NCBI GenBank assembly: GCA_017621815.1
Contig: JAGASK010000007.1
Span: forward strand, 1-40,891
Length of the DNA stretch: 40,891 nucleotides
Direction of reading: 5' to 3'
Source of the DNA: Lachnospiraceae bacterium
Lineage (GTDB): Bacteria; Bacillota; Clostridia; Lachnospirales; Lachnospiraceae
Numbering within the stretch: position 1 is the first letter of the stretch; each line of letters starts with the position of its first letter. Below, piece by piece: positions 1 to 40,891 of this stretch. The notes beneath the pieces are model-generated. The model did not search any database. It saw only the letters and a program-made list of their open reading frames with translations, and was not told the origin of the DNA. The position numbers and the translations under genes are program-made.

Positions 1-80
1 AACCACAGCTTTTACTGGTATTTTAACTCTAATTTCGGGTATTTCATATATTAAATCTTTATTTTTCTGTATTTCTATTG

Positions 81-135
81 AATTTACTTTTTCAAAGTGG
101 AATTTAATCTTGCAAAGTGGAATTTACTTTTTCAA
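81..135. repeat. Short direct repeats next to the NUDIX stop codon, IS21-end-like
   Basis: A 15-base word (AATTTACTTTTTCAA) occurs at 81-95 and again at 121-135. The 14-base word CAAAGTGGAATTTA occurs at 93-106 and 113-126. The repeats stop two bases before the stop codon of the NUDIX gene. Multiple short terminal direct repeats of this AAAGTGGAATTTA type resemble ends of IS21-family elements as I remember them, but no transposase lies in the window, so the identity is inference. Bases 1-80 are AT-rich with no gene seen. Confidence 0.4.
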
Positions 136-136
136 T

Positions 137-532
137 TCACCTCAATCTCTCAATCAATCCTTTATCTGCCGGCAGCCAGTCCACACTATCAATATTTTCT
201 TTTGTAAGCCACTTTGCTGCCTCATGCTCCTTCAATACCAAATTGCCGGCCTTCACAGTACACATAAAGCAATGCATAGTTAAATGAAACTGAGGATAAT
301 CATATTCAACTATTTCTACCAAATCCCCCACTTCAATTTCCGTATCCAGCTCTTCTCTGATTTCCCGAACCAATGCCTGCTGAGGCGTTTCCCCCGCCTC
401 CATTTTTCCGCCCGGGAATTCCCAACCATCTTTAAATTCGCCGTATCCTCTCTGGGTAGCAAAAATCTTGTCTCCGTTTTGAATAATAGCAGCTACAACT
501 TCTATTCTCTTTCTTATGTTTTCTTGAGACAT
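137..532 (-). CDS. NUDIX hydrolase, MutT-like (deoxy)nucleoside triphosphate pyrophosphohydrolase
   Basis: This is a single-domain protein of 131 residues. The NUDIX box is complete: GGKMEAGETP is followed by REIREELDTEI, which matches GX5EX7REUXEEXGU except for the last glycine. MutT-type enzymes hydrolyse oxidised or non-canonical NTPs to NMP and pyrophosphate in the cytoplasm. I place the start at the ATG at 532, because GGAGG lies 7 bases before it; the ATG at 547 overlaps that Shine-Dalgarno and is unlikely. It is the last gene of a minus-strand operon, 30 bases after the helicase fusion stop. That context suggests a role tied to the helicase/nuclease rather than general sanitation of the nucleotide pool, but this is inference. 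Confidence 0.9.
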   Translation of the reverse strand: MSQENIRKRIEVVAAIIQNGDKIFATQRGYGEFKDGWEFPGGKMEAGETPQQALVREIREELDTEIEVGDLVEIVEYDYPQFHLTMHCFMCTVKAGNLVLKEHEAAKWLTKENIDSVDWLPADKGLIERLR

Positions 533-562
533 ATTTCCATCCTCCATTTTAGGTAAAACATA

Positions 563-3481
563 CTATTTTGTAAAATACTCATAAATATCATTTCTTACAC
601 AATGTTCCAGCTTTAACTTAAAATTCATAATCGGAAGCTTTTGTCCATTATCATTTTCAATTACTGTTTCTGCCCACTCTACAGGAATTGCTTTCCCCAT
701 ATAGTAAAAATCAGTGCCTTCACCATCACTCTTTTTTATAAACAGATATATTTTCAATCCGCTTTCCTGTGCGCGAATAATCTGCTGTGCCTCCTGGCTG
801 TCCCTGCTTACCCTGCTTCTTGTCATCCAGCTGAAAATCTGATTATCCACAAATTGATCTTCATACTTTGTACTGCTGGCAATATCCTCCTTTTTCTCAT
901 ATGTAACAAAAATAGGACAAGTATTGTATTTAATACGATATCCATAAAGCGTAGAGCTGTCATCCTTCTCCCAGTTCAAAATCCGGCAGACATCTTTTCT
1001 TGAATACTTTTGATATAACACCAGGTTATCTTCATCATGCATAGAAAAATCATCCGCATATTTCTTTAATCCATATTCAATTAAATTGTTCATTTCTTTT
1101 TGAAAAGCTGCAAAGTTTGATGACATCGCATAAGCGCTCATCCGGTTAAATAAGGAACTGCTCTGTACATCTCCTTCAAGGAAATTAACCTCAGCATATT
1201 TGTTTTTTTCCGACTGTGTATTCAAAAAGTCCTTACTCAAAACCCTAATTGCCGAATTATAATCTGCCTTTCTGAATCCCTCACCCAAAAGAAACATTTC
1301 TTCTTTAAAGCTTTCCACATTAACTTTGCGGTTTTTCATAATCATTTTTAACATTAACAATTCATGAGGCCGCTTTCCGTTTACCAATAAAGAAGAAATA
1401 AACTCCAAAACAGCTTCTTCGCTCTTTGTAAATCTGACTTCGTATTCTTTATCAGCTATTCTTAAAAAATTATCATAGGTTTTTGCATAGTTGATAAACA
1501 ACATAGGGTCAATTTCACCATATTCATAAAAATCCAATATGCTGGGAATATGACCTAATTTATTTTTTAATATTTGATACTTTTCCACTAAAAATTTTTT
1601 CGTAGTATTCGCATTATCAATAGATTGAAAAATCCTCTTTTTTGATACCTCATCGAAATGAATCGTTGAACTGCCCGGAATTATTCGTGATCCTTCTCTC
1701 ACATACCTTCTGATTGTATCTTTATTATAAGTACGGTCCCCGGAAAGTGCTATAGGTATCATAAAGTTATTCATATAATTACCAATGAAATCGAGAATTA
1801 CCACATATTCCTTATTTTCTGCCTTACGCAGTCCTCGCCCCAGCTGCTGAATAAAAACAATCGGACTTTCTGTAGGACGGAGCATGATAACCTGATTAAT
1901 CTCCGGTATATCCACACCTTCATTAAAAATATCTATGGTAAAAATATAATCTAAATAATTCTCTGCCACATCGCTGGTTAAACGGTCAATACATCTTTCC
2001 CGTTTTTCCTGTGAATCATCTCCGCAAAGAAATTCCGTACAATACCCTCTTTCATTAAACTTTTTAGAAAGCTCCACAGCTTCCTCTTTACGACTGCAGA
2101 ATATTAATCCTTTTACTCTTTCTCCGCTATAGCCATAATATTCAGCTTTATCCAAAATATAATTTACACGCTCATCACATACCAGATTTGCAAAATTTTT
2201 AACACCGCTATTGTCATTAAATACTTCTCCGTTAATTTCTATATCAGTAATGCCAAAATAATGAAACGGACACAATAAATTCTCTTCCAACGCCTGCTGC
2301 AATCGAATTTCATATGCAATGTTATGGTCAAATAAACTGTATATATCAAAACCATCCGTTCTGTCCGGACTTGCTGTCATACCCAGCCAAAAATCAGGGG
2401 TAAAATAATCCATAATCCTTTGATAGCTGTCAGCTCCGGCACGATGAACTTCATCAATAATAATAGTCTGAAATTCATCTCGCTTAAATCTCTCTAACAC
2501 TTCCGGTTTCGCCATCATCTGCATGGTTGAAAACAAATAGTCAGCTTCAAAATCTTTAGAATTACCTGACAAAAGACCAAATGATTTTGTATTCCCAAAA
2601 ACTCTTTTGTAACTGCTGATTGCCTGCTTGGCAATCTGTTCTCTATGCACTAAAAACAACGCTTTTAAAGAATTTTCTTCTCTGAGTGCAAATGCAGACG
2701 CATAAGTCTTACCTGTTCCTGTTGCAGAAATCAACAGCGCTCTTTTAGCCCCTTCTTCTTTCAATCCCCGCAAATTACTGATAAATTCAATCTGCATTTT
2801 ATTAGGCTTCAAGCGGTACTGCTCCAGAGAAGGAATCTCTGACTGCCTTGCAATCTTTCTTTGCTTTTTAACTATTTCATAGTAAGTTCTATAATCCTCA
2901 ATAAATTCCTGATATGGAATCGTATTGCCTGAATTCCAATACACTTCATACTCTTCAAGGATTTGCCCCGTATATTCCCCCTGCTTCGTTGAAACAAGTC
3001 TTGTATTCCATTCCTTATTTTTTGTCAACGCTCCCATAGTCATATTGGAGCTTCCGACAATAATCCGATATATTTCCTTATCCTTAAAAATATATCCTTT
3101 TGTATGAAATCCTTCCTCCAAGCCTCTCGTACGATACATACGCAAATCAATATTTTTTAATCCCGCAAGTTTGTCTAAGGCCCTGGGTTCTGTAAAAGCC
3201 TGATAATCTGTGGTTAAAATTCTGCCATGTACGCCTTTTACTTCCAGCTCCTTTAAAATCTGCAAAAGAGGAGTAATCCCGTTCAGATTAATAAAGGCAA
3301 CACTGATAGAAAATTCCTCACAGGCCAAAAGCTCCTCTTCTATCGAAGATAAAACTTTTCTGCCCTCTTTATAATTGTTAGATACAAACTGCGGTTTATA
3401 TGCAAGATTAGACGCTGCATCCGCATTGATAAACGCTGTTGTAAAACCCTGTTGTATTTCAGTAATCTTCATCGATTGCAT
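563..3481 (-). CDS. PLD nuclease / DEAD-like SF2 helicase / DUF3427 fusion protein
   Basis: The protein has 972 residues counted from the ATG at 3481, which has AGAAGGGG 7 bases upstream; an ATG at 3508 is in frame but has no such site. Residues about 30-200 form a phospholipase-D-type nuclease with one HxK motif (H126, K128) followed by GSSNMT. Residues about 225-560 are an SF2 helicase: Walker A ATGTGKT near 253-259, DEVH near 343-346, TAS motif III near 370, and motif VI QQLGRGLR near 545-552. The C-terminal third fits DUF3427. Proteins with this order probably unwind and cut nucleic acid. It sits between a HEPN-like gene and a NUDIX gene on the same strand. The combination of helicase and PLD is also found in Mokosh type II defence, but there the helicase is SF1 and the domain order is reversed. 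Confidence 0.88.
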   Translation of the reverse strand: MQSMKITEIQQGFTTAFINADAASNLAYKPQFVSNNYKEGRKVLSSIEEELLACEEFSISVAFINLNGITPLLQILKELEVKGVHGRILTTDYQAFTEPRALDKLAGLKNIDLRMYRTRGLEEGFHTKGYIFKDKEIYRIIVGSSNMTMGALTKNKEWNTRLVSTKQGEYTGQILEEYEVYWNSGNTIPYQEFIEDYRTYYEIVKKQRKIARQSEIPSLEQYRLKPNKMQIEFISNLRGLKEEGAKRALLISATGTGKTYASAFALREENSLKALFLVHREQIAKQAISSYKRVFGNTKSFGLLSGNSKDFEADYLFSTMQMMAKPEVLERFKRDEFQTIIIDEVHRAGADSYQRIMDYFTPDFWLGMTASPDRTDGFDIYSLFDHNIAYEIRLQQALEENLLCPFHYFGITDIEINGEVFNDNSGVKNFANLVCDERVNYILDKAEYYGYSGERVKGLIFCSRKEEAVELSKKFNERGYCTEFLCGDDSQEKRERCIDRLTSDVAENYLDYIFTIDIFNEGVDIPEINQVIMLRPTESPIVFIQQLGRGLRKAENKEYVVILDFIGNYMNNFMIPIALSGDRTYNKDTIRRYVREGSRIIPGSSTIHFDEVSKKRIFQSIDNANTTKKFLVEKYQILKNKLGHIPSILDFYEYGEIDPMLFINYAKTYDNFLRIADKEYEVRFTKSEEAVLEFISSLLVNGKRPHELLMLKMIMKNRKVNVESFKEEMFLLGEGFRKADYNSAIRVLSKDFLNTQSEKNKYAEVNFLEGDVQSSSLFNRMSAYAMSSNFAAFQKEMNNLIEYGLKKYADDFSMHDEDNLVLYQKYSRKDVCRILNWEKDDSSTLYGYRIKYNTCPIFVTYEKKEDIASSTKYEDQFVDNQIFSWMTRSRVSRDSQEAQQIIRAQESGLKIYLFIKKSDGEGTDFYYMGKAIPVEWAETVIENDNGQKLPIMNFKLKLEHCVRNDIYEYFTK

Positions 3482-3548
3482 AAAATAACCCCTTCTGAAA
3501 CTTGACATATTATATTTATTTTAGCATGAAGAATTCATTTCTAAAAGC

Positions 3549-4493
3549 TTATTTCTCGCTAACAATCGTAATATTGACTTTCGGATGATTTTTCAAAACA
3601 TCAAAAGAATCAAATAAATGTTCTATAGGCAAAGGCATTAATCTTGCACCTTCAAAAGAACCCTTCTTCGGAAGTTTCATAATAATCGGATGCTTCACAT
3701 CATATTTTTCGCAAAATTTTGAAAACCTTTCCATTGCATCTATTATTTCATCTCCAAAATACCTGAAAAAATCAATATACAAAGCATAAATAATTCCACC
3801 CATTTCGTCCACCATTGCAGGTAAGTCTATCTCATCTTCCATTTCTAATATATCTTTTTTAGAATGTTTCCAATTATCGAATTCAAGCAAATGTTCCTTA
3901 GTACAAAATATGGCCCTTTCACCTGCCTCAGATTCACGATATCCACAATACGGCAACTCACAGTGAACTGCATAATTTCTTAGGTTGACCCAAAAACGAT
4001 ATTCTTTACTGGTATCATAAAAATGGGCACATGTTTCATGAAAGTCTTTTTGCTCTTCTTTTCCTTTTTCCTTATTTAATATCCTCGTCTCCATATCAAT
4101 ATATGTTTTTATAGAAGTTGCATAATTCAAAACTAACCGATTGGCATCCAATATCATCTGTTCATGATCTACCTTATCTTCACTCATTTTATAGATATTT
4201 TCATATGCCATGTATTTTTTAAAGTCAAAACCATTCAAAACAACCATTTCTTTTATCTGTGTAATATTATGATATTTCCCCGACATATCAAATATTTTCA
4301 TAAAGTCATTCAGCTCTTTTTCACTGATTTCATCCTTCACCTCTACCTCAAAATGTCCGTTAACTCTTTCACCTTGTTCTGAAACAAAATAATACATATT
4401 TTTAAATCCTTTCTTTATCACCAACCTTGCATAATTCCAGTTTTCATTATAATCTTTCACAGATAAAAAGACAGCCCCTCTGTTTAATTCCAT
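3549..4493 (-). CDS. Unrecognised protein with a HEPN-type RX4H motif
   Basis: I do not recognise a named family. The 314-residue protein has a beta-rich N-terminal part (about 1-55) and an alpha-helical remainder. Residues 169-177 read VNLRNYAVH, so R172-N173-x3-H177 fits the catalytic R(N)X4H motif of HEPN ribonucleases, and it sits after a long predicted helix, as in that superfamily. If the match is real, the protein could cleave RNA such as tRNA. The ATG at 4493 is directly preceded by an in-frame TAA, so no earlier start exists, yet there is no clear Shine-Dalgarno. It is the first gene of the operon with the PLD-helicase fusion (67 bases downstream to its chosen start). A hairpin with a T tract ends only 13 bases before its start. 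Confidence 0.55.
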   Translation of the reverse strand: MELNRGAVFLSVKDYNENWNYARLVIKKGFKNMYYFVSEQGERVNGHFEVEVKDEISEKELNDFMKIFDMSGKYHNITQIKEMVVLNGFDFKKYMAYENIYKMSEDKVDHEQMILDANRLVLNYATSIKTYIDMETRILNKEKGKEEQKDFHETCAHFYDTSKEYRFWVNLRNYAVHCELPYCGYRESEAGERAIFCTKEHLLEFDNWKHSKKDILEMEDEIDLPAMVDEMGGIIYALYIDFFRYFGDEIIDAMERFSKFCEKYDVKHPIIMKLPKKGSFEGARLMPLPIEHLFDSFDVLKNHPKVNITIVSEK

Positions 4494-4506
4494 TTAATTT
4501 CACAGC

Positions 4507-4544
4507 AAAAAACTTCCGCTCATTCTCAAAAATAAACGGAAGTT
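4507..4544 (-). terminator. Rho-independent terminator after the glycosyltransferase and just before the HEPN-like gene
   Basis: An 8-base perfect inverted repeat (AACTTCCG at 4511-4518, CGGAAGTT at 4537-4544) is followed on the minus strand by six T (4507-4512). It is placed 18 bases after the glycosyltransferase stop. Because only 13 bases separate it from the next start codon, transcripts of the downstream operon must begin at or before it. A weak promoter (TTGTGT, 17 bases, TATAAA) overlapping the glycosyltransferase stop would start transcription about at the hairpin. Confidence 0.75.
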
Positions 4545-4562
4545 CTTTATAATTCATAAACC

Positions 4563-5735
4563 TCATTTACACAACCGGATGATTTTATCAGCAGCGCCTT
4601 TTGCCCCGGAGCATCGTTTAAAGCCCTCTGAAATAGCTGCGGCATTTTCATGATAAGAAGGAGTTTCCAGTACTTGTTCCACTGCCGCGCGAATCGTATC
4701 CGGACTTATTTTCTCCAAACGAATTCCGGCTCCCAGCTGTGATACTCTGGCTGACACTCCTTCCTGTTCCGTTGTCTGCGGATACATCACCAGCGGAACC
4801 TGATAATACAGGCTTTCGTTAACGCTGTTCATGCCGCAGTGGGATAAAAATACATCCGCTTTATTTAATACAGCAATCTGATCTACAAAATTACTTACGG
4901 AAATATTTTCCGGTATTGTTCCCAAATCGTCTATATCGACCAGGTTTCCTACAGACATAATAATTTGATACCCGGTATTGCCAAGCGCCGAAATACAATT
5001 TTTATAAAACTCCAGGCAATTATTCATTACAGTTCCCATGGAAATATAAACCAATTTATCTTTTTCTTTTTTAATATCTTCCGTAACCGGTCTGATGGAC
5101 GGTCCGACAAATGTATATTTATCAGAAAAGGTCTCCGAACAAGGCTGAAATTCCGGAGAAGTATATACTATCGTATTCGTCTCATTGTCATTTTGGATAA
5201 TATCCAGAATGTTTTTTACCGGATATCCCTTATCCTGCAGTCTTTTAAGGTTTTTATTGATTTTAGGCATGGAAAATATCATACCAAACAACTGGCCTAT
5301 GCTTTGCTTCATAATTTTAGCTGAATGCTGGTTGAACGCAAAGGTTGTTGTGGAGGAAACAAACGGAATGTTCAGCTTAAGCGCAACAGCTTTGCCCCAC
5401 ACTGCCATGGAGTCAGCTACAATACAATCCGGCTTTAACTCTGTCATATCCCTGCAAACCATATCATCTAACGCCAGGGTAGTATCTACCAGTATCTTCG
5501 TTGAAAATGCCAGATCCTTTCCAACTCTTTCGGCATCCTTCGGTTCCAGTTTCTGCTCTGTATCGTAATCATCGCAGGCTATAAATTTTGCACCCGCCGC
5601 TTCGATTTTTTCACGGAAAGGACTATAAGAATAATACCACACTTCGTGTCCTTGCTTTACTAATTCCTTTACTACTCCTAAAGTAGGATTGGTATGTCCG
5701 TGGGCAGGAATGCAAAAAAATACTATTTTACTCAT
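4563..5735 (-). CDS. Macrolide-family (GT1/YjiC-like) glycosyltransferase
   Basis: This is a 390-residue GT-B-fold enzyme that should transfer a sugar from a UDP-sugar to a small hydrophobic acceptor, in the cytoplasm. The N-terminus has the GT1 acceptor-domain pattern PAHGHTNPTLGVVKEL. The C-terminal nucleotide-sugar domain has FLSHCGMNSVNESL near residues 295-310, followed by P..MYPQ...E, as in the UDP-glycosyltransferase signature. The length is normal for the MGT family. It overlaps the AbrB-type gene upstream by 4 bases (ATGA), so the two are translationally coupled. Such enzymes can inactivate macrolides or decorate secondary metabolites; the substrate here cannot be told from sequence. 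Confidence 0.9.
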   Translation of the reverse strand: MSKIVFFCIPAHGHTNPTLGVVKELVKQGHEVWYYSYSPFREKIEAAGAKFIACDDYDTEQKLEPKDAERVGKDLAFSTKILVDTTLALDDMVCRDMTELKPDCIVADSMAVWGKAVALKLNIPFVSSTTTFAFNQHSAKIMKQSIGQLFGMIFSMPKINKNLKRLQDKGYPVKNILDIIQNDNETNTIVYTSPEFQPCSETFSDKYTFVGPSIRPVTEDIKKEKDKLVYISMGTVMNNCLEFYKNCISALGNTGYQIIMSVGNLVDIDDLGTIPENISVSNFVDQIAVLNKADVFLSHCGMNSVNESLYYQVPLVMYPQTTEQEGVSARVSQLGAGIRLEKISPDTIRAAVEQVLETPSYHENAAAISEGFKRCSGAKGAADKIIRLCK

Positions 5736-5965
5736 TGTTCATTTTCCTCCTTTTTATCCATGGACATTTCTCCGAATATCATGGATATATATTTATTCAT
5801 CATGGATTTCGGCGGTATTGCTATCCCTTTTTCGGCATCGCCTAATACCAGAATAGTGTCTCCCGGATGAATATCAAACATATCTCTGGCCTCCTTTGGA
5901 ATAACAAACTGGCCTTTTTCACCGATTTTTACAGTCCATGCATTTTTTCCCTTTGGCTTATTCAT
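5732..5965 (-). CDS. AbrB/MazE/SpoVT-family transcriptional regulator
   Basis: The 77-residue protein has a swapped-hairpin DNA-binding domain at about 9-55: WTVKIGEKGQFVIPKEARD followed by the FDIHPGDTILVLGD pattern typical of SpoVT-AbrB domains. It has a short acidic tail. GGAGGCGG lies upstream of the ATG. It is the first gene of a two-gene operon with the glycosyltransferase, overlapping it by 4 bases. The promoter's -10 box is buried in a perfect palindrome, so autoregulation is likely. It could in principle be an antitoxin of MazE type, but no toxin gene is adjacent. Confidence 0.88.
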   Translation of the reverse strand: MNKPKGKNAWTVKIGEKGQFVIPKEARDMFDIHPGDTILVLGDAEKGIAIPPKSMMNKYISMIFGEMSMDKKEENEQ

Positions 5966-5980
5966 TTAAACCGCCTCCAT

Positions 5981-6029
5981 AAGTATGATTTGTATAACTA
6001 ATCATACTTCTTTCGCATAAACAAGTCAA
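5981..6029 (-). promoter_or_regulatory. Promoter and palindromic operator of the AbrB-glycosyltransferase operon
   Basis: On the minus strand TTGACT (6024-6029) and TATGAT (6001-6006) are separated by exactly 17 bases, close to the sigma-A consensus. A perfect 10-base inverted repeat, AAGTATGATT at 5981-5990 and its complement at 6000-6009 with a 9-base spacer, covers the -10 box and the start site. A protein bound there would block transcription; the encoded AbrB protein is the obvious candidate. Confidence 0.75.
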
Positions 6030-6044
6030 TATATAGTTTCACAC

Positions 6045-7112
6045 TTATAATTTTCGTGCCCTGATCACAAAAACCGTCGGAAGCATCAATGCCTTTTTAC
6101 CAAAATCACTGTCTGCCGCCATTGCTTTTTCCCTGTCAATTTCTTCAAGTAATTTTTCAATCATAAAACCGCTGTCGGCCAAAGCATTAATATACGTACT
6201 CAACATTCGGTTGGATAACATAATTTCTTTATCGCCCATATCCGCCCGATACCATTCTTCGTTAAAGTAGGAATTGCTGAAAATCAGTCTGCCGTCTTCA
6301 ACCGACACACACTTATGAATAGGATGTGACCACCCGAAAACGAATACCCCACCCTTTTTCAAATACGAATAAATATTCTTAAAGGTTTTGTTTAAATCGG
6401 TTGTCCATCCAATTCCATAAACCGAATAAACTACATCAAAATAATCTGCAGGAAGTCCGCATTCATCTTCCATAGAGGAACAGATAAGTTTTGCATTTAT
6501 TCCCTGGTCTTGCAAAAAACTTTTTGTACATTCAATTTGATTTGCAGAAATATCCAGTCCCCACAACTCAGCTGCTCCTGAGTCGGCAGTATATTTCAGG
6601 GAACGTCCATTGCCGCAGCCAATTTCAAGCACTTTTTTATCTGTTAAATCTCCAAGCAGATTCAGCTTGTCCTCTGACGGAAAAAAGTTGCCCCAGCTCG
6701 GCAATGCGGTTACGCCTAAACATTCGCTGCCTATTGTACTCCAAAACTCAGTATTTGTTTTATGCACCTCACAGACATTCATTTCTACATTATCCACGCA
6801 GCCTAAAACATTGCCTCCGACAATGTTCTTTTTCATTTTTTCAGCTTCTTTTATCAGCTTCATCATATTTTCCTCTGCTTTCTTTTTGTAGTCAGCATCA
6901 GTCAGTTTTTCCCCTGAAAACAACTCATTAACATCAATCTTGAGAATTTTACAAATGGGCTGTATAGAGGACAATTCCGGCATTCCATTGCCGCATTCCC
7001 ACTTGCTTACCGTTTTATCGCTGACGCCAAGTGCATCAGCAAATTCCCGCTGAGTCAAATTCTGTTGTTTTCTCCTTTCAGCAATAAATCTGCCGATTTT
7101 AACTTGATTCAT
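6045..7112 (-). CDS. XRE HTH regulator fused to a SAM-dependent methyltransferase
   Basis: This is a 355-residue fusion. Residues 5-68 form an XRE/Cro helix-turn-helix (AERRKQQNLTQREFADALGV then SDKTVSKWECG). Residues about 125-350 form a class I methyltransferase with motif I VLEIGCGNG at 161-169 and a D-ISANQIE acidic loop after it. The methyl acceptor is unknown; the fold is of the small-molecule type. A strong GAGGGGGG site precedes the ATG. It ends 79 bases before the AbrB gene start region on the same strand, but that gene has its own promoter. HTH-methyltransferase fusions of this type are common in Firmicutes, where the enzyme domain may sense or modify a ligand; this role is inference. 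Confidence 0.88.
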   Translation of the reverse strand: MNQVKIGRFIAERRKQQNLTQREFADALGVSDKTVSKWECGNGMPELSSIQPICKILKIDVNELFSGEKLTDADYKKKAEENMMKLIKEAEKMKKNIVGGNVLGCVDNVEMNVCEVHKTNTEFWSTIGSECLGVTALPSWGNFFPSEDKLNLLGDLTDKKVLEIGCGNGRSLKYTADSGAAELWGLDISANQIECTKSFLQDQGINAKLICSSMEDECGLPADYFDVVYSVYGIGWTTDLNKTFKNIYSYLKKGGVFVFGWSHPIHKCVSVEDGRLIFSNSYFNEEWYRADMGDKEIMLSNRMLSTYINALADSGFMIEKLLEEIDREKAMAADSDFGKKALMLPTVFVIRARKL

Positions 7113-7245
7113 ACTGATACCCCCCTCTTCTTTAAAGCCATTATAGGATACCCCTTCGCCAAATCACACCCACGAAGCGTAGAGTTTTCATTGATACTTA
7201 GATGAATAAAAGCATTTCTAACAGTTTATCAGGTTCCATGTATTT

Positions 7246-7256
7246 TGTGTTATAAT
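7246..7256 (+). promoter_or_regulatory. Extended -10 promoter for the leader ORF and CD3324-family gene
   Basis: TGTTATAAT (ending at 7256) is an extended -10 element (TGn before TATAAT) 58 bases upstream of the 21-codon ORF. No good -35 is seen at the right spacing, as is usual for extended -10 promoters. The rest of 7113-7313 holds no gene that I can see. Confidence 0.5.
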
Positions 7257-7313
7257 GTGTTACAAGATTTTATTTTCCTAAAATAAATAAACCGAAAAGA
7301 GGTGAGGTAACTT

Positions 7314-7379
7314 ATGAGACGAAAACAGCAGTCATTATATCAAAACGGAGTTAAAAACTTTATTGCCCATGCAGAATAG
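7314..7379 (+). CDS. 21-residue leader-type small ORF
   Basis: ATG at 7314 is preceded by AGAGGTGAGG with good spacing, and the ORF codes for a basic 21-residue peptide (begins MRRKQQSLYQ, ends FIAHAE). It lies 91 bases before the CD3324-family gene, on the same strand. A 12-base stem begins inside its last codons, so ribosome position could affect folding. It may be a regulatory leader peptide; there is no homology evidence. Confidence 0.45.
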   Translation: MRRKQQSLYQNGVKNFIAHAE

Positions 7380-7403
7380 CAGGCATATAGAATTCTGTAT
7401 GGG
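7366..7403 (+). promoter_or_regulatory. Hairpin overlapping the end of the small leader ORF
   Basis: CCCATGCAGAAT at 7366-7377 pairs with ATTCTGTATGGG at 7392-7403, giving 12 base pairs with one G-U and a 14-base loop. It is not followed by a T tract, so it is not a simple terminator. It includes the stop codon of the leader ORF at the loop edge. Confidence 0.6.
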
Positions 7404-7470
7404 TGAATAACGTTATATGTTCTGCTTTTCTGCACTTTATTTATTCTGAGATAAATAAGGAGCGGTAAAG

Positions 7471-7728
7471 ATGAAATATATAAATGCAGCAGAAATATTG
7501 CCGGAAAAACTATTGAAAGAGCTTCAGACCTATGTTGACGGAGAAATTCTTTATATCCCTAAAGCTTCATCAAAAAAAGAGTGGGGAGCCGCTAATGGCT
7601 CACGGATATTTTATCAGGAACGGAACAAAGAAATTCAACGACTCTTTCGTGCAGGATATTCCGTAGATACATTGGCTAAACAATATGGTCTGGCATATAG
7701 TACCATCAAAAAAATAATATATGGATAA
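7471..7728 (+). CDS. CD3324-family small HTH protein
   Basis: The 85-residue protein begins MKYINAAEILPEKLL and ends in a recruitment-type helix-turn-helix: IQRLFRAGYSVDTLAKQYGL, then AYSTIKKIIY. This matches proteins named CD3324 family in clostridia, whose function is not known. The HTH suggests DNA binding. AAGGAG lies 8 bases before the ATG. It is preceded by a short leader ORF with a hairpin and followed by a probable terminator. Confidence 0.8.
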   Translation: MKYINAAEILPEKLLKELQTYVDGEILYIPKASSKKEWGAANGSRIFYQERNKEIQRLFRAGYSVDTLAKQYGLAYSTIKKIIYG

Positions 7729-7735
7729 TTCCAGA

Positions 7736-7766
7736 CGCCTGTGGGTAAAACTGCAGGCGCCTTTTA
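7736..7766 (+). terminator. Probable terminator after the CD3324-family gene
   Basis: CGCCTG at 7736-7741 pairs with CAGGCG at 7754-7759, followed by CCTTTTAT. The stem is GC-rich but the T tract is short. Confidence 0.5.
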
Positions 7767-7862
7767 TGGTAAGTTCAGTTATAATTGTTTTCACTACTTG
7801 TGAAACAGCTTCATTTTCCATACAATGTGTTAGGTAATTGTGTATGAAGGGAGCAAAATCAG

Positions 7863-8750
7863 ATGAAAAATATTACAACGAGACAATTCAGTGTGTTATC
7901 GGATTGCGGAAAGATATATCAATTTATGCTGGATATTTATGAAAAGGACTGGAGAAATGGTGTTCCGGCACCCTTCTTTGAATATGCCTTTGCATCTTTT
8001 TCCTCCTGGATGGATATATCCTATTCCCACAAAAATTGCATTTGGGAGGATAATGGTGAGATTGTAGGATTTTGTTTCTATGAAAATCCCATAACCGATA
8101 TTTACTTCAGCTTAAAACCGGGATATGAGGAATTAGCACCGGAAATGATAGCATACGCGGATAAGCATATGCCGCACAAAAATAACAAAATACAATTAAT
8201 CCTTTTTGGCGGGCAGGATGCTTTGATGAAGGCTGCTGCGCAGACAGGCTATCACCGGGCTAAAGAAGCTATTGACATGCAATTCGATTTTAAAGATGTA
8301 TTAGACTATCCGCTGCCGGAAGGGTTTCATTTTGTCAGTCCTGAGGACGTTGATATGAAGAAGGTGGATAAATGCGCCTGGAAAGGTTTTGATCATGAGG
8401 AAAGTGAAGGTCTGTGGCAGGATAATGAAAATCAAAACTGCTATTTGCTGCAAACAGCACCCCATGCAACAACAAATCTTGCGTCCATTATTGCAGATAA
8501 AGAAGGTGAATACGCATGCTTTGCAGGTATGTGGTGGACACCGGAAAATAAACTGGCATACATGGAACCTCTCTGTACAATACCGGAATATCGGAACATG
8601 GGACTGGCATCTGCAGCATTATCAGACCTGTATCGCAGAATGAAAAAATTAGGGGCAACCCACATGACCGGCGGCATAAATGAATTTTATAAAAATATCG
8701 GTTACAAACCGGCAGTGCAATGGACCTTCTGGCAGAAAAATTCTTTTTAA
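7863..8750 (+). CDS. GNAT-family N-acetyltransferase, tandem domains
   Basis: The 295-residue protein carries two GNAT-like halves. The C-terminal half is the clear one: after a strand AYMEPLCTIPEYRN comes the acetyl-CoA loop MGLASAALSDLYRRMKKLG, a variant of the Q/RxxGxG/A motif. The N-terminal half (about 1-140) has the GNAT strand order but a worn acetyl-CoA loop, as in other two-domain GNATs where one half only binds. It should transfer an acetyl group from acetyl-CoA to an amine; the substrate is unknown. AAGGGAG precedes the ATG. It is a single-gene unit, convergent with the lipoprotein operon. Confidence 0.88.
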   Translation: MKNITTRQFSVLSDCGKIYQFMLDIYEKDWRNGVPAPFFEYAFASFSSWMDISYSHKNCIWEDNGEIVGFCFYENPITDIYFSLKPGYEELAPEMIAYADKHMPHKNNKIQLILFGGQDALMKAAAQTGYHRAKEAIDMQFDFKDVLDYPLPEGFHFVSPEDVDMKKVDKCAWKGFDHEESEGLWQDNENQNCYLLQTAPHATTNLASIIADKEGEYACFAGMWWTPENKLAYMEPLCTIPEYRNMGLASAALSDLYRRMKKLGATHMTGGINEFYKNIGYKPAVQWTFWQKNSF

Positions 8751-8803
8751 ACCCTCTTTCTGTCAGTCAACAGGTAAATCTCTTTCCATTATTTATCCGG
8801 CAG

Positions 8804-8830
8804 ATGGAGCCTTTATCCATAAGGCTCCAT
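8804..8830. terminator. Hairpin between convergent genes
   Basis: ATGGAGCCTT (8804-8813) and AAGGCTCCAT (8821-8830) form a perfect 10-base stem with a 7-base loop. It overlaps the stop codon of the lipoprotein gene that ends at 8813. It lacks a T tract on either strand, so termination is likely but not certain. Confidence 0.45.
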
Positions 8831-10150
8831 CCTTATCTTGTCCATTTCTATCTCAAAATCTTTTTCGTCATAATCCCCAAGCGCATCCTTCCAGAAGCAG
8901 ATTCTGACTTTATTTTCCTCCGGTAAATATTCAGAGTAGGCGCTGCCGACACCATGATTATCGTATTCTTCCTCCAGCAGGTCATCCAAAAATCCCCGTA
9001 GCACCTTTTCCCCATCATAATCGTAAATTATTGTACACCTGCCGCCATCGGCAGTATAAGTAACATTACAAATCAGCTCATTATCGTTATCTCCATCCAC
9101 ATCCACCATGTAATCACTGGGTTCCCCTCCCCAGCTTTCGGCAAGGCATATCAGTTCCTTTTCCTCTACCGCATAATAATTCGCAAAATTCCACATTCCG
9201 CAGAAACAGTCGTAAATATAAAAACCATTATGTCCCAGCAGATTTGTAAAAGTACCTGCGGTAAATTCCTCAGGAGATTTATAGTCTGCTTCTTTCCGGT
9301 AAACGCGGCTGATTGTTACATCATGGTCTCCTTTACTGATTACCAGTTTTAAGGACTCTCCCGGCACCAAATCCATAAGGGAAATATTGTAATCTTCCGT
9401 ATCAACGGAAAAGTAAGTTTCAATTTTCTCATCAGAACCAGGCAGATTGCTCCAGAAAATTTCCTGATAATCCTCATTATTTATCAGTTGATTATCCTGA
9501 TCAAGTTCAATCCTTTCATTTACCAGAAATTTGTCTGCCACGCTGTCATAAATCCGCAATGTCTTTTCCTCTACATTAAGAGTAAAGCTTCGCAATTCCT
9601 GAATTTCCCTGTTTTCATTCAATCTGCAGATTATTTCGTTGATTGAACCAAGGGTAAAAACTTTCTTCTCTTCATATACCTTATAAGTACGGGGAAGGTC
9701 AATTCCTTCTTCCGAAAACCGCTGCTTAGCCTGCTCCCACAGATAAATCTCACCACCGGCTTCATTTTCATAATGCCAGCTTACAACCTCAAGATCAGGG
9801 AAGCCGTCAAAATTCAGATCATCACAGTACAACTCCACAAACTCATCTATACCGTCATGGGTGAACTGCTGCAGAATTTCCCCCTTTTCATCTTTAAGGG
9901 AAATCTGATAAATCCGGCGTTCTGACTGTTCACCCCAGGGATTACTCACCATATGAGTTTCCAAAGTATCGGCTGCCGTAACCGTATAACCTTTTCCCGC
10001 TATGAAAAATTCCGTATTAAATTCCTGCCTGGCCTGCTCTACGGAAGACTCCTGCACAGGCAAAACTGATTCCTGCTTATTTTCCTGACCGCAGCCTGCC
10101 AGAAGCATTGTCAGAAGTAATAATATTACCTTCACAACTTTTTTGCGCAT
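8813..10150 (-). CDS. Lipoprotein with calcium-loop-like DxNxDG repeats
   Basis: This is a secreted lipoprotein of 445 residues from the ATG at 10150, which has GGAG..GAGG upstream. The signal peptide ends in lipobox LLAGC with C20. The mature part has DLNFDGFPDLEVV and VDVDGDNDNELIC, the Asp-rich loops seen in VCBS/FG-GAP and XAC2610-type proteins that compare a measured quantity with a reference. No catalytic motif is visible. It is the third gene of a lipoprotein operon, 22 bases after the preceding gene. A surface sensor or binding role is plausible; the ligand is unknown. Confidence 0.75.
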   Translation of the reverse strand: MRKKVVKVILLLLTMLLAGCGQENKQESVLPVQESSVEQARQEFNTEFFIAGKGYTVTAADTLETHMVSNPWGEQSERRIYQISLKDEKGEILQQFTHDGIDEFVELYCDDLNFDGFPDLEVVSWHYENEAGGEIYLWEQAKQRFSEEGIDLPRTYKVYEEKKVFTLGSINEIICRLNENREIQELRSFTLNVEEKTLRIYDSVADKFLVNERIELDQDNQLINNEDYQEIFWSNLPGSDEKIETYFSVDTEDYNISLMDLVPGESLKLVISKGDHDVTISRVYRKEADYKSPEEFTAGTFTNLLGHNGFYIYDCFCGMWNFANYYAVEEKELICLAESWGGEPSDYMVDVDGDNDNELICNVTYTADGGRCTIIYDYDGEKVLRGFLDDLLEEEYDNHGVGSAYSEYLPEENKVRICFWKDALGDYDEKDFEIEMDKIRMEPYG

Positions 10151-10172
10151 ATCCTCTTCTCCTTCCCTTTTC

Positions 10173-11048
10173 CTATTCCACGCTTTCAAGCGGAAGCTTT
10201 AACTCAAATTCTTCATAGGGAATAATAACCTCCTGAAACCCAAATGCAAAAGCAGCCAGGGCATACGGAGGAAAATAAAAACAGATTCCGCTGTCCGTCA
10301 AATAAAAGGAGGAATCCAAATCAGTGTTTTCCTTTACAACATCTATGGCATATTCCCAGAAAAAATCAGGATTTTTATTAATATACTCTTCAAAATACTT
10401 CACCACTATATCCTTTAATTTTTCCTCACTGTCTCCAATTACATCACCTAAAGCCAGCCTTTGACCGGTCTGCAAATCAAAGGTATAGCCCTTCCTGTAC
10501 AAAATTCCGTGTGCCCCGCCCTGGCAGCTATCGTCATCATCCTGATAAAAACTGAGATAATGACCGTCAAAATAATAAATTTCAGAAACAAAGCTGGAAT
10601 AACTGTAAAAAATATTAAAACCGGCGTCGACAAAATCCTGTATCACTTCTTCCGCATCCTCTGCCTGCTGCCTTGCATAAGAAATAATTGTTTCCTGCTC
10701 TTCCCGCAGACTGCGGTTAATTTCCTCTGCGCCCGGAAATCTTTCATCCACCACAAGGTATTCTAAATCTATAGTGGTCTGCAGCTCATCAGGATTTTTC
10801 CTGCCATAAATCTTTTCATAAAAACTCTCGACTTCACTCACTTCGTCGATTCTGCTGTCATAAAAATCCTCTCCCGGCTTTTCCTCTTCAGAAGAAACTG
10901 CTGTTCCTTCAACATCTCCAGTCCAAAGAGCATCCTGTTCTTCTATAATGACTTCATTTATCTGCTGTACCTCTTCTTCTGCACTGCCGCAGCCTGCAAA
11001 AACCAACGCTGCAAGTAATAATATGAATACTATCCGACTTTTTCTCAT
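10173..11048 (-). CDS. Lipoprotein with DUF4163/DUF3298 (PdaC/RsiV-like) domains
   Basis: The protein has 291 residues from the ATG at 11048, which follows GAAGGAAAA. The lipobox is LVFAGC with C20. Residues about 90-190 carry the DUF4163-type fold, including GGAHG and GYTFDLQTGQRLALGDVIG. The tail has the DUF3298 pattern FYLTDSGICFYFPPY and the closing strand EVIIPYEEF. These domains occur in the anti-sigma factor RsiV (lysozyme sensing) and in PdaC deacetylase; here no enzyme domain is attached. It lies 13 bases after the gene ending at 11062 and 22 bases before the next lipoprotein gene. Confidence 0.85.
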   Translation of the reverse strand: MRKSRIVFILLLAALVFAGCGSAEEEVQQINEVIIEEQDALWTGDVEGTAVSSEEEKPGEDFYDSRIDEVSEVESFYEKIYGRKNPDELQTTIDLEYLVVDERFPGAEEINRSLREEQETIISYARQQAEDAEEVIQDFVDAGFNIFYSYSSFVSEIYYFDGHYLSFYQDDDDSCQGGAHGILYRKGYTFDLQTGQRLALGDVIGDSEEKLKDIVVKYFEEYINKNPDFFWEYAIDVVKENTDLDSSFYLTDSGICFYFPPYALAAFAFGFQEVIIPYEEFELKLPLESVE

Positions 11049-11061
11049 GGCTTTTCCTTCA

Positions 11062-13131
11062 TTAATATGACGTCCATTCCGGTATCCAAAATCCATTTTC
11101 ATTATCCAGCAAAAGGCCAAAAAGGGGACTTTCACTGTTTTCTTCATAAATGTAATAATACTCCTGCCCTTTTTGTGTAACCTCATAAAATATTCTCCCA
11201 GCCTCATCATAAAAGCTTCGTCTGCAGAAGCTGCTTAATATATAAGGATTGTACCAACAATCTTTGCAGGCTAATGTCCCGTCCTCCCTATACGTAAAAT
11301 TTATCTCAATAATACTAAAAGGCTCTGTATCCCCCATAAATTCCATAATTCCGGTTGATTTATAATGAACTATTTTTCCCCTTTCGTCCAGCTCCCAATC
11401 CTCCTGATAATCTTTCACACTTTCCTCACCGCTTTTTCCTAAATCAGATTTTAATGAAAATTTATCCGGTATCTCCCATATTTTTTCTATAGTTTTATCA
11501 AAAACAAAGCCCCTCATAAGATAAGTATCTTTTTCCTTTTCTTTTACATACCGTACCCCGCATCCTGTCCTTCTTTCTTCGTCATAAAACAATTCCATCT
11601 GCACTTTATGGTTATTATCATAATAAATAAAGTATGGCTCCCGATCTTCCATACAATATTCCTTCAGAAAGTCTTCCTTCTCTTCATATTCACGGATTAT
11701 AATTTCATTATTCCTATAGTCTGTCACCATCAATTTGCTTTTCCACAAATCCAAGTTTTCTCTTTCGTCTGCTGTTCTTTCCGCCAATATTTTCTGCTTT
11801 TTTAAACGCAGATTTTCTTCCTGCGAATTTTTTTCCACAGTGTATAGTTCCTCCATGCCTACCCCGTCTGTATGTATCAGATGAATTTTCTGTTCCAGAA
11901 AATCATTTCTCCATCCACTGTAGCCTCTGTGTCCCCAACTTTGTGTTTCTATATAGATTTTGTCATCCACAATATCTATCCTGACATAACTCATTCTGTC
12001 AGATTCTTTTTCCAATATATAGCCAAGGTTACACCCTTCTAAAAGAAGTTTTTTCCCACTGCCGTCCTCATGGCATCTGTAAAGATTGGGCAGCTGCCAG
12101 TTTCCATCCTCTGACCGGCTGTAATATATTTTATGATTTACTTCATCATAACAAATGAAATCCCCTATTATATCTCCCACATAATTTTCTTCTGAAAAAT
12201 CTGAACTCAGGCAGAAGTATCCTTTTCCTTCCTCCAATTCTGTCGGCATCTTATACACCGATACATATTCATAGCTTGATACATAAATGCTGTTTCCGGC
12301 AGAATATAACACTTCACTGTTTCCGGAATATTTTCTTTTATCGGTTCCGTCCTTTAGTATACTGTAACTATTCCCGCTATAATATCCTTCACTTCCTGAA
12401 TAATGTCCCAAATTATATATAATCCTGTCATCCGTCTCCACAAGGCGATATATGAAATCTCTGTCATAACCGTCTTCATTTTTACTCTTTTCTGTAACAA
12501 TCAACTCTTTTTTCAAATCAGCCGTATCCATTCTCCAGATTTCATTCAAATCCGTCGTATAATAAATACTTTCTTTCCCATATGCAAGAATCCGGCTTTC
12601 ATAATCAAGTATCTTGCTTATTTTTTCCGCCTCAATATCATAACAGTAAATCCCGTCTAAATCCTGATAACTGTAACAGTCAGTTTCTATATACAGTTTT
12701 TTCTGAACAGTATCATAATATTGAGGTCTTCCATTTGCAAAGGGCTCTCTTTCCAGAGTCTGTAAGTCCATTCTATAAACAGCTTCCCCAATCTGCTCAT
12801 CACATACACCGAAGTAAAGATACCTGCCATCCGAATAAAGTCTGCTTTCTGCCATTCCTGTTTCCATGATTTCTTCAAAGTCTCCACCTTCTGCAGAACG
12901 TAACAGCTTTCCCTCACATCTCTTTGAAGCAAATACAAGAGCCCTCTGATGCCAGTAAAATGTATTTCCTATTTTAATTATGTATCCGCCATTATTGCAT
13001 ACCTGCATGGGTTCAATGATATACTCCCCGGACATCACTTCTTCCTGCTCTGTCTCTTCCCTTTTCATATCTCTGCATCCGGGCAGAATAATCATTATCA
13101 GAAATAATATTAAAACAATTATCTTTTTCAT
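11062..13131 (-). CDS. Large lipoprotein with DUF5050-like propeller
   Basis: The 689-residue lipoprotein has signal peptide MKKIIVLILFLIMIILPGC with C19 as the lipid site. The first 450 residues repeat short strands with Y-x-D/E and GxxIYY-type turns (for example KIYYSRSEDGNWQLPNLYRC), as in DUF5050-like beta propellers. The last 130 residues contain RHS/YD-like strands such as TYREDGTLACKDCWYNP. No catalytic residues are visible. It is the first gene of the lipoprotein operon. An inverted repeat GATGCA-N7-TGCATC at 13184-13202 lies upstream and may be an operator. Confidence 0.75.
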   Translation of the reverse strand: MKKIIVLILFLIMIILPGCRDMKREETEQEEVMSGEYIIEPMQVCNNGGYIIKIGNTFYWHQRALVFASKRCEGKLLRSAEGGDFEEIMETGMAESRLYSDGRYLYFGVCDEQIGEAVYRMDLQTLEREPFANGRPQYYDTVQKKLYIETDCYSYQDLDGIYCYDIEAEKISKILDYESRILAYGKESIYYTTDLNEIWRMDTADLKKELIVTEKSKNEDGYDRDFIYRLVETDDRIIYNLGHYSGSEGYYSGNSYSILKDGTDKRKYSGNSEVLYSAGNSIYVSSYEYVSVYKMPTELEEGKGYFCLSSDFSEENYVGDIIGDFICYDEVNHKIYYSRSEDGNWQLPNLYRCHEDGSGKKLLLEGCNLGYILEKESDRMSYVRIDIVDDKIYIETQSWGHRGYSGWRNDFLEQKIHLIHTDGVGMEELYTVEKNSQEENLRLKKQKILAERTADERENLDLWKSKLMVTDYRNNEIIIREYEEKEDFLKEYCMEDREPYFIYYDNNHKVQMELFYDEERRTGCGVRYVKEKEKDTYLMRGFVFDKTIEKIWEIPDKFSLKSDLGKSGEESVKDYQEDWELDERGKIVHYKSTGIMEFMGDTEPFSIIEINFTYREDGTLACKDCWYNPYILSSFCRRSFYDEAGRIFYEVTQKGQEYYYIYEENSESPLFGLLLDNENGFWIPEWTSY

Positions 13132-13183
13132 ATCCTTATCCTTTAAGGCAAAGCTTTATACCTTAAAATAAGCATATCAGAAA

Positions 13184-13202
13184 GATGCATCAAAGTTGCA
13201 TC
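13184..13202. promoter_or_regulatory. Inverted repeat upstream of the lipoprotein operon
   Basis: GATGCA at 13184-13189 and TGCATC at 13197-13202 form a 6-base dyad with a 7-base spacer, 53 bases upstream of the first lipoprotein start. A TATAAA box (minus strand) lies between it and the gene. It may be a regulator site. Confidence 0.35.
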
Positions 13203-13243
13203 ATATTTAAAAGAATGGATAAATAATATAAACAGCGGGAGAA

Positions 13244-13505
13244 AGTTTTGGAGACATGTATTAACTACAGCATTTTTCTTCATTTTAGCATTTATGACAA
13301 CAATGATTTTAGAAAATATTTTTACTGATTTAATACAGGAACGATTGCTTTAAAAAGAGACAACCCATTAACACTAATAATATTTGCAATATCTACAATA
13401 TTATTTCCGGCTGTTACAGAAGAAACCTTTTATAGAAAAAACATGATTTCCTTCAGCAGTAAAGGGATATTGGCAGTGACAACTATAATAAGTATGAATC
13501 TGCAG
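13244..13505 (+). pseudogene. Broken CPBP-family intramembrane protease gene
   Basis: Two frames together code for pieces of a CPBP (Abi-type) membrane protease. The first (13244-13350) reads WRHVLTTAFFFILAF and ends at a TAA. The second, in another frame from 13356, reads IFAISTILFPAVTEETFYR, holding the EExxxR motif of this family, then KGILAVTTIIS. It continues until it meets the 3' end of tRNA-Tyr at 13506, so the expected last third is missing. It has a frameshift, an early stop and truncation, so no active protein is expected. This fills most of the 374-base gap between the lipoprotein operon and the tRNA. Confidence 0.7.
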
Positions 13506-13588
13506 TGGATGGGGTAGGACTCGAACCTACGATGTTTCTGATGTCAGAGATTTACAGTCTCCTGCCGTCGCCGCTAGGCTACCCATCC
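13506..13588 (-). tRNA. tRNA-Tyr (GTA)
   Basis: On the minus strand a perfect 7-base acceptor stem forms between GGATGGG (13588-13582) and CCCATCC (13513-13507), with discriminator A. The anticodon loop is ACTGTAAAT with anticodon GTA. A long variable arm and the T-arm GTAGGTTCGAGTCCTAC follow. The length of 83 bases and the long variable arm fit bacterial tRNA-Tyr. CCA is not encoded. Confidence 0.96.
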
Positions 13589-13618
13589 ATAATGATTCCC
13601 ATAGGGTATTATTATCCG

Positions 13619-13647
13619 GCAGACTTAAAGACAAGCTTTAAGTCTGC
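13619..13647 (-). terminator. Hairpin after the small XRE gene
   Basis: GCAGACTTAAAG (13619-13630) and its complement (13636-13647) form a perfect 12-base stem with a 5-base loop. It is 38 bases after the stop of the XRE gene and upstream of tRNA-Tyr. The T tract is weak on both strands. Confidence 0.5.
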
Positions 13648-13685
13648 TGTTATTATTTATGAAAATCTGTGTAAAAAATCTGAAC

Positions 13686-13922
13686 TTATGCTGTCAGGTC
13701 AATCGCAAGAATATCATCTGTGTGAACCTGAAATACAGCTGCCAGTACCACTAAATTATCTATGGTCGGCAAAGCCGTTCCATGCTGCCATTTGTAGATT
13801 GCCTGAGGCGTGGAAAAGCCGAAGATATCCTGCAAATCTTTCACTGACAATCCATTTATCTCACGCAAACGTATAATATTTTGTCCTGTTTTAACCATAT
13901 TAATGGTAGGGATATTTAACAT
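13686..13922 (-). CDS. Small XRE-family HTH protein
   Basis: This 78-residue protein consists almost only of an XRE helix-turn-helix (IIRLREINGLSVKDLQDIFG, then FSTPQAIYKWQHGTALPTID). The start at 13922 is set by GGAGG 8 bases upstream; a longer ORF start at 13946 overlaps that site. It is the same type as the 104-residue protein at 22703-23017: both have the order LSV/LTA, FG/LG, (S)xPQxxY+W, LPxxDxLxxL. It has no effector domain. Its ribosome binding site is next to a stable hairpin. Confidence 0.82.
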   Translation of the reverse strand: MLNIPTINMVKTGQNIIRLREINGLSVKDLQDIFGFSTPQAIYKWQHGTALPTIDNLVVLAAVFQVHTDDILAIDLTA

Positions 13923-14152
13923 TTTACTTTCCTCCTGTTCCGGCAAACTGCAGGTATCTGTTCAGCCGGAACAGGTACGCCATGCTTAGGGAAGGGCCAG
14001 CTCCCTTTCCCTCCGGAAGGGCTTTCGCCATGCAACCTCGATTCCGCTTTGCTTCATCTCGGTTATCGGGCTTCGCCCTATGTATCTAAGACAAAATATG
14101 TCTGCCTGTGAGCTAGCTCCCAGCATCCAATTTTGTCTTATCTACGCATGGC
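13923..14152. other. Structured intergenic region between rtcB and the XRE gene
   Basis: This 230-base stretch holds no ORF of note but several inverted repeats. CCTGTTCCGGC (13934-13944) pairs with 13965-13975; on the minus strand this stem ends in the Shine-Dalgarno of the XRE gene. TAAGACAAAAT (14087-14097) pairs with 14130-14140, just after the rtcB stop. Between them are GC-rich short stems such as GGGCTTCGCCC. It could hold an rtcB terminator plus control of the XRE gene, or a structured RNA. Confidence 0.5.
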
Positions 14153-15352
14153 TCAGTTTGCCTTAAAGTTATAAATTGGTTTCATTATTTCTTTGATTTC
14201 TACGGTTTCTTTGATGACGTCTATGATGTCATCGAGGGATTTGTAGGCCATGGGGGCTTCGTCTAAGGTCGCCTCGTTTACGGAGGTTGTGTAGATGCCT
14301 TCCATTGCAGTCTTGTATTCCTCAAGGCTCAAATCCTCTTTTGCTTTCTTTCTGGACATGACTCTTCCGGCTCCATGGGGTGCAGAATTATTCCACTCCG
14401 GATTTCCCTTTCCCACGGCCAGGATGCTTCCATCTCTCATATTAATCGGAATCAGCACTTTTTCTCCCTTGTGGGCGGCAATGGCACCCTTTCTTAAAAT
14501 CATTTCCTCTGTATCAATATAATTATGAATGGTATGAAAGGCATCCGTTCCTGTCATTCCCGTTCTTTCAAGCAGGATTTCTGCTATCTTTTCACGGTTC
14601 CGTCTTGCAAATTCCTGGCAGATTTCCACGTCGTGAAGATAATCTTCAAAATACGTTCCATACAAAAAGCATAAATCCTCAGGCATAGTAGCCTCTCTCA
14701 TCTTCCATGATATCTTCTCAAGCGCCGCCTGAATTTCCTTCCTTCTGCCTGCAGCCTTGTACTCTCTGATAATGGCATCCCTCTCCTGAAAATAAGTTTC
14801 TTTTCCCTTATTTAAATCAATGGCAAGCTGCTGATAAAGCTCCGCTACCTGCTTTCCGAGATTTCTGCTGCCCGTATGGATTACAAGATAATTGCATCCG
14901 TCCTGTGCCCTGTCAATCTCAATAAAGTGGTTGCCTCCTCCTAAGGTTCCAAGGCTTCTTTCCAGCCATTTGGTATTCTTAAGACTTCTGTAGCAGCGAA
15001 GAACCTGCAAATCAAACTTCTCCTGTCTTCCTTCCCAAATATTCATTCCGGAAGGTATAAAGTGCGCCGCCTCATCCACCTTTTCAAAATCAATGCTTCC
15101 TTTTCCCAAATTAACGGTATACATGCCGCATCCGATATCCACTCCCACAATATTGGGAACCGCCTTATCGATTACCGTCATTGTGGTTCCTATCGTGCAG
15201 CCCATTCCCGCATGAACATCCGGCATAATTCTGATTTTGCTGCCCTCGGTAAAAGGATAATCACACATTCTTCTTATCTGCTCTATTGCCTCATCCTCCA
15301 CCACTTTTGCATAGCAGCGGGCTGTATTTACTTTTCCTTTAATCTCTAACAT
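14153..15352 (-). CDS. rtcB: RNA-splicing ligase RtcB family protein
   Basis: The protein has 399 residues from the ATG at 15352, with AAGGAAGAG upstream. RtcB joins RNA with 2',3'-cyclic phosphate or 3'-phosphate ends to 5'-OH ends, using GTP and Mn2+, and repairs cleaved tRNA or rRNA. Family motifs are present: MPDVHAGMGCTIG near 40-52, VGVDIGCGM, LGGGNHFIEID, IHTGSRNLG and the guanylation segment APHGAGRVMSR near residue 328. No archease or RtcA gene is nearby. The start codon lies 23 bases after an intrinsic terminator, so transcription has to pass that terminator to reach the gene (see findings). Confidence 0.95.
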   Translation of the reverse strand: MLEIKGKVNTARCYAKVVEDEAIEQIRRMCDYPFTEGSKIRIMPDVHAGMGCTIGTTMTVIDKAVPNIVGVDIGCGMYTVNLGKGSIDFEKVDEAAHFIPSGMNIWEGRQEKFDLQVLRCYRSLKNTKWLERSLGTLGGGNHFIEIDRAQDGCNYLVIHTGSRNLGKQVAELYQQLAIDLNKGKETYFQERDAIIREYKAAGRRKEIQAALEKISWKMREATMPEDLCFLYGTYFEDYLHDVEICQEFARRNREKIAEILLERTGMTGTDAFHTIHNYIDTEEMILRKGAIAAHKGEKVLIPINMRDGSILAVGKGNPEWNNSAPHGAGRVMSRKKAKEDLSLEEYKTAMEGIYTTSVNEATLDEAPMAYKSLDDIIDVIKETVEIKEIMKPIYNFKAN

Positions 15353-15374
15353 TTTCTCTTCCTTTCTGCTCATC

Positions 15375-15410
15375 AAAAAACCGCCTACCTTCAAATAAGA
15401 TAAGCGGTTT
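15375..15410 (-). terminator. Intrinsic terminator (attenuator) in the rtcB leader
   Basis: AAACCGC (minus strand, 15410-15404) pairs with GCGGTTT (15384-15378), with a partly paired interior and a run of six T at 15380-15375. It lies between the stop of the 43-codon leader ORF and the rtcB Shine-Dalgarno. The 5' arm and the interior can instead pair with a segment inside the leader ORF. Confidence 0.85.
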
Positions 15411-15485
15411 ACAAATTCCATGCAATTCTGTTACGATTTATAATCAGACATCCTTACAGTATCGTTTTCGCATTATCTTATTTGA
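15391..15485 (-). promoter_or_regulatory. Candidate antiterminator pairing in the rtcB leader
   Basis: The RNA segment made from 15485-15469 (inside the leader ORF) is complementary to the one made from 15406-15391, which is the 5' arm and loop of the rtcB terminator. Sixteen base pairs form, 13 contiguous, with one bulged base at 15472. Forming this pairing would prevent the terminator stem. This is read directly from the sequence; function is inferred. Confidence 0.75.
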
Positions 15486-15575
15486 GCATATGAAAACTAA
15501 GCCCTGTTCTTTACTCAGTGCTTCATAACGTTCTCTGTTAAAATAATCGTTTCTGATAACTGCGTTCATTGTCAT
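15444..15575 (-). CDS. 43-residue leader ORF upstream of rtcB
   Basis: ATG at 15575 follows GGAAAGG at 5 bases spacing. The peptide starts MTMNAVIRNDYF and ends in the basic stretch KIMRKRYCKDV. I know no family for it. It ends 91 bases before the rtcB start. The codons for Ser-Asn-Lys-Ile-Met-Arg form the antiterminator strand. A longer reading from 15692 is possible but would run through the promoter. It may act in cis as a leader peptide, or be a small protein in its own right. Confidence 0.6.
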   Translation of the reverse strand: MTMNAVIRNDYFNRERYEALSKEQGLVFICSNKIMRKRYCKDV

Positions 15576-15623
15576 AATTTCCTTTCCGGGCATTTTTATG
15601 CCGCTTTTTTCTTTCTGCAAATA

Positions 15624-15652
15624 ACTATAACACGAAAAATCATCTTTGTCAT
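15624..15652 (-). promoter_or_regulatory. Promoter of the leader ORF-rtcB unit
   Basis: On the minus strand ATGACA (15652-15647) and TATAGT (15629-15624) are separated by 17 bases, each with one mismatch to the sigma-A consensus. It lies 49 bases before the leader ORF start and after recQ. Confidence 0.65.
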
Positions 15653-15711
15653 TATACCTGCGGTATAAATTTTTGATTTTCTGGCAATGCATTTTGGACA
15701 GAAAGCTTCAC

Positions 15712-17709
15712 TTATCCTTTCTTTCGCAATTCATTTACAATTTCCCTCTGAGCCATCTCATTATACATCAGCACATCATATTCATTTCCATTGCTGCTCA
15801 CCTTAGTGCCTATTGTGATTCCCATTCTGTCCCCTTCTGCCCGAATCACCTTGCGCCACCGGCCTCCTGAATAAATTTCATCTATATATCCTTCCGCTTT
15901 CAGCCATCGCTCAATAGATGCCGCCGTAGCTTTTTTCATATTGGCACCGGAAGGAGAAATGCTTCGCAGGTCATTCAGCCGGGCAACCAGTTCAGAGAGA
16001 AAACAATTCTCCGTAAACTGTATCTGCCTGTACATTTCATCCGTTATATAAAATTCTTCCTTTTTCTTTCCGGCAGCTTTTTTCGTTGAATCAAACAATT
16101 CCGTGAGCCTGTCCCGGTCATCAGTTCCCTCTTCCCGATTTAATCCGTGGCTGCCTGCGAAGTCACGAATTACCTTCAAAAAAACTTCTCCGTATTTTCC
16201 GTATTTATGCTCTCCCACGCCGGACACTGCAAGCATTTCCTGCCTGTTTACAGGCTGCTTCTCACACATATCCGCCAGCGTTTTGTCCGAAAATATAATA
16301 TAGGGCGGAACGCCCTCTTTCGCTGCTATTTCACGCCTGATTTCCCGCAGCTGCTCAAACAGCTGGCGCTCTAAAGGCGTTAACCCGTCCGTTTTTCCGC
16401 TGTACTTAGATTCCTGTTTCTTCTTTAACATTCTGCTTTCCGCATTATCACTGAGTTCAATATCAGTAACGGTTGTTTTAAAACCTTCCAGGCAAACGGA
16501 GCAGTTTCCGCAATTATGGTATGCTTCATCCGATTCATCCCCAAAATACTGGAGAATAAAGTTCCGTAGACACCTGCGGGATTTACTGTAAAAAGTCATC
16601 TTTTTCAGACGCTCTTCATCACGATTTTTCAGCTCATCCATTTGGGCATAACTCATTCCCGGATTTACTTCCTTACTTTCAATCAGGAAACGGTTAATAA
16701 CCACATCCTGGGGAGAATAAAGAAGAATACATTCCGCCGCTTCCCCGTCACGCCCTGCCCTTCCTGCCTCCTGATAATAATTTTCAAGGCTCTGAGGCAT
16801 ATTGTAATGAATGACAAACCGCACATTTGACTTATCTATTCCCATTCCAAAAGCATTAGTTGCCACAATTACCGGCTTTATGTCATAAATAAAAGCATCC
16901 TGATTTGCTTTCCTTTCCTCACCTGACAAACCCGCATGATACCTTGTTGCCGGATATCCCCCTGCATTTAAAATTTCATAAACTTTTTCCACATTTTTTC
17001 TTGTGGCACAGTAAATAATCCCGCTTTCACCCATGTGGCAGTTAAGATAATTTAAGATAAATGCTTCCTTTTTTCTTATTTGCTGTACCTCAAAATACAG
17101 GTTTTTACGGTCAAAACCCGTAACTAAAACCTCCGGCTCATTCAGATTGAGAATATGAAGAATATCCTCTTTAACTTCTTTGGTTGCAGTTGCGGTGAAA
17201 GCGCTGATAACAGGGCGGTTTTTAAGACGCTCTGCAAAAGTAAGTATATTCATATAACTCGGCCGGAAATCTTGTCCCCACTGGGAAATACAGTGAGCTT
17301 CATCCACAGTGAGCATAGAAATACTCACTTTTTTGGCAAAATGAATAAAGGCTTCCGTTTCCAACCGTTCAGGCGCCACATAAATAATTTTGTACTGCCC
17401 CTGCCCCGCCAGTTCCATAGCTCTGGCAATCTGTCTTTCTGTCAGCGAGCTGTTGATATAAGCAGCATGAATGCCTGCCTGATTTAACGCCTGCACCTGA
17501 TCCTTCATCAGAGATATTAAAGGGGAAATCACCAGCGTAATCCCCGGAAGAAGCAGCGCCGGTATTTGATAACAGATGGATTTTCCTGCCCCGGTAGGCA
17601 TAATGCCAAGCACGTCCCTACCCTCCAATATGGCATCTATCAGGCCCTCCTGCCCCTGACGAAAAGAATCATACCCGAAATATTTTTTTAAAACTTCATA
17701 CTTATCCAT
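15712..17709 (-). CDS. recQ: ATP-dependent DNA helicase RecQ
   Basis: The 665-residue protein has the full RecQ layout. The SF2 helicase core has Walker A MPTGAGKS (about 37-44) and DEAH (136-139). The RQC zinc site has the cysteine cluster CLRNFIL...CGNCSVC near 370-395. The HRDC domain has TPLERQLFEQLREIRREIA and the HhH-like SGVGEHKYGKYGE near 430-510. A C-terminal extension carries a predicted winged helix. RecQ unwinds 3'-5' in recombination repair. AAAGGAAAA precedes the ATG. It is divergent from the zinc-ribbon gene, and the rtcB leader promoter lies after its stop. Confidence 0.96.
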   Translation of the reverse strand: MDKYEVLKKYFGYDSFRQGQEGLIDAILEGRDVLGIMPTGAGKSICYQIPALLLPGITLVISPLISLMKDQVQALNQAGIHAAYINSSLTERQIARAMELAGQGQYKIIYVAPERLETEAFIHFAKKVSISMLTVDEAHCISQWGQDFRPSYMNILTFAERLKNRPVISAFTATATKEVKEDILHILNLNEPEVLVTGFDRKNLYFEVQQIRKKEAFILNYLNCHMGESGIIYCATRKNVEKVYEILNAGGYPATRYHAGLSGEERKANQDAFIYDIKPVIVATNAFGMGIDKSNVRFVIHYNMPQSLENYYQEAGRAGRDGEAAECILLYSPQDVVINRFLIESKEVNPGMSYAQMDELKNRDEERLKKMTFYSKSRRCLRNFILQYFGDESDEAYHNCGNCSVCLEGFKTTVTDIELSDNAESRMLKKKQESKYSGKTDGLTPLERQLFEQLREIRREIAAKEGVPPYIIFSDKTLADMCEKQPVNRQEMLAVSGVGEHKYGKYGEVFLKVIRDFAGSHGLNREEGTDDRDRLTELFDSTKKAAGKKKEEFYITDEMYRQIQFTENCFLSELVARLNDLRSISPSGANMKKATAASIERWLKAEGYIDEIYSGGRWRKVIRAEGDRMGITIGTKVSSNGNEYDVLMYNEMAQREIVNELRKKG

Positions 17710-17786
17710 AAATAATTTTTCCTTTGTTTACTTTTCCCCTCTTACAATTTAAAATAAAAACAGTAAATATCCAAAAGGAGAAATTT

Positions 17787-19241
17787 ATGTACGAATGCCC
17801 TAATTGCGGCGGTAATCTTAAATTTGACATTGAATCACAGCTACTTAAATGCGATTACTGTCTCACCACCCAAAACCCCTATGAGATAACTAAAGATAAA
17901 GATGCCGAAGAAAGCAATGCTTTTAACGTAACCATATTTACCTGCCCGCAGTGCGGGGGAGAAATTATGAGTACAGATACATCTGCTGCTGAATTCTGCA
18001 GTTTCTGCGGAGCCTCAACCATTCTTAACAGCCGTATCAGCAACGAAAAGCGTCCCACAAGAATTATCCCGTTTAAACAGACCAAAGACGCCTGCAAAAA
18101 AGCATATATTTCCCGGATGAAACGCGCCCTTTTTGCTCCTGACGAACTGAAAGAAGAAAAATACATTGACAGCTTCCGGGGCATTTACATGCCCTACTGG
18201 GCTTATCACATTTCACAATCCGGCAACGTCAGACTGAAAGGGGAAAAGTCCTATCGAAACGGCGATTATCTCTATAACGAAGAATACCGGCTCACAGGGG
18301 ATATAGACGCTTATTATCATAATCTTTCCTATGATGCATCCTCTTCTTTTTCCGACAATATCAGCCAGCGTATTGCTCCCTTTGACACCAGGGATATGCA
18401 GGAATTCACTCCCTCTTTCCTGAGCGGCTTCTATGCTGATACTGCCGATGTGGACAGCGGCCTGTACAGAAATGAGGCCTTAAAACTGGCTAACACAACC
18501 AGTTTTAACAAGCTTAAATATAACCGGGCCTTTACCGGAATGAAAATCTCTTTGGAAACCAACAATATCTTTGCAATGAGCCAGGCACTATGCACCACAT
18601 ATAATCCGCCTGAGCGTGTAATGTACCCTGTCTGGTTCCTGTCCTGCCGCAGGGGCGAACGTATTGCCTATGCTACGGTAAACGGCCAGACCGGAAAAGT
18701 AACAGCAGATATTCCTGTAGATACAAAAAAATATACCATTGGTTCAGCGCTTTTGGCAATTCCGATTTTTATACTGCTGAATCTCTTTTTTACCATTAAA
18801 CCCACATCATTGCTTGGCTGCTCCAATCTTCTGGCGGTGGGCACTGTTTTTCTCCATTTATGGGAAATTACCAAAATTTATCACAGGGACAAAAGAAATG
18901 ATGACCAGGGTTATCAGTTCCGACAGGAAAAGAACAGTCCCCCAGGAACTGAGAGTAAGAAAAAGAGTTCATCTTCCATTCCCTTTAAAGAATTACTTGC
19001 TTTCAGCGCTTTCGATGAAAAACACTGGCTGCCCGGATTTATTGGCTCCCTGATTGCCGTAGCAGTAGCTGCTTTTATCTTTAATTTAAACCCCGTTTCG
19101 GATATCTGGTACTACGGCGGCGCCATTGTTTCCTTTTTTGGCATTTTATTTACAATCGTAGCAATTATCAAAAAGTATAATGTACTTGCCACACGAAAGC
19201 TTCCGCAATTTAACAGAAACGGAGGAAACGACAATGCGTAA
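17787..19241 (+). CDS. Zinc-ribbon multi-pass membrane protein
   Basis: The protein has 484 residues from the ATG at 17787, with AAGGAG six bases upstream. The N-terminus has two zinc ribbons: YECPNCGG..KCDYC (about 2-24) and FTCPQCGGE..FCSFCG (about 52-75). The middle part is soluble and rich in Y, S and N. The last 160 residues hold about four membrane spans, such as SALLAIPIFILLNLFF and WYYGGAIVSFFGILF. Databases often label such proteins TFIIB-type zinc ribbon. It overlaps the next gene by 8 bases, so the two are probably made together and may form a membrane complex; the function is unknown. Confidence 0.75.
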   Translation: MYECPNCGGNLKFDIESQLLKCDYCLTTQNPYEITKDKDAEESNAFNVTIFTCPQCGGEIMSTDTSAAEFCSFCGASTILNSRISNEKRPTRIIPFKQTKDACKKAYISRMKRALFAPDELKEEKYIDSFRGIYMPYWAYHISQSGNVRLKGEKSYRNGDYLYNEEYRLTGDIDAYYHNLSYDASSSFSDNISQRIAPFDTRDMQEFTPSFLSGFYADTADVDSGLYRNEALKLANTTSFNKLKYNRAFTGMKISLETNNIFAMSQALCTTYNPPERVMYPVWFLSCRRGERIAYATVNGQTGKVTADIPVDTKKYTIGSALLAIPIFILLNLFFTIKPTSLLGCSNLLAVGTVFLHLWEITKIYHRDKRNDDQGYQFRQEKNSPPGTESKKKSSSSIPFKELLAFSAFDEKHWLPGFIGSLIAVAVAAFIFNLNPVSDIWYYGGAIVSFFGILFTIVAIIKKYNVLATRKLPQFNRNGGNDNA

Positions 19242-20103
19242 ATTTACCGCACTTATATTTATGTGTTTTCTTACACTTTCACTGACCTGCAAAGCGGCAG
19301 CTTCTGCAAATACAGCGGATAAAGCAGATTCCTCTGCCGCAGCTTCTGCTGTCACCTGGAGCAATCAGGAAACAGGTTATTATATCATACTGGAAGATGA
19401 CGCAGATTTATTAACCGATGCGCAGGAGTCCCGGCTTGTAACAGAAATGCAGGAAATTACCGTTTACGGAAACGCAGCCTTCAAATCCATTTCCTACAAT
19501 AATTATACTGCTGCTTCTTTTGCGGAAAATTATTATCATGCACTGTTCGGACAGGAAAGCGGCACCCTTTTCCTCATTGACATGGATAACAGAGAGCTGT
19601 ATCTGTTCAGTGACGGTACCATAAACAAAACGATTACATCCGCATATGCAAATACCATCACTGACAACGTGTACCGGTACGCTTCAAACAGCGACTATTA
19701 CCAATGTGCTTTTACGGCTTTTGAACAAATACATACCCTTCTATCCGGCCATAGGATAGCTCAGCCTATGAAGTATATCAGCAATGCACTGCTGGCACTT
19801 ATCCTGGCTGCGCTGATTAATTATTTCATTGTAAGACTCTGCTCAGCTTCCCCTAAGCCCGGCAGCAATGAGATTCTTCAATCAATATCCACAAATTTTA
19901 CATTTATCAACGCTAAGAGTATTCTGCTTAACAAGACAAAAACCTACAGTCCTGTCAGAAGCAGTAGCAGCAGCGGCGGACACAGCAGCAGTCATAGTCA
20001 CAGCGGAGGCGGCCATAGTAGCAGCCACAGCGGCAGTCATAGTCACAGCGGAGGCGGCCATAGCAGCAGCCACAGCGGCAGCGGCGGCGGACACCGGTTT
20101 TAA
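19234..20103 (+). CDS. Secreted/membrane TPM-domain (YgcG-like) protein with His-Ser-Gly tail
   Basis: The start ATG at 19234 follows GGAGG and overlaps the zinc-ribbon gene stop. The 289-residue protein has a signal peptide (MRKFTALIFMCFLTLSLTCK) and a TPM domain near 45-165, with ILEDDADLLTDAQESRL at its beginning and GTLFLIDMDNRELYLFSDG inside. A membrane span ALLALILAALINYFIV follows near 188-203. The last 45 residues are almost only G, S and H in a repeat of the form HSHSGGGHSSSHSG. TPM domains occur in photosystem repair phosphatases and in YgcG; the His-rich tail could bind metal. Its stop codon overlaps the convergent MATE stop. Confidence 0.8.
   Translation: MRKFTALIFMCFLTLSLTCKAAASANTADKADSSAAASAVTWSNQETGYYIILEDDADLLTDAQESRLVTEMQEITVYGNAAFKSISYNNYTAASFAENYYHALFGQESGTLFLIDMDNRELYLFSDGTINKTITSAYANTITDNVYRYASNSDYYQCAFTAFEQIHTLLSGHRIAQPMKYISNALLALILAALINYFIVRLCSASPKPGSNEILQSISTNFTFINAKSILLNKTKTYSPVRSSSSSGGHSSSHSHSGGGHSSSHSGSHSHSGGGHSSSHSGSGGGHRF
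19978..20095 (+). repeat. Imperfect tandem repeat coding for the His-Ser-Gly tail
   Basis: Two units of about 60 bases that share CACAGCGGAGGCGGCCATAG code for HSGGGHSSSHSGS-like segments. The repeat is in frame, so copy number changes would alter tail length without frameshift. Confidence 0.7.
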
Positions 20104-21428
20104 GCTTTTTTCCTTCTATAAATATAGTAGATTGTACAAAGCAGAATTCCAAAACATGTGGCTGTAGGCGCTGCCAGTCCGATTCCTGTCAAAGATGCAT
20201 CAGGCCGGATGCTCATGAAATAAGACATGGGCAGACGTACAAGGAAGGACTGTGCAAGCCCCTGCGCCATAACAAACAGCGACCAGGAATGCCCGTTGAA
20301 GTATCCCATATAACTGAACAGAATACTTGTAACAACAGCCTCCGGAGCAAAGCCTCTCAGGTATTCAAAGGATTTCTGAATAACAAGTTCGTCGCTTGTA
20401 AAGGCTGCGGATAGCAAATCCCCATGGAAAAATGCAAGGTAAAAAATGAAGATACCGATAATACCTCCTATTGCCATTCCGCATTTCATGGCGCCTTTTG
20501 CCCTGTCCTCTTTTCCTGCACCTACATTCTGGGCAACAAAAGAAGCCATGGACTGCATAATAGAAGAGGGAATCAGCATAACAAAAGACTGGATTCTCTG
20601 TGCCACCCCATATCCCGAGGATGCTTCCAGCCCCAATCTGTTAATAAAGGCGCACAATGCCAGAAAAGAAAGATTAGTCAAAAGTTCCTGCAGCGCCAGA
20701 GGTGTTCCCACATTCAGAAATTTCTTTACTTCCGGTCCGAAACTCAGGTCAGCCCTTGTCATCTTAAAGGGCAAATCCTTTTTCCGTATAATCACCAATG
20801 ACAGAATTACGCTGACTGCCTGCGCCGCAATCGTGGCAATAGCTGCACCTGCCACATTCATGTGAAATCCCGCTACCAAAACCAGGTCTCCGATAACATT
20901 CGTAATACATGCAATCGTAACAAAAATAAGCGGCAGCCTGGAATCTCCCAATCCCCGGAAAATACTGCTGATGAAGTTGTAAAACACAACAAAGACAAAA
21001 CCTGCCCCGCAGATTCGTATGTAAAGAACCGTTAAATCCACCGCCTCTTCCGGAGCCTGCATCAAAACCGCAATAGGCCTTGCAAAAATGACAAGGACAA
21101 CAGTAAGAATCACAGCCAGCATCATAAAAAAGCAAATGGCATTTCCAATCAGCGTCCCCAGCCGGTTCTGGTTTCCTTCCCCCAAATACTGACCTATCAG
21201 CACTGTCACGCCTGTGGTCAGCGCACTTAATGTAAAGGTTACCAGGTTCATAATACTGCTGCCCGTTGAAACTCCTGAAATTCCGGCTGTCGTTCCGAAC
21301 TGTCCTACAATCAAAAGATCCACGGCGCTGTACATGGCCTGCAGAATAAGCGCTCCCAATATAGGAAACATAAATTTTGTCATTTTAACAGGGATACTCC
21401 CCGTAGTAAAGTCCTGTTTTTCATTCAT
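20100..21428 (-). CDS. MATE-family efflux transporter
   Basis: The 442-residue inner-membrane protein has 12 predicted spans in the MATE arrangement (two bundles of six). The N-terminal LLIVGQFGTTAGISGVSTG and the TGVTVLIGQYLGEG segment match the MatE signature; the second bundle starts with GTPLALQELLTNLSFLALC. It should export cationic drugs or metabolites in exchange for Na+ or H+. The stop codon TAA overlaps the stop of the convergent TPM gene. It starts 18 bases after the AAA ATPase gene and is probably transcribed with it. Confidence 0.93.
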   Translation of the reverse strand: MNEKQDFTTGSIPVKMTKFMFPILGALILQAMYSAVDLLIVGQFGTTAGISGVSTGSSIMNLVTFTLSALTTGVTVLIGQYLGEGNQNRLGTLIGNAICFFMMLAVILTVVLVIFARPIAVLMQAPEEAVDLTVLYIRICGAGFVFVVFYNFISSIFRGLGDSRLPLIFVTIACITNVIGDLVLVAGFHMNVAGAAIATIAAQAVSVILSLVIIRKKDLPFKMTRADLSFGPEVKKFLNVGTPLALQELLTNLSFLALCAFINRLGLEASSGYGVAQRIQSFVMLIPSSIMQSMASFVAQNVGAGKEDRAKGAMKCGMAIGGIIGIFIFYLAFFHGDLLSAAFTSDELVIQKSFEYLRGFAPEAVVTSILFSYMGYFNGHSWSLFVMAQGLAQSFLVRLPMSYFMSIRPDASLTGIGLAAPTATCFGILLCTIYYIYRRKKA

Positions 21429-21446
21429 ATTCCGTCATCATCCTTT

Positions 21447-22562
21447 TTAAACACGATAATATAATTTTCTGTCCGGCTTCCTTTTAAGGGAAATACGGCA
21501 GACTTTCTTTTTTTTCATATCCTCATATATCTCATCATCCAGGTCATAGCAGTCCTCATCAAACCTTATTCCGATATCTTCGGAATCCACATACATTTCA
21601 TCCTTACTGCTGTCATAGCTCAGGCTTGGAGGATTTAGAATAACAGTTCCCATATAATCACCTTTTTTATCATACACCGGAACTGCGGATTTATAGCCGG
21701 AAAACAAATCTATCAAAAACCCGTCGTTAGCGGTAACTGTTCCGTCCTCATAATACACTTTAACCTGATATCTTATTTTTTCTGTATTTACCAGATTCAG
21801 TTCCTTTATTACTTCCGCAAATTTCCCGCCGCAGTTTAATTCAAATGCAACAGCCCGCAGACAGTCATAGCTGAGTCCCACTTTTCCTGAAAAACCGATT
21901 ACCTGTTCAATCTCCGGATAATACTGTTTCTCAAGGTTATCCTCCAGGTATTCTCTGATATCTTCCGCTTTCGGATACTCAAAACTGAAATGATAATGGA
22001 AACGTCCCGGACGGTTCAAAAAATTCTCCTCCAGCTTCCTGACATCGCTGCAGGTCACTGCCAGAAGCTTTTTCCCCTGCGAAAAACCGTCCAGCAAAGT
22101 AAACAGGCTGCAGTCGGCATTCACTTCATCCTCCCCTTCACACACATCACAAAAGGTCTTGTCAAACTCGTCGAACAGCACCAAAGCCTCCTGACTGATT
22201 CTTTCTATAACAGCAATAATTCCCGGCATATACTTTTCCACAATAATAACCGGAAGCTTTTCCTTTAATGCCTCCTGTGCAAGCAGCTTTAAAAATAAGG
22301 TTCTGCCACTCCCTTTTTCACCGCTTACAATTACTCCCAGATTGCGGTTGAATTTTTGAAAAGACTGCATCACTTTTTTTACCTTTTCAGGATGCGGTCC
22401 GTAAACTTTCTGTTCATTTGCCTTAATCTCAGAATATTTTTCCAAGAAAAAATCAGTCTGCGGGCTGAATCTGATAATATAACATCCAGCCGGCAGCAAA
22501 TCACAGCTTTTCATATCCTCACTGCAAATTTCATATACAGAACTGCTGTCTATCACTTTCAT
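21447..22562 (-). CDS. AAA-family ATPase-like protein with altered Walker A
   Basis: The 371-residue protein has a single AAA domain at about 70-225. Walker A reads SGEKGSGRT (80-88), so the usual lysine is arginine (R87, codon AGA). Walker B is LVLFDEFDK (128-135). A sensor/arginine-finger segment NRPGRFHYHF follows, as in FtsH- and Cdc48-like AAA proteins. A C-terminal part of about 110 residues is mixed strands with many Asp and Tyr. GGAGG lies before the ATG. It precedes the MATE gene by 18 bases. Loss of the lysine suggests ATP binding without normal hydrolysis. Confidence 0.75.
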   Translation of the reverse strand: MKVIDSSSVYEICSEDMKSCDLLPAGCYIIRFSPQTDFFLEKYSEIKANEQKVYGPHPEKVKKVMQSFQKFNRNLGVIVSGEKGSGRTLFLKLLAQEALKEKLPVIIVEKYMPGIIAVIERISQEALVLFDEFDKTFCDVCEGEDEVNADCSLFTLLDGFSQGKKLLAVTCSDVRKLEENFLNRPGRFHYHFSFEYPKAEDIREYLEDNLEKQYYPEIEQVIGFSGKVGLSYDCLRAVAFELNCGGKFAEVIKELNLVNTEKIRYQVKVYYEDGTVTANDGFLIDLFSGYKSAVPVYDKKGDYMGTVILNPPSLSYDSSKDEMYVDSEDIGIRFDEDCYDLDDEIYEDMKKKKVCRISLKRKPDRKLYYRV

Positions 22563-22702
22563 TCCTTTATCCTCCGCTTTTCAAACAGAGATACACAATA
22601 GATTTGCACTCTCCGCCTGTCAATATTTATCGTACCTAGAGGATATCTTATTTTTGTAAATTCTGCATTGGACGGATAATCCAAAAATACAGTCTCTCCT
22701 CA

Positions 22703-23017
22703 TTATGCACAACATTTATTTATTCCTTCGTAATAAGAAAAAACTCTGTGCCGCAAAATGACATTATTATTCCTGTTACCCTTTGCCACAATCAAATCTT
22801 CCATATGCATCTGCAGTAACCTGCTCAATGCATACAAATGATCCACAGACGGAAGTATCTGGCCTTTAAACCACCTGTAGACGGGCTGAGGACAGGACAA
22901 TCCCAGATATTTCTGTATCATTTTTGCCGTTAAGCCCTTTGAAGCTGCTAAATTTTTTAAATGAAAGCCTGTGGCTGCCATGTCTATATTGGAATATGTT
23001 TCACTTGGTTTGGACAT
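22703..23017 (-). CDS. Small XRE-family HTH protein (second copy of the type)
   Basis: The 104-residue protein has an XRE helix-turn-helix: HLKNLAASKGLTAKMIQKYL, then GLSCPQPVYRWFKGQILPSVD. It is paralogous to the protein at 13686-13922 in order and key positions, including the unusual (S)xPQxxY+W helix. The tail of about 25 residues is basic. GGAGG lies 8 bases before the ATG. It stands alone upstream of the AAA-MATE pair, separated by 140 bases in which I see nothing notable. Confidence 0.82.
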   Translation of the reverse strand: MSKPSETYSNIDMAATGFHLKNLAASKGLTAKMIQKYLGLSCPQPVYRWFKGQILPSVDHLYALSRLLQMHMEDLIVAKGNRNNNVILRHRVFSYYEGINKCCA

Positions 23018-23301
23018 TTTGACTGCCTCCGTTTTATTTTTTTACTTTTAAATTTCTTTCATTATAATATCAGATATTTCTCGCACTACTTAATATAATA
23101 CACACTTTTTAAATATCGCTCAATACTTACTGTACAAATCCAATTTCAAATATTTTAAGATTTCAAAATGCCTTTATAAATAATCCCCAAAAAAACTCTC
23201 TGAAATTTTACAAATGAAATTACATTAAAACTATCTTTCATAATCATTTTGGGTTATAATTGAAATAATAGAGATAAATATTCTTAAGGAGGGTAGTTTT
23301 T
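23018..23301 (+). promoter_or_regulatory. glgC upstream region with a -10 box
   Basis: The 284-base gap is AT-rich and has no ORF. TATAAT at 23255-23260 lies 42 bases before the glgC start and looks like its -10 box; no good -35 is seen. GGAGG precedes the ATG. Nothing else is recognisable. Confidence 0.45.
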
Positions 23302-24510
23302 ATGGCAAAAGAAATGATTGCAATGCTTCTTGCCGGCGGTCAGGGTTCCCGCCTGTATGCTTTAACACAGAAGCTTGCAAAACCGGCCGTACCATTTGGC
23401 GGCAAATACCGTATTATAGACTTTCCGCTGTCTAACTGTGTCAATTCCGGAATTGATACAGTAGGTATTTTGACACAATATCAGCCACTGGTACTGAATG
23501 AGTATATTGGAAACGGACAGCCTTGGGACCTGGATCGTCTCCATGGGGGTGTACATGTTCTGCCGCCTTATCAAAAGGCAAGCGGTTCAGACTGGTACAA
23601 AGGAACTGCAAACGCAATTTATCAGAACATATCCTTTATTGAAAGATATGACCCGCAGTATGTCATCATCCTTTCCGGTGACCAGATCTGCAAACAGGAC
23701 TACAGTGAATTTTTGAAATTCCATAAAGAAAAAGGCGCAGAATTCAGCGTAGCCGTTATGGAGGTTCCCTGGGAAGAAGCTCCACGCTTTGGCCTGATGG
23801 TGGCAGATGAAAGCGGCAGGATTACAGAATTCCAGGAAAAGCCGAAGAACCCGAAATCCAATCTGGCTTCTATGGGAATTTATATTTTTAACTGGGATAT
23901 TTTAAAGAAATATCTTGAAGAAGATGAAGCGGATCCTGAATCCGAAAATGACTTCGGCAACAATATTATTCCGAATCTGCTCAGGGATAACCGCAAAATG
24001 TACGCTTATCGCTTCAGCGGATACTGGAAGGATGTAGGAACCATTTCTTCCCTTTGGGAAGCCAATATGGAGGTTCTTGACCCTGAACACAGCGGTATTA
24101 ACCTGTTTGATGAGGACTGGAAGATCTACAGCCGCAACAGCGGTATGACCGGTCATAAAATCAATGCAGGTGCCATTGTTGAAAATTCCATGATTACCGA
24201 CGGCTGCCGCATTAAAGGATGTGTAAAGCACTCTATTTTATTTGCAGGCGTTAAGGTGGAAAAAGGCGCTGTAATTGAAGATGCCGTTATAATGGGCGGC
24301 AGTGTCATTAAATCCGGCGCCGTTGTAAAGCACTGTATCGTGGCCGAAAACGTAACCATCGGCGAAAATGCCGTGGTAGGCGCAATGCCTTCCGAAGATG
24401 AAAACGGAGTCGCAACCATCGGCGCAGGTATTACAATCGGTGATAATGCCGTAATTGGTCCGAAAGCCATGGTAGATAAAAATGTGGAAGGCGGTGAAGA
24501 ACAATGGTAA
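23302..24510 (+). CDS. glgC: Glucose-1-phosphate adenylyltransferase, catalytic subunit
   Basis: The 402-residue enzyme makes ADP-glucose from ATP and glucose-1-phosphate, the first committed step of bacterial glycogen synthesis. The N-terminal nucleotidyltransferase domain has [20 protein letters not shown], the [16 protein letters not shown] segment, FQEKP and GYWKDVGT. The C-terminal third has left-handed beta-helix hexapeptide repeats with the I-x-x-G-A pattern. It overlaps glgD by 7 bases (ATGGTAA), giving coupled translation of the two subunits, as usual in clostridia and bacilli. Confidence 0.97.
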
Positions 24511-25646
24511 ATTCAAATACAGGCGCACTGGGCATTATTTTCCCCAATAGTTATGATTCGCTGGTTCCTGAATTGGTCAATGTACGTTTAATGGCTTCCA
24601 TTCCTTTTGCAAGCCGTTACCGCCTGATAGATTTCATTTTATCCAGCATGACGCACTGTGATATTGACAATATTTCCGTAATGGTAAACAACAATTATCA
24701 TTCCCTGATGGATCATCTTGATTCCGGACGTGAATGGGATTTGGTCCGTAAAAACGGCGGTCTTCATATTTTCCCTCCGTTTGCTGAGAAAACATCCAAG
24801 CCCTATACCGGACGTGTAGGAGCTCTTGCCAGCATTCTTGACTTTTTAAAGGATCAGAAGGAAAAATATGTTGTAATGACTGACACTAACGTTGTTGTTA
24901 ACTTTGACTTTAGTGCCATGATTAAGGCTCATATTGAAAGCGGTGCAGATGTTACAATAGCCTATAACGAGCAGAAACTTCCTGATGCTCTCATAAAAAA
25001 CCAGTCTAATGACAAAGGATATTATTATACTCTTGACATTGAAAACGGACGTGTCAAAAAAATATATGTAAATGCAGAAGATACGGGAATACAGAATTTT
25101 TCTCTGAATATTTACGTGATTGAGCGTGAGCTTTTAATTGATTTAATCAATACGGCTTTTGTCCGCGGTCAGGAATACTTTGAGCGTGATGTATTGCTTC
25201 CGCACCTGAACAAGCTGAATGTACAGGCATATAAATATGACGGATATGTAGCGCGCATCTGCGACATTAAGAGTTACTTCGATGAGAATATGAAGCTTCT
25301 GGATGATTATAATCTTGATGCCCTTTTCTCCGGTTCTCCTATCTATACAAAGATTCGTGATGATAATCCGACCAGATACATTGAAGGCGCAAAGGTTCAG
25401 AACGTAATGGTTGCCGATGGCTGTATCATCGAAGGAGATGTAGAAAACAGTATTCTTTTCCGTGGAGTAAAGATTGCAAAAGGTGCAAAAGTAAGGAACT
25501 GCGTTCTGATGCAGGGCACTGAAATTGAAGCCGGTGCAAACGTAGAATACCTTATTACAGACAAAAATGTTACCATTACATCCGGAAAGGAAATGAAGGG
25601 CACTGATACCTTCCCTGTTTATATCAGTAAATTTCAAACAGTTTAA
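24504..25646 (+). CDS. glgD: GlgD subunit of glucose-1-phosphate adenylyltransferase
   Basis: The 380-residue protein is similar to GlgC along its length but lacks the GGxGTRL catalytic loop; its N-terminus reads [19 protein letters not shown]. It keeps [16 protein letters not shown] and the beta-helix tail. In Firmicutes GlgD pairs with GlgC and raises its activity. It is co-transcribed with glgC and followed by a strong terminator. No other glycogen genes lie in the window. Confidence 0.96.
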
Positions 25647-25653
25647 AAAGAAT

Positions 25654-25697
25654 AAGAACCACTGCTGTGCTGTTGCATAACAGTGGTTCTTTTTTTG
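25654..25697 (+). terminator. Rho-independent terminator of glgC-glgD
   Basis: AAGAACCACTG at 25654-25664 pairs with CAGTGGTTCTT at 25681-25691, followed by a run of T. It lies 8 bases after the glgD stop. Confidence 0.93.
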
Positions 25698-25721
25698 TGA
25701 AGTTCATTCTCTTCGTGAAAT

Positions 25722-28223
25722 TTATTCTTTTTGTAAAAGGTTCTGTGCTGCCAGGACTAAAAACATATAATTGGACGAACCTCCTCCCAGCACATACTCT
25801 TTCTGCTGCCACAGGAAAGGGAAGTCCAGAAGCTCCGGAAAATCCGGCCTGATTAGCGCCGTTCCCGACACCACGCCTCCCGGAACATAGGACCAGTCAG
25901 CACGGTTAAGTCCGTAAGCGATTGTCGTGGACTTCGCGCCTACCCCCGATGCAAAGGATGCTGTATTAGAACCGGGATGACACCCTAATACAAAATCCAG
26001 CGCATGATAAATCAGTTCAGGACCGAAAATGTCAGGATATGCCTTATGCAAAAAGTAATGCTGGAATCCAAGCATCTGTATGTTCCATCCTGCACCCCAG
26101 ATATACGGACGATATGGAATTCCGTAAGGAGTCTCCTCACACAGTTTTTCAAGTTTCTTTTTCAAAAGCAATAGACCCGTGCGAATGGACTTAGTAAACT
26201 CTGCACTGTCCAGTACGGCGTCCACACGGGCAATAATCCATCCCAGATTCTCAATATTCTGCACGATAAATTCCCTTTCCGCCAGCAGAAAATCTTTATA
26301 CTTCTGTTCATGAGTGGTCAAATACAATTCCACTGCGGCATGCACCTTAGCTTCTTTGGCATCTCCGCTTCCATCCGTAACCTCATAAAGCTCTGCTGCC
26401 ACCTCAAGAGCCTGAGCGCTCAGTGTATCATTGAAGCCTCTCAGCGCCCGTGCAGCCCCCGCAAGCTGCGCAGCTGTCGTTAACTCTCTTTCAGGATTGT
26501 CCTCCGTAAATACCCATCTGTCATCCTCATCACCGATAATTCCGGCAGTCATAGCCGCACTGTCTCCCATCAGTACATACTGGCGCAAATCCCCGGCAAT
26601 AATACCGCGATACAGCCGCCCAAGCGCACGATAACCGGCTACTACTGTCAAAACACCGTGTTCAATCTGCTGTAAAATATCATTCTTTCCGTCAGGCTGA
26701 TGAATTTCAACCACCTTAGCCTGCTGGTCAATAGTGGTAACATCATAATCAACCTGAAATTCTTCATATGCCGCAGAGAGAATATAAGCTTCCCCTGCCT
26801 GAGATTCCACACGCAAGTCAAAATCACCGGCATCATGCCAGCCTCCCACATTCAGGCCGGGCACTGTTTCTCCGGGCTGATACTTAGTCAACGTAGAAGG
26901 TCCCTGATAATAACCGTCAAAATGATTATGATTCACCGGTGCCATACGGGCATCATCATTATGGCACAACCCATGCCATACTCTGTATTTTTCATTTACC
27001 CGCATATGACACATTTGTACGGGAAGAAAGTATTCCAGCACCGGCTGCCATACACCTCTGTCATAAATGTCCCCGGCAATTCTGAATATTGCAGATTCAG
27101 AGCCCCCGTACTTCACCTGATATAATCCCTCCTGACAAACAGAAGAAAAATCAAATACAAGATATTGATAACGCAGAAAAGTGCCCCATTCCTGCGCTTG
27201 CGTTGACATAACCTGCTCTAAGCCCTTTTCCGTAACCCGATAAAGGACTGCCTTTGTCCGCTCCCTGTCTCTGCCGTCCAATTCAATAATTGCCTGTTTA
27301 GGCTGAGCGGGATGATATCCTACCTGAGAAACCTGAACCACAGGCTGATACAGCCAATTCTCTACCACATTAGGCGTAATCACCCAGCAAATCGCCTGTT
27401 TTGTTGCTCCTGCAGGCACTTCACTGCTGACAACGAACCAACCGTTATTATGGTTCATACGTCCGTCGTATAACTTCAGCGGCGCTCCCTTGCTTTCGAT
27501 AGTGATACGGTTATAGGGATCTTCCGGTCTTACCACAAAACGCTTTCCCACGGCATAAGGCTCCGCAATAATATCATCAGCCACAATAGGGCTGTAGCCC
27601 TTATTGCCGCCGGAAAGATGCTGCTTGTCCGCTGTCTCTTCCACTCCTTCAAAGCTTCCGGTCCGTTCAAAATTGGAAGGCATATTTTTCGTAGGCCCAT
27701 TGGGCTGTCTGGGAAAAATCCCCTGCCTGTCATCCATAATCCAGGGCTTACCAAACAGGCTTCCCGGAAACAGTTCCATATTAAAACACAGCTTTCCCAC
27801 ATATTCCTCGGGAACCGGTCTGTCCAAATCCACTGTCACAACAACGTTTTCTCCCTCTCCCTTTACAGTCACCTGATAATGGAACTGAAAGTCAGGATAA
27901 ATCATGGGATTAAATCCTTTTAAATGACCATCCGGATCCGGATAACACAATTTGGTAATAATTGTATTTTTCTCTTCATTAATCTTACGTTCCTCTTGTT
28001 TTGGAACCGGCTGCCACTGACCCGGCGTAGGCTCAAAACGAATGTCTCCATTAGTTGCCACACGGTTTCCATGCATAATAATGCTGACTCCTGACTGATG
28101 CCCTGCCGGATAGATATCATCAAATGCCATCACATCCACCCCGCCGTTCTTAAAATAGCCCGATGAAGCATCCAGCCGGAACCCCCTTTTCTGTCCTTCG
28201 GTTAAATCTGATATCTGTTTCAT
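25722..28223 (-). CDS. Glycoside hydrolase family 9 protein, without signal peptide
   Basis: The 833-residue protein has three parts. Residues 1-290 form a region of beta strands I do not recognise. About 295-380 is the Ig-like CelD_N domain (VVQVSQVGYHPAQPKQAII). About 390-830 is the GH9 (alpha/alpha)6 barrel with the catalytic pair in GGWHDAGDF (D464 and D467). The tail LGGGSSNYMFLVLAAQNLL replaces the usual NExxxxxNAxLV, so the acid glutamate is not at its normal place. There is no signal peptide, so it probably acts inside the cell on imported oligosaccharides. The next gene upstream is an SGNH esterase. Confidence 0.88.
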   Translation of the reverse strand: MKQISDLTEGQKRGFRLDASSGYFKNGGVDVMAFDDIYPAGHQSGVSIIMHGNRVATNGDIRFEPTPGQWQPVPKQEERKINEEKNTIITKLCYPDPDGHLKGFNPMIYPDFQFHYQVTVKGEGENVVVTVDLDRPVPEEYVGKLCFNMELFPGSLFGKPWIMDDRQGIFPRQPNGPTKNMPSNFERTGSFEGVEETADKQHLSGGNKGYSPIVADDIIAEPYAVGKRFVVRPEDPYNRITIESKGAPLKLYDGRMNHNNGWFVVSSEVPAGATKQAICWVITPNVVENWLYQPVVQVSQVGYHPAQPKQAIIELDGRDRERTKAVLYRVTEKGLEQVMSTQAQEWGTFLRYQYLVFDFSSVCQEGLYQVKYGGSESAIFRIAGDIYDRGVWQPVLEYFLPVQMCHMRVNEKYRVWHGLCHNDDARMAPVNHNHFDGYYQGPSTLTKYQPGETVPGLNVGGWHDAGDFDLRVESQAGEAYILSAAYEEFQVDYDVTTIDQQAKVVEIHQPDGKNDILQQIEHGVLTVVAGYRALGRLYRGIIAGDLRQYVLMGDSAAMTAGIIGDEDDRWVFTEDNPERELTTAAQLAGAARALRGFNDTLSAQALEVAAELYEVTDGSGDAKEAKVHAAVELYLTTHEQKYKDFLLAEREFIVQNIENLGWIIARVDAVLDSAEFTKSIRTGLLLLKKKLEKLCEETPYGIPYRPYIWGAGWNIQMLGFQHYFLHKAYPDIFGPELIYHALDFVLGCHPGSNTASFASGVGAKSTTIAYGLNRADWSYVPGGVVSGTALIRPDFPELLDFPFLWQQKEYVLGGGSSNYMFLVLAAQNLLQKE

Positions 28224-28361
28224 GCATTTCCCTCTCTTTCTAAGTTGTCATTCCATGTTGGTTAAAGAGTATACCTTCTATGCCAATATAACATGAACAG
28301 AACAAATTTCATATTGCTTATATGATTTAAAAATGTTATAAATCTATTCTATTTTTATACT

Positions 28362-28389
28362 AAAAAGAGCCTCTGCAAAAGAAGCCCTT
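28362..28389 (-). terminator. Terminator after the SGNH hydrolase gene
   Basis: On the minus strand GGGCTTC (28387-28381) pairs with GAGGCTC (28373-28367) with two G-U pairs, followed by TTTTT. It separates the esterase from the GH9 gene. Confidence 0.7.
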
Positions 28390-28399
28390 AAGACAAACA

Positions 28400-28975
28400 T
28401 CACTCCGATTCTATACATTTATCCTCACTCACATCCCTGAAAACAGCTTCCCATATTATTTTTGCAGCATAGGCAGAACCATTTTCAGAAGCATGTGCGC
28501 CGTCTTCATAATACATTTCAATATCCGGCTGTTTTCTCTTTTCATTCCACCAGCTTTGACCTACCGGCGCAAGAACCGCACCGATTTCGGCCGCAATCTT
28601 TTCATGGGCGGCATTCATGCGTTCCTGTTCCGGTTCTTCATCCTTCTTCGCCCAGGTGGCATAAATCACGGGGATGCTTCCCGCTTCCCGAATCCACTTA
28701 TTTAAAGCACGGGCTGCCTCATACAGCTTTTCCTCCGGTCCAAAAGGATGAGAATGCTCCTGAAGCACCACGTAATCATAATGCCCATATAAGATATTAA
28801 ATCTTACATCAGGCTCCTTCACATGCTGTTCAAGAAACCAGCCGCCATGGGCAAGCATTGCAACATCACATTCAAAGCCGGATTCCCTCGCCATATCTGC
28901 CACCATAGCCGGCATATCATTAAAATAAGTATGACTGTTGCCGATAAACAAAATTCTAAGATGCTCTTTCTTCAT
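28400..28975 (-). CDS. SGNH/GDSL-family hydrolase
   Basis: The protein has 191 residues from the ATG at 28975, with AAAGGAG upstream; a TTG at 28984 is too close to that site. Block I is FIGNSHTYFND with S14 as likely nucleophile, block III includes VVLQEHSHPF, and block V is YEDGAHAS with D158 and H161. These are the residues of an SGNH esterase. It has no signal peptide. Next to the GH9 gene it may deacetylate imported glycans; this is inference. Confidence 0.85.
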   Translation of the reverse strand: MKKEHLRILFIGNSHTYFNDMPAMVADMARESGFECDVAMLAHGGWFLEQHVKEPDVRFNILYGHYDYVVLQEHSHPFGPEEKLYEAARALNKWIREAGSIPVIYATWAKKDEEPEQERMNAAHEKIAAEIGAVLAPVGQSWWNEKRKQPDIEMYYEDGAHASENGSAYAAKIIWEAVFRDVSEDKCIESE

Positions 28976-29022
28976 TTCTGTCAACTCCTTTGATTATTCT
29001 GCCGGCTGCATATGAGCCCTTG

Positions 29023-29772
29023 TTAATTGAGTTCCCTTATAAATACATATTCATTTTCACAGGAAAATTCTTCCCTGAAACAATACCCCAGCCTGTCAAA
29101 GGCTTTCATATCCTGTGGATTTTCTATTCCCTTTTCAGCCATAAACCGGACCATTTCCCCTCTTGCCATCTTAGCCATTGTTCCTTTCTGAACCACCTTA
29201 CCGTCCTTCAATTCCCCGAAAATACAGGTAATCAGTTTATCCTCCTTTTGGAGATAGCTTTCAATGCATTTGGAGTATTCTTTTGAAGCAAGATTGATAA
29301 TGACTCTGCTTTCGTCCAAAACCTCTTTATAAATTCTGCTTCCCCAAAATTCATATAAATCCTGCTTTTCGCCTATCTTTGCTTTTGCCTGCATCTCAAG
29401 GCGGTATGGCGTTACACCGTCTAAAGGCTTAAGTACACCGTAAAATCCGGAAAGAATCCTGAGATTCTTCTGTACATAATCCCATTCCTCATCAAGAAAA
29501 ACCAAGGGTGCCATATACTGGTACTGAATGCCCTCATAGGAAATCAATGCCGGAGTTAAATTCCTTTTTAAGTCCATTTCCCTGAATCTTCTGAAATTCA
29601 GCTCCGCAAGCTTCTCATTACATTGCCAGAGCTTCCTGGCTTCTTCACAGGAAAGGCTTTTCATCCAATCCATAATCTGCTCTGTAGTCTCTAAAAATAC
29701 AGGCAAATCCTTCCATGACAGCGTATCCGTATCTTCATTCATCTTTTTCGCCGGTGAAATTATAATTCTCAT
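29023..29772 (-). CDS. yaaA: Peroxide stress protein YaaA
   Basis: The 249-residue protein begins MRIIISPAKKMNED, the YaaA/DUF328 signature, and continues with GFYGVLKPLDGVTPYRLEM and IINLASKEYSK, both conserved in the family. In E. coli YaaA lowers free intracellular iron during hydrogen peroxide stress and binds DNA. The length matches. It overlaps the peroxiredoxin gene by 4 bases (ATGA), which supports a joint role in peroxide defence. Confidence 0.96.
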   Translation of the reverse strand: MRIIISPAKKMNEDTDTLSWKDLPVFLETTEQIMDWMKSLSCEEARKLWQCNEKLAELNFRRFREMDLKRNLTPALISYEGIQYQYMAPLVFLDEEWDYVQKNLRILSGFYGVLKPLDGVTPYRLEMQAKAKIGEKQDLYEFWGSRIYKEVLDESRVIINLASKEYSKCIESYLQKEDKLITCIFGELKDGKVVQKGTMAKMARGEMVRFMAEKGIENPQDMKAFDRLGYCFREEFSCENEYVFIRELN

Positions 29773-30236
29773 TTTCCCTTCCCCTGCAAAAGCTCCAACA
29801 TCTGCTGAGGATTCTCCGCCGCTTTTACTTTGCCGACAGCTTTTATGATAATGCCGTCTTCATCAATCAGATAGCTTGTACGTACCACTCCCATGGTTTT
29901 CTTTCCGTACATATTTTTTTCCTGCCAGACATCATATGCTTTAATAGCTTCCAATTCCGTATCTGCCAGCAGGGTAAACGGAAGTGAATATTTCTCCTCA
30001 AATTTTTTGTGTGAAGAAACGCTGTCCTTGCTGATGCCGATTACTACAGCATCTTTTTGAAGAAAATGCGGATACAGCTCTCCAAATCCACAGGCCTGTT
30101 TGGTGCAGCCGGCAGTATTGTCCTTGGGATAAAAATATAAAATGACGTTTTTCCCCTTATATTCTTCTAAAGTATGAATAGTTCCGTTCTGGTCCGGTAA
30201 TGAAAACCCGGGAGCTTTTGTGCCTTCCTGTAACAT
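29769..30236 (-). CDS. bcp: Peroxiredoxin, BCP (thiol peroxidase) type
   Basis: The 155-residue protein has the BCP active site DNTAGCTKQACGF, with peroxidatic C44 and resolving C49 five residues later, as in atypical 2-Cys BCP/PrxQ. It reduces peroxides in the cytoplasm using thioredoxin. GGAGG lies before the ATG. It is the first gene of a two-gene operon with yaaA. The usual proline of TPGC is alanine, which is also seen in other clostridial BCPs. Confidence 0.95.
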   Translation of the reverse strand: MLQEGTKAPGFSLPDQNGTIHTLEEYKGKNVILYFYPKDNTAGCTKQACGFGELYPHFLQKDAVVIGISKDSVSSHKKFEEKYSLPFTLLADTELEAIKAYDVWQEKNMYGKKTMGVVRTSYLIDEDGIIIKAVGKVKAAENPQQMLELLQGKGK

Positions 30237-30277
30237 AATGTAAGTCCTCCTTTTTGAATTTACTATATTTAATCTGC

Positions 30278-30754
30278 TTACTGCTCTTCTATCAGTTTAC
30301 ACACATCAATCCAGCCCTCTTCTCCTGCATACTGCTCCATCTCGGGAATGGTCAGTTCAATGGCACTGTTGCTGCTGCCGCAGGCCGGAAAAACTGTTTC
30401 AAATCTTTTTAAAGACTCGTCCAGATAAACCTTAACACCCTCGTTTACCCCAAAAGGGCATACCCCGCCGACAGCATGTCCTATCAGCTCCGCTACCTGA
30501 TCCGGAGAAAGCATTTTGGCTTTTGTTCCAAATTGCTTTTTATATTTGGAATTATCAATCTTCACATCTCCTGCTGCCACAATCAAAATCGGCTGTTCAC
30601 CCACCATAAAGGAAAGCGTTTTTGCAATTCTTGCCGGTGCACAGCCAAGAGCCTGGGCTGCCAGGGCTACCGTGGCACTGGATACCTCAAATTCCCTGAT
30701 ACGTTCCTCCATATTGTATTGTCTGAAATATTCTCTTACTCTGTCTATTGCCAT
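30278..30754 (-). CDS. YbaK/EbsC-family aminoacyl-tRNA deacylase
   Basis: The protein has 158 residues from the ATG at 30754, which follows GGAGG; an ATG at 30772 overlaps that site. The YbaK fold is clear: ARIAKTLSFMVGEQPILIVAAGD, KIDNSKYKKQFG, AVGGVCPFG and FPACGSSNSAIELT. Enzymes of this family remove wrongly attached amino acids, such as Cys from tRNA-Pro, in trans. It lies 41 bases upstream of the peroxiredoxin gene on the same strand and may be in the same operon. Confidence 0.93.
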   Translation of the reverse strand: MAIDRVREYFRQYNMEERIREFEVSSATVALAAQALGCAPARIAKTLSFMVGEQPILIVAAGDVKIDNSKYKKQFGTKAKMLSPDQVAELIGHAVGGVCPFGVNEGVKVYLDESLKRFETVFPACGSSNSAIELTIPEMEQYAGEEGWIDVCKLIEEQ

Positions 30755-30843
30755 TATTATCCTCCGTTTCAAAGCATGGGCTGTTTTTCTTTTTGTGCTT
30801 TATCATTTTATGATTTGCCTTTTATGCTTTCCTTTACTTTGTC

Positions 30844-31566
30844 TTACCAGACAAGGGGTTCTCCCTGATAGTCCAGATACAGCGGTTTTTCTGTCACAGG
30901 AAGTTCCTTATCCAGCACAAGCTTTAAAATTGCCGCTGCCGACTCCTCCGGCGTGATTTTAGCATCCCGGTCAAGATGTCCGCGCATGTAAGTTGCCACA
31001 TGACCCGGATGAATTATAACCACTTTTCCTCCCTCTTTTCTGATTTTATTATGCACCAGTGCCGACTGCATATTATTTGCCGCCTTGGACATACAATAAG
31101 CAAACCAGCCTTCTCTTTCACATTGCCCAATACTGCCTGCCTCAGAAGAAATATTTACAATCAGTTTCTGATTGCTTTTCATAACAAGAGCAGCCAGCGC
31201 ATTGGTGACTCTCAGAGTTCCAAGGGCATTTACGTTGAGCACCTGCTGCATCTCTTCAAAATCCAGTTCGTCATAAATACTTTTGCTGATATCTCCCAAT
31301 ATCCCCGCATTATTAATCAGAAGATTTATATAAGGAACCTTTTCCGACACTATCCGCTTCATTTCAGCCACACTGTCATCACTGCCAATATCAAGCAAAA
31401 TAATTTCCAGCCTGTCCGGGAACTTTTCCTTTAGCTGTTCAAGCAGCTTCTCTTCCGGATTAATTCGTCCTGCAAACACAAAATAACCACGCTCAAGCAA
31501 ATCAGCAACCAGACAAAATCCTACTCCGTGGTCAGCTCCCGTTACTAATGCATACTGATTCATCAT
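30844..31566 (-). CDS. SDR-family NAD(P)-dependent oxidoreductase
   Basis: The 240-residue protein has the classical short-chain dehydrogenase pattern: cofactor loop TGADHGVGFCL at 9-19, NNAG at 85-88, the catalytic S near 140, and Y157-x3-K161 in YCMSKAANN. It begins with two ATG codons after GAGGAGG; either may be used. The substrate is unknown. It stands alone. Confidence 0.9.
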   Translation of the reverse strand: MMNQYALVTGADHGVGFCLVADLLERGYFVFAGRINPEEKLLEQLKEKFPDRLEIILLDIGSDDSVAEMKRIVSEKVPYINLLINNAGILGDISKSIYDELDFEEMQQVLNVNALGTLRVTNALAALVMKSNQKLIVNISSEAGSIGQCEREGWFAYCMSKAANNMQSALVHNKIRKEGGKVVIIHPGHVATYMRGHLDRDAKITPEESAAAILKLVLDKELPVTEKPLYLDYQGEPLVW

Positions 31567-31702
31567 TATTTACCTCCTCTGTACCTTCCAGCTTAAATCC
31601 TGCAGCCTGTTTTTTTTCCCTTTTCCTGTCCGAAGTCCGAATATGTAAATCCCTGCATTCACACTATCAAAAATGTTATATTTATTATAGTCTAAAGCTA
31701 TT

Positions 31703-31762
31703 GAAAAAGAAAGAGAAACACAGAGACAGTACTACCTGCCCCTGTGTTTCTCTTTCTTTTTC
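31703..31762 (-). terminator. Long perfect hairpin at the end of the YjdF remnant
   Basis: A 21-base perfect inverted repeat (31703-31723 and 31742-31762) has an A-rich arm and a T-rich arm. On the minus strand the first arm lies inside the last codons of the YjdF remnant and the second is the T-rich arm after the stop. It probably terminates the GNAT transcript. Confidence 0.75.
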
Positions 31763-31845
31763 TGCTGCTTTTGTTCAAACTGGCGTTGTTTCTCAGCCGC
31801 CTTTTGTTCCCGGCTGATTTGCCGCCAGCGGCAAGATGGCGTCAT
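31732..31845 (-). pseudogene. 3' remnant of a yjdF (DUF2992) gene
   Basis: A 37-codon ORF starts at the ATG that overlaps the GNAT stop (TAATG) and ends at 31732. Its residues include RQISREQKAAEKQRQFEQKQ and end KKKEKHRGR, which matches the charged C-terminal tail of YjdF proteins; the N-terminal 100 residues are absent. YjdF genes are often controlled by an azaaromatic-sensing riboswitch, of which no trace is seen here. It may be translated by coupling but is best read as a relic. Confidence 0.7.
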
Positions 31846-32408
31846 TATTTTTGTAAAACATAATAATCAGAATAAATTTTCCGGTCATGATAGCCTATCA
31901 GTTTTTCCTCAGTAGCTGCAAATCCCAGCCTCTCTATTGCCTTTTTTCGCTGAGGGGCAGACTGCGGAACCTTTGTTGCAATCATCCGGCAGTCGAATAG
32001 TTCAAATGCAGGCAAAATAATAAGAGACAGAATCTCAAAAATATCTTCTTCCTGTTCATAATCACTTCTCAAATCAAGGCGCAGTATACCGCAATTATTA
32101 AAATAATCTTCCTCTGAACTCCTGTTGAATAATTCAATCGTCCCTATGGCATGATGAATAGTCTTATCAATAATTGTCCATCGCACAAAACCTTTTCCCT
32201 GATATTCCCACAGCCACGCCCCTATCATCCCCTGCACCTGCTCCAAGAACGTACAATGGAAATCTCCGCTGCAGTTATCGCTGTTAAAATACGGCCATGC
32301 TTTTTCATCAGAGTATACAAGAAGCAAATCAGCCGCATCAGAAGCTTCCACAAGCCTTAAACAATATTTTTCATTTTCATATACAGGACATTTCTCATAT
32401 GGATTCAA
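31845..32408 (-). CDS. GNAT-family N-acetyltransferase (RimJ/RimL-like)
   Basis: The start is probably TTG at 32408, because GGAGG lies 10 bases upstream; an ATG at 32447 is in frame but has no such site. From the TTG the protein has 187 residues. It starts with the RimJ-like LRLVEASDAADLLLVYSDE and has GTIELFNRSS and a C-terminal PQSAPQRKKAIERLGF, in which the acetyl-CoA-binding R/QxxGxG motif is weak. It would acetylate an amine or protein N-terminus. It is followed directly by the YjdF remnant. Confidence 0.78.
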   Translation of the reverse strand: MNPYEKCPVYENEKYCLRLVEASDAADLLLVYSDEKAWPYFNSDNCSGDFHCTFLEQVQGMIGAWLWEYQGKGFVRWTIIDKTIHHAIGTIELFNRSSEEDYFNNCGILRLDLRSDYEQEEDIFEILSLIILPAFELFDCRMIATKVPQSAPQRKKAIERLGFAATEEKLIGYHDRKIYSDYYVLQK

Positions 32409-32549
32409 CTTAAAGATACCTCCGCTTTCTTTTTTACAGTATATCATAAACTTCGTTTATGATCGTCATTCGCTGCTGGTGATGAGCAGGCTTTGCCTGT
32501 TCCCATTCACTAATGCTCACTATATCACAGCATATACGACAACTGTATG

Positions 32550-33089
32550 TCATAGTTCTTGATACAGAGACATTAATTTTGATTTCATTTTCACTGTAAA
32601 TTTCCCCATTAACAACTGTGCGAATTTCAGGTTCAATACAACAATCAGAATTCCTATCATACTGAATGTAAAAAGCTGATTTCCATTCTCCTGTAACCGT
32701 GTGAGGCATTTCACAATAATCCATATGCTTATCGGCAGGCATAATATACTTGTAATGACGGCCGGAATATATTGCTTTATGATTATTGCCTGCCCGATAT
32801 GTACTGCGAAATGCAATGTGCAGGCAATGAGTCCGCCAAGCCATAAACAATATACATACTCATTATCAGTTATCAATGCCATTACACAAATCAGAATACA
32901 GACAACTAATTCTTCAAAAACGGCAAGCGCAAAACCCTCTGTACTGAAATTTTTATAAGTTCTGCTGACAAACGGATATTTTTTATCTAACCATTCTATA
33001 TTTCTTTTCAGCCAGATTCCGAACCCGATTATTTCTTCCATATCATGAAAAATGAAAATAACCGGAAACAGCCATATATATTTTTCCAT
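32550..33089 (-). CDS. HXXEE domain-containing membrane protein
   Basis: The 179-residue membrane protein has the HDMEE motif near residues 15-19 (FIFHDMEEIIGFG), which names the family. About five hydrophobic spans follow, for example VVCILICVMALI and MIGILIVVLNLKFAQ. The function of the family is not established. Its start overlaps the flavodoxin stop by one base (shared position 33089), so the two genes are co-transcribed. The 141-base gap to the TTG start of the GNAT gene has no clear feature. Confidence 0.87.
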   Translation of the reverse strand: MEKYIWLFPVIFIFHDMEEIIGFGIWLKRNIEWLDKKYPFVSRTYKNFSTEGFALAVFEELVVCILICVMALITDNEYVYCLWLGGLIACTLHFAVHIGQAIIIKQYIPAVITSILCLPISIWIIVKCLTRLQENGNQLFTFSMIGILIVVLNLKFAQLLMGKFTVKMKSKLMSLYQEL

Positions 33090-33520
33090 TATATTTCTTC
33101 CTGTATTTCATCCATAAAATTCCGCACCTTTTCAAGCTGCTTTTCAGTAAGCCTGCCTCCCTGCAGACCTAACATGGAATGTCCATGCAGCAGCATTCTC
33201 ACAAGCAGTTCATGCTTATTCACGACAATGCCCTTCTCTTCTGCTGTTTTTCTTATCTGCTTTAAAGTGCTGTCCGTAGCTCCGGTCGTGGAAAAGGCAA
33301 CAATCTGTCCAACCTTATCCGGTGATAACTGTTCCATAAAGTCAAGCAGACTTTTGTCCATTTTCCATTCATACACACCGCCGCCCAGAAATAAAACTTC
33401 TGTGTATTCCGTAACAGGATTGTCCACTGAAAGTGCTTCCGTACCCAAAGCCTGTGCAATTACTTCCGCAACTGCTTTTGTATTTCCGCCGCGGGACTGA
33501 TATCGTACAATACTTTTCAT
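33089..33520 (-). CDS. Flavodoxin-family protein
   Basis: The protein has 143 residues from the ATG at 33520, with AAAGGAG 8 bases upstream; a GTG at 33526 is also in frame. The FMN phosphate loop is YQSRGGNTKAVAEVIA near residues 7-22, and the later strand is FLGGGVYEWKMD. The small size and absence of a signal peptide suggest a cytoplasmic electron carrier. It is the first gene with the HXXEE gene and is divergent from a TetR regulator, which probably controls it. Confidence 0.85.
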   Translation of the reverse strand: MKSIVRYQSRGGNTKAVAEVIAQALGTEALSVDNPVTEYTEVLFLGGGVYEWKMDKSLLDFMEQLSPDKVGQIVAFSTTGATDSTLKQIRKTAEEKGIVVNKHELLVRMLLHGHSMLGLQGGRLTEKQLEKVRNFMDEIQEEI

Positions 33521-33572
33521 TTTCACTGCTCCTTTACAAAAGTAAACTCTTGTGTCATATTTTTATCATGGT

Positions 33573-33716
33573 ATAGTAGACGCAGAACGTCTACTATCGT
33601 CGGCAGTCGCCAAATGAGCATAAATGTTCACTTGGCTCGTTGCTCTATGGTACAATAAGCGGAAAGTAATTACAAGAATCTCAAAACAAGTGACACAATT
33701 TTAAGAATAAGTGTCA
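33573..33716. promoter_or_regulatory. Palindrome-rich control region between flavodoxin and TetR genes
   Basis: Three dyads lie here. ATAGTAGACG (33573-33582) and its exact complement (33588-33597) are spaced by 5 bases. GCCAAATGA (33609-33617) and TCACTTGGC (33628-33636) match with one mismatch. TGACAC (33691-33696) and GTGTCA (33711-33716) are the third. TTCACT (33627-33632) and TACAAT (33651-33656), 18 bases apart, could be the tetR promoter, overlapping the second dyad. Confidence 0.6.
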
Positions 33717-33727
33717 GAAAGGCTATT

Positions 33728-34309
33728 ATGAATCCTTCACAAAATCCAAGCGCCCTGCGCTCAAAAAGAGTAATCATGGATACTTTGTTACAGCTTATGA
33801 ATCAATACCCTTATCCTGAAATCACTGTTAAACATATTATTCTGGAGGCTGCTGTTTCCCGGAAAACCTTTTACCGCAACTTTCTTTCCAAAGACGATGT
33901 GCTGAATTCATGTATTGATATTATTTTATACAACTATTTTGAAACCCTGAACAACCGTGATGAATATTCTTTTCTTAAAATACTGGACATTATATTTGCT
34001 TTTTGTGAAAAAAACAGAGAATTGCTTTTTTTACTCAGAAACAATGAATTACTATATTTACTTCTTATCAGGCTGAATCATATGCTTCCCGAAGAACACC
34101 GGAAAATAACCCGACATATCCCCGGTACAGACTTCAGAAACAATAATCAGCTTCTCCCTCAATATGTCATTTCATTTAATATTGGCGGAATATGGAATAT
34201 TATTGCAAAATGGATTGAAAATGATATGCAGGATGACATCACAACCATTAAAGAAACACTCATTTATTATCTGTCTAATATTAAAAGTATTGATTTGCGT
34301 GATATCTGA
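33728..34309 (+). CDS. TetR/AcrR-family transcriptional regulator
   Basis: The 193-residue protein has the N-terminal TetR helix-turn-helix: SKRVIMDTLLQLMNQYPYPE, ITVKHIILEAAVSRKTFYRNF and the SKDDVLNSCID helix. The C-terminal domain is helical and would bind a ligand. It is divergent from the flavodoxin-HXXEE operon, and the palindromes between them are likely operators. AGAAAGG precedes the ATG. Confidence 0.9.
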   Translation: MNPSQNPSALRSKRVIMDTLLQLMNQYPYPEITVKHIILEAAVSRKTFYRNFLSKDDVLNSCIDIILYNYFETLNNRDEYSFLKILDIIFAFCEKNRELLFLLRNNELLYLLLIRLNHMLPEEHRKITRHIPGTDFRNNNQLLPQYVISFNIGGIWNIIAKWIENDMQDDITTIKETLIYYLSNIKSIDLRDI

Positions 34310-34323
34310 TACATTCTTCCGTT

Positions 34324-34466
34324 TTATACCTTTACCACTGCTCCGGCAGGGAGATAATCTATTTTATCGGCAAGCACACTTTTTAAAACTGCAAAAGCCT
34401 TTTGCCCGGTACAATGACAGGTATAATAATGCGTAAAATCATTATTTAATCTCTCTGTAAATTTAT
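34324..34466 (-). pseudogene. C-terminal fragment of an MBL-fold hydrolase
   Basis: In one minus frame the segment reads [20 protein letters not shown] and then [18 protein letters not shown], ending in PAGAVVKV and TAA. This matches the C-terminus of COG1237-type metallo-beta-lactamase-fold proteins (YTxHCTGxxA..L). No start or N-terminal part exists: the frame runs straight out of the end of the methyltransferase gene upstream, in a different frame. So only a tail is left. Confidence 0.65.
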
Positions 34467-34468
34467 TT

Positions 34469-35098
34469 TTATCGCTTACATGCAGCTAAAACGCACTCTG
34501 AAAGCGGCTTTCCTTTTATCAGGGCAGCATCTATAACCTGAAATCCCCGCCGGCTGACGTATTCTGTAAATTCATCCTTCTGCCATTTATGATAAGTTTT
34601 GAATCCCAGCTTTTCCATAATCCAAAGCAGCGCTTTTGAATATCCCTTCTCATACACAAAAGTGGGCGCAAATAAAATTCCGCCCGGCTTAAGCACTCTG
34701 CTTATTTCATTGAGCGCCGCATCAGGACTCGGCATAATATGCAATGCGTTGGCAATGACCACCACATCAAACTGATTATTTTCATAAGTTAAATCTGTTG
34801 CATCCTGAACCCGGAAACAAACATTGCCGCAATAATTCTCTCCGGTATTCCTCTTTTTAGCCTCATCTATCATATTGCCGGAATAATCCGTTGCTTCCCA
34901 GGTATCGGACCTGCCTGCCATACGGAAAGTAATCTGGCCTGTTCCGCATGCCAGCTCCAATACATTCTTCTTATCATCTATGTATTTGTCCAGATTCTCA
35001 CATATCACATCATATGCAGTATTGTTTTTATTCATAAAAGCAGTATATATCTTAGCGAATTTTTCCCAGAATCCTTTGTTTGTATTATCCTTATTCAA
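34469..35098 (-). CDS. Class I SAM-dependent methyltransferase
   Basis: The 209-residue protein starts at TTG (35098) with GGGGG 8 bases upstream. Motif I is [10 protein letters not shown] (46-55), followed by the acidic residue in [10 protein letters not shown], and by [20 protein letters not shown] and [15 protein letters not shown], as in the methyltransferase 11/25 families. The substrate is unknown. A palindrome TATATGAA-N14-TTCATATA lies at 35121-35150 upstream. Confidence 0.88.
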
Positions 35099-35120
35099 TT
35101 TACTTTCCCCCTTTTTTATT

Positions 35121-35150
35121 TATATGAATATATAATCATATGTTCATATA
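35121..35150. promoter_or_regulatory. Inverted repeat upstream of the methyltransferase gene
   Basis: TATATGAA at 35121-35128 and TTCATATA at 35143-35150 form an 8-base dyad with a 14-base AT-rich spacer, 23 bases before the TTG start. It is placed where an operator would be. Confidence 0.45.
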
Positions 35151-35194
35151 AATGTCAATCTTTTTCGTGCATTTACACTATCAAAAGACATTTA

Positions 35195-36117
35195 TCAGCA
35201 GCTCTTTTCCAACATTCCTTTATAGGCCAAGCTCCTCAATCCATATCTGAACGGAATCCTCTGACACACCGGAGGAAAAACGCCCGCCTGGCAGCCAATC
35301 TCTTGTGCAATCTGCGGCTGTGTTACGTGAGAATTTTTCTTTATCACTAATAATACTTTTTCTTCCAAAGTGCCATTTAAAGTGCCATTTTGTTTTTTTG
35401 GCACTTTAGCGCTCATTAAAGGTGTAAATTTTATCATTATATCTTCTAAATGAATTTTATATTCTGGCAAAGGAACACCATGCTTTTTACATGCTTCACA
35501 TATCTTTTCTATCCCACGTCCCCATGTTTCCACATATTCTGCCCGGAAAAATCCATTAGCAATATTAGGATTGTAGGGTTGTGAACGATGACGCTCCATC
35601 AATGTTTCAACTGTCCATCCCACCGGGAATACACAGTCATTACTGATATATACCGCATCTTCATGAATTCGAATCTGTATCGGAACTAACGCTGATATAC
35701 GATTTTAATATATGCACCTGTAACCTATTTTTCTGGATTGCGATGAAACACGAGAATTGTCGCACGTTTAAGCCTGCCTTGTTCAAAAAGCTGTTCATTA
35801 CTCATATTCAAATCCGCTCCCCTGAGAAGCTGCTTTGTACTGCCGCTCCGATAATGATACTCTCCTTTGTAATTTACCGGATAACTGCTCGGATTAACAC
35901 ATATCTCGATATAATCCTTGCCATCTTGTATCAGCAGATTCACATCTACAATAATGCCAAGGATATCTCGTACTTTATTAGGTATATCTTCAAGCAGCTT
36001 TTTACTATCTGGTACCCCGATTACAGTGCTGTTATCATCGGTTCCAATATATTATATCTTGCCACCATGAACATTTACGAAACCACAAATCCATTTCAAA
36101 TATTCATCACGCCATGA
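35195..36117 (-). pseudogene. Broken AlbA_2/Schlafen-type ATP-binding protein gene
   Basis: Pieces of a helicase-related AlbA_2 protein follow one another. From 36117 comes ESWRDEYLKWICGFVNVHGG, then a TAA in KI-stop-YIG. Next is a piece with IPDSKKLLEDIPNKVRDILG and the AlbA_2 core YHYRSGSTKQLLRG to 35725. Last is the C-terminal part with PIQIRIHEDAVYISND and VETWGRGIEKICEACKKHG. About 60-100 residues between the second and third pieces are missing, and the very end (after TQPQIAQEIG) is replaced by out-of-frame flavodoxin sequence. The gene is not functional. Confidence 0.78.
35198..35302 (-). repeat. Copy A of a flavodoxin 3'-end segment
   Basis: About 100 bases are nearly the same as 38809-38910, which is the 3' end of the intact flavodoxin lipoprotein gene and its downstream bases. 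In the flavodoxin frame the fragment (35300-35220) reads WLPGGRFSSGVSEDSVQIWI followed by EELGL and TAA. It is joined to the broken Schlafen-type gene in a different frame. Confidence 0.75.
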
Positions 36118-36226
36118 TTCATCCTGCAGCCACTACTGTTTCCATACCTTTATTTCTGAAGTTTACCTGTTTTGAAGTCTATAGATTTCACCTGTTACGC
36201 TGTCTTCCTGCCTGTAATTGCCCTTG

Positions 36227-36637
36227 TCACTTTAATTCTATGTATGCCTCATCGGATACCGCTTCACACCATTCCGTAGCTGTTTCTTCCCCCGGAACCT
36301 CAACAGCTAAATGTGCGAACCAGCTATTTGCAGCGGCTCCATGCCAGTGTTTCACACCTGCCGGAATAACCACTACATCACCAGGATGAAGCTCCTGCGC
36401 ATCCTTTCCCCATTCCTGATAATATCCGCGTCCGGCGGTGCAAAGTAAAATCTGACCACCGCCGCTTTTCGCATGATGAATATGCCAATTATTACGACAG
36501 CCCGGCTCAAAAGTTACATTACCGATCACCACGCCATCTGTGGTGAGCATATTCAGGTAGCTCTGTCCTGCAAAATATTTTGCAAATGCGTCATTCTTCC
36601 CTCCAACCGGGAAAATGCTTACTTCTTCTGGTTTCAT
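36227..36637 (-). CDS. Cupin domain-containing protein
   Basis: The 136-residue protein is a single cupin barrel. Motif 1 is WHIHHAKSGGGQ (H52 and H54) and motif 2 is PAGVKHWHGAA, giving a normal metal site. Proteins of this type often accompany carboxymuconolactone decarboxylase or alcohol dehydrogenase genes; the reaction is unknown. GGAGG precedes the ATG. It starts 12 bases after a flavodoxin gene and is probably co-transcribed with it. The 109 bases after its stop, up to the Schlafen remnant, show nothing clear. Confidence 0.9.
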   Translation of the reverse strand: MKPEEVSIFPVGGKNDAFAKYFAGQSYLNMLTTDGVVIGNVTFEPGCRNNWHIHHAKSGGGQILLCTAGRGYYQEWGKDAQELHPGDVVVIPAGVKHWHGAAANSWFAHLAVEVPGEETATEWCEAVSDEAYIELK

Positions 36638-36649
36638 CTCAATTTCCTC

Positions 36650-37141
36650 CTATCTTACCTGTGCAATCCATGCGTCAATCTCTTTATCCGATGTTACCAA
36701 TTCTGCGCCGCCTGTCTCATCAAATTGAATCTCCATTTCATGAGAAAAATCAGCCCCTTTACAGGCACTCTTAATATCTTTAATAGCATGACCCGGCCAA
36801 CCGCCATGCGTTTGAAACGGAATTACCGTCTTTCCCGTCCAATCATAGGACTTCAAAAATGACAATACTGCCGGAGCCATCGTATACCACCAAGTAGGCG
36901 TTCCTACCGCAATCACATCATAATCCGCCGGATTCAGGTTCAGCGGTTTAATCTCCGGCTGATACCCACAGTTCACCTCACGCTGTCCTTGCTCCACAAT
37001 ATCGTTATAAGAACCTGAATAGGGCTTTACTGTCTCGATCCTGGCAATATCTGCACCAGCAGCCCTTTGCAGCTGTTCAGCAATTCGTTTGGTATTGCCG
37101 TTTGATATAGAATAATATACAATCAGCATTTTCTTTTTCAT
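36650..37141 (-). CDS. Flavodoxin
   Basis: The protein has 163 residues from the ATG at 37141, with AAAGGAG 10 bases upstream. The FMN loop is YYSISNGNTKRIAEQL, the next conserved segment is YDVIAVGTPTWWYTMAPAVL and then GKTVIPFQTHGGWPG; this is the flavodoxin_4 pattern. It has no signal peptide and so should be cytoplasmic, unlike the two lipoprotein flavodoxins downstream in the window. It precedes the cupin gene by 12 bases. Confidence 0.92.
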   Translation of the reverse strand: MKKKMLIVYYSISNGNTKRIAEQLQRAAGADIARIETVKPYSGSYNDIVEQGQREVNCGYQPEIKPLNLNPADYDVIAVGTPTWWYTMAPAVLSFLKSYDWTGKTVIPFQTHGGWPGHAIKDIKSACKGADFSHEMEIQFDETGGAELVTSDKEIDAWIAQVR

Positions 37142-37146
37142 CCTTT

Positions 37147-37553
37147 TTACGCTCCTTTCTCTGTGCAAACCTTATAGCGCAGCCATACACTGCCTCCATC
37201 TTTAACCTCGGCGTTTTGCAGTTCAGAACACCGCCTCCACCAAGCATAAGAGTTTCAATCCCAAACAATTCTTTTAACTTCTCCATTGCCACTTCATAAT
37301 TCAGGTCGTCTGTCCCGGCAATGATATAGGAGATACCGAGTTTCCGCAAAAACGATTTATACGCATTCCCGGCCTTTTCCGTCAGCACCTCAATAACATG
37401 GGCTGTTGTATCAACATAGGTTAACGTATTGCTTTTCCAGCCCAGCTTTCCTGAAGGATCAACGGAAACATAGTGCATATTCGATTTTATTGCAACGAAG
37501 TCTCCGGCTGGTACATCCGGAGCGTTTTCATCAAGCTCTGGCTTTTCTTTCAC
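37147..37553 (-). pseudogene. RibD_C/dihydrofolate-reductase-like gene with internal deletion
   Basis: The first part reads DFVAIKSNMHYVSVDPSGKL, GWKSNTLTY, IEVLTEKAG and SYIIAGTDDLNYEVAMEKLK, ending in GGGGVLN, as in RibD C-terminal reductases. It has no N-terminal 50-60 residues and begins with GTG directly after the flavodoxin stop. After GGGGVLN the normal frame is lost, but the true family C-terminus (ELQNAEVKDGGSVWLRYKV) is found in the +1 frame up to the TAA at 37147. So a central stretch was deleted with a frame change. Confidence 0.75.
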
Positions 37554-37556
37554 AGG

Positions 37557-38288
37557 TTAGTCAATAAATCCTGCTTCTTTAAGCCAGCTTACAACCGCTT
37601 CGCTTGCCTCGGCCTGAGAGTTCTGAGCCATAGAACCTCTGATTGCAAGTCCATCCAACACCTCTGCATCCGGGCAGGTCAGTGCAATGTTTCTTTCAGT
37701 AGAGGAAAGTCCGCTGCCCTCATGGGTACAGAATGGCACAATTGTTTTCCCAGAAAAGTCGTAGCTTTCAAGGAAAGTATAAACTGCCATGGGCATATCT
37801 CCCCACCAATTAGGATAGCCAAGAAATATTACATCGTAATTTTCCATTCCTTTCACACTTTCAGCAAGTTCAGGCCGGGTATTTTTATCCTGCTCCTGCT
37901 TTGCAATTTCGGTGCATTCATCATAATCGTCAGGATATGGCGTTACTGTACGAATTTCAAACATATCACCGTCAATCTGTTCTGCAATCATATCTGCTAC
38001 AATATGGGTATTACCCTTTTCAATGTAGCCAACGCTATAATTCTCACCTGTACGAGAGAAGTAAGCCACTAATATTTTTGTATCCTCCATATCAAAATCC
38101 TCCATTTGCTGTGTATCATTACTTTGTATCTCATCCATTACCTCAGTTTTCACCGTTGCAGTAGAGTTTTCTTCGGAAACAGACGGCAAGGTTTGCGAAA
38201 TATTCGTTTCAGATTTTTCGGTACTTCCGCAAGCCATCAGTGTAAAGATTATAACGAAGGAAAGTACGAAAACCAGTAATTTCTTCAA
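37557..38288 (-). CDS. Flavodoxin-domain lipoprotein
   Basis: The 243-residue protein has signal peptide MKKLLVFVLSFVIIFTLMAC with lipobox C20. A Ser/Thr/Glu-rich linker runs to about residue 68. A flavodoxin_4 domain follows, with ILVAYFSRTGENY, VIFLGYPNWWGDMPMAVYTF and GKTIVPFCTHEGSG. It should carry FMN on the outer face of the membrane. Clostridial flavodoxin lipoproteins of this type are often found in groups. Confidence 0.9.
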   Translation of the reverse strand: MKKLLVFVLSFVIIFTLMACGSTEKSETNISQTLPSVSEENSTATVKTEVMDEIQSNDTQQMEDFDMEDTKILVAYFSRTGENYSVGYIEKGNTHIVADMIAEQIDGDMFEIRTVTPYPDDYDECTEIAKQEQDKNTRPELAESVKGMENYDVIFLGYPNWWGDMPMAVYTFLESYDFSGKTIVPFCTHEGSGLSSTERNIALTCPDAEVLDGLAIRGSMAQNSQAEASEAVVSWLKEAGFID

Positions 38289-38322
38289 TGATTCAAGTAA
38301 TTCCTTTCACAATAGCACGTTT

Positions 38323-38483
38323 TTACGGTCCTAAGGCTTCAATCCAAGTTTGAACGACATTTTTCGTGCCACGCCAATCCATTCATGAGCAGCCTCCCCA
38401 ACTAAAGAATACGCCATAAGTACAGGGAGAGATAAAATCATAATTATGTCTATGACGCTCTGGAATTTTCTCTTTGCTGACAT
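38323..38483 (-). pseudogene. DUF4405 5' fragment joined to a flavodoxin 3' end
   Basis: From ATG at 38483 the frame reads KRKFQSVIDIIMILSLPVLM then AYSLVGEAAHEWIGVARK, the N-terminus of DUF4405 membrane proteins. After about 40 residues it passes into sequence that, in another frame, reads KNVVQTWIEALGP and TAA (38323), the C-terminus of a flavodoxin. So a DUF4405 head and a flavodoxin tail meet near 38370. The fused ORF stops at 38331. Confidence 0.75.
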
Positions 38484-38500
38484 GGAAACTCATTCCTTTT

Positions 38501-38827
38501 TTATTCTGCCAGATCTATGGTTACTTCTATATAGTCTCCCATCTCATAGAACACAGATAAATCCGAAGTAACTCTGCCCAACACAATAATTCCCGATTCA
38601 ATTTCGGGTTCATCTACCTGATTGTTATAAAGAATACAAAAACCATTGCCGCTGAACCAATAAGCCAAATCCCCATTTTCAAAGGTGGTCTGTGCATCTG
38701 CTTCGTCATAGTTCAAGCTACCATCCATTCCACCATAAAACTCACGGCCTCCGCCAACTCGCTGCATAGAAAGTGTTTGAGGAAGCGTAGCCGCAGATTC
38801 ACAATGCTGCAAGCTCTTTTTCGACAT
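38501..38827 (-). pseudogene. Cyclophilin-like fold protein, N-terminally truncated
   Basis: The segment TLPQTLSMQRVGGGREFYGG and then NGDLAYWFSGNGFCILYN and SGIIVLGRVTSDLSVFYEMG match the cyclophilin-like (DUF369-type) family. The first strand and helix (about 20 residues) are missing. The ORF can start at ATG 38827, inside the region after the flavodoxin stop, with AAAGG just before it. The 5' end of the family homology is at the boundary of the repeated flavodoxin 3' segment. A shortened protein may still be made. Confidence 0.65.
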
Positions 38828-38910
38828 TCCTTTATAGGCCAAGGCTCTCAATCCAGGTCTGAACGGCATTCTCCGACACACCGGAGGAAAAACGCTCACC
38901 TTCCAGCCAG
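38809..38910 (-). repeat. Copy B of the flavodoxin 3'-end segment
   Basis: This is the 3' end of the intact flavodoxin lipoprotein gene plus about 23 bases after its stop, nearly the same as 35198-35302. Confidence 0.75.
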
Positions 38911-39539
38911 CTTCCGGTACCTGCCAATTCAGCCAGCAGCTCTCCGCTTTCTCCTAAACCGGAACTGGAAGAAGTGCAAAAAGGAACTACCGTTTTCCCA
39001 GTAAAATCATTTGCTTTTACGAAGCTATCTACCGGCCATGCTGCAATTCCCCACCAGATGGGATAACCGATAAATACCGTATCATACGATTCCCAATCAG
39101 GAACAGTCGCGGCCACTAATTCTATGTCCCTGGCATCCGGATTGTCATGTTCATATACAACCCGACTATTGTCATCCGTCCAGTCTAAATCAGCATCCGT
39201 ATAAGGATCTTTCGGTTCCAATTCAAAGACATCGGCATTTGTTGCCGCCGCTATGTAATTTGCAGCCTCCTCTGTATTTCCGGTTGCCGAATAATAGACA
39301 ACCAGTGTTTTCCCGCTTTCCGGTTCTGTTTCCAAATCAGAGGGCAACTCACTTTCTGATACATCAGATTCGGTAGACTCTGCCATAGAGGGCTCTGCTG
39401 CGGAAGTTTCCGTCTGAGAAGTTTCCTGTTCCTCCGCAGATGATTCAGTCTGTAAAGAATTAGACGGACTGGTGTTTCCACACGCAGTAAAGCTAAATAC
39501 CAAAACCAGCCCCATAAATAATGCAATCAATTTTTTCAT
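38832..39539 (-). CDS. Flavodoxin-domain lipoprotein
   Basis: The protein has 235 residues from the ATG at 39539. Signal peptide MKKLIALFMGLVLVFSFTAC has lipobox C20. A linker of about 55 residues is made of S, E, T and A. The flavodoxin_4 domain contains LVVYYSATGNTEEAANYIAA, DTVFIGYPIWWGIAAWPVDS and GKTVVPFCTSSSSGLGESG, and ends VQTWIESLGL. It should be an extracellular FMN electron carrier. Its last 80 bases are the repeat unit also found at 35198-35302. Confidence 0.92.
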   Translation of the reverse strand: MKKLIALFMGLVLVFSFTACGNTSPSNSLQTESSAEEQETSQTETSAAEPSMAESTESDVSESELPSDLETEPESGKTLVVYYSATGNTEEAANYIAAATNADVFELEPKDPYTDADLDWTDDNSRVVYEHDNPDARDIELVAATVPDWESYDTVFIGYPIWWGIAAWPVDSFVKANDFTGKTVVPFCTSSSSGLGESGELLAELAGTGSWLEGERFSSGVSENAVQTWIESLGL

Positions 39540-39585
39540 TGTATTCGTTCCTTTCAAAAAATTGTAATTTGGGATATAAGCGCCA

Positions 39586-40416
39586 TTATTTCTGCGGTTT
39601 CAACGGGCCATAGAAATAGCTGGCGGTAGCGCCTCCATCAATCAGGACGGTAGAACCGGTAATAAACGCTCCTTTGCCACTCATCAAAAGCTCCGCCACA
39701 TTTGCCACTTCATCCGCAGTTCCCGGACATCCGGCAGGGCAATTCGCAAACATATTCTTGTAGAAATCTCCGCGAGGGCCGTTAAATTCGTCAATCGCAA
39801 GCGGCGTTACAATAATGCCGGGAGCAATATCATTGATACGAGCGCCTCTTTTGCCCCATTTAACCGCCTCTGCCATAACACGCTTTTCATTGCAACGTTT
39901 CGCCATCTGATAAGCGTGCAGGGTATCCCGGATGTTCTCTGGCTGCAGCATAGGAAGCCGGAGCAGTTCTTCAGCGGATGTCGTTGCCAGCAGTTCATCT
40001 TCCTCGGCAGTCAGAGCGGGCATACGCCAACCGGACTGGCTGGAAATCGTTACACCCACGCCACCTTTCTTAATGACCTTACCAACTTCCTCCAACAAAA
40101 CGGCAGTGCCATACAAATCCACTTTCAGAATTGCCTCGATAGGGGCCTGACTGGGTGAAACCCCAGCCGCATTGACCAGCATGGAAATTTCTCCATATTT
40201 CTGCGCCTCTGCAATGAGGCTCATAATGGACGCACGGGAAGATAAGTCCATTTCCATAGACACCACATCAAAGCCCGCATCATTCATAATCTTAGCGATA
40301 GCCTGAGCGTTTTCCAGTTTCTTGTCACCTACAACAATTTTCATGCCATAGCCCATTCTTCTGGCAATCGCCATACCAATCTGGCCTGCACCAGTTAAAA
40401 TCATTACATCTTTCAT
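39586..40416 (-). CDS. SDR-family oxidoreductase
   Basis: The 276-residue protein has the NAD(P) loop TGAGQIGMAIARR (8-20), NAAG near 82, SSQSGW near 125-130 and the catalytic Y169-x3-K173 in YQMAKRC. The end reads ITGSTVLIDGGATASYFYG, typical of SDR enzymes. The insertion of about 30 residues (130-160) before the catalytic tyrosine is longer than in classical SDRs. The substrate is unknown. It is 46 bases upstream of the flavodoxin lipoprotein start. Confidence 0.92.
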   Translation of the reverse strand: MKDVMILTGAGQIGMAIARRMGYGMKIVVGDKKLENAQAIAKIMNDAGFDVVSMEMDLSSRASIMSLIAEAQKYGEISMLVNAAGVSPSQAPIEAILKVDLYGTAVLLEEVGKVIKKGGVGVTISSQSGWRMPALTAEEDELLATTSAEELLRLPMLQPENIRDTLHAYQMAKRCNEKRVMAEAVKWGKRGARINDIAPGIIVTPLAIDEFNGPRGDFYKNMFANCPAGCPGTADEVANVAELLMSGKGAFITGSTVLIDGGATASYFYGPLKPQK

Positions 40417-40436
40417 GTTCTTTCTCCTACCTTTTC

Positions 40437-40634
40437 TTATTTCGCCTGATTTCCACCAAATACAAGAAACTGCATCTGGTTCAGTTTTTCATCTATTTCA
40501 TTGATTTCCTCTGCAGATAAGATAATCTCTGCCGCTTTCAGATTTTCCTGAAGCCGTTCTGGTTTGCGGCTGCCGGGAATGTGAATGATCCATTTTTTTT
40601 GCCAAGTTTCCAATCGTTCTTTGTTCCATACCAT
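40437..40634 (-). pseudogene. C-terminal fragment of an aldo/keto reductase
   Basis: The segment IIHIPGSRKPERLQENLKAA followed by IILSAEEINEIDEKLNQM is the C-terminus of aldo/keto reductases (xIPGxxKxxxLxEN, then the closing helix). The remaining 80% of the enzyme is absent. An ATG at 40634 with AGAGAGG upstream may allow a 65-residue product. It lies right after the alcohol dehydrogenase stop. Confidence 0.75.
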
Positions 40635-40665
40635 TTTCCTCTCTGCCTCAAATTGCCATAGCTTT

Positions 40666-40891
40666 TCAGCGGCACATTGCAAATATTTTTTCAATGTCCT
40701 GCTGTGCCAGCGGCTTAAAGCCCGGAAGTACACCGTCTCCACAAGCCTTCTTAGCCATAACTGGGAAGTCCTTTTCTTCAATGCCGACTTTTGTGAAAGT
40801 ATTATCCAGTCCCAGCGTATCAAAGAAGAATGCAGAAAGTTTTTCAATGCTCTGCTTTGCAATATCCATCGGCTCCAGATTTGCATCAATG
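40666..40891 (-). CDS. Iron-containing alcohol dehydrogenase, C-terminal part (cut by window end)
   Basis: The open frame enters from beyond 40891 and ends with FFFDTLGLDNTFTKVGIEEK and GFKPLAQQDIEKIFAMCR at 40666. This is the C-terminus of YqhD/BdhA-type iron alcohol dehydrogenases, which reduce aldehydes with NAD(P)H. Only about 74 residues are visible, so whether the gene is intact cannot be judged; given its decayed neighbours, it may not be. Confidence 0.8.
   Translation of the reverse strand, partial: IDANLEPMDIAKQSIEKLSAFFFDTLGLDNTFTKVGIEEKDFPVMAKKACGDGVLPGFKPLAQQDIEKIFAMCR

Follow-up and report, generated by a model that had tools for sequence, protein, structure and literature searches.

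Among the described systems closest to the one reported here, attenuators of the trp, his and leu type combine a leader ORF with an intrinsic terminator and alternative 1:2, 2:3 and 3:4 pairings; they are off without translation and are switched on by an early ribosomal stall. The described bacterial control of rtcB that we found is exerted by RtcR together with sigma-54 and reads tRNA fragments. According to the report on Salmonella rtcBA (PMC7790460), RtcR is a sigma-54 activator whose ligands are 5' tRNA fragments ending in a 2',3'-cyclic phosphate. The nearest general sensor found is toiL, which acts via a ribosome-binding site and Rho-dependent termination (PMC12121999). Our literature survey, drawn mostly from titles and the openings of abstracts and with many subscription papers outside its scope, returned no description of an rtcB leader of the kind presented below. 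The whiB7 uORF is reportedly a stress-sensing uORF akin to toiL.

The stretch of DNA analysed here (the window) comprises 40,891 nucleotides of contig JAGASK010000007.1 from a Lachnospiraceae bacterium. From recQ to rtcB, its minus strand carries a palindrome, a promoter-like site, a hairpin, a Shine-Dalgarno sequence, an ORF and a terminator (Table 1). The best reading of this arrangement, to which we assign a probability of about 0.72, is a ribosome-read attenuator that would sense a shortage of several tRNAs and induce tRNA repair and replacement. The operator-like palindrome, a third pairing partner (15559-15532), the downstream HTH gene and the tRNA-Tyr gene are additional to the elements in the initial annotation of this DNA.

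Architecture of the leader in the window and in related genomes

Table 1 Features of the rtcB leader and the genes downstream of it in the window
Feature	Position	Strand	Basis
Operator-like palindrome TTATACC-GCA-GGTATAA	15652..15668	-	sequence; overlaps the -35 box
Sigma-70-type promoter ATGACA-17-TATAGT, TG ahead of -10	15624..15652	-	promoter scan, 10/12 matches
5' UTR hairpin GGCAT-AAAA-ATGCC, directly 5' of the Shine-Dalgarno sequence	15589..15602	-	sequence
Shine-Dalgarno sequence GGAAAGG for the leader ORF	15581..15587	-	sequence
Leader ORF, 43 codons, ATG 15575 to stop 15444, MTMNAVIRNDYFNRERYEALSKEQGLVFICSNKIMRKRYCKDV	15444..15575	-	ORF reading; dN/dS
Region 1 (protector), ORF nt 17-44; partner is region 2 without ribosome	15532..15559	-	covariation
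Region 2 (antiterminator segment) TCAAATAAGATAATGCGA, within the ORF	15468..15485	-	covariation
Region 3, terminator 5' arm and loop, CCGCTTATCTTATTTG	15392..15407	-	terminator fold, pairing energy
Intrinsic terminator, regions 3 and 4 with T run	15375..15410	-	fold, -17.3 kcal/mol
rtcB, RNA ligase, 399 aa	14153..15352	-	Pfam PF01139 RtcB, E 4.8e-57
Small HTH gene (Cro/C1 type), usual partner of the leader	13686..13946	-	PF01381 HTH_3, E 1.7e-7
tRNA-Tyr(gta), spare copy, 3' of the HTH gene	13505..13588	-	tRNA search

The terminator is a 14-pair hairpin of -17.3 kcal/mol with a six-T run at its end. The initial annotation had recognised it and had set the rtcB start 23 bases behind it; the terminator is confirmed, and the gap to the rtcB ATG (15352) measures 22 bases. 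It had also argued that transcription must pass the terminator. This is very likely the case, because the promoter scan placed a site upstream of the leader (15652-15624) and gave no further promoter on that strand between this site and the rtcB start. Inspection of other leaders by eye revealed a promoter-like element at the same position and a hairpin of different letters at the matching position of the 5' UTR. At family gathering scores, Rfam gave no match for the leader in the window, T-box included; for eight relatives the matches were tRNA and one ROOL RNA only, with no leader family among them.

The rtcB product is an RtcB RNA ligase by its domain, with a predicted activity; its matches to RtcB families in NCBIfam fall under the curated cut-offs. 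Pfam searches with eight window genes returned RtcB, HTH_3, a RecQ-type helicase, MatE, AAA, a second HTH_3 and two genes without confident match, while neither RtcR nor RtcA was matched among these eight. A second tRNA-Tyr(gta) gene resides on another contig of the same genome. An alignment of the two has 92 columns, 63 of them identical, and the anticodon loop is the same in both, so that the operon copy is a diverged duplicate. A distant paralog of the operon HTH gene (profile E 1.5e-17) adjoins an AAA ATPase gene at 22703-23017 on the minus strand of the window, and a leader of the rtcB type was not seen ahead of it. A similar HTH-ATPase pair is present in G243 (L190). When the HTH profile was run against a sample of the phylum, 4 of 398 genomes responded at 1e-12, i.e., the window's own genome, one family member (L190), L191 and L192; the ORF lists of the last three loci contained neither tRNA nor a leader-type operon.

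The palindrome-promoter pattern TATACYNYARGTATAATGACA occurs in 18 of 397 genomes of the family and in at least 118 stretches of the named genome collection. Among the 80 stretches listed, 50 are titled Lachnospiraceae and most others Clostridia or their genera; a Prevotella and an Erysipelotrichaceae stand out as odd titles. With respect to a phage origin, the operator pattern gave no matches in viral_contigs. The 80 listed stretches and earlier searches together make up a main set of 107 instances, 87 of which were parsed with a Shine-Dalgarno-preceded ORF and a terminator, the latter present in all 87, and yielded 52 representatives under 80% identity. The remaining 20 were too short or could not be parsed for terminator or ORF (L007, L011, L012, L056, L058, L060, L069, L073, L083, L089, L104, L105, L107, L109, L127, L128, L135, L143, L145 and L148); by eye, L058, L073, L104, L128 and L143 look like genuine leaders outside the parsing patterns. 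Two hold-out sets were formed. The first consists of 15 leaders from the rtcB survey described below, all under 80% identical to all earlier ones, and the late one draws on the other 38 of the at least 118 stretches, of which 26 were parsed and 12 proved under 80% identical to earlier leaders.

In the relatives, the leader layout likewise resides 5' of rtcB; an exception is G008 (L003), where the leader lies directly 5' of the HTH gene and rtcB is lacking. For 29 representatives, at least 2400 bases of downstream sequence are available, and these contain the HTH gene in 28 cases, rtcB in 21 and tRNA genes in 14. The usual order is leader, [tRNAs], rtcB, small HTH regulator, [tRNAs], and in its fullest form leader, [tRNA Ser/Lys/Trp/Leu], rtcB, HTH, [tRNA Glu/His/Tyr/Ser/Arg]. 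In loci L229 and L081 the order differs in that the HTH gene comes ahead of rtcB, directly under the leader; their leaders are of the MLQ/MKL type with at least 18 different amino acids. One carrier of the leader, L099, belongs to the cultured [Clostridium] aminophilum and has rtcB as well as tRNA genes.

Starting from rtcB, close relatives of the gene were detected in 55 of the 397 family genomes (56 genes including that of the window). A script recognised operator and terminator at 26 of the 56, and hand review raised the number of leader-bearing genes to 35, leaving 21 at which a leader was not recognised. In this review, terminator-only rows were judged by eye (eight accepted, four rejected), L275 was retained for its operator only and L255 was re-assigned by hand because its match in the rtcB survey is a second RtcB. 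The parser found no ORF in three terminator-bearing loci (L224, L243, L246). The HTH gene accompanies 28 of the 35 leader-bearing and 1 of the 21 leader-less rtcB genes, and tRNA genes are within reach of 13 and 2, respectively. Two RtcB genes per locus occur in L255 (G045) and also in L095, the second being about 41% identical to that of the window. In L263 (G370), seven tRNA genes, for Gln, Cys, Phe, Lys, Lys, Gln and Asn, lie behind an rtcB gene that has no leader.

Searches with the leader itself were less productive. At E 0.05, the peptide sequence gave matches in 14 of the 397 genomes of the family, a strong one in its own genome and weak ones elsewhere; the two of these loci that were examined (L038, L044) are real leaders. 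A search with the leader DNA in 37 genomes of the genus gave six matches, four of them only at E about 4e-4. Of these four, L004, L005 and L006 were rejected by eye as a common small stem beside a recombinase-like gene, and L007 is a degenerate leader, the same as L012.

Alternative pairings and the position of the ribosome

The initial annotation had pointed out that a segment of the ORF is complementary to the 5' arm of the terminator. This proved correct: region 2 (15485-15468) pairs with region 3 (15407-15392) at -16.6 kcal/mol. None of 100 codon-order shuffles of the ORF was as good (z -5.3), and 4 of 100 synonymous shuffles were (z -2.2). In addition, region 1 and region 2 can form a duplex of -10.5 kcal/mol. 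Among the 52 representatives, 24 individually beat the codon-order shuffles and 12 the synonymous shuffles at P 0.05.

The covariation check that the initial annotation had proposed for related rtcB leaders was carried out with duplex energies, which were compared between each leader's own segments and the segments of other leaders over 20,000 permuted pairings of the 52 representatives. Both alternative pairings covary. Cognate pairing was stronger than non-cognate pairing both between region 2 and the terminator arm (z -10.3) and between region 2 and region 1, here taken as ORF nt 1-36 (z -10.0). The three controls were null: region 2 paired against ORF nt 37-75 gave z +1.7, and ORF nt 1-75 gave z 0.2 against the spacer and z -0.6 against the terminator arm. 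At stricter redundancy cuts, ORF and terminator arm gave z values of -7.4, -7.2 and -5.4 for 43, 37 and 26 leaders. The hold-outs behaved alike: for the set of 15, z was -3.0 (p 0.002) for ORF and terminator arm and -6.2 for regions 1 and 2, with controls at -1.5 and 0.4, and for the set of 12 the values were -2.2 (p 0.014) and -2.7 (p 0.004), against 0.6 and 1.3 for the controls. This cognate-specific covariation bears out the geometry put forward earlier, and judged from these sequence comparisons the leader is almost certainly an attenuator with an antiterminator.

A further segment of the 5' UTR should be mentioned here. The motif AAGCGG (15601-15606, minus strand), which overlaps the 5' UTR hairpin, can pair with the terminator 5' arm and is lengthened to GATAAGCGG in some relatives, so that it may be a further strand of the switch. 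Covariation between 5' UTR and terminator arm is absent (z 0.2), though AAGCGG pairs in the fold; between 5' UTR and region 2 a weaker covariation signal was obtained (z -3.4).

Each leader, cut off behind the terminator 5' arm, was also folded with the footprint of a ribosome masked. The mean occupancy of the antiterminator was 0.15 without ribosome. It was 0.57-0.67 when the ribosome was placed at codons 5-24 and 0.49 when it was placed at codon 28, and it fell to 0.17 at codon 32 and 0.10 at codon 36. The corresponding values for the leader in the window were 0.00 without ribosome, 0.78-0.81 at codons 5-24, 0.51 at codon 28 and 0 at codons 32 and 36. In five of the 52 leaders (L010, L059, L067, L097, L123), occupancy never exceeded 0.2 at the stall positions tested within codons 5-24. 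Together with the second covarying pairing, that of the ORF start with the antiterminator segment, these folds support the earlier suggestion that translation of the leader chooses the fold, and it is highly likely that ribosome stalling is the switch. Note that once the full hairpin is made and no ribosome is present, the terminator wins the fold (0.91 versus 0.01 for the antiterminator). Antitermination must therefore be kinetic, as is the corresponding choice in the trp attenuator.

Relatives that keep the terminator and lose the complementary segment had been named in advance as evidence against this type of control. Such relatives exist, and they have lost the body of the ORF as well: L011 and L012 retain the terminator (-17.6 and -17.9 kcal/mol), and most of the ORF body is gone along with the antiterminator segment. 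In L011, L012 and L105, which is the same record as L012, a deletion has joined the beginning of the ORF to the terminator, and the remaining ORF runs through the latter. Judging from this arrangement, read-through may be constitutive in these loci, which would then represent a natural loss-of-control variant.

Leader codons, operon tRNAs and further outputs

The tRNA genes of the operons were tallied as 89 different sequences, L128 excluded. They specify Glu (26), Lys (17), Ser (13), Tyr (12), Leu (7), His (4) and Arg (4), and more rarely Trp (2), Gln (2), Cys (1) and Asp (1). Leader codons 9-22 are enriched for the residues of the operon tRNAs Glu, Lys, Ser, Tyr, Leu, His and Arg (rho 0.74; EHKLRSY 1.58-fold versus 0.64-fold). 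The match is weaker for codons 5-28 (rho 0.60) and not seen from codon 39 to the end (rho 0.06); codons 2-8 (rho -0.36) and 29-38 (rho 0.36) gave no significant result. For codons 5-28, 48 of 52 leaders have an EHKLRSY share that exceeds the protein mean; for codons 9-22, the same is true of every leader in the hold-outs (15 of 15 and 12 of 12). Since the leaders are related by descent, the enrichment does not amount to 52 independent cases. Phe and Asn are also enriched in the leaders and have no matching tRNA among the 89 counted.

Codon choice was compared between codons 2-28 and later ones. The shares of Ser AGY (61 versus 39%), Lys AAA (79 versus 40%) and Leu CTN (77 versus 56%) differ, and this choice in the early codons agrees with the isoacceptors in the operons. 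For Arg CGN, Glu GAA and Tyr TAT, early and late codons do not differ significantly. All six codon shares are higher in the leader than in the rtcB and HTH genes, a comparison to which base composition may contribute in some cases. The share of Gln CAG also differs between early and late codons, though tRNA-Gln is rare in the operons.

The leaders lack a run of codons for any single control amino acid; the enrichment is spread over several residues in a mixed composition. Codons 1-34 contain 16.25 different amino acids versus 15.03 in natural proteins, and codons 5-28 contain 13.40 versus 13.01 (P 0.04), rising to 13.81 (P 0.006) in 26 strict representatives. A simple panel of all 20 amino acids was considered and is not general, as whole peptides lack Trp in 31 and Pro in 21 of the 52 leaders. 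All 20 amino acids do occur ahead of the antiterminator in L111, and in L128 they are found within the first 34 codons (P 0.003 versus protein windows). A weighted codon panel replaces the hypothesis of an all-20 panel.

The leader is also found upstream of other genes. Eight of the 29 leader loci with enough sequence lack rtcB; Hen1-Pnkp genes were recognised in one of them and a repair gene in none of the rest. In L130 (minus strand, an uncultured Clostridia metagenome-assembled genome), palindrome, leader and HTH gene precede genes for Hen1, Pnkp and an RNA ligase. In the Erysipelotrichaceae stretch L128 (1264-5846), the leader is followed by an HTH gene, a tRNA array (19 by ARAGORN) and an RNA ligase gene. 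The pairing between ORF and terminator in L128 is, taken alone, not significant (P 0.10). L128 also has a ROOL RNA and for this reason may be a prophage whose set of tRNA genes is headed by a leader of this kind.

Proposed mechanism, rival explanations and comparison with known systems

The elements, their covariation, the content of the operons and the spare tRNA are supported by the sequences, and from them we infer the following course of events. RNA polymerase would start just 3' of 15624 and transcribe the leader. Without a ribosome, region 1 would sequester region 2, the terminator (3:4) would form and the operon would be off. During smooth translation, region 2 would lie under the ribosome at the time the terminator is transcribed, and the operon would again be off. 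A ribosome stalled within codons 5-28 or so would cover region 1 and leave region 2 free to pair with region 3, and read-through in vivo would extend to rtcB, the HTH regulator and tRNA-Tyr, presumably on a single transcript. Stalling could be caused by a shortage of tRNA, for example after attack by an anticodon nuclease, and because the ORF samples many amino acids, shortage of any of several tRNAs would suffice. The output would be a tRNA ligase and replacement tRNAs, and the HTH protein probably acts at the promoter palindrome. Lys, Tyr/His and Arg tRNAs are targets of anticodon nucleases. Stalling by damaged tRNAs fits the content of the operons (rtcB, spare tRNAs and, in one locus, Hen1-Pnkp) as well as the match between leader codons and tRNAs.

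In principle, the ORF could encode a functional small protein, with the terminator only trimming read-through from recQ and the complementarity being incidental. The ORF is indeed conserved as such (dN/dS 0.54 for leader codons 2-29 in 12 pairs of relatives) and is preceded by a promoter and a Shine-Dalgarno sequence. However, the leader peptides are very divergent between relatives and that of the window has no match in Pfam or NCBIfam, of 49 representatives with sufficient sequence on that side only two, those of the window and of L003, have a recQ-like gene upstream, and the preference for cognate pairs at two sites, with controls that are null, argues against coincidence. This explanation is extremely improbable. 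Control mainly at the promoter is very doubtful too. In this case the HTH protein would act on the palindrome and the leader would be a brake of fixed ratio, which would agree with the co-occurrence of HTH gene and leader noted above and with L089, where palindrome and HTH gene are present and a leader was neither parsed nor visible; a fixed brake, however, would need neither two alternative covarying pairings nor a translated ORF in step with them.

Another explanation retains the attenuator and replaces its signal by general stalling, be it through antibiotics, cleavage of rRNA or amino-acid starvation, rather than shortage of particular tRNAs, and RtcB may then repair rRNA or tRNA. In the folds, any stall within codons 5-28 is sufficient, and precedents can be cited: the toiL uORF answers several classes of antibiotics via stalls at different places (PMC12121999), and RtcB2-PrfH is reported to be linked to protection from colicin E3 (PMC9223846). 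The presence of tRNA genes in many of the operons speaks against such an unspecific signal, as does the finding that the residues in the stall window follow the operon tRNAs while those of the last codons do not; general stalling appears unlikely. We prefer a ribosome-read attenuator whose natural signal is probably shortage of several tRNAs. A wider view, for which we see even odds, is that of a self-contained tRNA-integrity alarm: the leader would be a codon panel matching the tRNA genes of its own operons, cleavage of any of these tRNAs by a toxin or a phage-triggered nuclease would stall the ribosome there and call up the ligase and substitute tRNAs, and the same sensor would have been passed between unrelated outputs (RtcB, Hen1-Pnkp, and the L128 tRNA array with RNA ligase).

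If this is true, the ribosome itself senses missing tRNAs via a multi-codon leader and induces their repair and replacement. Lachnospiraceae, major bacteria of the gut, would possess a response to tRNA damage and would have anticodon nucleases as a pressure acting on them. The leader would also be a ready reporter of tRNA loss, and it can flag unknown RNA-repair genes situated under it.

Hen1-Pnkp cassettes likewise repair cleaved RNA, with different enzymes, and the L130 cassette is found under the same leader and HTH gene; to our knowledge, no such leader is known for these cassettes. RtcR with sigma-54 induces rtcB upon tRNA damage in Salmonella (PMC7790460), and the same is proposed for the leader; the window differs in that RtcR and RtcA are missing from the eight genes searched and in that the ribosome would be the sensor. 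With toiL (PMC12121999), the leader has in common a short ORF responding to stalls at several positions, whereas an intrinsic terminator and control over tRNA repair set it apart. The trp, his and leu attenuators are similar in construction: a Shine-Dalgarno-preceded ORF, a terminator before the gene, a covarying antiterminator and a covarying protector are all found in the rtcB leader, and the predicted logic, off without translation and on upon an early stall, is the same. Because the run of control codons is absent, the leader is a variant of the trp type and not a plain member of it: its stall window draws on many amino acids, with a bias towards those served by the operon tRNAs, and its output would be the repair and replacement of tRNAs instead of amino-acid synthesis.
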